Origin: an uncultured Methylococcaceae bacterium
GTDB lineage: Bacteria > Pseudomonadota > Gammaproteobacteria > Methylococcales > Methylomonadaceae
Direction: 5' to 3'
Length of the DNA: 64,000 nt
NCBI GenBank assembly: GCA_903938485.1
Contig: CAJADF010000108.1
Location: forward strand, 92,676 to 156,675
In this document: piece by piece, positions 1 to 64,000 of the stretch
How positions within the stretch are numbered: the stretch's first letter is position 1
How the letters are laid out: the number at the start of each line of letters is the position of its first letter
The notes under the pieces: generated by a model
Database searches by the model: none
Seen by the model: only the letters and a program-made list of their open reading frames with translations
What the model was told of the DNA's origin: nothing
Position numbers and translations under genes: made by a program

Positions 1-1025
1 GTCATCTCAAGTCGACTTTCATACGTTTTATTCGTAAAAAAAGCCGACGCAACCCCATCGGCTATTTCTGTATGCTGGTAATCGGTATACGATAACTTGG
101 TTTGCAATAACTCAGCAAAATTAACAGGTTTTTTTAACTCACTTTTAAAATCGTATTTACTTTGTTTAAGATCTATTCGGGTTAAGTCACCCCCTGATCC
201 ATCGGGTGCAATACCATAATTATTTTCTAGACGATTAATAGACACGCCCGCAAACCCTGGATCCCCCACTAAAGACAGCCCTGCAGATCCACTAATCGCA
301 TGTGCTGATGTGTTATTGATAAAACCCTGAGGATTCTGAATAACATTTAAACTTGGGTCAGTTACTTGAGCGGATTTAACATCAATAGCGGATCCACCAA
401 TATCCATGTTATTACGATCACGATAAAACCCATCTAAATGATAGGCCAAGGCACTTTTACCGCCTTCTACTTTCATTACGGTAGCCGTTTCATCAGAAAC
501 CGAGTCAAAACGTTGCTCAAGCGTGCTGGTTACTAATTTATCAGGGAGTTTGCCTAAGATTCTATTGTCTAACACATTAACCACACCGCCCATAAGGCCA
601 CTACCATAGAGTAAAGTAGCAGGGCCACGTAATACCTCAATACGCTCGGCTAATAATGCTTCAACACTGGACGCGTGATCAGGACTAATGGCAGAGACAT
701 CATTGCTACCCACACCGTTATTGAGCACTTTAACTCGAGAGCCACTTTGGCCTCTTATAATGGGTGTTCCCACACCCGGCCCAAATGATTGACTGGTGAT
801 ACCTAATTCATTTTTAAGTGTTTCACCGATGCTATGACCCACTTTTAAACGTAATTCTTCATCGCTCAACACGGTCACAGGCGTAACAAATTCTGATATT
901 TTTTGAGTAATAGGCGCTGTTACAATCACATCATCCAATTCAACAACACTTTCGTCAGCAACCGTTGCTGTTGAGATTATTAAAGCACTGAATAGACCAT
1001 AATAAAATTTATTTCTAAAAAACAT
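1..1025 (-). CDS. TonB-dependent outer-membrane receptor, N-terminal part (ZnuD-like); C-terminus lies beyond the window start
   Basis: Manual minus-strand translation from ATG at 1025: MFFRNKFYYGLFSALIISTATVADESVVELDDVIVTAPITQKISEFVTPVTVLSDEELRLKVGHSIGETLKNELGITSQSFGPGVGTPIIRGQSGSRVKVLNNGVGSNDVSAISPDHASSVEALLAERIEVLRGPATLLYGSG... Signal peptide, TonB box-like DDVIVTA and plug motifs (IRGQ, EVLRGPATLLYGSG). Not in the ORF track because it is truncated. Confidence 0.88.
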   Translation of the reverse strand, partial: MFFRNKFYYGLFSALIISTATVADESVVELDDVIVTAPITQKISEFVTPVTVLSDEELRLKVGHSIGETLKNELGITSQSFGPGVGTPIIRGQSGSRVKVLNNGVGSNDVSAISPDHASSVEALLAERIEVLRGPATLLYGSGLMGGVVNVLDNRILGKLPDKLVTSTLEQRFDSVSDETATVMKVEGGKSALAYHLDGFYRDRNNMDIGGSAIDVKSAQVTDPSLNVIQNPQGFINNTSAHAISGSAGLSLVGDPGFAGVSINRLENNYGIAPDGSGGDLTRIDLKQSKYDFKSELKKPVNFAELLQTKLSYTDYQHTEIADGVASAFFTNKTYESRLEM

Positions 1026-1110
1026 CTTTCCCTTTAATTCTGCCCGGTCTTATACCTAAGACATTTATTTTAACCCGCTAATATTACAAGCAAAATAAAG
1101 ATGACTTAAT

Positions 1111-1133
1111 CGCGACAAATTGTCGCGCGACAA
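1111..1133. promoter_or_regulatory. Overlapping palindromic operator-like site upstream of the TonB receptor
   Basis: CGCGACAA-A-TTGTCGCG (1111-1127) overlaps the perfect 14-bp palindrome TTGTCGCGCGACAA (1120-1133): three half-sites in 23 bp, about 85 bp upstream of the receptor start. Confidence 0.6.
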
Positions 1134-1232
1134 TATGCCACATTTTCAGACGGCTATTTAAACAGTATCCTATGTTCAACTCTTGATTGGCGCTCCGCTC
1201 CTAAAGGTATCAGAGTCTTAATATATCCTCTT

Positions 1233-1259
1233 AAAACGGTCACATGACCGTTTTTTTTT
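1233..1259. terminator. Rho-independent terminator-like hairpin downstream of argB
   Basis: AAAACGGTCA-CA-TGACCGTTTT followed by a T-run on the + strand; also has an A/T-tract on the other side. Confidence 0.6.
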
Positions 1260-1269
1260 GCCCTTAAGT

Positions 1270-2172
<903 letters not shown>

Positions 2173-2250
2173 TTATTTCCATTTTTAAACTAAAGTTTAC
2201 TGAGATAATGCCTAGATTTTAAGATCATCGGCTTAACTATTTAATGTGTA

Positions 2251-2718
2251 TTAATGACGACCCGTATGACCAAAACCACCCGCGCCTCTATCCGTTACCG
2301 TTGTAAAGCTATCCACTATTTTAAAATCAACTTGTACGACAGGCATAAATAAAAGTTGGGCAATTCTTTCACCCGGCTGTACAACATAATCTTCTAAACC
2401 ATCATTGTGTAAAATGACGCCAATTTCACCATGATAATCAGAATCAACAATCCCCAAACCTTGACCCACTCTAACCTGACTATTCAAACAAAGACCGCTG
2501 CGACTAGCAACTACGGCAACCAAGCCAGGATCTTGGATATTTACCGCTAAGCCCGTGCCAATTAACCTATTTTTACCACCTGATATAACAATAGACTCTT
2601 CGATACAAGCAATTAAGTCTAAGCCAGCTGAACCGGGTGTTTTATAGGCAGGGACGCCATATTTCTCAAGCAAAGGATTAACAATTCTAGTTTCAATTAA
2701 TCTTTTCATCTGTCTCAC
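2251..2718 (-). CDS. dut: Deoxyuridine 5'-triphosphate nucleotidohydrolase (dUTPase)
   Basis: Trimeric dUTPase motifs: [45 protein letters not shown]. The real start may be the internal Met at 2709. Confidence 0.95.
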
Positions 2719-2836
2719 CTTTTAAATTAAATATTATAACCCAGCGTATGAGTAGTTAGGCTTTGCTATTTTAGTTAAGCGTGTGACTAAAAACTATAAT
2801 AAGATAGCATCAACATTACCTTAAACGAGTCACCCT

Positions 2837-3178
2837 ATGCGTTATCTTATTTTACTCAGCATTGCACTGGCTTTTCCAGTATTTGCTGTTGATGATACTC
2901 CTCCACAATTGGAGGCGCTTCCTGAAGCGCCAGAACCCATTCCATCTGCCCAAAGTGGTGAGGTGTTAGAACCAGACATTACGATTATTCGTAAAGAAAA
3001 AAAAACTGTTCAAGAATATCGTCGCGGTGGCAAACTTTATATGATTAAAGTGATACCCGATGCGGGTCCTCCCTATTATTTCTTAGATAGAGACGGTGAC
3101 GGAAAAATGGATGTACGTAGAGATGATCTAGATCGCGGAGAAAGTAATATCAATCTATGGAAAATATTTGAGTGGTAA
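2837..3178 (+). CDS. DUF2782-type small secreted protein
   Basis: 113 aa with N-terminal signal peptide and a conserved region (EYRRGGKLYMIKVIPDAGPPYYFLDRDGDGKM) typical of this gammaproteobacterial family. Confidence 0.7.
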   Translation: MRYLILLSIALAFPVFAVDDTPPQLEALPEAPEPIPSAQSGEVLEPDITIIRKEKKTVQEYRRGGKLYMIKVIPDAGPPYYFLDRDGDGKMDVRRDDLDRGESNINLWKIFEW

Positions 3179-3186
3179 ACATATCA

Positions 3187-6135
3187 TTAATTTGCGTTAA
3201 GCGAGAGTACCGTAACAATTTCTTGATCATTTTCAGAAAAATCAACCACGGCATCCAGTAAATAAATATTTTCTGCTGGAATACCACCCTGATGTACCAA
3301 GAAGTTTGCTACCGCTTGAGCCCTGTTAGTTGCTAAAGTTTTAAGTCTTTCGGGCTCTGGCTTAATAAGTGTTAACAAGCTTTCCTTAGCAACCTGATAA
3401 AAATCACCTGTGTTTGACTCAAGTAAGCCCTCTTCCCCTAAGAAAGATCGTTTTGCTAATTTAGGAAACTTTTCAATAAATAAATCAGCTAATAAACGCT
3501 TGTAATCATCATCACTCAGCTTTACATATTCATCACGAATTCTTTTTTTAGCGTTTTTATTAAGCTCAACCGCCCGCCGTCTTTTAAGTTGTTCATAAAG
3601 TGCGTCTTGGCGTATAAAAGGCCAATCTTTTATTTGATAAGCTGCTCCTTTAATTTCTAAATTTAAGTTGGGGCGTGTTCTTAACGCTTTAGCTAACCCA
3701 GAAAGTTTATCTTTTTGTACCTGACTCAGGCTTGCACTTCCCGCCTCAAAATTGATTAAATTAAGATCTTTTTCACTGCCGATTAATAAACCTAAAGTAG
3801 TAAAGGGTGACGTCACTAAGTTACTTAAACCATTATATAGAGCATCGGCAACCACACCACCTAAACTAAACTGCGGATCGTCTAAACTTCCTGAAATAGG
3901 CACATCTATTTTGATTCTGCCCTGCGCATCTTTTAATAAAGCCACAGCTAATTTAATGGGTAATGAAACTGCATTAGGATTTTCTACTTGCTCACCCAAC
4001 TCAAATTGATCAATGAGTAAATTATTGGTCGCGGATAAATCGCTATTAGCAACCTTGTAATTTAAACCTAAGGTCATCTTACCTTTCTCAACCTTATATC
4101 CAGAGAACTGCACCATATAGGGTGTCACAAGAGGCATAGGCAAACCTTTAAAATTCACTTTTGCATGATAACTACCCAAATAAGGACTCATTTCACCTTT
4201 AATATCTACAGGTGCTAAATCATAAGCACTCCCTTTTAATGCCATTTTTATGATCGAATTTTGTTCTGATGAGATACCCGTAGCGCCGCCATCTAAGCTT
4301 TGAATTTGCGCTTCAAAAGGGAGGATTAAGGACATATCAGAAAAATCAGAGGTACCCTGTTTTATCTGCACACGCCCTAAATTGAAAATAGGTTTTTTGA
4401 TATTACCTAATGCTACCTTGGATTCTGATACTTTTTCTTTATCGAGGCTAGGCGTCTTATTAAGCACCAAAATATCACTAAAATTAGCCGTTTTATCCTT
4501 TCTTATGGCAATTCTAAGATAAGGCTTCTCAAACATTAAGGCTTTTGCAGAGTATTGATTAGCATTGTAATCAATCACCATCTCTTTAAGCGCCATACTC
4601 TCCCACTTTACAAAATCTTTATTGACAACTTGATCACGCGTTAATAACCTCGCGATTTCAACATCACCCATAAATTGAATATCAGGCCTGTCTTGATCCA
4701 GTTTTGCAAATATCAGCTTACCCTGCATATTTAAAGCGCCATCTATCACATCAAGATGCACCAGTTTTTCGTAATAAGCTTGAAAATTCTCTAAATCAAT
4801 GTTTTCAACGTTAACATCCCCATCGAGTGCAAAGGGCTCTGTTACGCTATTACCTTGTAACTTTATCGATCCCTGATTATTTATACCGACTAGTATTTGA
4901 ATGGGCGTTTTAATAAACGGCATATTGCTATAATCCGTCACGTTAAATTTAATCGGCTGCAATTTAAGCTTTACTGGCGTTTTTAACGTTTTATCATCAA
5001 AATCCAAACCAAAGTTAATCAAATCAACACTGGCAACTTTAATATCCCATAATTTTTCTGATTCTTTATTTGAAGAGACATTAGCCGCAGGTGTTGTTTT
5101 ATCAAGTAGCCTTAATTTATTTAATAACACTTCATAATTAAGCCGTCCATCAGGCTCCAAACTAGTCTGAATATTACCTCCTTCGGCAAAAATAGACTTA
5201 ATACACAGTGTTTTTTGTTTAAAATTAATATCTAATCCGGTAACTGAAAATTTAGGGAGGCTAATAAGGTCTAGTGGCTGATCTTTTTCCTGTAAGTTAA
5301 AGTCTTTTAATTGCACTGCCCCATTCTTGACATGCAATTTTGCATCATGGCTAAAGCCCTTTAAACTAAAATCGGTCTCAAGCAATACATAGCCATTAAA
5401 AATTACAGGGATTAGTGCGGTGCTGTTTAAAGAAGCCAGACTCTTTAAATGCACTTGATTTAAACTGACATGACCTTCTGCTGATTGATTAAATAGATTA
5501 AAAGCACTGCTAATATGTAAATTACCTCCCGATTTTACAGCTAATGAGCCATCAATATTTGCAAGCGTATCGCCAACGTTTGCTAGATTTTTCAGATTAA
5601 TATTGATGCCCGTAAACTCTTCTTTATTAGTTTGATCAGCTTGCAGATCCGCCCAAAACACCTCGCCTTCTTGGATAGATAATTGCGTAATAGCATAAGG
5701 AAAAATATTTGAACCCGAGACTGGATTTTTTTCCGACGTCGACTTTAGAATGCTTTTAAGATTTAAAACCCCGGCTTTATTTTTAAAGACATTCATAATG
5801 GGCTTTTTTAAAATCACCTCATCTAATACCAAGCCCATTTGCTTAATTGAGGCAAATAACCCCAAATCAACACTCAATTCATCAAAAGCTATTAATACCT
5901 GAGCACTAGGCTCTAACACTTGCACACCTTGAATATTCAATAACAATTGAAAAGGTTGAAATTTAACCTCAGAAATTAGAACTTTTAGGCCTGTTTCTTG
6001 TTGAAGAATATCGGGGAGTTTATACTTAAATAGCTGAGGAAAAACATAAGCACCTAAAGCGGCGTATAACGATAAAAGGATTCCTGCGCCTAACAATCCC
6101 TTTTTAAAATAATCTGATACGCGTCGAATGGCCAT
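3187..6135 (-). CDS. DUF748/AsmA-like envelope protein with C-terminal OmpA-like region
   Basis: 982 aa, N-terminal TM helix, repeated beta-rich AsmA/DUF748-like body, C-terminal region with LNLEIKGAAYQ...RAQAVANFLVHQGGIPAENIYLLDA resembling OmpA-like peptidoglycan binding. Confidence 0.75.
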   Translation of the reverse strand: MAIRRVSDYFKKGLLGAGILLSLYAALGAYVFPQLFKYKLPDILQQETGLKVLISEVKFQPFQLLLNIQGVQVLEPSAQVLIAFDELSVDLGLFASIKQMGLVLDEVILKKPIMNVFKNKAGVLNLKSILKSTSEKNPVSGSNIFPYAITQLSIQEGEVFWADLQADQTNKEEFTGININLKNLANVGDTLANIDGSLAVKSGGNLHISSAFNLFNQSAEGHVSLNQVHLKSLASLNSTALIPVIFNGYVLLETDFSLKGFSHDAKLHVKNGAVQLKDFNLQEKDQPLDLISLPKFSVTGLDINFKQKTLCIKSIFAEGGNIQTSLEPDGRLNYEVLLNKLRLLDKTTPAANVSSNKESEKLWDIKVASVDLINFGLDFDDKTLKTPVKLKLQPIKFNVTDYSNMPFIKTPIQILVGINNQGSIKLQGNSVTEPFALDGDVNVENIDLENFQAYYEKLVHLDVIDGALNMQGKLIFAKLDQDRPDIQFMGDVEIARLLTRDQVVNKDFVKWESMALKEMVIDYNANQYSAKALMFEKPYLRIAIRKDKTANFSDILVLNKTPSLDKEKVSESKVALGNIKKPIFNLGRVQIKQGTSDFSDMSLILPFEAQIQSLDGGATGISSEQNSIIKMALKGSAYDLAPVDIKGEMSPYLGSYHAKVNFKGLPMPLVTPYMVQFSGYKVEKGKMTLGLNYKVANSDLSATNNLLIDQFELGEQVENPNAVSLPIKLAVALLKDAQGRIKIDVPISGSLDDPQFSLGGVVADALYNGLSNLVTSPFTTLGLLIGSEKDLNLINFEAGSASLSQVQKDKLSGLAKALRTRPNLNLEIKGAAYQIKDWPFIRQDALYEQLKRRRAVELNKNAKKRIRDEYVKLSDDDYKRLLADLFIEKFPKLAKRSFLGEEGLLESNTGDFYQVAKESLLTLIKPEPERLKTLATNRAQAVANFLVHQGGIPAENIYLLDAVVDFSENDQEIVTVLSLNAN

Positions 6136-6199
6136 AATGAAATCCCAAGTAAAAAAGCGAGCATCCTTGCTAACTTTTTTCTAAAAAACGCAAATAACC

Positions 6200-7495
6200 T
6201 TATAAATCTAAATACCCTGTTTCTTCATGTAACACCGTATCTAAACCCTGAACCTCTTCATCAACTGTAACTCTAAGACCCAACCAACTATCTAATAACT
6301 TTAATATCAAATAACTAAATAGTGCACTCCACAACGCTGTCACAACAATAGCCAAAGCCTGAACACCCACTTGATGCCCCATAGTAACACCCTCAGCAAG
6401 GCCTAAACCACCAAACTGAGTACTGACGAACACGCCTGTTAACAATGAACCCATGACACCCCCCACACCGTGGACTGGAAAAACGTCTAAAGAATCGTCA
6501 ATTTTTAAAGTCCGTTTAACATATTGTGTCGCATAAAAACAGACTCCCCCCGCAGAAACGCCAATAAATAAAGCGCCCATAGGGCCAACAAACCCAGAAG
6601 CTGGCGTAATAGTACCTAAGCCGGCCACCATTCCCGTAACTATCCCTAAAACACTGGGTTTACCAAAACGTTGCCACTCGATAGTCATCCATGTAAGAGA
6701 TCCAGCTGCAGCCGCAATATGTGTTACTAACATGGCCATACCCGCTCTACCATCAGCCGTTAAAGCACTACCTGCATTAAAACCAAACCAACCCACCCAT
6801 AACATTCCAGCACCAGTGACTACCATCGTCATATTATGCGGAGGCATCGCCGTAGTAGGAAAACCTTTACGCCTACCTAACACTAAAGCCGACACTAAAG
6901 CCGCTACACCGGCATTGACATGAATAACAATACCACCGGCAAAATCCATAACGCCTAAATCTGCCAGCCAACCACCACCCCATATCCAATGACACACGGG
7001 CATATAAACGATAATTAACCACAAACCACTAAACCACAACATGGCAGAAAACTTCATTCGTTCTGCAAACGCCCCCACAATAAGTGCAGGTGTAATAATG
7101 GCAAAAGTCATCTGAAACATAAAATAAACAGTTTCAGGAATGTCACCTATCAAGGCCGTGGTGTTAATTCCAGGTAAAAAAACCTTGGACGCACCACCGA
7201 TAAACTTTTGTAACTCGCCACCATTTGCAAAGATAAAACTATAAACACCTGCCAACCATAAAATGGATACCAAACAGGTAATAGCAAAACATTGCATCAG
7301 CACCGATAACACATTCTTACTTCTAACCAATCCACCATAAAATAATGATAGACCCGGAATAGTCATAAACAAAACTAAACCGGTTGAAGTTAAGATCCAA
7401 GCTGTATTCGCTTGATTTAATCCCTCGGCTAAAGCTAACTGAGGCAGTAAAAAAAGGCCTAAAGTAAGGGCCTTAAGTCTAGATTTAGCCAACAT
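6200..7495 (-). CDS. amtB: Ammonium transporter
   Basis: 431 aa polytopic protein with Amt motifs (LFYGGLVRSKNVLS, DFAGGIVIHVNAGVAALV, VHGVGG). Confidence 0.95.
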   Translation of the reverse strand: MLAKSRLKALTLGLFLLPQLALAEGLNQANTAWILTSTGLVLFMTIPGLSLFYGGLVRSKNVLSVLMQCFAITCLVSILWLAGVYSFIFANGGELQKFIGGASKVFLPGINTTALIGDIPETVYFMFQMTFAIITPALIVGAFAERMKFSAMLWFSGLWLIIVYMPVCHWIWGGGWLADLGVMDFAGGIVIHVNAGVAALVSALVLGRRKGFPTTAMPPHNMTMVVTGAGMLWVGWFGFNAGSALTADGRAGMAMLVTHIAAAAGSLTWMTIEWQRFGKPSVLGIVTGMVAGLGTITPASGFVGPMGALFIGVSAGGVCFYATQYVKRTLKIDDSLDVFPVHGVGGVMGSLLTGVFVSTQFGGLGLAEGVTMGHQVGVQALAIVVTALWSALFSYLILKLLDSWLGLRVTVDEEVQGLDTVLHEETGYLDL

Positions 7496-7954
<459 letters not shown>

Positions 7955-7999
7955 TCAACGCCAAACCTGCTGTGCTTTTTTAAACTTAAAGAGATACCG

Positions 8000-10138
8000 A
8001 TGTTAAAAATATGTTTACGCTTGCTATTACGCTTACTTTATAAAGTAGAAGTCACTGGCTTAGATAATTACAAAAATGCCGGAAAACGAGTTTTAATTGT
8101 TGCCAATCACACCTCATTTTTAGACCCTTTATTACTGGGTGTATTTTTACCCGATGATATTACCTTTGCCATTAATACGCATATTTCTCAACGTTGGTGG
8201 CTTAAGCCATTTTTAGGCTTATCAAAAGTATTTCCGATGGATCCTACCCATCCTTTATCTTTGAAGGACTTAATCCATCATCTTGAAAACGATACACGCA
8301 CCGTCATTTTTCCTGAAGGGCGAATTTCTGTTACCGGTGCATTAATGAAGGTTTATGACGGCACCGGAATGGTTGCCGATAAAACTCAAGCAACCATCTT
8401 ACCCATTAGGATTGCAGGCGCCCAATACACACATTTTTCTAAACTACACAATATTGTACGTTTACGCTTATTTCCTAAAATTACTATCCATATTTCAAAA
8501 CCCACCCATATACAGGCCCCCCAAGAAATCAAGGGCAAAGAACGACGTGCTTATTGTGGTCAATTATTAGCCGATATTATGTCTAATATGATGTTTGATA
8601 CTAGCCATTACAAACAAGCCATCTTTACTAGCTTACTAGACGCCCAGAAAATTCATGGGGGTCATCACATTATTGCTGAAGATACTGACCGATCTACGCT
8701 TAATTATAATGCTCTAATTACGCGCACGATTATTCTCGGTGCGGCTTTAAAAAAGATCACCGCTATCCATGAAAACGTAGGTGTTTTTTTACCCAACTCA
8801 TCTAAAACCTTAATAACCATTCTAGGCTTACAATTACACCATCGCGTGCCTGCGATGCTTAATTACTCAACAGGTTCGGCTAATATTGTTTCAGCTTGCC
8901 ATACTGCCCAAATTAAAACCGTCTTAACCTCACATCGCTTTATAGAACTAGGTAATTTACAAGCCGAGGCAGAACAATTAAGTCAGCATTGTCAATTAAT
9001 CTATCTTGAAGATTTAGCGCCAAAAATCTCCCGATTAGATAAATTATTCGGTTTATTAAAAGCTAAAACCACTGGTTTTTGGTACAACGCTAAAAACTTT
9101 AATGCCGATACACCCGCCGTGGTTTTATTTACTTCTGGGTCAGAAGGCACACCTAAAGGCGTTGTATTATCCCACGCTAATATCTTGGGTAATCTTAAAC
9201 AACTAGAAGCGTGTATTAGTTTTAATGCCAGAGATATCGTGCTCAATTTTTTACCCATGTTTCATTCCTTCGGTTTTACAGTAGGCACCATATTGCCGAC
9301 AATTAGCGGTATGAGAACCTTCTATTACCCCTCGCCGTTGCACTTTAGTGTTATTCCTGAAATTGCTTATGAAATTCATGCCACCATCATGTTTGGTACG
9401 AATACTTTCTTTGCCGCTTATGCCAAAAAAGCCCATTCCTATGATTTCTTTAATTTACGCTATGTGGTGGCAGGTGCTGAAAAACTCCAAGAAAGCACTC
9501 GGCAAATTTGGGCAGATAAGTTTGGTATTAGAATATTAGAGGGTTATGGCGCAACCGAAACCTCTCCAATTACATCAGTTAATACTCCGCTTCATCATAA
9601 ATTAGGTACTGTGGGTCGATTCTTACCTAGAATGGAATACGAATTAGAAGCCATTGATGGCATTACTGATGGCGGACAATTACATGTCAGTGGTCCAAAC
9701 ATTATGCTAGGGTATATTTTACCCAGCAACCCTGGGCAATTAGTTCCCCCTGAATCTAGCTACGGTAAAGGCTGGCATGACACCGGTGATATTGTGCATG
9801 TAGATCATGAGGGATTTATTAATATTCGTGGTCGTAGTAAACGCTTTGCGAAAATTGGTGGTGAAATGGTTTCTTTAGTGGCTGTTGAACAATTAGCAAT
9901 TAACGCTTGGCCAGAGGCTCATCATGCTGCTGTAAGCATTGCTGATGCGAAAAAAGGTGAGCAAATTATCTTAGTGACTACGCACAAAGGTGCAACCATT
10001 AATGATTTAATGACAGCATCACCAGGCGTAAATAATATCTGTTTACCTAAGAAGATTATCATCGTAGAAAGTGTTCCCGTATTAATGACCGGAAAAGTGA
10101 ATTATCCTGCGGTAATAGAAATAGCTAAAACCCAATAA
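8000..10138 (+). CDS. Fused 1-acyl-glycerophosphate acyltransferase (PlsC-like) and AMP-forming acyl-ACP/acyl-CoA synthetase (Aas-like)
   Basis: 712 aa: N-terminal NHTSFLDP (HX4D) and FPEGR acyltransferase motifs; C-terminal VLFTSGSEGTPKGVVLSH, EGYGATETSP and GWHDTGD ANL-superfamily motifs. Confidence 0.9.
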   Translation: MLKICLRLLLRLLYKVEVTGLDNYKNAGKRVLIVANHTSFLDPLLLGVFLPDDITFAINTHISQRWWLKPFLGLSKVFPMDPTHPLSLKDLIHHLENDTRTVIFPEGRISVTGALMKVYDGTGMVADKTQATILPIRIAGAQYTHFSKLHNIVRLRLFPKITIHISKPTHIQAPQEIKGKERRAYCGQLLADIMSNMMFDTSHYKQAIFTSLLDAQKIHGGHHIIAEDTDRSTLNYNALITRTIILGAALKKITAIHENVGVFLPNSSKTLITILGLQLHHRVPAMLNYSTGSANIVSACHTAQIKTVLTSHRFIELGNLQAEAEQLSQHCQLIYLEDLAPKISRLDKLFGLLKAKTTGFWYNAKNFNADTPAVVLFTSGSEGTPKGVVLSHANILGNLKQLEACISFNARDIVLNFLPMFHSFGFTVGTILPTISGMRTFYYPSPLHFSVIPEIAYEIHATIMFGTNTFFAAYAKKAHSYDFFNLRYVVAGAEKLQESTRQIWADKFGIRILEGYGATETSPITSVNTPLHHKLGTVGRFLPRMEYELEAIDGITDGGQLHVSGPNIMLGYILPSNPGQLVPPESSYGKGWHDTGDIVHVDHEGFINIRGRSKRFAKIGGEMVSLVAVEQLAINAWPEAHHAAVSIADAKKGEQIILVTTHKGATINDLMTASPGVNNICLPKKIIIVESVPVLMTGKVNYPAVIEIAKTQ

Positions 10139-10273
10139 ACAATCACATTAAAAACATCTGACCCAAATTGATTATTAACTTTCATTGCTGAGTATGATTA
10201 ATTCGCATAGAATTGGAGGGCTTTTTAAGGAATGATAGTTAGATTGGATGACACACAACAATAGGAAATAAAA

Positions 10274-10645
10274 ATGCCTGAATCTACGAAAATTGGACTC
10301 GCTATATTAGCTGTTTTTGCCGCTGGATTTATTATGGTGGGTTTAAGTAAAGAAGAACCAACTAACGCCCAAAAAGAGGCCGCGGCTAATATCAGAAACT
10401 ATGTGGCTATTCAAACCATGGCAAATGAAAAATGCCCTGTATTGATTAAAAGAGAAACAGGAGAGCAAGTCTTTTTCCCTACTGAAACAAAAACAGATAG
10501 AGATTCTTACATTACCCTAATTTGGTTAGGTGAAAATGCCCAGAAAGGTGGCTTTAAAAAAGCGAGTTGTACTTTACAAGCTTCTTTAGGTGGCATTTCA
10601 GAATTAGTTATTGATGATAAAGTTGTTATTCAAAAGAAGTTTTAA
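10274..10645 (+). CDS. Hypothetical protein with N-terminal TM segment
   Basis: 123-aa ORF, hydrophobic N-terminus (IGLAILAVFAAGFIMVGL); no family recognised. Confidence 0.6.
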   Translation: MPESTKIGLAILAVFAAGFIMVGLSKEEPTNAQKEAAANIRNYVAIQTMANEKCPVLIKRETGEQVFFPTETKTDRDSYITLIWLGENAQKGGFKKASCTLQASLGGISELVIDDKVVIQKKF

Positions 10646-10771
10646 TTCATCAGTCAAATGATCAACTAATATCCTTACTAAGCTTAATATCTATTGCGCT
10701 TTAATTACGCATCAACAATAGCGCATAGATGACGCTCGACAACATTAGACAGAGACAATAATAGTAAACTT

Positions 10772-11125
10772 ATGACAAGAAAAACGGTGCAGGGAGTTTT
10801 AAAAACGTGGAAAGAGGATCGAGGTTTTGGTTTTATAAAACCTGATGACGGCAGCAAAGATATTTTTATGCACATATCGGCCTTAGACAGTGGCAGTAGA
10901 AGACCCGTAACAGGCGACATAATCCATTATCAAGTCACTAGAGATCATCGCGGTAAATTCAAAGCCATCAATGCTCAAATCGAAGGGGTTGTTTTAAGCA
11001 ACAACACATCTGATAATAAAAAAACTGGCATTAACAAAGTTGTATTAATGAGTATAGTTATAACTGGGGTAGCGGTTGTATCTGCCGCTATTCTTTGGTA
11101 TTTAAGTCATCACGCTATAATGTAA
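10772..11125 (+). CDS. Membrane-anchored cold-shock-domain protein
   Basis: 117 aa: CSD with GVLKTWKEDRGFGFIKPDDGSKDIFMHISAL (RNP1/RNP2-like), followed by a C-terminal TM helix (VVLMSIVITGVAVVSAAILWYL). Confidence 0.85.
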   Translation: MTRKTVQGVLKTWKEDRGFGFIKPDDGSKDIFMHISALDSGSRRPVTGDIIHYQVTRDHRGKFKAINAQIEGVVLSNNTSDNKKTGINKVVLMSIVITGVAVVSAAILWYLSHHAIM

Positions 11126-11133
11126 TTCTGTAG

Positions 11134-11169
11134 CTATTAAACGCTTGTATTAAAGCAGGCGCTTAATAG
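11134..11169. terminator. Bidirectional terminator-like hairpin between convergent genes
   Basis: CTATTAA-aCGC...GCG-cTTAATAG imperfect stem between the CSD gene (+) and the PPK2 gene (-). Confidence 0.45.
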
Positions 11170-11178
11170 TTTCACACA

Positions 11179-12072
11179 TCACTCCTCAGATAGTTTCTTA
11201 CGCGCATTCACCAAAAAATCAGCTTGATCTTTAGTTAACGTGGGGAAATTAAGCTCTAAACTTTTCAAAGTCGAAGTAATTGTTTCCGCTACTAAAGCCC
11301 GCGTTACCCATTTATTATCTGCGGGTACTATATGCCATGGTGCCCATTCTGTATTTGTAGCGCTAATAGCCTCTTCATAAGCCAGCATATAATCTTGCCA
11401 ATATTCTCGCTCTGTTAAATCTGCTGCACTAAACTTCCAATTCTTTTCCGGCTTATCAATACGGTCTAAAAACCTTTTCTTTTGCTCATGCTTAGAGACA
11501 TTTAAAAAAAATTTTAAGATGACGGTGCCATTGCGTTGCAAATGCTGTTCAAAAGCATTAATGTCATCATACCGACTTTGCCAAAATGCCTTATTTCTTT
11601 TACCTTCGGGCAAGTTTTTTAATAACTCAGGATGCACTTTAACGACTAAGACATCTTCGTAATAAGACCGATTAAATATGCCAATTCTTCCTCGCTCAGG
11701 CAAACATTTTGAGTAACGCCATAAAAAATTATGATCCACATCTTCGATGGAAGGTTTCTTAAAACTCGTTACTTGGCATCCCTGAGGATTAACCCCAGAC
11801 ATCACATGCTTAATGGTACTGTCTTTACCTGCCGCATCCATCGCCTGAAATACAATCAAGACAGAGTAACGATCATCCGCATAAAGCAAATGTTGAACTT
11901 TGGTTAAATCCATTAAATTCTGGGCTAGCAGTAAATTAACTTTTTCTTTTAAAGATGCTTCACCAGCCTCTTCATACCTCTTGAGCTTGTCCCATTGCGC
12001 ATTAAAATCTTTAAGCTGAATTTTTTTACCGAATTTAACTCTTAAAGCATCAATATCTTTTTGTTTAATCAT
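11179..12072 (-). CDS. Polyphosphate kinase 2 family protein
   Basis: 297 aa; FQAMDAAGKDSTIKHVMSGVNPQGCQV (Walker A), GRIGIFNRSYYEDVLVVKVHPE (Walker B) of PPK2. Confidence 0.93.
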   Translation of the reverse strand: MIKQKDIDALRVKFGKKIQLKDFNAQWDKLKRYEEAGEASLKEKVNLLLAQNLMDLTKVQHLLYADDRYSVLIVFQAMDAAGKDSTIKHVMSGVNPQGCQVTSFKKPSIEDVDHNFLWRYSKCLPERGRIGIFNRSYYEDVLVVKVHPELLKNLPEGKRNKAFWQSRYDDINAFEQHLQRNGTVILKFFLNVSKHEQKKRFLDRIDKPEKNWKFSAADLTEREYWQDYMLAYEEAISATNTEWAPWHIVPADNKWVTRALVAETITSTLKSLELNFPTLTKDQADFLVNARKKLSEE

Positions 12073-12205
12073 CAGCCCTCCTTTAAATTTGTGTGGACAT
12101 AATATCCTAATGAAGATTATCCAAGCCGATTTTTAAATTAGAATCATTGCCATAATTTGGGATAATCATAACTAACCAACTGTAACAAGATAAAACCTAT
12201 TTAAA

Positions 12206-12847
12206 ATGAATAACAAAAACCGCTTAGAGATTTTTGAACGCTTGGCTTTAGCCATGCCGAACCCCACGACAGAGCTTAATTACACAACAAATTTTGAACT
12301 ATTAATTGCCGTGGTGTTATCAGCTCAAGCGACAGATAAAGGTGTTAACAAAGCGACAGGCCCCTTATTTGCCGTTGCTAACACACCTCAAGCCATTTTA
12401 GATTTAGGTTTGCCCACGCTAAAAGACTATGTAAAAACTATCGGTTTATTTAACACAAAAAGTGCCAATATTATCAAACTCTGTCAGCAACTTATCGCCG
12501 ATCATAACGGAGAAGTTCCGCAAAAAAGAGTCGCATTAGAAGCCCTACCGGGTGTCGGTAGAAAAACAGCAAATGTGATTCTCAATACCGCGTTTGGACA
12601 ACCCACCATTGCTGTGGATACACATATATTTAGGGTTTCCAATCGCACAGGGATAGCGATGGGTAAAAATGTCTTAGAAGTTGAGCAAAAACTCATTAAA
12701 TATGTACCTAAAATACATAAAAAAGACGCCCACCATTTACTAATTTTACATGGCAGATATACTTGTACTGCTAGAAAACCTAAATGTACAAATTGCATTA
12801 TTAGTGACCTTTGTGATTCGGGTATTCAAATCAATACCTTGCTTTAA
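12206..12847 (+). CDS. nth: Endonuclease III
   Basis: 213 aa; LLIAVVLSAQATDKGVNKAT, HhH LPGVGRKTANVIL, VDTHIFRVSNR, C-terminal CTARKPKCTNCIISDLC 4Fe-4S cluster. Confidence 0.96.
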   Translation: MNNKNRLEIFERLALAMPNPTTELNYTTNFELLIAVVLSAQATDKGVNKATGPLFAVANTPQAILDLGLPTLKDYVKTIGLFNTKSANIIKLCQQLIADHNGEVPQKRVALEALPGVGRKTANVILNTAFGQPTIAVDTHIFRVSNRTGIAMGKNVLEVEQKLIKYVPKIHKKDAHHLLILHGRYTCTARKPKCTNCIISDLCDSGIQINTLL

Positions 12848-12946
12848 TAGAGTTTATTTATTCTTTATTTATCAGTCTTTAGGTATGATAGTCACATTCG
12901 ATTAAATTTATTTATCGAATATTTATAATAATACTTAGGAGCTAAC

Positions 12947-13348
12947 ATGAAAAAAATCAACAAAACACCTTTAGCTACAGCAATGGGTGCTGCTTTACTT
13001 TCAACTGTTTCTGCTACTGCTGCTTATGCAGATACCAATCCATTCGGCATGACTGAACTTTCAACTGGCTACATGCAAGTTGCTGAAGCAGAAATGAAAT
13101 GTGGCGCTTCAATGAACATGGGCACAAACAACAAAACACCAGAAGGTGCTTGTGCAGGTGCTCAACACCCAACGACAGGCAAAGCTGCTGAAGCTTCATG
13201 TGGCAACATGATGAAAGATGGCAAAATGAAACCAGGTATGGAAATGGCTTGTGGCGCAATGATGAAAGGTAAAGAAGGGGCTTGTGGCCAAATGAAACCC
13301 GGTGAAACAATGAAAGGTAAAGAAGGCGCATGTGGTGCGGCTAAATAA
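12947..13348 (+). CDS. hvfA: HvfA-like secreted, Met/Cys-rich low-complexity RiPP precursor (candidate oxazolone/thioamide or bufferin-type metallophore)
   Basis: 133 aa: signal peptide, DTNPFGMTELSTGYMQVAEAE segment, then six E-x-x-C-(G/A) motifs (EMKCG, EGACA, EASCG, EMACG, EGACG, EGACG) in a Gly/Met/Lys-rich core; directly upstream of DUF692 and DUF2063 genes. Confidence 0.85.
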   Translation: MKKINKTPLATAMGAALLSTVSATAAYADTNPFGMTELSTGYMQVAEAEMKCGASMNMGTNNKTPEGACAGAQHPTTGKAAEASCGNMMKDGKMKPGMEMACGAMMKGKEGACGQMKPGETMKGKEGACGAAK

Positions 13349-13379
13349 TTATTGAAATTAACATAAATTCAATAAACTC

Positions 13380-13407
13380 GGAGGGTATATCCATACCCTC
13401 CAATTTT
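13380..13407 (+). terminator. Strong hairpin between precursor gene and MNIO gene (attenuator / partial terminator or mRNA processing element)
   Basis: GGAGGGTAT-ATCC-ATACCCTCC perfect 9-bp stem (13380-13401) followed by AATTTT. Confidence 0.7.
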
Positions 13408-13433
13408 AATATCAATATTCAATAGGTGTTCTT

Positions 13434-14285
13434 ATGGACACAACACTCGGTTTAGTTAAGGGTACTGGATTAGGTCTAAGAAGATCTCTAGTAAATCAGG
13501 TGCTCGAATCTCCCCAACCAGACATCAGTTTTTACGAAGTTGCGCCCGAAAATTGGATAACCATAGGTGGGAAGTTTGGCAAAGGTTTCCGTGCAATGAC
13601 AGAACAGCATGACTTTGTGTGTCATGGTTTATCTTTATCCCTGGGTAGTACTGATCCTCTGGATGAAAAATTTATCAATGAAGTAAAACACTTCATGAAA
13701 GAACATCAAATTAAACTTTATAGTGAGCACCTCAGCTATTGTAGTAAAAATGGCCATATGTATGACTTGATGCCCATCCCTTTTACATCAGAAGCCGTTA
13801 TACATGTTGCTAAACGCATTAAACGTGTTCAGGATATCATTGAACAAAAAATAGCTATTGAGAATGTCTCTTACTATGCAGCCCCCGGCCAAGAAATGTC
13901 AGAAATTGATTTTTTTAACGCCGTTGTGCAGGAAGCAGATTGTGATGTTTTACTCGATATCAATAATATTTATGTAAACAGCGTTAACCACCAATATGAC
14001 GCCGAAGAATTTTTAAAAGCAATGCCATTCCACCGCATTGCCTATGTGCATATTGCTGGACACCATAAAGAAGCAAATGATTTTTTAGTAGATACACATG
14101 GCGCTGACATCATAGACCCAGTATGGAAGTTACTCGGTAAGGCCTATGAACTCTATGGTGTTTTTCCAACTTTATTAGAACGCGATTTTAATCTCCCAGC
14201 ATTATCTGACCTAATAAAAGAAGTGCAGACCATTAAATCTATCCAAACCGCTTGGCAGACTGAACATGACAAACGTACAGCATAA
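13434..14285 (+). CDS. hvfB: MNIO (DUF692) family multinuclear non-heme iron oxidative enzyme, HvfB-like
   Basis: 283 aa; GTGLGLRRSLVNQVLE, FYEVAPENWI, SEHLSYC, IAIENVSYYA, CDVLLDINNIYVNSVNH, YVHIAGHH motifs of DUF692. Confidence 0.94.
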   Translation: MDTTLGLVKGTGLGLRRSLVNQVLESPQPDISFYEVAPENWITIGGKFGKGFRAMTEQHDFVCHGLSLSLGSTDPLDEKFINEVKHFMKEHQIKLYSEHLSYCSKNGHMYDLMPIPFTSEAVIHVAKRIKRVQDIIEQKIAIENVSYYAAPGQEMSEIDFFNAVVQEADCDVLLDINNIYVNSVNHQYDAEEFLKAMPFHRIAYVHIAGHHKEANDFLVDTHGADIIDPVWKLLGKAYELYGVFPTLLERDFNLPALSDLIKEVQTIKSIQTAWQTEHDKRTA

Positions 14286-15051
14286 TTCTGCCGACGAAAG
14301 CCCTATTGATTTTAAAGCCAAACAAGTAGAATTTTCTGCTTATATTAGGGATCCAGAACACAACCCCATCCCCAGCGATGTTAAACAAGATCGGATGCAG
14401 ATGTACCGACAGTTATTTTTTAATAATATTGATGGTTTTTTAGCGGGCAACTTTCCGGTCTTAAGAAAACTCCTCGACGATACCGAATGGGTAGCACTCG
14501 TACAGGATTTTTTTGCAAAACATAAATGTGAATCACCACACTTCTCAGAAATCCCTGAAGAATTTCTGTTTTATTTAGAGAATGAAAGGGATACCACAAC
14601 AGACTACCCATTCCTACTGGAACTGGCACATTACGAATGGGTAGAAATGGCATTATCCATTGCAATGGACAATAGCATAGAAATATCCAAAGTCATTGGC
14701 GTAGATTATTTATTAAATAAACACCTTAAAATTTCACCTTTGGCATGGCCATTGGTGTATCAATATCCTGTCCACAAAATTGGTCCAGACTATATACCCT
14801 TAAGTGCACCCACACCGACTACTTTTTTGGTTGTTTATCGTAATCACGAAGACGATATTAATTTTCTTGAAATTACGCCTATTACCTACCGCTTATTAGA
14901 GATTATTCAAGCGGAAGAATGGAGCTTAACAAAAAAATGTTTAGAACAAATTGCCCAAGAATCTCAACATCAAAACCCAGAAATAATTATTAATGGTGGC
15001 GTACAGATCTTAACGGATTTGTATCAGAAAGGGATTATCTGGGTACAGTAA
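14266..15051 (+). CDS. hvfC: DUF2063 / HvfC (BufC)-family putative DNA-binding-domain protein, RiPP precursor-recognition partner
   Basis: 261 aa; QVEFSAYIRDPEHNPIPSDVKQDRMQMYRQLFFNNIDGFLAGNFPVLRKLL is the typical DUF2063 N-terminus; overlaps the end of hvfB by 20 bp (translational coupling). Confidence 0.92.
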   Translation: MTNVQHNSADESPIDFKAKQVEFSAYIRDPEHNPIPSDVKQDRMQMYRQLFFNNIDGFLAGNFPVLRKLLDDTEWVALVQDFFAKHKCESPHFSEIPEEFLFYLENERDTTTDYPFLLELAHYEWVEMALSIAMDNSIEISKVIGVDYLLNKHLKISPLAWPLVYQYPVHKIGPDYIPLSAPTPTTFLVVYRNHEDDINFLEITPITYRLLEIIQAEEWSLTKKCLEQIAQESQHQNPEIIINGGVQILTDLYQKGIIWVQ

Positions 15052-15128
15052 CAAGGATTTAAAGCAAGTAAATCGAGACAAAATGGACATTTAAGACAAT
15101 GTCCATTTAATCATTTGCAAATTTCGTC

Positions 15129-15620
15129 TTAAAAGAATTTGCTAAAAAAGCCTTCTTCTTTCTTAACCGCTGGTGGTGCATAAGATTTAAAGCCTTTATC
15201 AATCGGTTGCTGTTGTGCGCAATGATAAGCAGCACTATTAAACTTAATTTGCAACGAACGAGGATTTTCATGTTCAGAAAGATATTTTTCAACCTCTTCA
15301 TCCGTTAAATCCTTAAGCATATAAGTTGTTACACACTCACAAGATTTAGTAAACCTAAGGGCATCTTCTTCTTTATTAACTGAGTTTTTTAACTCTCTAG
15401 CCACACATTGCGCCGCAAATGCATCATGAAATTTATGTTTCTCATCTACGGTTACAGGTTCATCTTTTGAATGATCAAATGGGTTAAACACCTCATGTAC
15501 CGGTGCCTTTGCAGTTTCTTTAGCTTTGTCTGAGTCTGAACAGCCACCTATAAGGATTGCAACGACTATACTGGTTAAAGTAGCACATAATAAATTCTTA
15601 TTAATTTTGTATGATTTCAT
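15129..15620 (-). CDS. Putative lipoprotein, Cys-containing
   Basis: 163 aa; lipobox IGGCSDS; additional Cys at CVAR, CEC and YHC. Family not identified. Confidence 0.65.
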   Translation of the reverse strand: MKSYKINKNLLCATLTSIVVAILIGGCSDSDKAKETAKAPVHEVFNPFDHSKDEPVTVDEKHKFHDAFAAQCVARELKNSVNKEEDALRFTKSCECVTTYMLKDLTDEEVEKYLSEHENPRSLQIKFNSAAYHCAQQQPIDKGFKSYAPPAVKKEEGFFSKFF

Positions 15621-15919
15621 AAGCTCTGTTGCCCTGGTTAAAAGTCCAAGGCTGACTAATGCCCCCTTAAGACTGATTAAATAATGCGCGTAACTTTATC
15701 ATTTAATTAGCCGTTCATCCAGTACCACTCACCATGAACGGACTGGAATCCATGAACAGACTAAAAATCATTACATAACCAAGCAACCTGACCGTATTAA
15801 TGAAACATCATGGGATTAATAAACAATGAGTTGTGCATTTATGCGATACTACGCAACTTTTAAATTATCTAGATTGTACTTAGCCTCTTTGTACTCAAAG
15901 CCTCATTAAGGAGTAATAA

Positions 15920-16417
15920 ATGACAGCACTGGTTGGCATCATTATGGGATCGACCTCTGATTGGGAAACAATGTGTTTTGCCGCTGAAACCTTAGAGCGT
16001 CTTGGCATCCCTCATCAAGTTGAAGTTGTTTCGGCACATAGAACGCCTGACAAACTTTTCCAATATGCAGAAACTGCTGAAGCTAAAGGCCTTGAAGTCA
16101 TTATTGCGGGCGCGGGTGGTGCGGCACATTTACCCGGCATGACCGCTGCTAAAACAGCCTTGCCCGTGTTAGGTGTACCCGTGCAATCCAAAGCCCTTAA
16201 TGGCATGGACTCTTTATTATCTATAGTACAAATGCCGGCGGGTATTCCAGTAGGAACCTTGGCTATTGGTAAAGCAGGGGCTATTAACGCAGCACTTTTA
16301 GCGGCGGCTATTATCAGTAATAAACACAGCCAATACCGTGCGGCTCTTGATACTTTCAGAAATGAACAAACAGAAACCGTACTAGCAAACTCTGATCCTA
16401 GAGAGACTGCTTTATGA
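15920..16417 (+). CDS. purE: N5-carboxyaminoimidazole ribonucleotide mutase
   Basis: 165 aa; [31 protein letters not shown]. Confidence 0.97.
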
Positions 16418-17508
16418 AAATAGGCATTTTAGGTGCTGGTCAATTGGCCAGAATGATTGCTTTAGCGGGCTATCCTTTAGGCTTACAATTTGTTTTTCTT
16501 GATCCTTCTGCAGAGGCTTGCGCTAATAGCTTAGGTCAGCATTTACACGGCGCTTATGATGATCCACGCTTATTAGCAGAGCTTGCCGACCTTGCCGATG
16601 TAGTCACTTACGAATTTGAAAATGTACCTGCTGATGTTGCGGATTTTTTAGCATCACATACCCAAGTGCATCCAGCACCAAAAGCGTTAGCGGTGGCGCA
16701 AGACCGTTTAATTGAAAAAGCTTTTTTCCGTGACATTAACATTCCAACAGCACCTTATGCACCCGTAAATAACTTTGCTGATTTAGAATCGGCAATTAAC
16801 ACTATTGGTTATCCCGCTATTTTAAAAAGCTGTACGATGGGTTATGACGGTAAAGGCCAGTCTTTAATTAAATCGGTTGATGACTTAGCGGTCGCATGGG
16901 AAGTGCTAGCCGGTGCACCTGCTGTTTTAGAAGGCTTTGTGCCATTTAATAGAGAAGTTTCTATTATTGCCGCGCGTAATGTGGCAGGCGACATTGAGTT
17001 TTATCCTTTATCTAAAAATACACATCGTGGTGGTATTTTAAGAATCGCTAAATGTCTTGACAGCGATGCCCTCCAAACCCAAGCTCAACATTATGTAACG
17101 CGTTTATTAGAAGCCTTAGATTATGTGGGCGTGTTAGCCCTCGAATTATTTGATGTGAATGGCCAACTGGTTGCAAATGAATTTGCCCCCCGCGTGCATA
17201 ATTCTGGACACTGGACTATTGAAGGTGCAGAAACCAGCCAATTTGAAAATCATCTCCGTGCCATCGCTAATTTACCGTTAGGTAAAACCCATGCCGTTGG
17301 CAAATCAGCCATGATTAATTTTATTGGCGGCCTCCCTGTTACAGAAGAATTATTGGCTTTGCCTAATACGCATTTACATCTATACGACAAAGCCCCGCGT
17401 AAAGGCCGTAAAGTGGCCCATGCAACTATTCGTGCAGAAACCGCAGAACAATTAGACAGCCTTATTGAAAAACTAGCTCAGATTGCTGATCAGGTTGATG
17501 ACTCTTAA
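16414..17508 (+). CDS. purK: N5-carboxyaminoimidazole ribonucleotide synthase
   Basis: 364 aa ATP-grasp; [51 protein letters not shown]; overlaps purE by 4 bp. Confidence 0.97.
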
Positions 17509-17535
17509 TTTTTATTGAATTAAAAAATTTCTGCC

Positions 17536-18276
17536 ATGACTGAACACGATAGAGTATTTCAGCAATCCACTCGAATTGAAGACTTTGCTTTTGATGAGAA
17601 AGTAGCCAAAGTCTTCGACAACATGGTGTCCAGAAGTGTACCTTTCTATAATGAAGTGCAACGCATTCAAGCGGATCTTATCATGGATTTTTTGCCTGAA
17701 ACAGGCGGAATTGTGTGTGATTTAGGCTGTTCAACGGGCACAACGATTGATCATCTCAGTCAACATCCCAAGTGCCCTGAAAGCACGCGTTTTATTGGTT
17801 ACGACAATTCAGAATCCATGTTGGATAAGGCGCGTGACAAACTTAGTACGCAAATTAATAGTGGTAGAGTTTCTTTAATTACAGCTGATTTAAGCGCCTT
17901 ACCGGCCCTACCTAACTGCGATATTATAATTTTAAATTGGACGTTACAGTTTGTTAGGCCGATAGGCCGAGAAGCCTTACTTAAGGCGATTTTTAAGGCT
18001 TTAAAGCCCGGTGGAATAGTATTATTATCAGAAAAAATATTAGTCAATGATCCCGTGTTAAACCGCTTATATATAGATCATTATCTGCAATTTAAAACCT
18101 CTCAAAGCCACTATACCGATATAGAAAATCAGCGCAAACGTGAAGCCCTTGAAAACGTTTTAATTCCGTATCGTTTAGATGAAAACTACGAATTATTAGA
18201 AAGAGCAGGCTTTGGCCGCATCGGCACCTATTTTCAATGGTTTAATTTTGCCTGTCTGATTGCCGTTAAGATTTAA
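17536..18276 (+). CDS. cmoA: Carboxy-S-adenosyl-L-methionine synthase
   Basis: 246 aa; FDEKVAKVFDNMVSRSVPFYNEVQR, CDLGCSTGTT, NWTLQFV, SEKILV as in CmoA. Confidence 0.93.
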   Translation: MTEHDRVFQQSTRIEDFAFDEKVAKVFDNMVSRSVPFYNEVQRIQADLIMDFLPETGGIVCDLGCSTGTTIDHLSQHPKCPESTRFIGYDNSESMLDKARDKLSTQINSGRVSLITADLSALPALPNCDIIILNWTLQFVRPIGREALLKAIFKALKPGGIVLLSEKILVNDPVLNRLYIDHYLQFKTSQSHYTDIENQRKREALENVLIPYRLDENYELLERAGFGRIGTYFQWFNFACLIAVKI

Positions 18277-18288
18277 CAGCCTTATTAT

Positions 18289-19560
18289 CTAATCCGTTAT
18301 TTCTGTCCACTCACATTTGTCTTTTATGATGGGATCGGTATGGTCATTACCAATACCATCGGCAATTAAGGCCACAACGCGATCATCTTTTGCATAACCT
18401 ATATGCGCCTCTAAAGGATTAGCAATTTTACCTATACCAAAAGCATCAAAAACTTTAGCGATATTAATATTAATATTAGTCACCTGACTACAGAGTCTTG
18501 AGTCTAAATATTTGTCACTAAAATCATGAGGAATGGCGTAACTTAAAAGATCATTAGGATCGCTAAAAGCCACGATAGATGTTTGATTAAACATACGTGA
18601 AGTATATTTTGGACCACCCGCCCAACAATAATCTGCGTGCTGCCCTGTTACTTCGGGTAATTCTCTTCCCAACTGCAACATGGGAAGTTGATTTGAAAGC
18701 ATAAATATTTGCACATGCTTATTTTGCAAAGCTTCTCTTTTAGCTTTATTAATAGTCCGTAACGTAGATTTTTTATCGGGCTGTTCTAAAAGAGAAACCA
18801 TACGGGTAATACCATCAATCGTGATACGACTACCCAAACTATGTGAAACAAACACTAAAGAGTCTTGTTTAAAATTCTCATTTAAACTCTTGTTAAAATC
18901 ACAACCGTGCCGGCCCTCCTTAGGTAATTCATCCCAACTGTCTTTACTCATCCAGCATACGGCTTGCGCAAAAGACCTTAAAATTAAATCTCTACTTTCT
19001 CCTAGATAAATAATGGGATCAGGCCCCGTATCATTACTGAATTTTTTTAGCATATCGTTAACTTCAGCGCGACGATATGAATATTCACCCGAATTATCAA
19101 ACGCTAACAAGGATTTTTGATCTTTAGTTATTTCCGACCACGTTAACTCATAAAACCATAGTTCTTTACTAAGATCAGCATTTTGTAGTCGAGAAACCCT
19201 TAAATTACCTAATTTTTTATCAGGATCACTAAATGACAATAACTGCATGTCTTTATATCGGGAAGCCTTAGCCGTTAACTTCAGCTCCTTAGACAATTTG
19301 TCCAAAAATTCCGTCGCATAACCTGGCAAATGGTTACCTACCCCATGCACCATCAATACTTTTGTTTTGCCTTTAGCGTCTTCTAGGTCCGGAGAAATCC
19401 CTTGAACAGGCTTACCTCGCACCTGACATATTCGAGTATCTTGTGTATTGGTTTTTTCTAAAACCGCCTCAGCAACGCCCTTACCAAAACTAGCACACCC
19501 CGATAATTGCATGGACAGACAAACGAGAAAAATAAAAGTGGATAATCGGGGTAAACGCAT
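18289..19560 (-). CDS. Putative alpha/beta-hydrolase-fold lipoprotein
   Basis: 423 aa; lipobox LSGCAS; KVLMVHGVGNH and nucleophile-elbow-like VSHSLGSR. Confidence 0.65.
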   Translation of the reverse strand: MRLPRLSTFIFLVCLSMQLSGCASFGKGVAEAVLEKTNTQDTRICQVRGKPVQGISPDLEDAKGKTKVLMVHGVGNHLPGYATEFLDKLSKELKLTAKASRYKDMQLLSFSDPDKKLGNLRVSRLQNADLSKELWFYELTWSEITKDQKSLLAFDNSGEYSYRRAEVNDMLKKFSNDTGPDPIIYLGESRDLILRSFAQAVCWMSKDSWDELPKEGRHGCDFNKSLNENFKQDSLVFVSHSLGSRITIDGITRMVSLLEQPDKKSTLRTINKAKREALQNKHVQIFMLSNQLPMLQLGRELPEVTGQHADYCWAGGPKYTSRMFNQTSIVAFSDPNDLLSYAIPHDFSDKYLDSRLCSQVTNININIAKVFDAFGIGKIANPLEAHIGYAKDDRVVALIADGIGNDHTDPIIKDKCEWTEITD

Positions 19561-19665
19561 AGTTAATCTCGAGGAGTCAGAAAAGGCTTGTTTTTGATGT
19601 GCTATTGTAGCTTATTAAATCAACAATCCAGCGACTAAAACGCTAAACAAAGGCCATCAAAGGTT

Positions 19666-22600
19666 TTAGGGCGCTTGTCTTATCGCCCCTAAACCATTTG
19701 GTTTTTTAACGACCTGTAACTGAGCTTTAAAGCGTTTATGAACGGCTTCAACGTGCGAGATAACCCCGACTGTTTTACCATGTGTATGAAGGTTTTCTAA
19801 AGTACTTATCACCGTATAAAGCGCATCAGCATCTAAATTTCCAAACCCCTCATCTAAGAATAATGAATCAACCGATCGACCGTTATTAGCTAATTCCGAT
19901 AAACCTAAGGCTAGTGCTAAACTGACAACAAAACTCTCACCACCCGATAAAGTTTTGGGTAAGCGTCTTACATTCGCTTGATAAGTATCTTCAACCTCTA
20001 GTGCAAAGCCTTGTTCACTATGCGCCTGGCGTAAATAGTAGCGCCCACTAATTTTCTCTAAAAGGGTATTGGTTTGAGTCAATAACTTATCAGCCAATTG
20101 AGTTTGCACGCGTCTTCTAAAGGCCATTCCATTTTCAGCATTAATTAAGGCCACGTCAGCAATATAGGTCTTAGCGGCCACTTCTAATTGCTGTAGACGC
20201 TCTAAAACATCAGTATGAGTCACTTGATTCTGGGCGTGCTCCCCTAAAACTCGCTCTAAATGATCAATCTCCATGCGGGTGATAGTCACTTTTTCAGTTT
20301 GATTTTTTATCGCTTGCTCAAGCTCTAATGAGTTTAATAAGCCATCAGCAGATGCTGCGTAAGCTTCATCTAACTGTACTTGTAAATTTATTATTTCTTG
20401 GTTTTTTGTCTGCAACTGTTGAGATAAAGCGGCTTGTTGACGCTCTATTTCTATTTGATTTTCCATAAACTCAAGCACTTTACTAATTTCCTGCAAACTA
20501 GCAAAAGACGTCTGTGCTACTTTTTCTTGAATGATTTTTTGTAACTGGTCCAAATCAACAGCTAAACTCGTTAAAAGCTGTTCTTGTTCAGCTATCAATT
20601 TTTGTTTTTCTATTAAACCTAAATGCAGTCCTATAGTTTCTTGTGTTTGCAACTGCACACTTAACTGTTCTATCTGCTCATTAAAACGAGAAATTTCTTC
20701 CTTACAAAGCACTTGTTTCTCTTGCAAGGCCTGACGTTCTTCAATTAAGGATTTGTGCCGATAACTATAAGTATGGTACTCCTGGCGACGCAGGTTCAAC
20801 TTATCAAACAAAGCATCTTCTTGGCCTTTAGTCGGCATTTTTTCACCAAAAACAGCTAACTGCAGAACAACCTTCTCTGTTAACTGCTGCTCAAGCGCTT
20901 GGTTAGTTGCCAAAGCATTTTGTAAATCAAGCTGTTCTTGTGAAATACCTTCGACATCTGGGCCTAATTGAGCTTTATTAGCCAACAACTGCTCGATAGT
21001 CAGTTCACCTTTCGCAATTAAATCAGTGTTTTTTGTAATAGAGAGCTGTTTAGCACTGATTTTAGTAGTAAGATTCGAAATTTCCGTTAACTCTTCGCTC
21101 GCTTGTTGTAGCAGATCTTTAATCAAACTGAGATTGTCAATTGTCAATTCTTTACTTGCACAATTAAGACGATTTACTTGATTTAACCACTGTGCTCTTA
21201 ATTGTGCAGATTCAGTTTGCTTAGCCGTATTATTAGCCATATTTCTGCGAGCCGCATTAATCTTAAAATTAACCTGGCTGATTGTTTCCTTCAACTGGCG
21301 AATTTTGGCTTTTTGATCTACCAAGGCCTGCTTAGAGTTACTAATAATTGGTGGGAATTTAGCGTAAGGATGTTGTAAAGCACCACATAAAGCGCAAGGT
21401 TTGCCATGCACTAAATGTACCCTGTCTGGCGTTAATTTTTTTAAAAGTCCTTCATAAATAATTGCTGTTTCTAAAGTCGTTTTAATATTTTCTTCGCGTT
21501 TAAAGTCTTGCTGCAGTTTTTCCAACTCTAACGTTAATTCATCCGCATCATATTCTGGCGCTTCTTTATTTTTAAACCATGAAAAAAAACCCGTCTGGCC
21601 AGACAGTTTTTCATGCTTTAAGGCAAGGTTATAAAGTACTTGAAATTCCTTAACACGTTCGTTTTGATCTTGCTTTAATGATTCAAGATGAGCAAGAGTA
21701 TTACCTTGTAATAATTCAATTAACTCTTTTTCATCTAACGCTATCTGAGCCTTAGATTCAACTTGTCTAGCCTGCTGTTTAGCGAGAGCAGTGCTATTGT
21801 TTTGCACAGCCGCCGAAGTTTTTTTGGATTGTTTACTAAAAACTTTAATTTGGTTGTTTAAACTAGTAATCTCCGCTCTTAATTTCTTTAATTTACCAAT
21901 TTCTGGCAACTCAGTTAACAAAACCTCATCTAATTGATGATCATCTAACCAAGCCGAAACCTGAGTAAATGCTAGTTCTTTTTGGGCAGATTGCTCAGAT
22001 AATGAGTTCCAATGATCGAGTTCTGTCTGCCTATTTAAAGTCAATTGATCAAGCTGTAACCTGACATTTTCTACTGTTTTCTGTTGCTCGTAAAACGTAT
22101 GCTTGGCTAAGCTTTCTGGCGGCACGGGGACATTAGCCACTTGCGTCCGTAAAAATGTCATTTCCTCTTTTAAAGCACTTAAATCCACTTTAGCTTGGGC
22201 TATCTGAGTAGTTTTATCATCAATGCCAACAATATCATCTTTAAAAATCAAGACCTCCTGCCCGAGTCTAATTTTATCTAGACCTTCTTGAGTATCATCA
22301 ATTTGACGCTGAATTTTTTCTAGGTGCTGTTCTTGTTCGGTGATTTGCTTTTTAATAGCCCCAATATTGCCTAGCAACGCTTGTTGTTGCAATAAGGTTT
22401 GCTGTTCTTGCTGCAAGTCGCTTAGTTGCTCTTTAAAATCAATTAAATCTTGTTCACTGGCCTCATGCTTTTCAGGAGACATAAACTGAATAGTCAGCAA
22501 TTGCTGTCTTAAAAAATCCAATTCTTTTTGCGTAGATAAAGCCTTATCTAAAACGTCTTTTTTATAGTCGCTATAGATATCCGCACTAACAATCTTTTCT

Positions 22601-23109
22601 AAGATGTCCATACGCTCATTATCTAGCGCATTTAAAAAGGCTGAAAAATCGCCTTGTGCCAACATGATAGAACGCGTGAAATTACGAAAATTCATTCCCG
22701 TAACTTCCGTTATTTTTTGACAAACCAGTTGGGGCGTATCTGCCAAAACCATTTCATCAGACAAGCGAACCAACTGCATTTGTGGCGCAAATAATTCTCC
22801 CGTTGCATCTCCGTCAGTTCTCTCTATAAACCAACCCGATTTATACCTTTCACCATCAACTGCAAACTCAACAACAGCAAACGATTCCGACGTATGATGC
22901 GTCATTACAAAATTTGCAGGTCGATTAAAGCGAAATGTTTCACCATATAACCCTAAAGTAATCACATCTAAAATGCTGGATTTACCTGAACCGTTAGGAC
23001 CCGTAATTGCAAAAACGCCCGTCTCAGAAAAAGGCGCTTGTTGAAAATCAACCTGATTTTCACCCTCTAATGAATTGATGTTTTTGAAATATAAAGTGAG
23101 TATCTTCAT
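19666..23109 (-). CDS. sbcC: Exonuclease subunit SbcC-like SMC/AAA ATPase
   Basis: 1147 aa; N-terminal ITGPNGSGKSSILD Walker A, central coiled coil with CALC (CxxC) hook, C-terminal LSGGESFVVSLALALGLSELA and LFLDEGFGNLD. Confidence 0.93.
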   Translation of the reverse strand: MKILTLYFKNINSLEGENQVDFQQAPFSETGVFAITGPNGSGKSSILDVITLGLYGETFRFNRPANFVMTHHTSESFAVVEFAVDGERYKSGWFIERTDGDATGELFAPQMQLVRLSDEMVLADTPQLVCQKITEVTGMNFRNFTRSIMLAQGDFSAFLNALDNERMDILEKIVSADIYSDYKKDVLDKALSTQKELDFLRQQLLTIQFMSPEKHEASEQDLIDFKEQLSDLQQEQQTLLQQQALLGNIGAIKKQITEQEQHLEKIQRQIDDTQEGLDKIRLGQEVLIFKDDIVGIDDKTTQIAQAKVDLSALKEEMTFLRTQVANVPVPPESLAKHTFYEQQKTVENVRLQLDQLTLNRQTELDHWNSLSEQSAQKELAFTQVSAWLDDHQLDEVLLTELPEIGKLKKLRAEITSLNNQIKVFSKQSKKTSAAVQNNSTALAKQQARQVESKAQIALDEKELIELLQGNTLAHLESLKQDQNERVKEFQVLYNLALKHEKLSGQTGFFSWFKNKEAPEYDADELTLELEKLQQDFKREENIKTTLETAIIYEGLLKKLTPDRVHLVHGKPCALCGALQHPYAKFPPIISNSKQALVDQKAKIRQLKETISQVNFKINAARRNMANNTAKQTESAQLRAQWLNQVNRLNCASKELTIDNLSLIKDLLQQASEELTEISNLTTKISAKQLSITKNTDLIAKGELTIEQLLANKAQLGPDVEGISQEQLDLQNALATNQALEQQLTEKVVLQLAVFGEKMPTKGQEDALFDKLNLRRQEYHTYSYRHKSLIEERQALQEKQVLCKEEISRFNEQIEQLSVQLQTQETIGLHLGLIEKQKLIAEQEQLLTSLAVDLDQLQKIIQEKVAQTSFASLQEISKVLEFMENQIEIERQQAALSQQLQTKNQEIINLQVQLDEAYAASADGLLNSLELEQAIKNQTEKVTITRMEIDHLERVLGEHAQNQVTHTDVLERLQQLEVAAKTYIADVALINAENGMAFRRRVQTQLADKLLTQTNTLLEKISGRYYLRQAHSEQGFALEVEDTYQANVRRLPKTLSGGESFVVSLALALGLSELANNGRSVDSLFLDEGFGNLDADALYTVISTLENLHTHGKTVGVISHVEAVHKRFKAQLQVVKKPNGLGAIRQAP

Positions 23110-23233
23110 AACTGTTAGTTTTATACGGTAAAGTACTCAGTGGCCAGTAAAATCATTGACACTTTGAGGCATAATTTATAGACCGACATGATACACGAAG
23201 GCGCTGTTTGAGAAAACCGCAGTCAATCCTCTC

Positions 23234-24598
23234 TTACAATTCATCCAGTAAGCGTTGATAAATGCCTCCAAAACTACCATTACTCATTAAAACAAAATGA
23301 CCACCAGCACAGGCCTCTACTTTTAACTTTGCAATAATGGCATCAATCGAATGATAAATTTCAATATTATCCGCATATTGAGTCAGCTTGCTTAAATCCC
23401 AATCGAGATTTTGCGGCTGATACATAATCGCTAAATCAGCTTGTGCTAATGATTTTGCTAAGGTTTCTGTATGAATGCCTAAACGCATCGTGTTTGATCT
23501 AGGCTCTACAATAGCAAGAATACGCGACTCACCCACTTGCTTACGTAACCCATCTAAAGTAGTAGCAATTGCCGTAGGGTGATGTGCAAAATCGTCATAT
23601 ATAGTCACACCATTAATAGTCGCCAATACCTCCATACGACGTTTTACATTAACAAACTGACCCAACGCCGCAATGGCATCTTTAGGCAATATACCGATAT
23701 GATTTGCTGCAGTTATGGCTGATAAGGCGTTATAAACATTATGCGCACCCGTTAATGTCCAATCTACAATGCCTTGTTCGTTACCTTCAAATAGCACTGC
23801 AAATTGACTTCCATCCGGCTTTAATAAATTTGCATTCCAAGTTGCAGCGCCATCAATGGATGTATTTTCTACTGGTGTCCAGCACCCCATGGCCAATACA
23901 TCATTAATATTGTCGTCCGATTCTGGACTAATAATTAACCCTTCACCAGGAATGGTTCTAACCAAATGGTGAAATTGGCGTTTAATCGCGTCAAGATCTG
24001 GAAATATATCTGCGTGATCAAACTCCAAATTATTAAGAATGGCAGTTCGCGGTCGATAGTGTACAAACTTTGAGCGTTTATCAAAAAAAGCAGAATCATA
24101 TTCATCCGCTTCTATAACAAAAAAACCTGATTTATTTTCTGCGCCGCCATCTAAACGGGCAGAAATACCAAAATTTAAGGGAATTCCGCCAATTAAAAAA
24201 CCTGGATTAAAGCCTTGATGCTCCAATATCCAACTTAACATACTAGATGTTGTCGTTTTACCATGAGTACCCGCCACACCTAAAACCCATTTGTCGTGAA
24301 GAACATGTTCAGCTAGCCATTGTGGGCCAGACACATAATTTAGCCCCCTATTTAAAACTTCTTCAACTTCTGGATTTCCTCGAGATAAAGCATTACCAAT
24401 AATCACCAAATCTGGATTACTATCTAAATTCTCAATTCGATAGCCGTTCATCAACTCAATACCTTGCTCCTCTAATTGGGTGCTCATAGGTGGATAAACA
24501 TTTTGATCCGAACCACTCACTTCATAACCCATTTGTCTAGCGATAACAGCCAGACCCCCCATAAAAGTTCCGCAAATACCTAAAATGTGAATACGCAA
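23234..24598 (-). CDS. mpl: UDP-N-acetylmuramate:L-alanyl-gamma-D-glutamyl-meso-diaminopimelate ligase
   Basis: 454 aa; MRIHILGICGTFMGGLAVIARQMGYEVSGSDQNVYPPMSTQLE, GTHGKTTTSSML, YDDFAHHPTA. Confidence 0.95.
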   Translation of the reverse strand: MRIHILGICGTFMGGLAVIARQMGYEVSGSDQNVYPPMSTQLEEQGIELMNGYRIENLDSNPDLVIIGNALSRGNPEVEEVLNRGLNYVSGPQWLAEHVLHDKWVLGVAGTHGKTTTSSMLSWILEHQGFNPGFLIGGIPLNFGISARLDGGAENKSGFFVIEADEYDSAFFDKRSKFVHYRPRTAILNNLEFDHADIFPDLDAIKRQFHHLVRTIPGEGLIISPESDDNINDVLAMGCWTPVENTSIDGAATWNANLLKPDGSQFAVLFEGNEQGIVDWTLTGAHNVYNALSAITAANHIGILPKDAIAALGQFVNVKRRMEVLATINGVTIYDDFAHHPTAIATTLDGLRKQVGESRILAIVEPRSNTMRLGIHTETLAKSLAQADLAIMYQPQNLDWDLSKLTQYADNIEIYHSIDAIIAKLKVEACAGGHFVLMSNGSFGGIYQRLLDEL

Positions 24599-24736
24599 TG
24601 TCTTGTCCTAATAAATGTAAATTGTAATAGTTTTTATACGCTTAATGGCTGCATCAAAATACATGCTTGCGTTTACCATTAAGTTACGATGAAATAATCA
24701 TGAAAAAAATCTATATTATTTATATATCATCCGATA

Positions 24737-25114
24737 ATGACTGAGAAAAACAAAATTATAGTTGAAGCAACGCCCTATTTTATTGCTGAACAATCAGCAC
24801 CCGAAGAAGATAAATATGTTTTTGCCTATACCATTTCCATCACGAACCACGGCTCTGTTGCTGCAAAATTGCTAAACCGTTATTGGTTAATAACAGATTC
24901 TAATGGCAAGTTGCAAGAAGTTAGAGGCGACGGAGTTATAGGCGAACAGCCCTATCTTAAACCGGGCGATACCTTCCGTTATACTAGTGGAGCAATTATA
25001 GAAACCGCCGTTGGCACCATGCAAGGACTCTATACCATGCAACCAGATGAAGGCGAAAACTTTAACGCTACTATACCAAAATTTACTTTGTCTATTCCTA
25101 GGACGTTACACTAA
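24737..25114 (+). CDS. apaG: Co2+/Mg2+ efflux protein ApaG
   Basis: 125 aa; YTISITNHGSVAAKLLNRYWLITDSNGKLQEVRGDGVIGEQPYLKPGDTFRYTSGAIIETAVGTMQGLY. Confidence 0.96.
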   Translation: MTEKNKIIVEATPYFIAEQSAPEEDKYVFAYTISITNHGSVAAKLLNRYWLITDSNGKLQEVRGDGVIGEQPYLKPGDTFRYTSGAIIETAVGTMQGLYTMQPDEGENFNATIPKFTLSIPRTLH

Positions 25115-25118
25115 TTAA

Positions 25119-25970
25119 ATGTCTATCTACGCAATTGGCGATATTCAAGGCTGTTATGATGATTTATTACGGCTCTTAGATACTATTTCATTTAATGAAA
25201 ATTCTGATCAGCTTTGGTTTGCGGGAGACCTCGTTAATAGAGGTCCAAAATCACTGGAAACCTTACGATTTGTTAAATCACTTGGGAATGCTGCAGTCAC
25301 CGTATTAGGTAATCACGACATGCACTTACTAGCGGCCTCTTGCTTACCGAAAGTGGCCGATAAAAAAAGCACGCTATGTCCCGTTCTTGAAGCACCGGAT
25401 AGAGATGAATTGATTAATTGGCTTAGACATCAAGTGTTATTTCATCATAACGAAGATTTCTGTTTGTTACATGCAGGTTTACCGCCGCAATGGGATTTTA
25501 AAACTACCAAAAAGATGGCAAACCTAGTAGAGAAAACACTTAGAAGTGATGATTACCCATTATTTCTTAAACAAATGTATGGAAATAAACCTTATATTTG
25601 GTCTAGCAATTTAAAAGGTTACGCCAAACTAAGGTTTATTATTAACTGCTTTACACGCATGAGATATTGCGATGTAAATGGTCGACTCGATTTTGCTAAT
25701 AGCGGTCCACTAGGCTCCCAACCCAAAACTTTAGTACCTTGGTTTGAAGCACCAAAACGAAAAAATGCTGACATGCGAATCATCTTTGGACATTGGTCAA
25801 CATTAGGTTATTACGAGGGTCCTAACTGTTATGCCATTGATACCGGTTGTTTATGGGGAGGGCAATTAACCGCACTTAAATTAGATAATCCAATACAGCG
25901 CATCAGTATCGCCTGCCCTGGTGCAAAGAAACCCAATAAAAGTTATATTATATCTAACAGCAATGCATAA
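25119..25970 (+). CDS. apaH: Symmetrical bis(5'-nucleosyl)-tetraphosphatase
   Basis: 283 aa; IGDIQGCYDD, GDLVNRGPKSLETLRF, VLGNHDMHLLA, FGHWSTLG. Confidence 0.96.
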   Translation: MSIYAIGDIQGCYDDLLRLLDTISFNENSDQLWFAGDLVNRGPKSLETLRFVKSLGNAAVTVLGNHDMHLLAASCLPKVADKKSTLCPVLEAPDRDELINWLRHQVLFHHNEDFCLLHAGLPPQWDFKTTKKMANLVEKTLRSDDYPLFLKQMYGNKPYIWSSNLKGYAKLRFIINCFTRMRYCDVNGRLDFANSGPLGSQPKTLVPWFEAPKRKNADMRIIFGHWSTLGYYEGPNCYAIDTGCLWGGQLTALKLDNPIQRISIACPGAKKPNKSYIISNSNA

Positions 25971-25977
25971 TTAGCTT

Positions 25978-27282
25978 TCAATGGTTATGGATAAGCAACC
26001 TGGCAGCTGATTTGCCACGCGTTTCTTGCACTTGAGTTAAAGACAATAAACCCAAAATAAAAAACACTAAAGTGGACATTAGAGATAAACGATGATTACC
26101 ATTGCTTAAATAGTTAATCAACCCATAAGTCAATGGGCCGACAATCGCTGATAATCTATTAACCAAACCCCATAGGCCTAAAAACTCTCCCGCTCTATCA
26201 TCTGGAGAAAACTTACTCACTAACGCTCGACCAATAGACTGACTTGCACCCATTGCCAAGCCAATTACGTTCCCAACTATCCACATATCCGAAGACTTAG
26301 TGGCATTAATCGTGATAATAATCGCAAGTATCCAAATAAGCAATGTAATTGCCAAAGTAGGTACTGAACCTATTTTATCTTGTAAATGTCCACAAATTAA
26401 TGCGCCAATCGCCGCCGTCACATTAACTACCATAATTAACATAATTAAAGATTGAGTATCAAAACCCATCACTTCCTGAGCATATATTGCAGCCAACACA
26501 ATAACAGTACTCACACCCGATTGATAAATTCCTAACGTGATTAAAAACCACAATAAATCTTTAAATCGAGCTGCGTCTTTAAAAGTCTGTCTTAAACGGC
26601 CTAAACTCACCTTAATACTTGATTGATTTTTATCCCAAACAACGGGTAGAGCACGCTCTTTAAGCCAGATAAAGGTAGGTGTCGCTGTCAACGCAAAAAT
26701 ACTTGCGGTAATGAGTAATGAAACGGGTACAAAGTGTGTTGCTGTTAAGCCTTTCTGCTTAGCCCATGTAATGTAAGCTAAACAAATGCCTAAGGTTAAT
26801 AAACCTCCAAAATAACCTAACCCCCAACCATAACCCGATAACTTGCCTCTATTTTCTTCTGATGTTAATTCCGGTAAAAAGGCGGCTATTAAGTTCTCAC
26901 CTGTTGCAAACATAATCGCTGAAACAATCACTAAAAAGATCCCTAAATTGATATCACCAGGCCCAACCAAAGCTAAGAGTGCCGTAGCCAAAATACAACC
27001 TATAGAGGAAATTAATAAAAATAATTTCTTGCACGCATAATGATCAGCCAAAGCACCTAGTAATGGCCCACTCATCATCACTACAAAATTAGCCACTCCC
27101 ATCGCTAATGACCATAACAACGTTGATAACCCCGGCATTAATCCTTGATCTGTATCTGCAACCACACCAACAAAATAGGCACTAAATATAGTTGTTTGCA
27201 CAACCGTCGTATAACCTGAGTTAGCAAAATCATAAAAAGCCCATGCCCATAATTCTTTAGGAGTTGCTTTTGTATCTATCAT
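25978..27282 (-). CDS. MFS transporter (UMF1 / Atg22-like family)
   Basis: 434 aa; ELWAWAFYDFANSGYTTVVQTTIFSAYF N-terminus and 12 hydrophobic segments. Confidence 0.85.
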   Translation of the reverse strand: MIDTKATPKELWAWAFYDFANSGYTTVVQTTIFSAYFVGVVADTDQGLMPGLSTLLWSLAMGVANFVVMMSGPLLGALADHYACKKLFLLISSIGCILATALLALVGPGDINLGIFLVIVSAIMFATGENLIAAFLPELTSEENRGKLSGYGWGLGYFGGLLTLGICLAYITWAKQKGLTATHFVPVSLLITASIFALTATPTFIWLKERALPVVWDKNQSSIKVSLGRLRQTFKDAARFKDLLWFLITLGIYQSGVSTVIVLAAIYAQEVMGFDTQSLIMLIMVVNVTAAIGALICGHLQDKIGSVPTLAITLLIWILAIIITINATKSSDMWIVGNVIGLAMGASQSIGRALVSKFSPDDRAGEFLGLWGLVNRLSAIVGPLTYGLINYLSNGNHRLSLMSTLVFFILGLLSLTQVQETRGKSAARLLIHNH

Positions 27283-27339
27283 ATTGTGTACCTTAAAAGC
27301 GTCTTAATCGTAAAGCTAATCAAACTAACATCAATGAAT

Positions 27340-28014
27340 CTAAATTTTAACCTCATCGAAACTTAGCGCTTGTTGATGTTCAGTCTTTATATCCTTAACA
27401 CCTTCTCTAGTTATCCAAAAAGTTTGCATTCCTATTGCTTTAGCTGCATCTAATTCTTCTTTAATATCAGATAAAAACAACAATTGCTCAGCGGGCAAAC
27501 CAATTTGCTCAACTATTTTTGCATAAGATAGAGACTCTCTTTTTCCACCGATATGCGTATCAAAATAACCAGAAAATAATGGGGTTAAATCTCCATACTC
27601 TGTATAACCGAATAACAATTTCTGAGCATACACGGAGCCTGAAGAGTAAACGTATAAACCTTGACCTTCAGACTTCCATAAGCGTAAGTTATCTACCGCA
27701 TCCTGATAAACATGGCCTTTAAAATCACCTTGTTTATATCCTGATTCCCATATCAAACCTTGTAAAGACTTGAGAGGAGTCACTTTTTTATCTTCATCAA
27801 TCCATTGAATAAGCTGAGTAATAGCTTGCTCAATATCTAACGATTTACTCACCTCTTTAGCAACATCTACAAGTATTTCATTTATTGCAACTGTCTGAGT
27901 TCGTGCTCTGACATAATCAGCTAAATGAAGCCTAGCGTATGGAAATAAAACATCTTTAACGAATGACAGCGAAGAAGTTGTGCCTTCAATATCAGTAATA
28001 ATAGCTTTTATCAT
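27340..28014 (-). CDS. mtnC: Acireductone synthase (enolase-phosphatase E1)
   Basis: 224 aa; TDIEGTTSSLSFVKDVLFPYA, YVYSSGSVYAQKLLFG; in an mtnBDC cluster. Confidence 0.95.
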   Translation of the reverse strand: MIKAIITDIEGTTSSLSFVKDVLFPYARLHLADYVRARTQTVAINEILVDVAKEVSKSLDIEQAITQLIQWIDEDKKVTPLKSLQGLIWESGYKQGDFKGHVYQDAVDNLRLWKSEGQGLYVYSSGSVYAQKLLFGYTEYGDLTPLFSGYFDTHIGGKRESLSYAKIVEQIGLPAEQLLFLSDIKEELDAAKAIGMQTFWITREGVKDIKTEHQQALSFDEVKI

Positions 28015-28568
28015 AGCGAAGCCACATAACTATCAAAATTTGGGAAGGTTTTAGCTAAATCACTGCCTGTAAATTTAGCCACCCAACCATCTGGCGTAGT
28101 AAATAATCTGATACAAGTAAACTTAGGATTTTCACCCATATCAAACCAATGGGGTGTGTTGGCCGGCACACTAATGAGATCGCCCTGTTCACAAAGCACC
28201 GCAAAGACTTTATTGTTTACATGCAAATAAAATAGGCCACGACCTTCCACAAAAAATCGTACTTCAAAGTCTTCGTGCTCATGCTCCGCTAAAAACTTTT
28301 GTCTGAATATTGCTCTATCAGGATGATCAGGGGTTAAGTTCATCACATCAACCGATTGAAAGCCACAATCCACTTTTAACTTATTTATTGAAGTTTCATA
28401 AGCTGCTAAAACGGCAACCTGATCTGCATCACTTGCTAATTGCTGTTCGCTAGCCCATTGTTCAAACTGCACGCCAATCTGCTTTAGATGACCTTGAATA
28501 GCAGTAAAATCGGTAAAAAGCTCACCCTGTTGAGGTTGATTATCTGGATAAATAGTCAGTGCAGTCAT
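28011..28568 (-). CDS. mtnD: Acireductone dioxygenase
   Basis: 185 aa; HEHEDFEVRFFVEGRGLFYLH cupin metal-binding motif. Confidence 0.95.
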   Translation of the reverse strand: MTALTIYPDNQPQQGELFTDFTAIQGHLKQIGVQFEQWASEQQLASDADQVAVLAAYETSINKLKVDCGFQSVDVMNLTPDHPDRAIFRQKFLAEHEHEDFEVRFFVEGRGLFYLHVNNKVFAVLCEQGDLISVPANTPHWFDMGENPKFTCIRLFTTPDGWVAKFTGSDLAKTFPNFDSYVASL

Positions 28569-29185
28569 TAATTTTTAACTCCATGTAGGCGTAATTCACA
28601 TTCAAATAAAAAGTCCAAGGCTTCTAGATAGCGTAAAGCCTCATCTGTTGATCGCCCCCAAGTATATAAGCCATGACCGGCGATGATATAAGCATAACAA
28701 TTATTATTTTTTGCTAAATAATCCTCTACAACACTTGATAATCTGGAGATGTCTTGGTCATTAGCAAAGATTGGCACAATAATCTTCGTTTCATGGGTAT
28801 TAATGCAATTAAAGGCTTTTAATAATTCATAATCTTCTAAAATAATTTTTGTCTTAAATATTTTAGAAATTAACGTGGCATTCAATGAGTGGGGATGCAA
28901 TATTGACTGAATGTCTGAATAATGCTTATATAGGGAAGTATGTAGCAACGTTTCAGCAGAAGGTTTTTTACCATCTAATGATTGGGCTGCCGCATCAATC
29001 AACATAATGTCGTCTATCTCTAATCGGCCTTTATGCTTGCCTGAAACGGTAATCGCAATAGTGCCGTTAGGTAGTCGGATAGAAAAATTGCCGCTGGTTG
29101 CTGGAACCCAAGCCTTACTATCAATAAAGCGGCCGGCTGCAATCAGTTGTTGAGCAGCATTAAAAAATGCATCGTTATTATTCAT
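28568..29185 (-). CDS. mtnB: Methylthioribulose-1-phosphate dehydratase
   Basis: 205 aa class II aldolase fold; WVPATSGNFSIRL, ILHPHSLNAT, IAGHGLYTWG. Confidence 0.94.
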   Translation of the reverse strand: MNNNDAFFNAAQQLIAAGRFIDSKAWVPATSGNFSIRLPNGTIAITVSGKHKGRLEIDDIMLIDAAAQSLDGKKPSAETLLHTSLYKHYSDIQSILHPHSLNATLISKIFKTKIILEDYELLKAFNCINTHETKIIVPIFANDQDISRLSSVVEDYLAKNNNCYAYIIAGHGLYTWGRSTDEALRYLEALDFLFECELRLHGVKN

Positions 29186-29250
29186 TTACTTTAATTTCAC
29201 TTAAATAGTTTTACAGTGCACCACAAAATCACTCATTAATAAGGTACTTT

Positions 29251-30264
29251 ATGCAGCATTTTCGTCTTTCTTTTATCATTACGACCATTTCTTTAGCAAT
29301 TGCCGTTTATTGGGGTGGCCCAATGGGCGCGTTCATCGCGCTTATTTTAGGTGTACTTGAAGTGAGTTTATCATTTGATAATGCGGTTGTGAACGCATCC
29401 ATATTAAAACGCATGGATGAGCGTTGGCAACAGTACTTCTTAACTTGGGGTATTTTAATCGCTGTTTTTGGGATGCGCTTATTATTTCCAATTTTAATTG
29501 TTAACGTTGCCACCGGCATTGATTTTATTGGTGTTGCCAACATGGCTTTACATGACCCAACTACGTATGCCCACCACCTTGAAGAATCACATGTACAAAT
29601 AGCTGCATTTGGTGGCATGTTCTTATTAATGGTGTTTTTCTCTTTTATCTTTGATGAAGGTAAAGAATTACATTGGTTAGGTTACATAGAAAAAAAACTA
29701 TCAGATTTTGGAAAATTAGAATCTATTGAAATTATATTAGCCCTTGGTGTTTTATTATTTGGCCAAAGTTGGTTACCTGAAGAAGTCCGTTTCAAAGCTT
29801 TAGTTGCTGGAATTTCAGGGGTCATACTGTATGTTATTGTTGATAGCTTATCCGCTTTATTTGAAGATGAAGAAAAAGGAGAAGAAGTATCAGATGCAAT
29901 TAAAAGAGGTAGCGTCATGAGCTTTTTGTATTTAGAGGTTTTAGATGCATCATTCTCATTTGATGGTGTAATTGGTGCATTCGCTATTACCCAAGATGTA
30001 ATCATTATCATGCTAGGTTTAGCAATTGGAGCTATGTTTGTAAGAAGCTTGACTGTCTATTTAGTACGTAAAGGTACTTTAGATGAATATGTTTTTTTAG
30101 AACACGGCGCTCATTACGCCATTGGATCTCTAGCCACTATTATGTTGTTAAGCATGAAAATTGAGATTTCTGAAGTTATTACCGGACTCATCGGTGCGGT
30201 TATGATTGGTTTATCGGTTTTATCGTCAATATTTTATAAAAAGAAATTAGCTTTATTAGATTAA
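29251..30264 (+). CDS. DUF475 (TerC-related) membrane protein
   Basis: 337 aa; LEVSLSFDNAVVNASILKRMDERWQQYFLTWGI and LEVLDASFSFDGVIGAFAI duplicated TerC-like motifs. Confidence 0.9.
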   Translation: MQHFRLSFIITTISLAIAVYWGGPMGAFIALILGVLEVSLSFDNAVVNASILKRMDERWQQYFLTWGILIAVFGMRLLFPILIVNVATGIDFIGVANMALHDPTTYAHHLEESHVQIAAFGGMFLLMVFFSFIFDEGKELHWLGYIEKKLSDFGKLESIEIILALGVLLFGQSWLPEEVRFKALVAGISGVILYVIVDSLSALFEDEEKGEEVSDAIKRGSVMSFLYLEVLDASFSFDGVIGAFAITQDVIIIMLGLAIGAMFVRSLTVYLVRKGTLDEYVFLEHGAHYAIGSLATIMLLSMKIEISEVITGLIGAVMIGLSVLSSIFYKKKLALLD

Positions 30265-30444
30265 ATGCTAGACATTAATAGAAAATAAAGATCTGTCCTT
30301 AAATTGAGAATATTGCTTTATGGCTTTGATACAAAGCAGTGTAATTAAATCTAGAATAGATTATAAAATTTAAATGCTAAATTATAAATCGGCTGTAAAA
30401 TGCCAATTTGTAAATTATTATCTTTTATTCAACACGGAAACATC

Positions 30445-31098
30445 ATGACACAAGATGAATTAAAACAAAAAGTAGCCGAAGCTGCTTTACATTATGTTAA
30501 AGACGTCTCAATTGTAGGCGTTGGTACTGGCTCTACAGTCAAACATTTTATTAATTACCTAGCTGATTTAAAAGGTCAGATTGAAGGCGCTGTATCAAGC
30601 TCTGAAACTACAACTGAGCATTTAAAGAAAGTTGGAATTCCAGTATTAGACTTAAACGCTGTTGGACCTTTAGATGTTTATGTTGATGGTGCTGATGAAG
30701 TTAGCCCTCACAATCATTTAATTAAAGGCGGCGGTGGCGCTTTAACTCGTGAGAAAATCATTGCAGCTGCAAGTAAACAATTTGTTTGTATCGTAGATGA
30801 AAGCAAAATTGTTGATACTTTGGGGGCTTTTGCTTTACCAGTAGAAATTATTCCAATGGCGAGAAGTTATGTTGCTAGAGAATTGGTAAAATTAGGCGGC
30901 CAACCCGTATGGCGTGAAGACTTTGTTACTGACAACCATAACATCATTTTGGATGTACATAATCTATCAATATTAGATCCAATTGAACTTGAAAAAATCA
31001 TCAATAATATAACAGGTGTTGTTGCTAACGGCCTTTTTGCTATGCGCCCAGCTGACATCATATTAATTGGTGGTGGCGCTGAAGTTATCACTCGCTAA
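30445..31098 (+). CDS. rpiA: Ribose-5-phosphate isomerase A
   Basis: Start taken at internal ATG 30445. [63 protein letters not shown]. Confidence 0.95.
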
Positions 31099-31129
31099 TT
31101 TATAAGCTTAGCATCTAAGTTATGCAGTC

Positions 31130-31169
31130 AAAAAAAGGGGGAGTATTTATATACGCCCCCCTTTTTTTT
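31130..31169. terminator. Bidirectional rho-independent terminator between convergent rpiA and gspD
   Basis: AAAAAAAGGGGGAGTAT-TTAT-ATACGCCCCCCTTTTTTTT, near-perfect stem with A-tract and T-tract. Confidence 0.9.
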
Positions 31170-31178
31170 AATTTACTC

Positions 31179-33476
31179 TTATTTTCTAGGTGGTACTGCC
31201 ACTTTATCAGTATCCTGATATATTCCGGTTAATTTACGTTTAAACTCACCAGAAATAACCCTAGAATCCTGCTTACTTTTAACGACTCTTGGGGTAATCA
31301 ATACAACTAACTCTTGCTTAAGCTTATTGTTATCGGTTCCACCAAATAATGATCCTATCAATGGCAAATCATATAACCAAGGGATACCATTTTTACTATT
31401 ATCATTACTTTCATCAATTAAGCCACCTAATACAATAGTCTCTCCATCTTGCACAGCAACAGAGCTATTAATTTCTTTTTTATCTATAGTAGCTGAGGCA
31501 GTAACTCCTATAGTAGTTTTTATAGGCTTACTTACAATCTGACTTAATTTCATAATCACCATACCATTAGCGTTAACTCTCGGAGTTACCTCCAGAGTCA
31601 CACCTGTATCTTTATATTGAATTGAGTTTGATGTTGATAAACCTCCTAATCCAGGTGCAGATGTTGTACCTGTTTGTATAGGAATTTGTTGCCCCACATT
31701 AATTTTAGCCTTCTGATTATTTAGCACCATCAGAGAGGGTGAAGAAATCACATTCACATTACTTGCCGTGGCTTGGGCATTTAAAAGTGCTTGAACAGCT
31801 CCTGAGGTATATATAGCACTCAATCCACCCGTTGCGGCGGCAGCGGCTGCCTGGGCTGTTGCTGTCGTTAAAGAATCGCCTCCTGGCGGAGTAGAAATAC
31901 TACCACCGGCAACACCCTTATGAGCTAAATACCAAGATATACCGTACTTCAATTCATTATTTAAGGATACAGACACAACCGTTGCATCAATTAAAACTTG
32001 TAATGGCATTACATCTAATTGACTAATTACCGGCAAGATAGTTTCATAATCCTGAGCTGAAGCCACAATAATAATTGAATTATTAGCTTCATCAGCAATA
32101 ATTTTAACTTTACCAATATTAGAAATTGAACCTCCGCCAATTCCAGACTCCTTAGGTTGGTCTGCATCTTGATCAACAGCATTTGCAGCAAAAATACCTA
32201 AGTTACTTGAAAACCAGTGACTAGTATCGGATGTGGAATTATTTGAACCACCATCAACATTAGAAGTACTTCCAGAACCAGATGATCCTCCATTATAACT
32301 TGAAGAGCTAGTCCCTCCATTCGATGAACTACCACTTCCTCCACTAGCACCGACACTAGAACTCGATGAATCCTGATTTGAGAGCGTATCGGCAGTTTCC
32401 CCTGGCGCGACCTTAGCGGAAGTATCGCTACTTTTTGAACTAGAAAATATTTGATTTAGCGTAGCCGCTAATTTCTTTGCATCAACATGTTGAACCTTAT
32501 AAACGTTAACACCACCACCTGAAGCCGTATTCGCTTTATCCAATCGAGCAATCCAACTATCTACATCATCCAAATATCTAGCTTGATGAGTAACGGCTAA
32601 AATTGCATTTAAGCGTTTTATGGGTATAAATTGGAAAAAATCTCCATCACTGCCCTTACCTTTTTGAGAAAAAACGCCTTGTAACTCTTTAATAATAGTT
32701 CCAGGATCTACATGTACTAATGTAAATAAACCAAACGATCGACCTTTTAGTACATCAATATCAAAAGTATTAATCATATCAATCACTCTGGCAATTTCAT
32801 CCGCATTGCCAGACGCCACTAAAATATTGCGTTTACCATCAACATTTAAAATGGTCTTTTCTTGCACTAAAGGCTTAATAATATCAACAATATCTTGTAC
32901 GGCCACATTTTTAACTGGTATTACCCGCGTCTGAAATCCCGCTGCTTTAGCTGATAAATCAGAAGTAAATAGTGCATCTGCAGTTGGTTCTATATGGTAA
33001 ATTTTGCCATCTTTCACTAGAGCTGCATTATTCATGCGTAGCACCATTTCCAGAGCAGGCAATAACTCTTCTTTAGTTAAAGGTTCAGTTGTCTGTAAGG
33101 TAACTTTACCCGTCACTTTAGGACTTAAAACATAACTTTGTCCCAAAATATCACTCAACACCACCTTAGCGACTTCACCTAAATCTGCATCATCAAAATT
33201 TAAGCTATATGAGCCTGAACCTTTAGTTCCTAAAGACCGACTCTTTTGTGGAGCGCTTGAAACATATCTATCAGTGCCTGGATAAATCTCTTTATTAGCC
33301 TCAAGCACAGGTGCTTTATTTTCTAATTGATGAAAAACCTCATCTGAATTCTCTTTTTTTACTGGATTCAACTCTAGCTTAGCAACTTGTTTAGGTGATA
33401 ATAATTCACACCCAACAAGAGACAGACTCATTATAAGAGGAGTTAATTTGAAAATTGTTTTCGATTTTTTATTCAT
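31179..33476 (-). CDS. gspD: Type II secretion system secretin GspD
   Basis: Lipoprotein signal (MNKKSKTIFKLTPLIMSLSLVGCELL; start 33476), N-domains, secretin motif VGQQIPIQTG...YKDTGVTLEVTPRVNANG, VVLGGLIDE. Confidence 0.95.
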   Translation of the reverse strand: MNKKSKTIFKLTPLIMSLSLVGCELLSPKQVAKLELNPVKKENSDEVFHQLENKAPVLEANKEIYPGTDRYVSSAPQKSRSLGTKGSGSYSLNFDDADLGEVAKVVLSDILGQSYVLSPKVTGKVTLQTTEPLTKEELLPALEMVLRMNNAALVKDGKIYHIEPTADALFTSDLSAKAAGFQTRVIPVKNVAVQDIVDIIKPLVQEKTILNVDGKRNILVASGNADEIARVIDMINTFDIDVLKGRSFGLFTLVHVDPGTIIKELQGVFSQKGKGSDGDFFQFIPIKRLNAILAVTHQARYLDDVDSWIARLDKANTASGGGVNVYKVQHVDAKKLAATLNQIFSSSKSSDTSAKVAPGETADTLSNQDSSSSSVGASGGSGSSSNGGTSSSSYNGGSSGSGSTSNVDGGSNNSTSDTSHWFSSNLGIFAANAVDQDADQPKESGIGGGSISNIGKVKIIADEANNSIIIVASAQDYETILPVISQLDVMPLQVLIDATVVSVSLNNELKYGISWYLAHKGVAGGSISTPPGGDSLTTATAQAAAAAATGGLSAIYTSGAVQALLNAQATASNVNVISSPSLMVLNNQKAKINVGQQIPIQTGTTSAPGLGGLSTSNSIQYKDTGVTLEVTPRVNANGMVIMKLSQIVSKPIKTTIGVTASATIDKKEINSSVAVQDGETIVLGGLIDESNDNSKNGIPWLYDLPLIGSLFGGTDNNKLKQELVVLITPRVVKSKQDSRVISGEFKRKLTGIYQDTDKVAVPPRK

Positions 33477-34071
33477 TTGAATTCTCAGGATCGGCTTCAT
33501 CGGGTGCCTGACTATCTACTGGAGGCGTATTAGGCGAATTGGTTATATTGTTTTTTCTGGATGGATGTTTATTTTTTATTTTCCTTAATAATAATTCTTT
33601 TGATTGAATGCCTTGTGTAAAAATAACTCTATCAGGATATATTTCTGTCAATTTCCAACCATCAAGTTCAGCATCTTTATTAATTTTCCTGTATTTATCT
33701 TTGGGTGTCTTTGATGCAGTGCGAGAAAGAAATGCCGATAATCCATTTTGAGTAGAATAAACTCCACTTAAGTCCCATTCAAAAACAACAGGTACGAGAG
33801 CAGTATTCTGAATTTCCTCTGGAGTTGGCTCAGCAACAGGTCGTCTCCCTTTAATAAATAAAGGTCTAGCAACCAAATCGGCATAACTCTCTTCATTAGT
33901 TAAATGAAGATCAATATGAGGCATTTCATCTTGCACACTTTTAGTTTCAACCGCGCTAAGCGATGCTAAAGTAACCGATTGAGACCATAAAGCAAACAAC
34001 CATTCACCTAATATAATTAAAATACAGGCTAAACAAATTGATAATAAAAAAGATATTAATTTTGTATTCAT
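33469..34071 (-). CDS. T2SS GspC/XpsN-like inner-membrane protein
   Basis: 200 aa, N-terminal TM helix, small periplasmic domain (VVFEWDLSGVYSTQNGLSAFLSR...LDGWKLTEIYPDRVIF); position between gspM and gspD. Confidence 0.75.
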   Translation of the reverse strand: MNTKLISFLLSICLACILIILGEWLFALWSQSVTLASLSAVETKSVQDEMPHIDLHLTNEESYADLVARPLFIKGRRPVAEPTPEEIQNTALVPVVFEWDLSGVYSTQNGLSAFLSRTASKTPKDKYRKINKDAELDGWKLTEIYPDRVIFTQGIQSKELLLRKIKNKHPSRKNNITNSPNTPPVDSQAPDEADPENSNE

Positions 34072-34673
34072 TAGGCTGGATTTCTCATAAAACTAACCGC
34101 CTGAAAATTTACATTTAAATCATTACTTGCATCCATTTGCTTAGTGACTCTATTTCTTGTCGCTCGCATTGGTCTTATATCTATCTGATTAACAATAATT
34201 AATGGTTCTGATGTTTCTATTTTATATAAAACCTTACGTAATACTTGGCTATTTCCTGTCATTCTGACGCTTACGGTTATTCGCTTAAATTTTTCTTTAT
34301 TACTCACAGGCAAGGCTTGAGTACTGCTTAATTGTCCACCCGCTTCAATAATAGCTTTTTTTATAAACTCTTGCATATCAGCAGATGCTAATGCATCAGT
34401 CGTTTGCAAATTGAAATAACCCTGATTATCTTGGGCTTGATTAATATTAGCCATACTCGCCGAAATAAGGTCCGCTTTAGCCAAAATACGCTCATATTTT
34501 TGAAGCTTGAAGACTAAGTTTGTTTTAGTATCGTTTAAATCGATTGCTTTACTAATTAATGGCGTAACAATAACTAATATTATAACGAGAATAACAAAAA
34601 AAAATATTGTCAACGCCATACTGCGTTGTTGAACTGCCGGCGATGAAAAATCTATTTTTTTAAAATTAATCAT
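34071..34673 (-). CDS. gspM: T2SS GspM-like protein
   Basis: 200 aa, N-terminal TM, C-terminal ferredoxin-like region (ISVRMTGNSQVLRKVLYKIETSEPLIIVNQIDIRP); operon position. Confidence 0.8.
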   Translation of the reverse strand: MINFKKIDFSSPAVQQRSMALTIFFFVILVIILVIVTPLISKAIDLNDTKTNLVFKLQKYERILAKADLISASMANINQAQDNQGYFNLQTTDALASADMQEFIKKAIIEAGGQLSSTQALPVSNKEKFKRITVSVRMTGNSQVLRKVLYKIETSEPLIIVNQIDIRPMRATRNRVTKQMDASNDLNVNFQAVSFMRNPA

Positions 34674-35772
34674 GACTTTTAGCTTCCGACTTAGCTAAAT
34701 CAACTGTTATTTGAAAACGTTCTGTTGAAGTTACTCTATCTTGAGTCACCGGTGATGCAAAACGGGCATTTACAAATATATCAGATCCCTCGAGTGTTGC
34801 TAATAAAGCTGAAGCAGTTGGTGACTCTCCTTGTATTTGTAGATGCCCCTCTGAATATTGAACATAACTTAACGTTGTATCATCTTTTAGTAATGTGCTT
34901 AAAGTATTCAACATCTCAACCAAATCCGGTGAAGCGCTTTTTTCCTTAATTAACTGATTAGTTTCATCAATGACTGCATCGATTGTTGCTTGCATCGCTT
35001 TAACTTTTTTAGCGTCTTTCTCTAAAGAGGCCGCTTTTATACTTAATGCATCAACAGCTTGATATTCAAAAAAAACCGGCATAGCAAGTACTAATAACAA
35101 CAATAATGCAGTTAAACCTAATAATGAACCATGAACTAAACGCGGTAACTTGGCTTTTTTTTGTCTCAATCTAACAGGCAATAAGTTATATCCCTCTTCA
35201 AGATCAAAAAGATTATTTGGGGATCCATGATAATCAACATATGAGGGCGATAAACCTATTGCTTGAATATCTTCATACAAGCCATCAAGTAACTCACGTG
35301 TTGTTAATATCACCATAACTCTAATCTGTCCTGATTCATCTATTCCTGATAACTGCTTAACAGCAAAATAAACCTGTTCCGGTTTAAAGGGTGTATATCT
35401 ATCAAGCTCATAAGATACAACCTGTGATAAGTTTTCTTTAGCCGCCGCAGGTAAACTCAATTCTTTTTGTATAGCGTCCTGCGCAGACAATCGTAAAACA
35501 ACACTCGCTTTAGATAAGCGCTCATCCTTTTCATTTAGGCTTTGTAAATCAATTGCCTTATCACCACGAGCCACGCTACAAAGAAATTCTTCATGCCCAG
35601 CACAATAAAAACTTAATACAAAATGTTCGCCGTTTTTACTAACAATAATAACTCCATTACTATCATTGATGATCTGCTTTATTTTTTGAGGTATTAGGAA
35701 ATCGAGTTCACGCTTCCACCATCTTAAAAACTGCTTAAAATTTAAATCAATTGTTGAGTTCAGGTTCAGCAT
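34666..35772 (-). CDS. gspL: T2SS GspL/PilN-like assembly protein
   Basis: 368 aa actin-like N-terminal region (LSLPAAAKENLSQVVSYELDRYTPFKPEQVYFAV), TM helix, PilN-like C-terminus. Confidence 0.85.
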   Translation of the reverse strand: MLNLNSTIDLNFKQFLRWWKRELDFLIPQKIKQIINDSNGVIIVSKNGEHFVLSFYCAGHEEFLCSVARGDKAIDLQSLNEKDERLSKASVVLRLSAQDAIQKELSLPAAAKENLSQVVSYELDRYTPFKPEQVYFAVKQLSGIDESGQIRVMVILTTRELLDGLYEDIQAIGLSPSYVDYHGSPNNLFDLEEGYNLLPVRLRQKKAKLPRLVHGSLLGLTALLLLLVLAMPVFFEYQAVDALSIKAASLEKDAKKVKAMQATIDAVIDETNQLIKEKSASPDLVEMLNTLSTLLKDDTTLSYVQYSEGHLQIQGESPTASALLATLEGSDIFVNARFASPVTQDRVTSTERFQITVDLAKSEAKSHD

Positions 35773-36706
35773 ATTGTTTTACTAATAATTCACTCATAAC
35801 ATCAGAGAATAAAGACTTATTATTTATTTTAGCTTGTTGCCATTTCATTACTTGGAATGGACTCGCATCTTTACCTTCAGGCTTTTTTATTACTACATTT
35901 AAACTTGCTTTTGAGTCTCCCGCTAAAAAAGCCTCAGAGATAACAGTTACTATATTAATTTTACCGGAGGACGCACTTTTTAATCCGGGAGCCAAAGGCA
36001 TTGCTGGTAAAGGTAAATTGTTTCTAGCACTTTCTGTTCTCGCCAAAACATAGGCATCAATCATTTCCTGATCTAAACCAGAAATAGTTTGCAATACCTC
36101 TTTAGTTGCAACTTGTAAATTTACCTGTGGCTGCCCTGAATATACCGTAACTAATGGCTCTATCCATGAAAAAATAGTCTTATCCATACCCAAAACCAAC
36201 TGTAATTCTTCCACAGATTCAAATGGTTTATTTTTAGGCTCGTAAGAGAGACCCTCATCTTGATACTCTGCTTTTTCAGCACCATTAATGCTTACCAAAT
36301 CATCCGGATCACGCCAATCAATAATCGCACCCACTAACTTACTTTGGAGCTCTTCATCAATAGGTGCATTTATCATTAATTTTTGTAACAAAACTTGATC
36401 AGACTTGTTAAGATCTATTTTACCTGTTTCAGCTTCTAGTCGTATTCGTATTTTTGCATTGTTAGCCAAAATCTCATAAACACTACCATCTGCCCGCCAA
36501 GCCTTAGTAAGATCCTGATTTAATAACATCATTTCAGCTATTGCTATACCAGACTCAGCTATGGCCTTTGCTTCGGCATTATTTTTTATAATAGCAGTGA
36601 TGGTAGTCTCTCTTCGCATACTTAGAGCAAAACTCCCTGCCATTATCATCAATAAACTTAGCACCCAAAGGACTAAGACTAAGGCAACTCCATTTTGGCT
36701 TTTCAC
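35747..36706 (-). CDS. gspK: T2SS minor pseudopilin GspK
   Basis: 319 aa; NGVALVLVLWVLSLLMIMAGSFALSMRRE N-terminus, TGKIDLNKSD, IDWRDPDD. Confidence 0.93.
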   Translation of the reverse strand: MKSQNGVALVLVLWVLSLLMIMAGSFALSMRRETTITAIIKNNAEAKAIAESGIAIAEMMLLNQDLTKAWRADGSVYEILANNAKIRIRLEAETGKIDLNKSDQVLLQKLMINAPIDEELQSKLVGAIIDWRDPDDLVSINGAEKAEYQDEGLSYEPKNKPFESVEELQLVLGMDKTIFSWIEPLVTVYSGQPQVNLQVATKEVLQTISGLDQEMIDAYVLARTESARNNLPLPAMPLAPGLKSASSGKINIVTVISEAFLAGDSKASLNVVIKKPEGKDASPFQVMKWQQAKINNKSLFSDVMSELLVKQYAEPELNN

Positions 36707-37356
36707 AAGCCAACTCCAGGAGCATTGTTATTAGCACTATCAACAGGAGGGACTGTAACTTTCAAATCAACGATTATCTCAGGCCAATAAATGCCATTCG
36801 TCAATTCTATTTTTATTTTAACTAAACGAGGTAATGTTGATTTACCAACCCAATCTTCAACCCATACACCTTCACTAGCCGAGTCATCTGCACCAAAGTA
36901 TGCTATGTTAAATGCTTTTACATGCTTTATTAATGTTACCTCTTCAATTGCAGACTCATCATTTTCTAAACCAGTTCCAAAAGGCATAAGACTTACATTA
37001 ATATCGGCATCCTCACTAGCGTCATCAAAGATCACTGAAAATAATTGTAACCCCATTCGACCTGCACTAGCGGGAAAGGCTGACACAAAATGTAAAGTGT
37101 GTGAATTGGCCTGAAAGGAAAATGTCTTTTCTTCAGTCCCACCATCATTCCACAACGGCCTAGCCACAGACAAATGCTGTTGAAAAAAATTATATACAAC
37201 CGCCATTTCATTTACGTTTGTTATTTTACTTTCACCTTTTTCCCAACTATCCGCACAAATCTTTAAACTGGTAAAGAGTAAAACAACCATTATGCTTAAA
37301 AGAGTCATGCCGATAAGCACTTCAATTAACGTAAAGCCATTAGACCTTGACTTCAT
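36703..37356 (-). CDS. gspJ: T2SS minor pseudopilin GspJ
   Basis: Prepilin motif SNGFTLIEVLIGMTLLSIMVVLLF. Confidence 0.9.
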   Translation of the reverse strand: MKSRSNGFTLIEVLIGMTLLSIMVVLLFTSLKICADSWEKGESKITNVNEMAVVYNFFQQHLSVARPLWNDGGTEEKTFSFQANSHTLHFVSAFPASAGRMGLQLFSVIFDDASEDADINVSLMPFGTGLENDESAIEEVTLIKHVKAFNIAYFGADDSASEGVWVEDWVGKSTLPRLVKIKIELTNGIYWPEIIVDLKVTVPPVDSANNNAPGVGL

Positions 37357-37414
37357 TATCCGACCCAATTAAGTTCACAGGCACATTATTAAAAGCAAAA
37401 AAAACCATAGGTCA

Positions 37415-37828
37415 TTATTGTGAGCCTTTAGTCAATTTTATAGTCGTCAATTGTAATTGCCTCGTATTAAACCTATTAGCTTGCCAACTTACGATAACTT
37501 TTACTTTAAAAAGTTCAGCGAGTTTAGAAGATACATCATTATTAGCCGAATCAAAAAAATACGGTGTAACAGTAACTAACCAATCATATTTGTCATTCTC
37601 AACACCAGATTCTTCGCCTTCCCGCAAAGATGACTCTGTACCGGTCCTTGACATTAAACCCTCTGCCAATTGAACTGCAACTGTATAATCTTCTGAAACC
37701 ATTGCAGTATTTACGCCACCAGAAAAAATCTTAAGTAAAATACCTAGTGACAGCGCCAATATAGAAAAGGCAATAACTATTTCCAACAAAGAAAATCCCT
37801 GTTGTTTGCTAACGGACATTTTTATCAT
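37415..37828 (-). CDS. gspI: T2SS minor pseudopilin GspI
   Basis: Prepilin motif QQGFSLLEIVIAFSILALSLGILL. Confidence 0.9.
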   Translation of the reverse strand: MIKMSVSKQQGFSLLEIVIAFSILALSLGILLKIFSGGVNTAMVSEDYTVAVQLAEGLMSRTGTESSLREGEESGVENDKYDWLVTVTPYFFDSANNDVSSKLAELFKVKVIVSWQANRFNTRQLQLTTIKLTKGSQ

Positions 37829-38273
37829 TTAATTCAATTTGCCCTGTTAACCAATTAACATCTATTTGCCAAGACAACGCACCTTGTTTTAAGATAACTC
37901 GACCTCCAGTTGAAGAGCCGTCTGAAAAAAAACGCACTCCAGCCAAAGTTTGTCCCTTCGTTTGACTTTTTGCTGTAACAACAGTAATACCAATTGAATT
38001 TGGAATATGGTAAATCTTATCGCGTCGACTAACTTTATAGGTATTAGTTTCAAGATCAATTAGAACGCTCATTTCTTGGTGTGAGATTAAAGCCTCACCT
38101 CGCGCAAATCGTAATGCTGAGACCAAATCTCTAGCAGCAATTTTAACTTTTGTTGCATCATTTCCAGATGACAAGTTAAGACTAACAACTGAAAAACCCA
38201 AAACAATAACAAACAATACAACTATTAATTCTAATAGGGTAAAACCATTATTTTTTTTTGTAGATACAGACAT
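37809..38273 (-). CDS. gspH: T2SS minor pseudopilin GspH
   Basis: Prepilin motif NNGFTLLELIVVLFVIVLGFSVV, ALRFARGEALIS. Confidence 0.9.
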   Translation of the reverse strand: MSVSTKKNNGFTLLELIVVLFVIVLGFSVVSLNLSSGNDATKVKIAARDLVSALRFARGEALISHQEMSVLIDLETNTYKVSRRDKIYHIPNSIGITVVTAKSQTKGQTLAGVRFFSDGSSTGGRVILKQGALSWQIDVNWLTGQIELNDKNVR

Positions 38274-38298
38274 ATTGCCTCTGTGTAATAACAGAAAG

Positions 38299-38727
38299 CT
38301 ATTCCCAACTAACTATGTCTTGATCTTCGCCAGCACCGCCTTCTCTTCCATCTGAACCATACGTAAAAATATCAAACTTCCCATGTTCTCCTGGGAAAAC
38401 ATAATGGTATTCATTTTGCCATGGATCTAATGGAATTTTAGTCTTACCTAAATAAGGCCCATTCCAATGTTTTGCATTATCCGGTGCCTCAACTAAAGCC
38501 TGCAACCCTTGCTCACTAGTTGGATAACTTCCCATATCTAATTTATACATATCCAATGTGGCAGATAAATCTTCAATTTGAACTTTAGCAGCTTTAGTCT
38601 TGGACTCACCCATATGTTTCATTACTTGTGGACCCACTATGCCCGCTAACATAGCAATAATACCTAACACGACTAATAACTCAAGTAAGGTAAAACCACG
38701 TTGTCTACTATTTCTTAAATTTTTCAT
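38299..38727 (-). CDS. gspG: T2SS major pseudopilin GspG
   Basis: QRGFTLLELLVVLGIIAMLAGIVGPQVM; MGSYPTSEQGLQALV; DPWQNEYHYVFPGEHGKFDIFTYGSDGREGGAGEDQDI. Confidence 0.97.
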   Translation of the reverse strand: MKNLRNSRQRGFTLLELLVVLGIIAMLAGIVGPQVMKHMGESKTKAAKVQIEDLSATLDMYKLDMGSYPTSEQGLQALVEAPDNAKHWNGPYLGKTKIPLDPWQNEYHYVFPGEHGKFDIFTYGSDGREGGAGEDQDIVSWE

Positions 38728-38740
38728 TATTATTTTTCCA

Positions 38741-39952
38741 TTAAAATGCCAAATCATTAACACTCAAAATTGCCAGCAAAATTGATACTATAATTCCCGC
38801 AATCATTAGTCCTAAAGTAATTATTAACATGGGCTCGAGAAACGCCAATAATCGTTGGATTGCTACCCGTAATTGTTTATCATATATCGTAGCTATTCTA
38901 AGCAACATTTCTTCTAAACGTCCTGTTTCTTCACCCATTTTTATCATTTGCAGAGCCATTTTAGGCAATAAAGATTTTTCTTGTAACGCGTCAGATAAAT
39001 TCTTACCTTGCTTTAATTGAGCTTCAGCATTAGATATGGTTTCAGCTAAAACCAAATTATCAACAGTTTCTCTAACAATAACTAAAGCAGAGATAATGGA
39101 CACGCCATTACCTAATAATGTTCCCAGTGTTCGACTGATATTTGCAGTTTCTTTATTGGTAATAATAGTACCGGCTAAAGGTAATTTTAAAAAATATCCA
39201 TCCCATACTTTTTTTCTTATTGGATCTGCCATTTGATATTTCATATAACTAGAAATAACTAGAAATCCTACCAATAAAGCCCACCAATAATTTTGTAACC
39301 ACTCCGCCAAACCAACCACTATTTGTGTCGATACTGGTAGTGCTTTACCAGCACTCTCAAACATCTCTGTAAACTGGGGCACTACAAATGTCAGCATTAT
39401 AAATAATGATGCTAATGACATGATCAATAAAATAACGGGATAAATTAATGCCGTACTAACGGTTTCTTTTAACTCTTGCGAACGCTCTAAGTACTCTGCT
39501 AATCTGGTCAAAACCTCATCCAAACTACCACCCGCCTCACCTGCACGTATCATATTTAAGTAAAACTTAGTAAAAACACCTTGCTGTTGCTCTAGCGCAT
39601 CTGCTAATGACACCCCGCCTTTTACTTTTTCTAGTACTTTAGCAATTAATTTTGTTAATCGTTCATTATCTTCAGTTAAATCCATTAAGACAAATAAAGC
39701 CTTATCAATAGGTAAACCAGATTCTAACAATGTCGCTAACTCACCCGTAAAAAAAACTATGTCTTTAGAGGATAATTTTGATTTATTGGAGCCAATTCCT
39801 AGAAAAGACCTACTATTAGCTGTTGTTACTTTAATGGGTATATACCCTTCAGACTGCAAAATACTAATTAAAGTTTTATCATCAACTGCATCTCTAACGC
39901 CTTCTTCTGTTTCTCCTACACCATTAATTACTTTATAAGAAAATAATGGCAT
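38741..39952 (-). CDS. gspF: T2SS inner-membrane platform protein GspF
   Basis: 403 aa; YMKYQM...GTIITNKETANISRTLGTLLGNGVSIISAL, MIRAGEAGGSLDEVL, MIKMGEETGRLEEML. Confidence 0.96.
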   Translation of the reverse strand: MPLFSYKVINGVGETEEGVRDAVDDKTLISILQSEGYIPIKVTTANSRSFLGIGSNKSKLSSKDIVFFTGELATLLESGLPIDKALFVLMDLTEDNERLTKLIAKVLEKVKGGVSLADALEQQQGVFTKFYLNMIRAGEAGGSLDEVLTRLAEYLERSQELKETVSTALIYPVILLIMSLASLFIMLTFVVPQFTEMFESAGKALPVSTQIVVGLAEWLQNYWWALLVGFLVISSYMKYQMADPIRKKVWDGYFLKLPLAGTIITNKETANISRTLGTLLGNGVSIISALVIVRETVDNLVLAETISNAEAQLKQGKNLSDALQEKSLLPKMALQMIKMGEETGRLEEMLLRIATIYDKQLRVAIQRLLAFLEPMLIITLGLMIAGIIVSILLAILSVNDLAF

Positions 39953-39953
39953 C

Positions 39954-41639
39954 TTATGATTCCGTCGTCACACGCATAACTTCCTCTAAAGTAGTAATCC
40001 CCTCTACCACTTTAACTAAACCATTCTCATAAAGCGTTTGCATACCCTCTGAAATAGCTAACTTTTGAATAGCTCCGGCCTCTTCATGAGCCATAATTAA
40101 CTTTCTGATTGGGTCGGTCATGGGTAAAAACTCTATAATGGCCAATCGCCCACGATATCCCGTACCTGAGCACGCAGAACATCCAATTGGCTTATAAAGC
40201 ATTATTTCTGCTTTATTTGTAAATCTTTCTAAGCGCAATTCTGTAACAATTTCCGGAGCAGCCAAACCACCTTCTTTACATGAAGGACATAATTTTCTAA
40301 CTAATCGCTGGGCTAAAATGCCATTGACTGTAGAAGTTAACAAATATTCTTCCAAACCCATATCCAATAATCGCGTAACACCACCCGCAGCGTCATTAGT
40401 GTGTAACGTTGATAAAACTAAATGACCGGTAAGTGCTGATTGCACGGCGATTCTTGCAGTTTCTAAATCTCGCATCTCACCAATCATAATCACATCAGGA
40501 TCTTGCCTAACTATGGAACGTAAAGCTGAGGCGAAAGTTAATCCTATTTGGGGTTTTGCTTGTATCTGATTAATCCCCTCCATTTGATATTCAACAGGAT
40601 CTTCTACTGTAATAATTTTGCGCTGAGGAGTATTCAATTGCTTTAATGCAGCATACATAGTGGTAGATTTTCCACTACCGGTTGGGCCAGTAATTAATAT
40701 GATCCCATGAGGCATTGACAGCACATCAATAAATTGTTCTAAATGACGACCAGAAAATCCTAACTGAACAAAATCTAATACTGTATTTTCTTTATCTAGT
40801 AAACGTATTACAACGCTTTCTCCATGCATTGTAGGAATTGTTGATACCCGTAAGTCTAATTCCTTTCCAATCATTTGAACTTTTATGCGACCATCTTGCG
40901 GCAAACGTCGCTCAGCTATATTAAGTTTTGCCATAATCTTAATACGTGAGATTACTGCAGCAGTTGACTTAACATTAGGCGCATCTATTTCTTGTAAAAC
41001 GCCGTCCACGCGCAATCTAACTTTTAATGACTGCTCAAATGGTTCAATATGAATATCTGATGCCCGTGTTTCAATTGCACGTTGCATAATCAAATTTACC
41101 ATTTTAATTACTGGGGCTTCACTCGCTAGATCTTTTAAATGTTCTAAATCTTCTTCGCCTAAATCATCTATAGCTAAATCATCAATCAATTTATCCATCT
41201 TCGAACGATCTTCACCGTATTGAACATCAAGTGCTGCATCAATTTCTGAAAGTAAACCCACCTTTACGTCAATTGATTTCCCAATCATCAAGCTTAGTGC
41301 ATTAATTGTGAATGCGTCCTCGGGATCCATCATTGCTACAGTTACTTGATCCTCAGAAGAACTTAAACCAATAAGATGATAATTTTTTAAAAAACGTAAA
41401 GACACCTCTTCAGGTAATTGTCTTTCAATTGGATATTGATCTGGCATTATTTTTTCGAATTGCCCAGAATCGGCAAAGGCATCTGCAACATCTAACTCAG
41501 AACATAAACCTAGCTTTACCAATAATTGTGGCAAACTCTCCGCAACAGAAGTTTTTTGAACGCGCTCAACTTTTTTTAATTCTGAAGCAGAAAGCTTGCC
41601 TCTTTCCTGTAATGTTTTAAACAAAGACTGATAAATCAT
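39954..41639 (-). CDS. gspE: T2SS ATPase GspE
   Basis: 561 aa; LITGPTGSGKSTTMYAAL, VEDPVEYQMEGINQIQ, RQDPDVIMIGEMRDLETA, Zn motif CPSC...CSAC. Confidence 0.97.
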   Translation of the reverse strand: MIYQSLFKTLQERGKLSASELKKVERVQKTSVAESLPQLLVKLGLCSELDVADAFADSGQFEKIMPDQYPIERQLPEEVSLRFLKNYHLIGLSSSEDQVTVAMMDPEDAFTINALSLMIGKSIDVKVGLLSEIDAALDVQYGEDRSKMDKLIDDLAIDDLGEEDLEHLKDLASEAPVIKMVNLIMQRAIETRASDIHIEPFEQSLKVRLRVDGVLQEIDAPNVKSTAAVISRIKIMAKLNIAERRLPQDGRIKVQMIGKELDLRVSTIPTMHGESVVIRLLDKENTVLDFVQLGFSGRHLEQFIDVLSMPHGIILITGPTGSGKSTTMYAALKQLNTPQRKIITVEDPVEYQMEGINQIQAKPQIGLTFASALRSIVRQDPDVIMIGEMRDLETARIAVQSALTGHLVLSTLHTNDAAGGVTRLLDMGLEEYLLTSTVNGILAQRLVRKLCPSCKEGGLAAPEIVTELRLERFTNKAEIMLYKPIGCSACSGTGYRGRLAIIEFLPMTDPIRKLIMAHEEAGAIQKLAISEGMQTLYENGLVKVVEGITTLEEVMRVTTES

Positions 41640-41839
41640 ATTAATTCCACAGATAAAGACTATTGCTTTATAGTTGGTGTTAGGTATTGAGCGGTTAAAT
41701 AGCCACCGAATATAATCTATGTTTGGTTCAAAGTCTATTACGATTCGGTTAACTGCAATTATTAACTAATTTAACTTATGTCATAAAACCGTCATTAATC
41801 ATTTAAAAACTCAAGATTAACCCGTCATCCTCATAATAT

Positions 41840-43138
41840 TTATTGCTTATATCCTTTCCAACCATAAAAACTGATATACAAGTAACCTAAAGCCGGTACA
41901 AAAAAAGCAAATTGAATACCAATGCTATCTGCGCAGAAACCTTGTATAACAGGTAAAACAGCCCCGCCTACGATAGCTGCACACAAAATGCCTGACCCCT
42001 GCCCTGTGTGTTTACCTAATCCCGCAACGGCTAAAGAAAAAATAGTAGGAAACATAATCGAATTAAACAAACCGATGGCTAGTATTGCCCACATAGCTAT
42101 AAAGCCACTACTAAAAATCACTAGCAAAACTAATGTCATTGCCATTAACGCATTAAATAGCAATGTATTTTGCGGTTTAATCTTTTGCATTATTAACGCA
42201 CCAGCAAATCTTCCTAACATAGCTCCTCCCCAATAAAAAGAAACATATCGACCTGCATCTTGCTCAGTTAAATTTCCTATAGAAGTCTCACCCAAAAAAC
42301 TGATCAAAAAACTACCAATAGAAACTTCACTTCCCACATAAAAGAAAATACCCAATGCACCCAAAACTAAATGTTTGTATGACCAAGCACTTTCATGTAA
42401 ATCGCTAACATCAACAATAATAGATTTAGATGATGCTGTTTCTGTTTCCTGTACTTTAGGTAATTTAAGAATAACAAACACAACCGCCAGCACACATAAA
42501 AGAGTAGCCAACAACAAATAAGGCGTCTGTACAACTAAGGCTTGAGTTGTTTCATATGCACTGAGTTCCTCAACATTTAGTGCTTGAATCTCTTCCGCAC
42601 TTTTTACAGCAGTCGATAAAATAAACAATGAACCTAGATAAGGTGCAAGTGTAGTACCCAAAGAATTAAAAGCTTGTGTCATGGTTAAACGACTCGACGC
42701 AGTTTCTGACGAACCTAATATAGTGACATAAGGATTTGCAGCTACCTGCAATAAACAAATACCTGCAGCTAAAACAAAAAAAGCGGTTAAAAATAGTAAA
42801 TAAGAATGTAATCCCGCTGCCGGATAAAACAACAAACACCCCAAGCCAGCGACTAATAAGCCCGAAATAATCCCGCCTTTGTAATCAATCTTATCGACCA
42901 AATAACCACTTGGAACAGAAAATACAAAATACGCGATAAAAAAACAAAACTGCACCAGCATAGCTTGTGTATAGTTAAGCGTAAAAACAGCTTTTAAATG
43001 CGGAATTAAAATGTCATTCAGAGCGGTTATAAATCCCCAAATAAAAAATAACGAGGTTAAAACCGTTAAAGAACCAATATAACTATTTTTATCCGCTAAA
43101 TTATGACTAATTTCTACTGATCTTTGTTGCGGCCTCAT
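41840..43138 (-). CDS. FucP-type sugar MFS transporter
   Basis: 432 aa; [58 protein letters not shown], typical of FHS-family sugar permeases. Confidence 0.92.
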
Positions 43139-43150
43139 TGCATAACCCTA

Positions 43151-45370
43151 TCAATCTGTTAATGTAAATTGCACTGTCTCAGAACCCACCATGACTTTAA
43201 ACTCACCCGGCTCTATTACACGCTTTAAATCAACCCCTATAAATGACAAATCATTCGGAGTTAAGGTAAAAGTTAAACTTTGCGTTTGCTGTGAATTTAA
43301 CTCAACCTTTTTAAATGCTTTTAACTGTTTATTAGGGCGAGTAACCGTCGCGGCCATATCATTAATATAAACCAATACCGTTTCTTTACCCTTTAATGCA
43401 CCCGTATTAGCCACATTAACACTTAGATTAATGGCTTCGCCCATTTTATAGTGCGACTTTTCAAGCTTTAAACCTGAAATTTTAAATTGGCTATAACTCA
43501 ATCCATGCCCAAATGGATACAGCGGGTTATAAGAGTTAGTATCAAAATTTTCTATCGGTTTATGATCATACAAAACGATATCATTTGTATTTCTTGGATA
43601 AGTAATGGGTAATTTAGCATTTGGATTGTAATCACCGTACAAAATATCAGCAATTGCAACTCCGCCTTCCATACCAGGTAAAAAACCTAATAACACAGCA
43701 GCAGCCTTTTCTGCTTGCTCAGTAATAATGCGCGGACGCCCACCTAAGGTAACTAATACAACGGGCTTACCTGTGGCAAATAAAGCATTTGCCAATTCAA
43801 CTTGTGATGGATCTATATTTAAAGAGGTTATATTACCCATGGTCTCTGTATAAGGTTTCTCACCTAAACATAAGACAATAACATCTTGATCTTTTGCCGC
43901 CTCGACCGCTTTTTTAATATCTATTTTGTCATTAAAGTCAGTGCCACGTACATAAGTCACTTTACTTGTCGATTTTTTCTGCAAAGCACCAAAAACTGTC
44001 AATTTATCTTTTGGTTGCAGGCCATCATTATCCCCTTGCCAACTTAAAGTCCAACCACCATTTAAAACACTTAATAAATTAGCGGTAGGACCAGCAATTA
44101 AAATCTTGGCATCTTTTTTAAGCGGCAGAATATGCTTATCATTCTTCGCTAGCACTATAGACTCTCTAGCAGCTTGCAAATTAGTGGCGGTAGATTCCCG
44201 TGTTGCAAAGTTCTCCTCTGCAGATAATGGCAATGGTTTAGCCTTAAATAACCCCGCTTGATCCTTTACCGTCAGAATTCTAGTGACTGCTTCATCAATG
44301 CGGGCCATTGGCACTTCACCTGATTTAACCAGCTCTATCAATAAATCATAAAACGAATAATCAAACGGCACCATGCTCATATCGACACCCGCCATCACCG
44401 CAATTTTAACGGCTTCTTTAGGTGATGCAGCTAATTTATCCCTAATATAAAGGCGTTTAATATCTTCCCAATCTGAGACAGCAAAACCTTTAAAACCTAA
44501 TTCGCCACGTAATATCGTCGTTAAATAATGATAATTTGCATGCCCAGGGATGCCATCTACCTCACCTGAATTAACCATTACCGTCGGTGATCCCGCTTTT
44601 ATACCCGCCTCAAAGCTCGGTAAAAAATATTCACGCAACATACGCTCACTAATCCAGGCCGGCGTTCTATCTTTACCATTATTAGGTAAGCTATAACCCA
44701 CATAATGTTTCAAACAAGTTAAACCTTTACTAGATGCAGAAATATCATCGCCTTGATAACCCTTAATATATGAAGAACCTAACACCGATGCCAAATGTAC
44801 ATCTTCACCATAGGTTTCCCATAAACGCGGCCACAAAGGTTGACGACCAATATCCATGACTGGCGAGAAGTTCCATTGCAGACCAGATACTCTTATCTCT
44901 TGAGCCGTGATTTCACCTTCTTTAACACTTAATTCAGGATTAAAGGTTGCTGCCATATTAATGGCTTGTGGAAATAAGGTAGAATTTTTAGTATAGGATG
45001 CGCCATGAATAGCATCAATTCCATATAAGACAGGAATTTTTAATCGAGATTTCTCACTAACCGTATTGATTGTATGAATTATTTTTCGCCAATCTTCAAC
45101 TGATTGGGCTTTGTTATTTGGCGTATTTAAAATGGAACCGACATGATGATTTAAAATGGCATTCGTTAATTTTTCTTGATCTATTAACTCATCACCTTGA
45201 CCTGCAATGACTGAAAAATCAATTTGAGTCATCTGCCCTACTTTTTCTTCCAGCGTCATCGATGCCAAAAGATCTTCTACCTTAGTTTGCCGACTAGACT
45301 CTTGATTTCTCACAGAACACCCCACCATAGCAATTGACAAAGTCATTATAAAAATAATTTTTATACGCAA
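43151..45370 (-). CDS. bglX: Glycoside hydrolase family 3 beta-glucosidase, lipoprotein
   Basis: 739 aa; lipobox VGCSV, LKHYVGYS, GFKGFAVSDWEDI, ILIAGPTANLL, C-terminal FnIII-like domain. Confidence 0.92.
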   Translation of the reverse strand: MRIKIIFIMTLSIAMVGCSVRNQESSRQTKVEDLLASMTLEEKVGQMTQIDFSVIAGQGDELIDQEKLTNAILNHHVGSILNTPNNKAQSVEDWRKIIHTINTVSEKSRLKIPVLYGIDAIHGASYTKNSTLFPQAINMAATFNPELSVKEGEITAQEIRVSGLQWNFSPVMDIGRQPLWPRLWETYGEDVHLASVLGSSYIKGYQGDDISASSKGLTCLKHYVGYSLPNNGKDRTPAWISERMLREYFLPSFEAGIKAGSPTVMVNSGEVDGIPGHANYHYLTTILRGELGFKGFAVSDWEDIKRLYIRDKLAASPKEAVKIAVMAGVDMSMVPFDYSFYDLLIELVKSGEVPMARIDEAVTRILTVKDQAGLFKAKPLPLSAEENFATRESTATNLQAARESIVLAKNDKHILPLKKDAKILIAGPTANLLSVLNGGWTLSWQGDNDGLQPKDKLTVFGALQKKSTSKVTYVRGTDFNDKIDIKKAVEAAKDQDVIVLCLGEKPYTETMGNITSLNIDPSQVELANALFATGKPVVLVTLGGRPRIITEQAEKAAAVLLGFLPGMEGGVAIADILYGDYNPNAKLPITYPRNTNDIVLYDHKPIENFDTNSYNPLYPFGHGLSYSQFKISGLKLEKSHYKMGEAINLSVNVANTGALKGKETVLVYINDMAATVTRPNKQLKAFKKVELNSQQTQSLTFTLTPNDLSFIGVDLKRVIEPGEFKVMVGSETVQFTLTD

Positions 45371-45421
45371 TTTCTTTCCCTACCCGATCTTTTTAAATCA
45401 TCAAATCTTAATCAAGACAGA

Positions 45422-46564
45422 CTATTGTGACGATGGATTAACCAATAAATTGACTAGGATTTGTTCATAAATAGCACTTAAAATCTCTAAATCCTCCACT
45501 GCCACATGTTCATTAATTTTATGAATACTTTCATTCAATGGCCCTAACTCCAGCACTTGAGCACCTGTCGGCGCAATAAATCGCCCATCTGAAGTGCCTC
45601 CACCTGTATCATCTAAAGTTTCAAAACCAGTCACAGTTTTGATAGCCGCATGCGTTGCATCAATCAATGCGCCTTTTTCTGTTAAAAAAGGATTTCCTGA
45701 CAAACGCCATTGCAGATCATATTTAAAATCGTATTTATCTAAAATCGCACAAGTACGCTGTTTAATAATATCTTCATTTAACTCCGTACAAAAACGTAAA
45801 TTAAACTGTACCTCGGCCGACCCTGGAATAATATTTTCAGCGCCTGTACCAGAGTTAATATTAGACACTTGTAAACTGGTAGGCGGGAAAAATACATTGC
45901 CATGATCCCATACTTCTTCAGTTAGCTCTTTTAAAGCAGGAGCAAAACTATGTATAGGGTTATCCGCCAATTCTGGATAAGCCACATGGCCCTGAATACC
46001 TATCACTGTTAACTTAGCGCATAAGGAGCCTCGGCGTCCAACTCGAATCACATCCCCCATTTTTTTATCGCTAGAAGGCTCACCTACCAAACACCAATCA
46101 ATTTTTTCTTGGCGTTGCTCAAAAACCTCCATCACTTTAACGACTCCGTTTATTGCAGCGCCTTCTTCATCACTGGTTAACAAAATCCCAATAGAACCCG
46201 CATGATCAGGATATTTCGCAACAAATCTCTCAATGGCAGTCATAAAACTAGCAATACCTCCTTTCATATCGGCAGCGCCCCTGCCATATAATTTTCCATC
46301 GCGAATAGTCGGCTCAAAAGGAGGAGATACCCAAGCCTCTAAAGGACCCGGAGGGACCACATCGGTATGACCTAAAAAAGTGAATAAAGGTTTTTCATTA
46401 CCACGTTTTAACCAAAGATTTTGCGTATCATTAAAGTTAAGACGTTCTTCTTTAAAATTTAAACCCTGTAAACGGCCAACAATGTAATCCTGACAACCGG
46501 CATCATCAGGGGTAACCGATGGCTTTTTAATTAAATCTATAAGAACTTCTAACGTGTCACTCAT
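45422..46564 (-). CDS. dapE: Succinyl-diaminopimelate desuccinylase
   Basis: 380 aa; [52 protein letters not shown]. Confidence 0.96.
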
Positions 46565-46905
46565 AATAATTCTGCACTATAAGACGCCTCTTTAAAACCA
46601 ACAATAAGCTTATTGCCAGTATCTAAAAGAGGTCTTTTGATTAAAGTTGGGGTTATTTGCATTAAGCTTAAAGCTGTTTCTAAATTAATATGAGCGCGTT
46701 GCTCATCACTTAATTGTCGCCAACTAGTACTACTGCGATTTAACAGCATATTCCAATCAACACGATCAGAAAAGTCTTGTAATTGTTCTGAGGTTAACCC
46801 ATCAATTCTAAAATCGTGAAATTGATAGGCTATTGAGTTTTGATCAAGCCAACGCCGTGCTTTTTTAACCGTATCACAGGCCTTTATTCCGTACAGCGTC
46901 ACCAT
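46561..46905 (-). CDS. ArsC/Spx-family (YffB-like) thioredoxin-fold protein
   Basis: 114 aa; [56 protein letters not shown]. Confidence 0.9.
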
Positions 46906-46907
46906 TG

Positions 46908-47150
46908 TTATAGCTGACTATTTAATAACTCATCAATGCTAGGTAATTGCTTGTCAACTTTACAACGACTCTTATATACATCAACAAACTCCATAAAAGC
47001 TTGCTCAAGATCGGCTAGAATCTCTTCTTCGTTCTCACGCTCTTCATCTGGCACATCTTCAGATTCTAAATATTCGCGCTGTAAGTCCACCTCACTGTTA
47101 AGAGCTAATGTGGCATATATAAGGGCATTATTTGAAATTTTATCGCTCAT
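46908..47150 (-). CDS. Hypothetical acidic protein
   Basis: Likely start at 47150 (MSDKISNNALIYATLALNSEVDLQREYLESEDVPDEEREN...); conserved position next to dapE operon genes. Confidence 0.6.
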   Translation of the reverse strand: MSDKISNNALIYATLALNSEVDLQREYLESEDVPDEERENEEEILADLEQAFMEFVDVYKSRCKVDKQLPSIDELLNSQL

Positions 47151-47228
47151 AATATTTAGTAAGATAAAGTTAAGGAAAGTTATAAACACACATCGTACTA
47201 CTAAAAAAGTAGCATTGATTTAAGTACA

Positions 47229-47705
47229 TTATTCAATAGGTTTTCTAAAGTGCAAAGTTACGCCTTGTAAAAAATTTCTTATGATTTGATCGCCACATTC
47301 TCTATAATTCTTATGACCTTTTTGTCTAAAAAAAGCGCTCAACTCACCTTTAGAAATCTTAAAATCTGCTAAGTTTAAAGTGTTAAGCATATCTTCTTCT
47401 TTAAAATTTAAAGCGATTCTTAACTTCTTTAGAATACTGTTATTAGTTAAAGGGACAACTGGCTTATTTTCTTGATTTGGCTTGCTTTCTAACTTGCCTC
47501 TTTTATAAGTAATTAATCCTGTTAAAAACTCATCCATGTGCTGATTATTTAATGATACAAAACCGTCCTGATCATCTTTTTTTAAATAACTTAATAACTC
47601 TTCGCGACTTAGCATTAAATCGCCTAAATAAAATATTTCTAGCATCATTGCATCATTTAAGTCTAGCGCATACCGAACTCGACGCAATACATCATTGTTA
47701 ATCAT
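47229..47705 (-). CDS. DUF1456 (YehS-like) protein
   Basis: 158 aa with duplicated module NNDVLRRVRYALDLNDAMMLEIF / NNSILKKLRIALNFKEEDMLNTL. Confidence 0.9.
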   Translation of the reverse strand: MINNDVLRRVRYALDLNDAMMLEIFYLGDLMLSREELLSYLKKDDQDGFVSLNNQHMDEFLTGLITYKRGKLESKPNQENKPVVPLTNNSILKKLRIALNFKEEDMLNTLNLADFKISKGELSAFFRQKGHKNYRECGDQIIRNFLQGVTLHFRKPIE

Positions 47706-47735
47706 TAATTATCCCGTTTTAAGAAAGTCTTAAAT

Positions 47736-47810
47736 ATTTCAACCAAGCGACGAGAGGCTTTACCTGATTTATAAATACTTGATAAAACACTCTCGTCGCA
47801 ATGGTTAAAT
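47736..47810. repeat. Long inverted repeat in dapD-DUF1456 intergenic region
   Basis: Perfect 10-bp arms GCGACGAGAG (47747-47756) / CTCTCGTCGC (47790-47799), extended imperfectly outward (ATTTC-AACCA / TGGTT-AAAT). Confidence 0.75.
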
Positions 47811-47837
47811 ATGCACTTAAAACCTAAAGCAAACAGC

Positions 47838-48662
47838 TTAATCTCTTAATAACTCATTAATACCGGTTTTACTACGAGTTCTTTCATCCACTTGCTTAAT
47901 AATAACTGCACAATACAAGCTGTAGTTTCCATCTGCAGAAGGTAAGTTACCAGAAACGACCACTGAACCTGCTGGAATACGACCATAGGTAATTTCACCG
48001 GTCATACGGTTAAATATTTTAGTACTTTGACCAATATATACGCCCATTGAGATAACACAACCGTCTTCAACGATAACACCTTCAACGATTTCAGATCGAG
48101 CACCAATAAAACAATTATCACCAATAATGGTAGGCCCCGCTTGGAGAGGCTCCAAAACACCACCAATACCAACCCCGCCCGATAAATGCACATTTTTACC
48201 AATTTGCGCACAAGAACCCACTGTTACCCAAGTATCAACCATAGTGCCGCTATCTACATAAGCACCAATATTTACATAAGACGGCATTAAAATAGCGCCC
48301 GGTGCAATATAAGAACCATGGCGAGCAACAGCATTTGGGACAACACGCACACCTGCTTTAGCAAAATCTTCTTCTGTATAGTTAGAATATTTACATTCAA
48401 CTTTATCGTAATAACGCGTATTACCACCATCCATTAAACGATTTTCATTAATTCTAAAAGATAATAAAACTGCTTTTTTGATCCATTGATGAGTAACCCA
48501 CTCACCATCAATTTTTTCAGCAACTCTTAACGTACCGTTATCTAATAAATTTAATGTTTCAGTTACTGCCTGACGAATTCCAGCTGAAACATTTGCTGGT
48601 GTAATTTCGCTACGTTGTTCAAAAGCATTTTCTATAATAATTTTTGTATTGTTCATCATCAC
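47838..48662 (-). CDS. dapD: 2,3,4,5-tetrahydropyridine-2,6-dicarboxylate N-succinyltransferase
   Basis: 274 aa left-handed beta-helix hexapeptide repeats; [69 protein letters not shown]. Confidence 0.97.
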
Positions 48663-48664
48663 AT

Positions 48665-49861
48665 CTATAAGGTTTTAAAAAAGTTTTTAATTCGATGAGC
48701 TGCCATAATGCAATCCTCTAATGGTGCAACTAAAGCAATTCTTACATGATTAAGCCCTGGGTTTACGCCAGCAAAATCACGTGATAAATAACTACCCGGT
48801 AATACCGTAATATTTTCTTTAGCAAAAAGGTTTTTAGCAAAATCCGTATCGGCTATTGGTGTTTTTAACCACACATAAAAACCTGCGGGCGGTTTATTAA
48901 TCTCACAGACATCACTAAGAATCTCAATAAAAACCGCAAATTTTTCCCTATATAAGCGACGATTTTCAAATACATGCGCCTCATCTTGCCATGCTTTAAT
49001 GCTAGCCTGTTGTGTGGGTAACGGCATTGCACATCCCTGATAGGTTCTGTATTGAAAATAGTGCCCTAAAATATCAGCATCCCCTGCCACAAAACCAGAT
49101 CTTAAGCCCGGTGCATTAGAACGTTTAGATAAACTATGAAACACCACACAACGCTTAAAAGAGGTGTTTCCCATGCTATAAGCACTTTCCAGTAATCCCA
49201 AAGGAGGATTTGTTTCATCGTCATAGAGTTCGCTGTAACACTCATCAGAAGCAATCAAAAAATCATATTTTTCCGCTAAACGCAGTAATTTTTCATGATC
49301 AGCTCTCGACATAACAGCACCGCTAGGATTACCAGGCGAGCAAATATACATTAGCTGACAACGCTCCCATATTGCTTCTGGCACTGCATCAAAATTAGGT
49401 AAATAATTATCTATTGCTAAGGTATTTAAAAAATAAGTTTCCGCACCTGCCAATAAAGCAGCACCTTCATAAATCTGATAAAAAGGATTAGGCATAATAA
49501 CAACAGGATTAAGTGTTGCATCCACCACACATTGTGCAAAGGAAAATAAAGCCTCACGAGTACCGCTTACAGGCAAAACCTGTGTTTCTGGATTAATAAA
49601 TTCTGTGGGAATATTGAAACGCTTAACTAACCAATCTGAAATACTCTGTCTTAATTCAAGAACGCCCTTAGTAGTTGGATAATTAGATAAACCTTTAATA
49701 TGACTAAGCAACGCTTGTTCAATTATAGGTGGTGTGACATGAGCCGGCTCACCTATAGACAAAACAATTGGAGATTTACTTTCTGGCGGTGTAATACCCT
49801 GCGTTAACTGTGCTAACTTTTCAAACGGATAGGGATGTAAATATTTTAATTTAGGAGTCAT
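48665..49861 (-). CDS. dapC: Succinyldiaminopimelate transaminase
   Basis: PLP aminotransferase fold [51 protein letters not shown]; likely start at 49861. Confidence 0.9.
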
Positions 49862-50056
49862 TGCCAATATCAAAATAACAGTATTATACCCATAGTATAA
49901 CATTGATCTGTTTAGGCTTAACTAGAGCTACAGATTTATTTTATTCAAGGAAACAGCATTGATTTAAGAAATTTTTCTCATCAAGCGTTTAATTAAAAAA
50001 TAACTTTCGGACTGAGGATGGATCGTAGTGGGGAACGAATAAATATAAATAATTCA

Positions 50057-50095
50057 AACCCTATCAGGAAGCTTATTAACTTCCCGACAGGGTAA
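50057..50095 (-). terminator. Terminator-like hairpin downstream of the 50105-50491 gene
   Basis: ACCCTaTCaGGAAG...CTTCCcGACAGGGT stem. Confidence 0.55.
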
Positions 50096-50104
50096 CTAAA
50101 TCTA

Positions 50105-50491
50105 TTAGATTAAGCTTTTTAATTTTGCGAAATCTTCTTTAGCGCCTTTTAATTCTGTAGCAGCTTCTTGTAAAGCAGATTCTTTAGCATGTGTAATAGC
50201 AGATTTTAATTTTCTATTAGCTTTAGCACGTGCATTATCAACTTTATCGTTAGCGTTAATTTCTTTGCTTAAATCACTAGCCGCTTTAATTAAAGCAGCA
50301 GCTTCTTCGCCTGCAGCGCCTTTTTCGATTCCATCAATAGCAACTTGGATTTTACCAACTACCATATCAATTGCATCTTCTGGTTTGTATGTAACTCTAC
50401 CGGGATCATTTTCAGCCAAAGCAGCCGCTGAAAAAGTACCTGCAGAAGCTGCAATCACCAAAGATAACAAGATTTTTTTCAATGATTTCAT
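50105..50491 (-). CDS. Small exported all-helical protein (paralog of 50692-51075)
   Basis: 128 aa; signal peptide (LSLVIAASAGTFSAAALAE) then Ala/Lys/Glu-rich amphipathic helices; the antisense + ORF is rejected. Confidence 0.75.
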   Translation of the reverse strand: MKSLKKILLSLVIAASAGTFSAAALAENDPGRVTYKPEDAIDMVVGKIQVAIDGIEKGAAGEEAAALIKAASDLSKEINANDKVDNARAKANRKLKSAITHAKESALQEAATELKGAKEDFAKLKSLI

Positions 50492-50691
50492 ATTTTACTA
50501 GACCTCAAGTTGTTGTTATTTATAATTATGTCGGCAAGCACATGCTTTGATGCACTTACCAACGATAATTCTATCACATTTAATATGCTTTTAACTTAAG
50601 AATGTTTAAGCTTAGCGACTAGGTGATATTTATTTAGAGTCTATGATTAATTCCGTCTAAATACGAAACAGAACTAATCAGAATCTTTTTA

Positions 50692-51075
50692 TTAGTGTGC
50701 TAAATCGTATTTAGCTTTCATTTCTTTAAATGCAGCTAAAGCTTTTTCTAAGCCTTCAGTTGTTGCCGCTGCATCACCAGCTTCTGCAGATTTACGAGCT
50801 GCTTTTAATACATCAGTTGCTTTTTGACGTTGACGTTCAGTCAATTCATAACGAAATTCTTTTGACGCGTTTGCCGCTTCAAGAATGTCTTTAGCTGCAG
50901 CAGTTAAATCTCCGCTTTTAACAGCAGCTTGTGATGTAGCAATTCCTGATAATGTATTTTCAATTGCTTCTCTTACAGCTTCTTCGCCTTTAGGCGCAGC
51001 GATAGAAGAAGAAGAAACCGCAGCGATAGATGCTGCCATTGCAAAAGAAACTAAAACTTTTTTTAATGCTTGCAT
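50692..51075 (-). CDS. Small exported all-helical protein (paralog of 50105-50491)
   Basis: 127 aa; signal peptide (VSFAMAASIAAVSSSSIAA) and similar size and helical composition. Confidence 0.75.
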   Translation of the reverse strand: MQALKKVLVSFAMAASIAAVSSSSIAAPKGEEAVREAIENTLSGIATSQAAVKSGDLTAAAKDILEAANASKEFRYELTERQRQKATDVLKAARKSAEAGDAAATTEGLEKALAAFKEMKAKYDLAH

Positions 51076-51242
51076 TACTTGTTAAACCTCAAAGTTAATA
51101 TTTTAATAAATTTTAGAAGCAAATCATTAAGCAAAAAAACCTATCAACTTAAGGCTTTAAAGTTAATAACCCAGCTACGGACTGGGATTTTAGCATATAA
51201 AAATAAATTTAAGGCAATAGATAAAGCTTAATAGCGACTTTA

Positions 51243-52073
51243 TTAAAGTTTTCTAAGAATATTATCAAGCCAAGAAATTGGCAAAATCCGCTTTAAAAAA
51301 GCAAACAAATACGTTGGAAATGTTACGTAGTATCGCATTCTAGGGTGCTTAGACTCTATGGCATGAATGACCTTATCAGCAACAGCTTTAGCGGGTAAGG
51401 TAAAAACAACTGAAGGGCCTTCTTTTTGTAAACGTGCCTCCATAGCCTCATAAGCAGCCGTGTGATAACTATGCGTTGGATCGATATGCTTTTTATACAA
51501 AGCATAAGAGTTCGTTCTAAAATCACTTAAAATCGGGCCCGGTTCAACTAAAGAAATATAAATGCCCGAACCATATAACTCAAGGCGCAAAGTGTCCGCC
51601 AAACCTTCTATGGCAAATTTACTCGCATTATAGGCACCTCTATAGGGCATAGCTACAAAACCTAATATTGAACTATTGTAAATAATTCGACCATAACCTT
51701 GATGGCGCATTAAAGGCAATATAAGGTTAGTCAATTCATGCGTACCAAAAAAATTTGTTTCAAATTGCGCGGTTAAGACCTCACGTGATAAGTCTTCAAC
51801 AGCCCCTGGTTGTCCAAACGCTCCATTATTAAATAGCGCATCAATTTTACCGCCGGTCAACTCCGCCATCTCTTGGACAGCGCTTTTAATGCTGGCGCTC
51901 TGCGCTAAATCTAACTGCAGAGTAGTAAACCCCTCTTTTCTTAAGCGCTCTACATCCACAATATTTCTTGCTGAGGCAATAACACGATGACCTTTTGCTC
52001 GCAAAATATTAGCAGTGACGTAACCAATTCCTGAAGAACAGCCCGTAATCAAAATTGTTTTAGATGAACTCAT
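51243..52073 (-). CDS. Short-chain dehydrogenase/reductase
   Basis: 276 aa; ILITGCSSGIGYVTANIL, NNGAFG, YNASKFAIEGLADTLRLEL. Confidence 0.93.
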   Translation of the reverse strand: MSSSKTILITGCSSGIGYVTANILRAKGHRVIASARNIVDVERLRKEGFTTLQLDLAQSASIKSAVQEMAELTGGKIDALFNNGAFGQPGAVEDLSREVLTAQFETNFFGTHELTNLILPLMRHQGYGRIIYNSSILGFVAMPYRGAYNASKFAIEGLADTLRLELYGSGIYISLVEPGPILSDFRTNSYALYKKHIDPTHSYHTAAYEAMEARLQKEGPSVVFTLPAKAVADKVIHAIESKHPRMRYYVTFPTYLFAFLKRILPISWLDNILRKL

Positions 52074-52239
52074 ATTGTTGCTCTATTGGGTAACAGTGAT
52101 AAAAAATTATAGCTCAAAGCTAATCAACAAGACATTTCTTGATGTAGCTCAATTTTCTAAATCGACATTTTGATTTAATAGCGTCCTGTTGATGCCATTC
52201 AACAGCTTCTTAAAATTATTAAAACACTGGAGAGTAAAT

Positions 52240-52407
52240 ATGAGTACTGACGTTCAAGAAAAAGATAATTTCTGGCTTTGGGTAGGTGGTGCTGTTTTAG
52301 CTGTAGTTGTTACCGTTGTTGTAATTAAATCAAGTGAGCATGATAAATTTGAAACTTCAGCAAAAGCCATTCTAGAAGATCCAGCAAATTCAGCTTACAA
52401 AAAATAA
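52240..52407 (+). CDS. Small single-pass membrane protein
   Basis: Start at 52240 after GGAGAG; MSTDVQEKDNFWLWVGGAVLAVVVTVVVIKSSEHDKFETSAKAILEDPANSAYKK. Confidence 0.7.
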   Translation: MSTDVQEKDNFWLWVGGAVLAVVVTVVVIKSSEHDKFETSAKAILEDPANSAYKK

Positions 52408-52507
52408 TCGATTATTCCTCGTAGTCGAATATTTTGATTTACCGTTTTAAGCACTTAATAAAGCAAAACATCGTTTTATTATGTGTCGCTGTTCAAATAA
52501 ATCCTCG

Positions 52508-53260
52508 TTATTTTGGGCTGTTTAATGAATAAGTTGTATAAAAATTAAACAGCTCTTTTTTATCTATAATCCTAAACTGTTTCGACTTAACTTCAATAAG
52601 ATTTCTAGATTGAAATAAGTGGATAATTCGACTCACGGTTTCATGAGCAATTCCTAGATGATTGCCAATCTCTTCCCTAGACATACTTAAACGAAATTCA
52701 AACTCAGAATAGCCACGAACTCTTAAGCGCTCTGATAAATTTAAAATAAAATTTGCCACCCGCTCTTCCGCTGAACGCCTACTCAAAAACATTTTTTGTA
52801 CCTGTGAATCTAATTCATCACATGATCTTTGTAGCAAAATATGACTTAAGCTTGGCGTATTTACAGCCAGCTGTTCAATTTTATGTGCTGGTAAATGACA
52901 ATAATTAACAATTTCCAATGCTATCGCAGTACACGTATGCAACTGTGTCGCTACACCATCAAAACCAATAATTTCTCCCGGCAACATAAATGCCACCACT
53001 AATTCATTACCATTCTGATCAAGACTAACTAACTTGGCACTCCCTGACCTTAAAGCAATCATGCCTCTAAACGGGCTGCCAGAATGATATATCGCCTCAC
53101 CTTTTTGGCGAATATTATTTCGACTGACTAATAACGCTAACTCACCTATTTCTTGTCTGTCTAAACCCTTAGGAATACATAAATTATCTAAATTACAGTT
53201 TTCACATGTAACCGGCTCATGAGTTGTTGAAACCTTTAAAATATTTATATCTGACATCAT
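52508..53260 (-). CDS. fnr: FNR/ANR-type CRP-family regulator with Fe-S ligand cysteines
   Basis: 250 aa; CENCNLDNLC plus later Cys (HTCTAI, NYC), cNMP-binding fold, HTH SREEIGNHLGIAHETVSRIIHLFQ. Confidence 0.92.
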   Translation of the reverse strand: MMSDINILKVSTTHEPVTCENCNLDNLCIPKGLDRQEIGELALLVSRNNIRQKGEAIYHSGSPFRGMIALRSGSAKLVSLDQNGNELVVAFMLPGEIIGFDGVATQLHTCTAIALEIVNYCHLPAHKIEQLAVNTPSLSHILLQRSCDELDSQVQKMFLSRRSAEERVANFILNLSERLRVRGYSEFEFRLSMSREEIGNHLGIAHETVSRIIHLFQSRNLIEVKSKQFRIIDKKELFNFYTTYSLNSPK

Positions 53261-53388
53261 TTTTAACTGAAAACATCCTATTATTTAGCTTTTTAAACTT
53301 AAACCACTAGACCAAAAGCTAACCGGGACATTTAGAGGCTGAGCTCATGCCTATAAAAAAACAATAGACATGATTTATAAAGAATTTA

Positions 53389-54579
53389 TTAAAAAAGAGT
53401 TACATCGCTAGGGTTAATATCAGCATCATAATCGATACCATCAATACCAAAACCAAATAGTTTTAAGAAATCAGAGCTATACGCTTTATAGTCAGCTAAC
53501 TCTGCAATGTTTTCTTCGGTTACGGCTTCCCAAATTGATTCAACTTGGCTTTGAACATGCGGCTCTAATTCTTTTTCGTCCACACGATAACGATTAACCT
53601 CATCTATGCGTGGTGTATCGGTATATAAACATTCTGAGAACAATCGCTCGATTTGCTCAATACAATGCTCATCAGTGCCTTCTGCCTTCATAATCTTAAA
53701 CAAGATAGACAAATAAAGCGGCATCAATGGAATTGCGGAACTTGCTTGTGTCACTAAGGCTTTTAATACGGCAACATTAGCCGAGCCGTGTATAGATTTT
53801 AATTTTTCATTAAGCGCTTTAGAAGCACGATCCAAATCTTCCTTAGCCTTACCAATCGTCGCTTGACCATAAATAGGCCAGGTTAATTTGTCACCTAAAT
53901 AAGTATAAGCTACCGTTTTTGCACCCTCTGCTAATAAATCAGCTGCTTGTAACGCTTCTATCCATAATTCCCAATCTTCACCACCCATCACTTTAACAGT
54001 ATTAGCAATTTCTTCTTCAGTTGCTGGCGCCAAGGTTAATTCGTTAATGGTTAATTTGTCGGTATTTAAGTTTTTAGACGTGTGTGCAGAACCAATCGGT
54101 TTTAAAACTGAAGAATAAACCTGACCAGTCACAGGGTCAGTTCTTCGCGGTGAAGCCAAACTGTAAACGACTAAATCAATCTTACCCAAATCGGCTTTAA
54201 TTTTTGCTATTGTTTGGTCTTTAATGGCTGTAGAAAATGCATCACCATTAATAGTGTAGGCATACAAACCCGCCTCAGTAGCCGCATCATGAAAAGCAGA
54301 CGTATTGTAATAACCAGCAGAGCCTGTTTTTTCTGATGGTGCTTGTTCATAACAAACACCCAATGTTTTTGCACCGCTTCCAAAGGCCGCCGTAATACGA
54401 GAAGCCAGACCATAACCCGTTGAACAACCGATCACTAAAACATTTTTTGGCTGAGCTTGATTAGCATCTAAATTTACATGGGCTTTAACATACGCTATTT
54501 GTTCTGCAACATTGGCTTTACAGCCTTGTGGATGTGCATTAGTGCAAATAAAACCTCTGACTTTGGGCTTAATAATCAT
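53389..54579 (-). CDS. fabV: Trans-2-enoyl-CoA/enoyl-ACP reductase FabV
   Basis: 396 aa; [56 protein letters not shown]. Confidence 0.96.
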
Positions 54580-54658
54580 GACTCAACCTTATTAAAAATT
54601 AGCAATTTCTGTTAAAACAACAGCGAAAATAGTGTGGCGGAATTATACACTAATGGGG

Positions 54659-55993
54659 CTAAGCAGTTGTAACTGCATCTTCTTGATAATAATGGCTCAC
54701 TATTTTAAACAGAACAGCGGTTATTAACATTAAGCCGGTAAAAAACCAAAAATAACTAGCGCCCGCTAACTTACTTGACCCATCTGGATTTTGGATAATA
54801 AAATTAACCGCACTGGTAAAAAAATTACCCACCGCAACCGATAAAAGATAAAACGCCATCACAAACGACTTCATCGTTTTAGGCGCTTGGGTATAAGAAA
54901 ACTCTAAACAGGTAATGGAAACCATCACTTCAGCAGACGTTAATAAAACATAAGCCAATAACTGCCAAATAATAGAAGGTGTAAGCCCAACATCTAACTG
55001 CATTTGTAAAACACTAGGGATTGCAAAAGCCAATACCGTTAAAAATAAACCTATGGTCATTTTTGTCAGCGCCGTCAATGATATGAAACGACTTAGAAAC
55101 GGATACAAGCCATAAGAGAACAAAGGTACTAACAGCATTATTAACAATGGATTAGCGGCTTGAATTTGCGAGGATAACAACTCAACTCCAAACACCATGC
55201 GATCCATTTTTTGAGCCTGCACCACCCAAGAAGAACCCGTCTGATCAAACAACGCCCAAAACATGGCAATAAAGGCATAAATAGAAGCCAGTTTAGTTAA
55301 GCGTTTTAACCCGACCTGACTATATAAGTCTTTAATAAACTGCCTACCGGCTGGTGGCACATGCACAAAGCGATACCGACCTGACCAAAAAATAAGCGTA
55401 GATGCCAACATTAATAAACCCGGCACCGCAAAAGCAACCGCAGCCCCTTGATGTTGCAACAACCAAGGTACAATCAACATCGCGCTAAAAGCACCCAAAT
55501 TAATAGCAAAATAAAACCAACTGTACACTTTTGACATTAAATACCGATTATTAGCACCAAACTGATCACCCAAATGCGCAGACACACACGGCTTAATGCC
55601 CCCCGCACCCAAGGCAATCAAAGCCTGACCTAATAACAAACCCATACGCGTGTTATCTAAGGCCAATGCAAAATGGCCAACACAATAAACTAGAGATAAA
55701 AAAATAATCGTCCGATACTTGCCTAGAACGCCATCTGATAAAAAAGCACCCAACAACGGCATAAAATACACACTGGACACAAATAAGTGGAAATAGCCTT
55801 GCGCTTCATTTTCTGACATTAGATCTAATTGACCCGACGCATTAAGTAAATATTGGGTCATAAACATGACCAAAATTGCACGCATTCCATAATAACTAAA
55901 ACGTTCTGCTGCCTCATTAGCCACGATATAAGCAATACCCGAAGGTAAGTGTTTTGATGGAGCAGGTACTGTTTTATACATAAATTTTGTCAT
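54659..55993 (-). CDS. POT/PTR-family peptide MFS transporter
   Basis: 444 aa; ANEAAERFSYYGMRAILVMFMTQYL; LGDQFGANNRYLMSKVYSWFYFAINLGAF. Confidence 0.93.
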   Translation of the reverse strand: MTKFMYKTVPAPSKHLPSGIAYIVANEAAERFSYYGMRAILVMFMTQYLLNASGQLDLMSENEAQGYFHLFVSSVYFMPLLGAFLSDGVLGKYRTIIFLSLVYCVGHFALALDNTRMGLLLGQALIALGAGGIKPCVSAHLGDQFGANNRYLMSKVYSWFYFAINLGAFSAMLIVPWLLQHQGAAVAFAVPGLLMLASTLIFWSGRYRFVHVPPAGRQFIKDLYSQVGLKRLTKLASIYAFIAMFWALFDQTGSSWVVQAQKMDRMVFGVELLSSQIQAANPLLIMLLVPLFSYGLYPFLSRFISLTALTKMTIGLFLTVLAFAIPSVLQMQLDVGLTPSIIWQLLAYVLLTSAEVMVSITCLEFSYTQAPKTMKSFVMAFYLLSVAVGNFFTSAVNFIIQNPDGSSKLAGASYFWFFTGLMLITAVLFKIVSHYYQEDAVTTA

Positions 55994-56005
55994 TAATAAA
56001 TGAGG

Positions 56006-56716
56006 TTAATGATTCGATACCGAAAATCCCACCGTACCATAAAACTCATTACCCGAATTAGTCTCAGGCACACCCACCCCAAAATAAACCTGTGTCCTTG
56101 CCAATACTCTAAACCACGTATTTACCATCGCACCCGATAAATTATTAGAGCCTGAGAAATAATCGCCGGTAAAGGTCAAAAAATTAGGCAGCGCTTCGAT
56201 AGCAAAGCCACCCGTAAAACCCATGTAATCAGTCGTAGTTGTTAAGGCTTTATTGGCCCAAAAAGCCCCCGCATGTAAATTAAACACTTTACTAGGTTGA
56301 TAAGCCAACAACTCATAATCTACATTATGTAAATTCTTAGAGTTACCATCAAACGCCAACCCGTTCTGAGAGCCTATGGTAACCAAAAAATTCTTAGGCA
56401 AAGGTATCGTTTTGGATATATTAATATAGGTATCGGCTTGGTAATTCTGCGCACCGCCACCCACCACCGCAACATTATAAGAAGCTAACTGAACATCCCA
56501 ACCATTAAACGCTGAATAATCAATAGTCGGGTTAACATAAAGGGTATTAACAGGGTCATCCGTATTAATATTGTAATAGTTAAGCTCTACCGTGCCAGTA
56601 AGCACCCCATCAATTGGATTAGGCGTTGTATCAACCTTAATTTTAGCCTTACCCTTAGCATGTAAAGCCCAAGGCAATCCAATGAAAATAAGTAGAATTA
56701 TACATTTAACACGCAT
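56006..56716 (-). CDS. Putative outer-membrane beta-barrel protein
   Basis: 236 aa; signal peptide, alternating aromatic/hydrophobic strands, terminal strand EFYGTVGFSVSNH. Confidence 0.6.
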   Translation of the reverse strand: MRVKCIILLIFIGLPWALHAKGKAKIKVDTTPNPIDGVLTGTVELNYYNINTDDPVNTLYVNPTIDYSAFNGWDVQLASYNVAVVGGGAQNYQADTYINISKTIPLPKNFLVTIGSQNGLAFDGNSKNLHNVDYELLAYQPSKVFNLHAGAFWANKALTTTTDYMGFTGGFAIEALPNFLTFTGDYFSGSNNLSGAMVNTWFRVLARTQVYFGVGVPETNSGNEFYGTVGFSVSNH

Positions 56717-56743
56717 AAATTATATTTGGCTATTTAATAAAAC

Positions 56744-57358
56744 TTAAACCACCCTCTTTAAAACAGGCTCGCAAAAATCTGTGACACCTGTGGGTGTTAC
56801 CGCAGCTACTCTAAAGTAATATTGAACTCCCACAATCAAACCATGAACCAGATGATTAGAATGCGTATTAATAATTGAGGTGGTCCATACCAACTCATTT
56901 GTTATTAAGCTAACCATTGCATATTGCCAAATATAAGCGACAGCCTTATCAATAACTTTTGATACTAATTTAACTTCACCTGAATGATCCGTATAAGTGG
57001 CAGTTAAAATTTGTTTATGGGGCAAATTGGGTTGTTTAGTTATATTAAAACCAGCACTTAAGATTGTCGTCTCATCGCCATTTGCCATGTGTTCAACATA
57101 ACTAGCCATAATCCGGTAAGCTTTATCCACTAATATTTCTTTATCATGCATATCAGAAATTGCCGTTCGAGCACCATCTTGCGCATTTAAAATTGCTATC
57201 TCTAGATTATCTGTCCGTAATTTAAGTTCTGAAATAGAAATATAAGGTTGCATAAATAATGGGTTTCCTGTCATTTTGTGCATGACATTTTTATAAAAAA
57301 CCACTTTTTCTGGCGGAGAAAGCTTTACAAAATCCAATAATACTTTGGTCGCTCTCAT
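56744..57358 (-). CDS. Fibronectin type III-like domain protein with helical N-terminal region
   Basis: 204 aa; AILNAQDGARTAISDMHDKEILVDKAYRIMASYVEHMANGDETTILSAGF followed by an FnIII-like VYYFRVAAVTPTG segment. Confidence 0.65.
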   Translation of the reverse strand: MRATKVLLDFVKLSPPEKVVFYKNVMHKMTGNPLFMQPYISISELKLRTDNLEIAILNAQDGARTAISDMHDKEILVDKAYRIMASYVEHMANGDETTILSAGFNITKQPNLPHKQILTATYTDHSGEVKLVSKVIDKAVAYIWQYAMVSLITNELVWTTSIINTHSNHLVHGLIVGVQYYFRVAAVTPTGVTDFCEPVLKRVV

Positions 57359-57856
57359 TACATTACCCCAATTATTGACTAGACTTTAACTAATCCAGAA
57401 GCTTTTCGGCAAAAGCACAAGGATTTAAGATAATCCGTTGCATACTTACGAAAAACCCAACCTTTCAATTTAAAAATAAGTATATATACCTAAAAGCCTT
57501 CATATCTTCAAAAGTACGCACAAAAAAAATTACTTCCACTATAAAATAGCGAAAAAACACACATTTTTTAAAACAACACTAAGCATGACAGAAAAAATAG
57601 TTACTGTATTGCAAAAACTTAACACTTTGCGACGTATCACGTTATATTGCGAAAACGCTCATGCACTAAAAGACAAAACATGAAGGTTATCTTATACGTT
57701 ATTACTACTATAGAAAAACTTATTCATTATGGAATAACCATAACACCATAACCCTAAATAGCTGTCTTTTTTATGTCACAAATTTGTTAAACAACTTTTA
57801 TTAAAATCCTATAGAATATATACTTATGTTTAATTAAGTTTTAAATAAGAGTTTTT

Positions 57857-60817
57857 ATGACAGTTTCTACTTTCAACGTAATTGAAGCTTTAACCAAATT
57901 TAAAGCTAATCAAATTAAAGCACCAATTATTATTGCTGGCGTTAGCAACAATATTGCTGCGAACTTTGATAAATTAAACAAATATGCTAGTAAAATTCAA
58001 TCTATTGATTTATCCGACACAACCCATTCTTTATTGCTCAATGCAAGCCAGATTAACAATGATTCTGTATTAATTAAAAAAATTAACAACACAATAACTG
58101 TTACAGATAATTACAAGAACATCCAAAAAACAGCTAATTTATCGGCATTATTAAACTTAGGTGATAAATTAACAAGCTTAACTGAAACTGGCCCAATAAC
58201 TTCTGTTACCTTAACTTCAAAGCAATACAACAATACTTTTACCAGCAAATTTACTAACTTTAAGGCAACAGTATCAGATGCCACAGAAACTTTTTTTGCT
58301 AAATTAGCGTTAGACAAGAATGTCTCAGATTTTAGTATAAAAGATAACGCAAGCAACATTTCAGACATGTTGGACGCTTTACAAAAACTAGGTTCAAAAC
58401 TAACAAAAATCACTCAAACTGACAAAACAAGGCCCATTGCTGTAACTGTCGATCAGTTAAAAAATGATGCAGGGACTTTGGAAAAACTTTCAAATAAATA
58501 CACACTAACCATCAGTGATGTAACGCTAAATAATTTAGCATCAGTTTTAAATGATAGACATGTCACAAGTATAAGTATTTCTGTAAATACTACTGAACTA
58601 ACAAACAACATGAATATCTTTACAAAAAAAAGCAACCACATATCCGAGATTATTTTAAAAGATAGTACCTTCCATATCGCGGCTAATTTTGACTTACTGA
58701 AAACTTTAAATAATAAATTGTCTGGCATTATTCAAACAGACCCGAATAGTTATTTAACGATTACAGCTGAACAATTACTCAACAATGCAAATACCATTGC
58801 TAAAATTCTGACAAATTATTCACTTTCAGTTCATGATGCCAGCTTAAATAATATTAAAAGTTTCTTAACTAATTCAACGATTAACAATGCTTTACATGCT
58901 GATATTTATATCTTGGATAATTCTGCAAGCATTAATACCAACTTAGATGCTATTGAAAACTATACAAACTCGAACATCATCAACTTAAAAGACATCTCAT
59001 TTACGGACACCTCAGCAGAACTTATTGTTAGTTCAACTCAATTTTTTGATGACTCAGATGCTTTAAATTTAATTTCTGGCGATTATCATTTATCAGTAGG
59101 TGGCGTAAATACCGATGATATCGCTACTGTGTTAAAAAATTCTCATGTAGACAGTATTTCTATTTCTGATACGGGGGATAATATTGCTTATAGCATAAAT
59201 ACACTAAACACTAACATAAAACTTATCACTACAATAACCATAACAAATCCACAAACCGCCCTAGAATTGACTTCTAAGCAATTTTTTGAAGATAGAGCCT
59301 TAATAAATTTATTTAGGGGTTCTTATAATCTATCGATAAGTGACAGTCTTATCTCAGATATCCCTGATACCATAAAAAACAGTAATGTAACCTTAATGAC
59401 TGTGACTGATTACACATCCAATATAACTAATAACTTGGATTTACTTTATGCTCTGGGCAACAAATTAACAGAGATAAATCAATTAGATCCAGATAAGCCC
59501 ATAGAAATAAATGCGAGTCAATTTAGCAAATATACTAATTTCTTGAACAACACTATCCAAACAAATTATTCACTAAATGTGCTTGATGTTAGTACAGTAA
59601 ATCTCAATTCGATTATTAATAATAGCAATGTAAACACAATTACAGTTTATGACTCTGAGAGCAACATATTAAAAAATATAGATAATCTGGAAAATTATAT
59701 TGATCAAATCATATCGATATCATTCACTAATACCAACATTACCCCTGTTACGCTAACATCTGATCAATTCGTTAACGATGTTGATGCTTTAGATAAAATT
59801 AATGCTCTATCGCTCACCGTTAATACAGTGGCCGCAAGTGATATTAATTATATTGCCCATAAAAATTACGTAAATCATATATCTTTAGTCGATACAGCAG
59901 ACCAAATTGGTTTATACATTGATAACCTGAATAATAATTTAAATAAAATAACCAGTATCTCAATCAGCGATTACCTAGACAATACTGTCACTATTACCGC
60001 CAATCAATTAATAACCGATAAGACAACACTAGATCTTCTAAAAACTAATTACACCCTGGCTATTATTAATGCACCCAGTAATTTCAGCATTCCAATCGCT
60101 TACACTACACATTTTAAATCAAACTCTTTTATAACCGTGACCGATAGCTCTTCTGCAATCAGTTCAAACCTAACCTCCCTTAACTTGCTTAATTCAAAAT
60201 GCACAGATCTAACGGGTATGGGAATCTCTATAACACAAACTGATCCTGAAACGCCCTTAACAATTACGGCCAATGAATTAAAAAATGATAGTAACGTGCT
60301 TAACTCACTTATCCAATCGAATAACGCTACGATATTTAATATAGATTTAGGTAGTTCAAAAACATCTTTAACCCTTGATGGTGCTAACGGTCATGATAAT
60401 TTCATTTTTCATACCAATAGTACTGGCACACCGTCGGCAACTAATATTGCCACTATCAATAATTTTAATGGTCAAGATAAAATTAGTTTTTATGAAACTA
60501 CTTCGCCGACCCAACTAACGCCTTTTTCCATTGAAGCGGGTTTAGCCTCAATTAACACTTCTAGTGGCACTGGCATCGTTAGTTTTAATCCAACCGATGA
60601 TACATTACCCAAACAAATAATCGCTGTAGAAAAGGCTATTGCTTTATCTAACAATCTAGGTGCCGGGCATTTTGCTATATGGAATAACGGGAGTGATAGC
60701 TTCCTGCTTATCACGGACTTAGACCCCAAAACCACCTCTGGTGATGATTTAATTAAATTTGTCGGAATGGATGTTAGTCACCTACAATTAAGTAATGGTG
60801 TCATTTCTTACACATAA
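57857..60817 (+). CDS. Large repeat protein with RTX/type I secretion-like C-terminal domain
   Basis: 986 aa; about 10 degenerate 80-90 aa units (hxVxDxxxNIxxNLDxLxxxxxKLxxIxQTDxxxxLTITAxQLxxDxxxLxKIxxNYSLxVxDV), then LTLDGANGHDNFIFH...ATINNFNGQDKISFYE... resembling T1SS substrate C-termini. Confidence 0.85.
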   Translation: MTVSTFNVIEALTKFKANQIKAPIIIAGVSNNIAANFDKLNKYASKIQSIDLSDTTHSLLLNASQINNDSVLIKKINNTITVTDNYKNIQKTANLSALLNLGDKLTSLTETGPITSVTLTSKQYNNTFTSKFTNFKATVSDATETFFAKLALDKNVSDFSIKDNASNISDMLDALQKLGSKLTKITQTDKTRPIAVTVDQLKNDAGTLEKLSNKYTLTISDVTLNNLASVLNDRHVTSISISVNTTELTNNMNIFTKKSNHISEIILKDSTFHIAANFDLLKTLNNKLSGIIQTDPNSYLTITAEQLLNNANTIAKILTNYSLSVHDASLNNIKSFLTNSTINNALHADIYILDNSASINTNLDAIENYTNSNIINLKDISFTDTSAELIVSSTQFFDDSDALNLISGDYHLSVGGVNTDDIATVLKNSHVDSISISDTGDNIAYSINTLNTNIKLITTITITNPQTALELTSKQFFEDRALINLFRGSYNLSISDSLISDIPDTIKNSNVTLMTVTDYTSNITNNLDLLYALGNKLTEINQLDPDKPIEINASQFSKYTNFLNNTIQTNYSLNVLDVSTVNLNSIINNSNVNTITVYDSESNILKNIDNLENYIDQIISISFTNTNITPVTLTSDQFVNDVDALDKINALSLTVNTVAASDINYIAHKNYVNHISLVDTADQIGLYIDNLNNNLNKITSISISDYLDNTVTITANQLITDKTTLDLLKTNYTLAIINAPSNFSIPIAYTTHFKSNSFITVTDSSSAISSNLTSLNLLNSKCTDLTGMGISITQTDPETPLTITANELKNDSNVLNSLIQSNNATIFNIDLGSSKTSLTLDGANGHDNFIFHTNSTGTPSATNIATINNFNGQDKISFYETTSPTQLTPFSIEAGLASINTSSGTGIVSFNPTDDTLPKQIIAVEKAIALSNNLGAGHFAIWNNGSDSFLLITDLDPKTTSGDDLIKFVGMDVSHLQLSNGVISYT
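60350..60817 (+). other. C-terminal secretion-domain segment of the first repeat protein
   Basis: Repeat pattern stops; LTLDGANGHDNFIFHTNSTGTPSATNIATINNFNGQDKISFYE...GHFAIWNNGSDSFLLITDLDPKTTSGDDLIKFVGMDVSHLQLSNGVISYT. Confidence 0.6.
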
Positions 60818-60844
60818 CTCATTCAATAATTTTTAGAGACTTTA

Positions 60845-63800
60845 ATGGCTATTATTTCTAAATTCGATGTTGGTACTGCATTATCGACATATAACAGCAA
60901 CCACAATATGGCCTCCGTTAATATTACCGATAGCAGTGATAATATAGCCACAAACCTAGGTGCATTAACCCCTTTAGTAACGGCAGGAAAAATTATCCAT
61001 ATTAATCAAATGGATAGCCCTATACCTTTAACGATTAATGACATACAATTATTAAAAATTAATGCCAGTGTCTTTAGGAAAATATCCAGTAATTACACTT
61101 TAGTTATTACTGATAGCGCTAACAACATTACTGGCAATTTAGATACTTTAAAAAGCTACATCAGAAAGATAACGAGCATTAATCAAACGACCACTAGTCC
61201 GCTTACATTAACCGCCGCTCAGTTAAATACATATAAAGCGGTTATCACTAAAATAGTGGATGATTACAGCCTGATTGTCACAGAAACTCCCACATTAAGA
61301 CTCATAACATTATCAACTAATCCCCGTATTTTGTCTTTTGGTATTAAAGATACTGCTTTTAACATTAATAAGTTATCTAGCTTAACAGCCATAATAAATT
61401 TAGACAGTAAAGTCACTAGTATTACACAAACAGGTGCACCCAAAAATATCGTCTTAACAGTTAGTCAATATAGTCCAAACTTAACCCAAAAATTTACTAA
61501 TTTTAAAGCCACAATATCCAACGCGAATACATTAATCATTACAGATTTACTAACCGATTCAAATATCGATAACCTTAATATTAGAGATAGCTCAAGCAAC
61601 ATTGCAACTAGCTTAGACACACTACAAGCATTGGGAATTAAAGTAACAACTATTACACAAACAGGTACCAGTACAGCATTAACAATTACCGGAAACCAGT
61701 TTATTAATGATTCTTTAACGCTGAATAAAATTCAAGGACGTTATAGTTTAATAATTAATGATGCCTCTGCCGCACTAACAGCAACACTTATTGCAAACAC
61801 ACATGTCAAAACCTTTACTGTAAGTGATACAGCGTCTAATATTCATAATAACTTATCTGCGTTATTAAGCGCTGGCACTAAACTGACTAGCATTACCGAA
61901 TCCGGCCCTGTTGCGCCAATCACCATGCTTGCAAATCAATACAATAAATTTTTCACTGGTAAATTGACTAATTTTACAGCGACTGTTTTAGATGCACCTA
62001 CGCGCTTGGTAGCATCGTTAAATACTGATGCAAAGATATCGAGTATCACTGTCAAAGATAATACAAAAAACATTTCTAGTAACCTCGATATCTTACAAGC
62101 CATTAACGCTAAATTAATTAGTATCACCCAAACTGATTTAACAACACCTCTAACAATCAGATTTGCTCAACTAACTAATGACACCAGTGCAATTGAGAAA
62201 ATTTCTATATCAAATCCAACTTATCAATTAATAGTTATAGGCGTTTCAGTAACTAATATTAGATCGACTTTATCTAATGAGCATGTCAAATCAATTTCAG
62301 TATTAGACTCAGGCAATAATATTGCCAATAATCTAAATAGCATTCAAGATTTCATTAATTCTCACTCTTCTAACTCTTATATCAGTAGAATCGTTTTATC
62401 GGATAGCCCAACCACATTAACAATAACCGAATCTCAATTAAGCCAAGATAGTTCTGCTCTGGAACTAATTACTAGTAATGGATATATGATCCTTAATGAC
62501 GTAACTATCATCGACAATGGTTATTCTTTGATTATTACTGAAGTGCGCATTGCTGATTTAGCTTCAATTATCACTAATCCTTTAGTCAACCGTATTGCTA
62601 TAACAGATACTGCTCTAAATATTACTGAAAATATAGCTACAATTAAGGAAAATTTATCTGTAATAAATAGCATTACCATTTCAGATAACCCAACTGCATT
62701 AACTCTCACTAAAGCTCAGCTTTCTGAAAACCCCGATTTATTAGCATTGATTTTAGGTCCCTACACTCTAAAAATTACAGATGTCCTTGTAAGTGACATT
62801 AATACAGATCTAGAAAATCCATTAATTACTAATATCAGTATTACTGATGAATCAACCAATGTCCTTTCAAATCTAGACTTATTGAAAACCAATATTAGTT
62901 TAATTACTGCAATTAATTTATTAGATACTCCTGAAAGCATTACCATTAGTGCTACACAGATTACTAATTATCTAGATATATTTGCACTTCTAAATACCTA
63001 CCCATTTTTAGTCACTGAAGTTTCAATTGCTGATATTTCTACCGTATTAGCGATTACATGGGTAACTAGTCTTTCCATTTTAGATAGTGCTGATAATATC
63101 CAAACTAATTTAGATACGTTGCAAACAGAAGTTGTTGCTGGGCATATCTCGAGTATTACAACTCCAGATGTAAAATCATTAGCAATTTCTTATACCCAAT
63201 TTACTAATGTACCAGACGCTTTAAACATACTTAATAGAGACAGTTTCACTTTCACGGTAAGTGATGTTGCCATTGCGGATAGCGCTACTGTTCTAGATAC
63301 GGCTGGAGTTATAAGTATTGCCATTTTGGATAACGCTAGCAATATCCAATCTAATTTGGATACTCTACAATCTGAGGTTGTGGCTGGGCATATCTCTAGT
63401 ATTAAAAGTACAGACGCTACATCATTAGCAATTACACATACTCAATTTACTAATGATCTATCTGCCTTAACCTTACTTCAAGCGAATGGTTTCACTTTCA
63501 CGGTAAGTGATGTTGCCATTGCGGATAGCGCTACTGTTCTAGATACGGCTGGAGTTATAAGTATTGCCATTTTGGATAACGCTAGCAATATCCAAACTAA
63601 TTTGGATACCCTACAATCTGAGGTTGTGGCTGGGCATATTTCAGGAATAACGATTAGTAACTCTCCACAAAACTTAACTATCAGTTATACACAATTAATT
63701 AATGATGTAGACGTTTTATTTTTATTAAGTTCTAGTTCTTATACACTGACTGTCAGCAATGTGCCTGTAGCTAATATTAATGATACTTTAGCTGCAAATG

Positions 63801-64000
63801 GCGTGGTTAGTATTACCGTCAGTGACAACGCTACCAATATCAAAACGAATTTAGATGCCCTTCAAACTGCTGTAACAGCAGGAACTATTACTGATATTAG
63901 CATTAATAACGGCCCCCAAAACTTAACGATCACTTATACACAATATACTGCTGATACAGGGGTTTTAGCTTTATTAGAGACTAGTTCTTATACGCTCACA
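60845..64000 (+). CDS. Second tandem large repeat protein, open at the window edge
   Basis: Manual translation from ATG 60845: MAIISKFDVGTALSTYNSNHNMASVNITDSSDNIATNLGALTPLV... No stop seen to 64000 (1052 codons exactly in frame). Absent from the ORF track because no stop occurs in the window. Confidence 0.88.
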   Translation, partial: MAIISKFDVGTALSTYNSNHNMASVNITDSSDNIATNLGALTPLVTAGKIIHINQMDSPIPLTINDIQLLKINASVFRKISSNYTLVITDSANNITGNLDTLKSYIRKITSINQTTTSPLTLTAAQLNTYKAVITKIVDDYSLIVTETPTLRLITLSTNPRILSFGIKDTAFNINKLSSLTAIINLDSKVTSITQTGAPKNIVLTVSQYSPNLTQKFTNFKATISNANTLIITDLLTDSNIDNLNIRDSSSNIATSLDTLQALGIKVTTITQTGTSTALTITGNQFINDSLTLNKIQGRYSLIINDASAALTATLIANTHVKTFTVSDTASNIHNNLSALLSAGTKLTSITESGPVAPITMLANQYNKFFTGKLTNFTATVLDAPTRLVASLNTDAKISSITVKDNTKNISSNLDILQAINAKLISITQTDLTTPLTIRFAQLTNDTSAIEKISISNPTYQLIVIGVSVTNIRSTLSNEHVKSISVLDSGNNIANNLNSIQDFINSHSSNSYISRIVLSDSPTTLTITESQLSQDSSALELITSNGYMILNDVTIIDNGYSLIITEVRIADLASIITNPLVNRIAITDTALNITENIATIKENLSVINSITISDNPTALTLTKAQLSENPDLLALILGPYTLKITDVLVSDINTDLENPLITNISITDESTNVLSNLDLLKTNISLITAINLLDTPESITISATQITNYLDIFALLNTYPFLVTEVSIADISTVLAITWVTSLSILDSADNIQTNLDTLQTEVVAGHISSITTPDVKSLAISYTQFTNVPDALNILNRDSFTFTVSDVAIADSATVLDTAGVISIAILDNASNIQSNLDTLQSEVVAGHISSIKSTDATSLAITHTQFTNDLSALTLLQANGFTFTVSDVAIADSATVLDTAGVISIAILDNASNIQTNLDTLQSEVVAGHISGITISNSPQNLTISYTQLINDVDVLFLLSSSSYTLTVSNVPVANINDTLAANGVVSITVSDNATNIKTNLDALQTAVTAGTITDISINNGPQNLTITYTQYTADTGVLALLETSSYTLT
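63243..63393 (+). repeat. Near-identical direct repeat copy 1 (151 bp, period 246 bp)
   Basis: GTTTCACTTTCACGGTAAGTGATGTTGCCATTGCGGATAGCGCTACTG...GCTGGGCATAT; 2 mismatches counted by eye to copy 2. Confidence 0.9.
63489..63639 (+). repeat. Near-identical direct repeat copy 2 (151 bp, period 246 bp)
   Basis: Same sequence as copy 1 at an offset of exactly 246 bp (82 codons). Confidence 0.9.

Follow-up and report, generated by a model that had tools for sequence, protein, structure and literature searches.

The window, by which we mean the whole 64,000-nucleotide stretch that was analysed, carries an hvfABC-type locus on its forward strand: a 133-aa open reading frame is followed by a DUF692 and a DUF2063 gene, the last two overlapping by 20 bp. 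A preliminary description had reported this arrangement, and its coordinates proved exact. The features are as follows.

12884..12890, forward strand: putative extended -10 promoter element TATGATA, within tctttaggTATGATAG
12896..12920, forward strand: inverted repeat ATTCGAT-n11-ATCGAAT, five bases after TATGATA; 5′-UTR hairpin or operator
12947..13348, forward strand: hvfA-type RiPP precursor gene, 133 aa, with six E-x-x-C-(G/A) sites; product predicted to be disordered
12947..13033, forward strand: Sec-type signal peptide region, residues 1–29, judged from the sequence by eye
13037..13078, forward strand: leader signature NPFGMTELSTGYMQ, residues 31–44; HvfA leader NPFxMxELxxGYM
13199..13288, forward strand: Met-rich module CGNMMKDGKMKPGMEMACGAMMKGKEGACG, residues 85–114, with three Cys and seven Met
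13434..14285, forward strand: hvfB, MNIO (DUF692) enzyme, 283 aa; NF003818 and PF05114 matches
14266..15051, forward strand: hvfC, DUF2063/PME1 partner with NGO1945 C-terminal domain, 261 aa; NF050145, PF09836 and PF22106 matches
15129–15620, convergent: gene for a putative lipoprotein, following hvfC; present in 37 of 80 related loci and without a confident family assignment

The hvfA start codon is preceded by an AGGAG sequence. The upstream neighbour is nth in 62 of the 80 related loci, and neither this gene nor the convergent lipoprotein gene is obviously related in function to hvfABC. No DoxX (HvfX) gene adjoins the cluster, and genome-wide there was only a sub-threshold, stop-containing match; since published clusters carry DoxX in various combinations, it appears to be optional in HvfABC systems.

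Upstream region, enzymes and host

Relatives have the putative -10 element ahead of hvfA as well, in many cases in the form TCTTTGGTATGATAG, and its arrangement with the inverted repeat was found there again. A search of the 2.5 Mb host genome for the two elements together gave a single match, and the control gave none. In 23 sequences, 92% of the cells of the repeat arms pair, compared with at most 45% when the arms are slid against each other, and three pairs have changed on both sides, with 17 of 500 shuffles attaining the same covariation score. This supports a conserved dyad, with which an RNA hairpin and a DNA operator are both compatible. A known RNA element was rejected as a candidate, as an Rfam search of the hvfA leader region gave no match.

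Profile searches, which the preliminary description had suggested as a check, placed the DUF692 protein inside the MNIO enzymes as an HvfB (440.8 bits against the NF003818 equivalog model, cut-off 360; 351.7 bits against PF05114) and its partner as an HvfC (301.6 bits against NF050145, cut-off 142, with PF09836 and PF22106 also matched). The DUF692 protein scored below the cut-offs for BufB (271.2, cut-off 310) and MbnB (TIGR04159, 47.3, cut-off 325), and also below those of the ApyH and ChrH models. The locus had been described as HvfABC/bufferin-like; the HvfABC half of that label stands, whereas the bufferin half was dropped with the missed BufB cut-off. Judged by their sequences, both enzymes are standard members of the HvfB and HvfC families. 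Structurally solved relatives are 3BWW and MbnB for HvfB, and 3DEE for HvfC. The iron-binding residues of MbnB are known (PMC8888699), and HvfB keeps all of these ligands (H64, H99, E143, D175, N178, H206, D220 and E249), plus H222. It also has the proposed catalytic base D251 and the substrate contacts R16, R17 and F252. Such Arg-Arg and Phe contacts mark the enzymes of Lys-Cys captophorins (PMC13097082, PMC13419390), and the residue after the catalytic Asp is indeed the Phe of the Lys-Cys type, not the Asp of the Cys-Lys type.

Within the genome collection, the host is related to Methylobacter, Methylovulum, Crenothrix and Methyloglobulus, which identifies it as a gammaproteobacterial methanotroph of their family, probably Methylomonadaceae, and pmoA is present on the same contig as hvfABC. 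The 99.95% complete host genome has a single MNIO gene, and as this is of HvfB type, the host has no MbnB. With a pMMO methanotroph as host, the question is no longer just one of protection against copper, but of how copper is handled around pMMO.

The precursor and its Met-rich module

The precursor is putatively exported, as had been proposed before, on account of an evident Sec-type N-terminus (MKKINKTPLATAMGAALLSTVSATAAYA) that is visible by eye. Searches of Pfam and NCBIfam gave no family match for it, including no DUF2282 or MbnA match, and its AlphaFold2 model has a pLDDT of 45, hence the predicted disorder. Nevertheless, the leader is invariant or almost so in the precursors of relatives, and it aligns with HvfA leaders directly upstream of HvfB-type genes across Gammaproteobacteria, with a common PF...GY motif. 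Each of the six Cys (residues 52, 69, 85, 102, 113 and 129) is preceded by Glu at -3 and followed directly by Gly or Ala, the residues at -1 are K, A, S, A, A and A, and the core contains 13 Met in 91 residues, so that the motifs, the prevalence of Ala/Ser before Cys and the Met density of the preliminary description were all confirmed. Lys precedes Cys at one of the six sites, and none reads EGKCG. A chance origin of the Glu pattern was ruled out, with Glu at -3 of every Cys in 0 of 200,000 composition-preserving shuffles of the 91-residue core. Furthermore, Glu occupies -3 for 168 of the 173 Cys in 28 precursors of relatives, which were picked through HvfB alone and thus independently of the precursor sequence.

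Compared with other lineages the precursor is atypical. The median Met fraction was 0.028 in 29 class-level HvfA cores, with 89% of Cys following Lys (the Glu -3 frequency of this set is circular, such sites having served as selection criterion), and 0.050 in other families of the order, with 91% of Cys following Lys. In the family of the host, the median Met fraction was 0.121 (n = 79 cores) and Lys precedes 11% of Cys (68 cores with an adjoining HvfB). A pattern lying within the Met module had helped to collect the 79-core set, and we therefore repeated the count on the 28 precursors found through HvfB alone, in which 11 of the 173 Cys follow Lys and 157 follow Ala or Ser. Rank-test p-values for these core comparisons treat related species as independent and are not to be relied on. 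The earlier characterisation of the precursor as atypical is thus valid against other lineages and does not hold within the host's family, where both properties are the norm. Met richness as a general HvfA trait was rejected on the difference between the class-level and family medians; it is not unique to the family either, with single lineages reaching a Met fraction of 0.14, which weighs against the reading proposed below.

The module has the 30-aa consensus CGxMMxDGKMKxGMExxCGAMMKGKEGACG, and was detected in all 68 loci that have HvfA beside HvfB, in one copy (exact pattern) in 62, two copies in five and three copies in one; in each of these 68 relatives the module-bearing precursor adjoins hvfB. 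Five of its Met columns are invariant over the 68 loci, a sixth is 94% conserved, and the seventh, at module position 16, is not conserved. The pN/pS ratio was 0.13 for the module, 0.16 for hvfB and 0.21 for the leader; the pN of the module is biased downward, since a peptide from within it had served in part to collect the 68 loci. With a module pS of 0.59, the peptide is conserved despite divergent DNA, which argues that selection acts on the peptide and, judged from these ratios, that the module is under purifying selection. A profile of the module matches 121 of 133 family genomes, and 68 genomes representing the order's other families gave no match. When 369 genomes were drawn from the whole class, it matched the host alone; the one other family genome in this draw (G253) is without the full module. 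Among the 12 family genomes without the full module, 11 still have HvfB beside a different, Met-containing HvfA. The module is a lineage trait and not noise. We also considered it as a plain correlate of methanotrophy, and rejected this because other pmoA-bearing families of the order are without it. An extreme form is a 240-aa HvfA (L026:2523-3242) with extra GGMDMKGG repeats and far more Met than the precursor of the window.

Proposed product and copper handling

The most likely product of the locus is a periplasmic peptide of HvfABC type ('captophorin') that is modified and binds copper. The preliminary description had allowed for either oxazolone/thioamide or thiooxazole groups on Cys; the class has been assigned 5-thiooxazole (PMC13097082, PMC13419390), so only the latter is retained. 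This group is present in oxazolin, gonophorin and fontiphorin, copper binding was seen for fontiphorin and gonophorin (PMC13097082), and oxazolin is described as copper-binding (PMC13419390). By analogy with these relatives, HvfC would presumably bind the leader of the precursor and present it to HvfB, whose multi-iron centre would use O2 to convert the Cys of the E-x-x-C-(G/A) sites to 5-thiooxazoles. After Sec export the polypeptide would remain disordered in the periplasm, with its thiooxazole groups binding Cu(I), and in the module, with its seven Met and three Cys, the thioethers would probably add ligands or tune exchange. We hold this reading as a whole with good confidence, given that its weakest step is put forward as no more than probable. 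Of its parts, the assignment to the HvfABC family is close to certain, copper binding by the peptide is likely by analogy, and thioether ligation by Met is a tentative suggestion. Thiooxazole formation, export and copper binding follow characterised relatives, and the role of Met, together with buffering or delivery near pMMO, has less support than these.

The locus resembles those of oxazolin (HvfABC of Haemophilus influenzae) and fontiphorin (FonABC of Fontimonas thermophila), both Lys-Cys captophorins, in its HvfB/HvfC-family enzymes, its A-B-C gene order, the exported precursor, the Cys flanked by Glu at -3 and Gly at +1 and the conserved active-site contacts, and H. influenzae HvfA has six modified Cys, the same number as present here. 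It differs from them in that Ala/Ser replaces Lys at -1, some sites have Met at -2, the Cys are spaced and not arranged in AEGKCGEGKCG doublets, the seven-Met module is present and a DoxX gene is absent. The absence of DoxX and of any exact EGKCG weighs against the captophorin reading. Buf_EGKCG/oxazolin precursors with 17-residue repeats (PMC12452194) share the enzyme cluster, Sec signal and repeated Cys motifs, but their 17-residue unit has two EGKCG where the 30-residue module has three Cys and seven Met, and a β-helix is described for them, in contrast to the predicted disorder of the present precursor. Bulbicupramide (MmrABC of Microbulbifer) likewise involves an MNIO and a DUF2063 protein conserved through a bacterial group, with a copper-chelating product; its host has no special copper need, and no Met-rich module is mentioned in the part of the report on it that we covered. 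Methanobactin (MbnABC) has in common MNIO chemistry on Cys, copper and methanotroph hosts, and differs in MNIO subfamily, partner, precursor and product, as well as in its import genes, which are lacking here.

The modified peptide could have a nutritional and not a protective role, as a store or carrier that keeps Cu(I) available to pMMO in the periplasm or the intracytoplasmic membrane space and takes over part of what methanobactin does in other methanotrophs, which we regard as possible though doubtful. Such a role would suit a pMMO methanotroph with a single MNIO, a family in which hvfABC is near-universal and to which the Met module is confined, and the high copper need of methanotrophs, which, as the authors of the Microbulbifer study remark, sets them apart from that organism (PMC12538549). 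However, the precursors in other pmoA-bearing families of the Methylococcales, whether of the ordinary EGKCG kind or different, are without the module, non-methanotrophs commonly have related MNIOs (in 84 of 185 class genomes at E ≤ 1e-60), the cluster contains no uptake receptor or importer, and known captophorin systems respond to copper excess. A still more specific proposal, that thiooxazole and thioether ligands of the conserved three-Cys, seven-Met module jointly hold and pass on Cu(I) for pMMO, in a family-specific ribosomal reservoir that evolved for methane oxidation where methanobactin is absent, seems to us distinctly improbable.

It is rather unlikely that the Met residues are not copper ligands at all, but form a flexible oxidisable linker or a scavenger of O2 or peroxide surrounding ordinary thiooxazole sites, in a peptide that works as in other lineages. 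Captophorin pathways have been linked to oxidative stress (PMC13097082), and Met-rich cores also occur sporadically in other lineages, both of which would fit such a function; the near-invariance of six Met columns while some neighbouring columns vary, and the variation in length and sequence of the linkers outside the module, argue against it.

The residues flanking Cys are, by comparison with FonBC, within or near the range of a characterised enzyme pair. FonBC accepts Ala before Cys (EAACG, EGACG) and Ala at +1, while Glu or Phe before Cys or larger residues after it give poor or blocked conversion (PMC13097082). Ala and Lys at -1 are thus covered, with Ser lying outside the variants described, and as FonBC accepts Ala at -1, the Lys typical of Lys-Cys precursors appears dispensable for turnover by this pair. 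The sites EMKCG, EGACA, EASCG and EMACG combine changes in ways that go beyond the FonBC variants, which weighs against the captophorin reading. HvfBC might convert only the EGACG/EMKCG-like sites, with the other thiols binding Cu(I) or zinc as unmodified Cys. With FonBC, conversion of some non-canonical motifs was incomplete, and altering the surroundings of Cys lowered turnover (PMC13097082); in many relatives there are also Cys that lack the Glu at -3. Nevertheless, every Cys of the window's precursor keeps this Glu and a small +1 residue, and with the acceptance of Ala at -1 by FonBC, partial modification is about as unlikely as the preceding alternative. Finally, a methanobactin or bufferin (DUF2282/Buf2) system in place of HvfABC, which the shared MNIO superfamily and the weaker BufB and MbnB matches might suggest, was rejected as extremely improbable on the curated cut-offs, the lack of a DUF2282 or MbnA match, a partner that is HvfC and not MbnC, and the Phe after the catalytic Asp.

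To our knowledge, copper management for pMMO in gammaproteobacterial methanotrophs without methanobactin is not well settled, with CorA and MopE being partial answers. The hvfABC locus is a specific candidate for nearly the whole family, and as its enzymes are of a characterised type, it is directly testable. If the captophorin reading is correct, copper sites of mixed Met/thiooxazole type can arise in the evolution of 5-thiooxazole peptides, and the substrates naturally used by HvfB enzymes extend to those with Ala/Ser before Cys. The enzymes and the general chemistry were known already. In the literature covered by our search, which excluded most subscription journals, we found no description of the locus in methanotrophs, nor of a Met module shared across a family or of precursors that have lost the Lys ahead of Cys.

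Related loci and other features of the window

In nine relatives hvfA is located apart from hvfBC, on another contig (L081, L086, L087, L091, L095, L104, L106, L107, L110 and L111, with hvfB loci L172–L180). In L081 and L086, a divergent cluster with a large gene starts about 1.8 kb upstream of the separate hvfA. The large gene of L081 encodes a heavy-metal P-type ATPase, which gives weak support to a metal role, and L086 has a second, one-Cys HvfA-like gene just downstream of hvfA. Some Methylococcales have a second HvfB paralogue (L129, L195, L196 and L197; 53–57% identity to HvfB of the window) with a different short precursor, several of these having EGGCSGKMPEGGCSG-like repeats, which lacks the GYM leader end and possibly represents a second captophorin type. 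In another family of the order (L130 and L131), a more distant MNIO (~36%) follows a putative lipoprotein in which ACKG is repeated (NACKGMNACKG) and which may be a bufferin-like precursor of the Cys-Lys type with a lipobox.

Elsewhere in the window, the 986-aa protein encoded at 57857–60817 contains degenerate repeats, matches no family of Pfam or NCBIfam, and is similar at its end to secreted surface proteins that bind calcium. At 63095–63639 there is a further tandem repeat, of 246 bp, in the DNA, and the minus strand carries Type II secretion-like genes (GspD, GspE, GspF, GspK and GspL-like) at 31179–41639.
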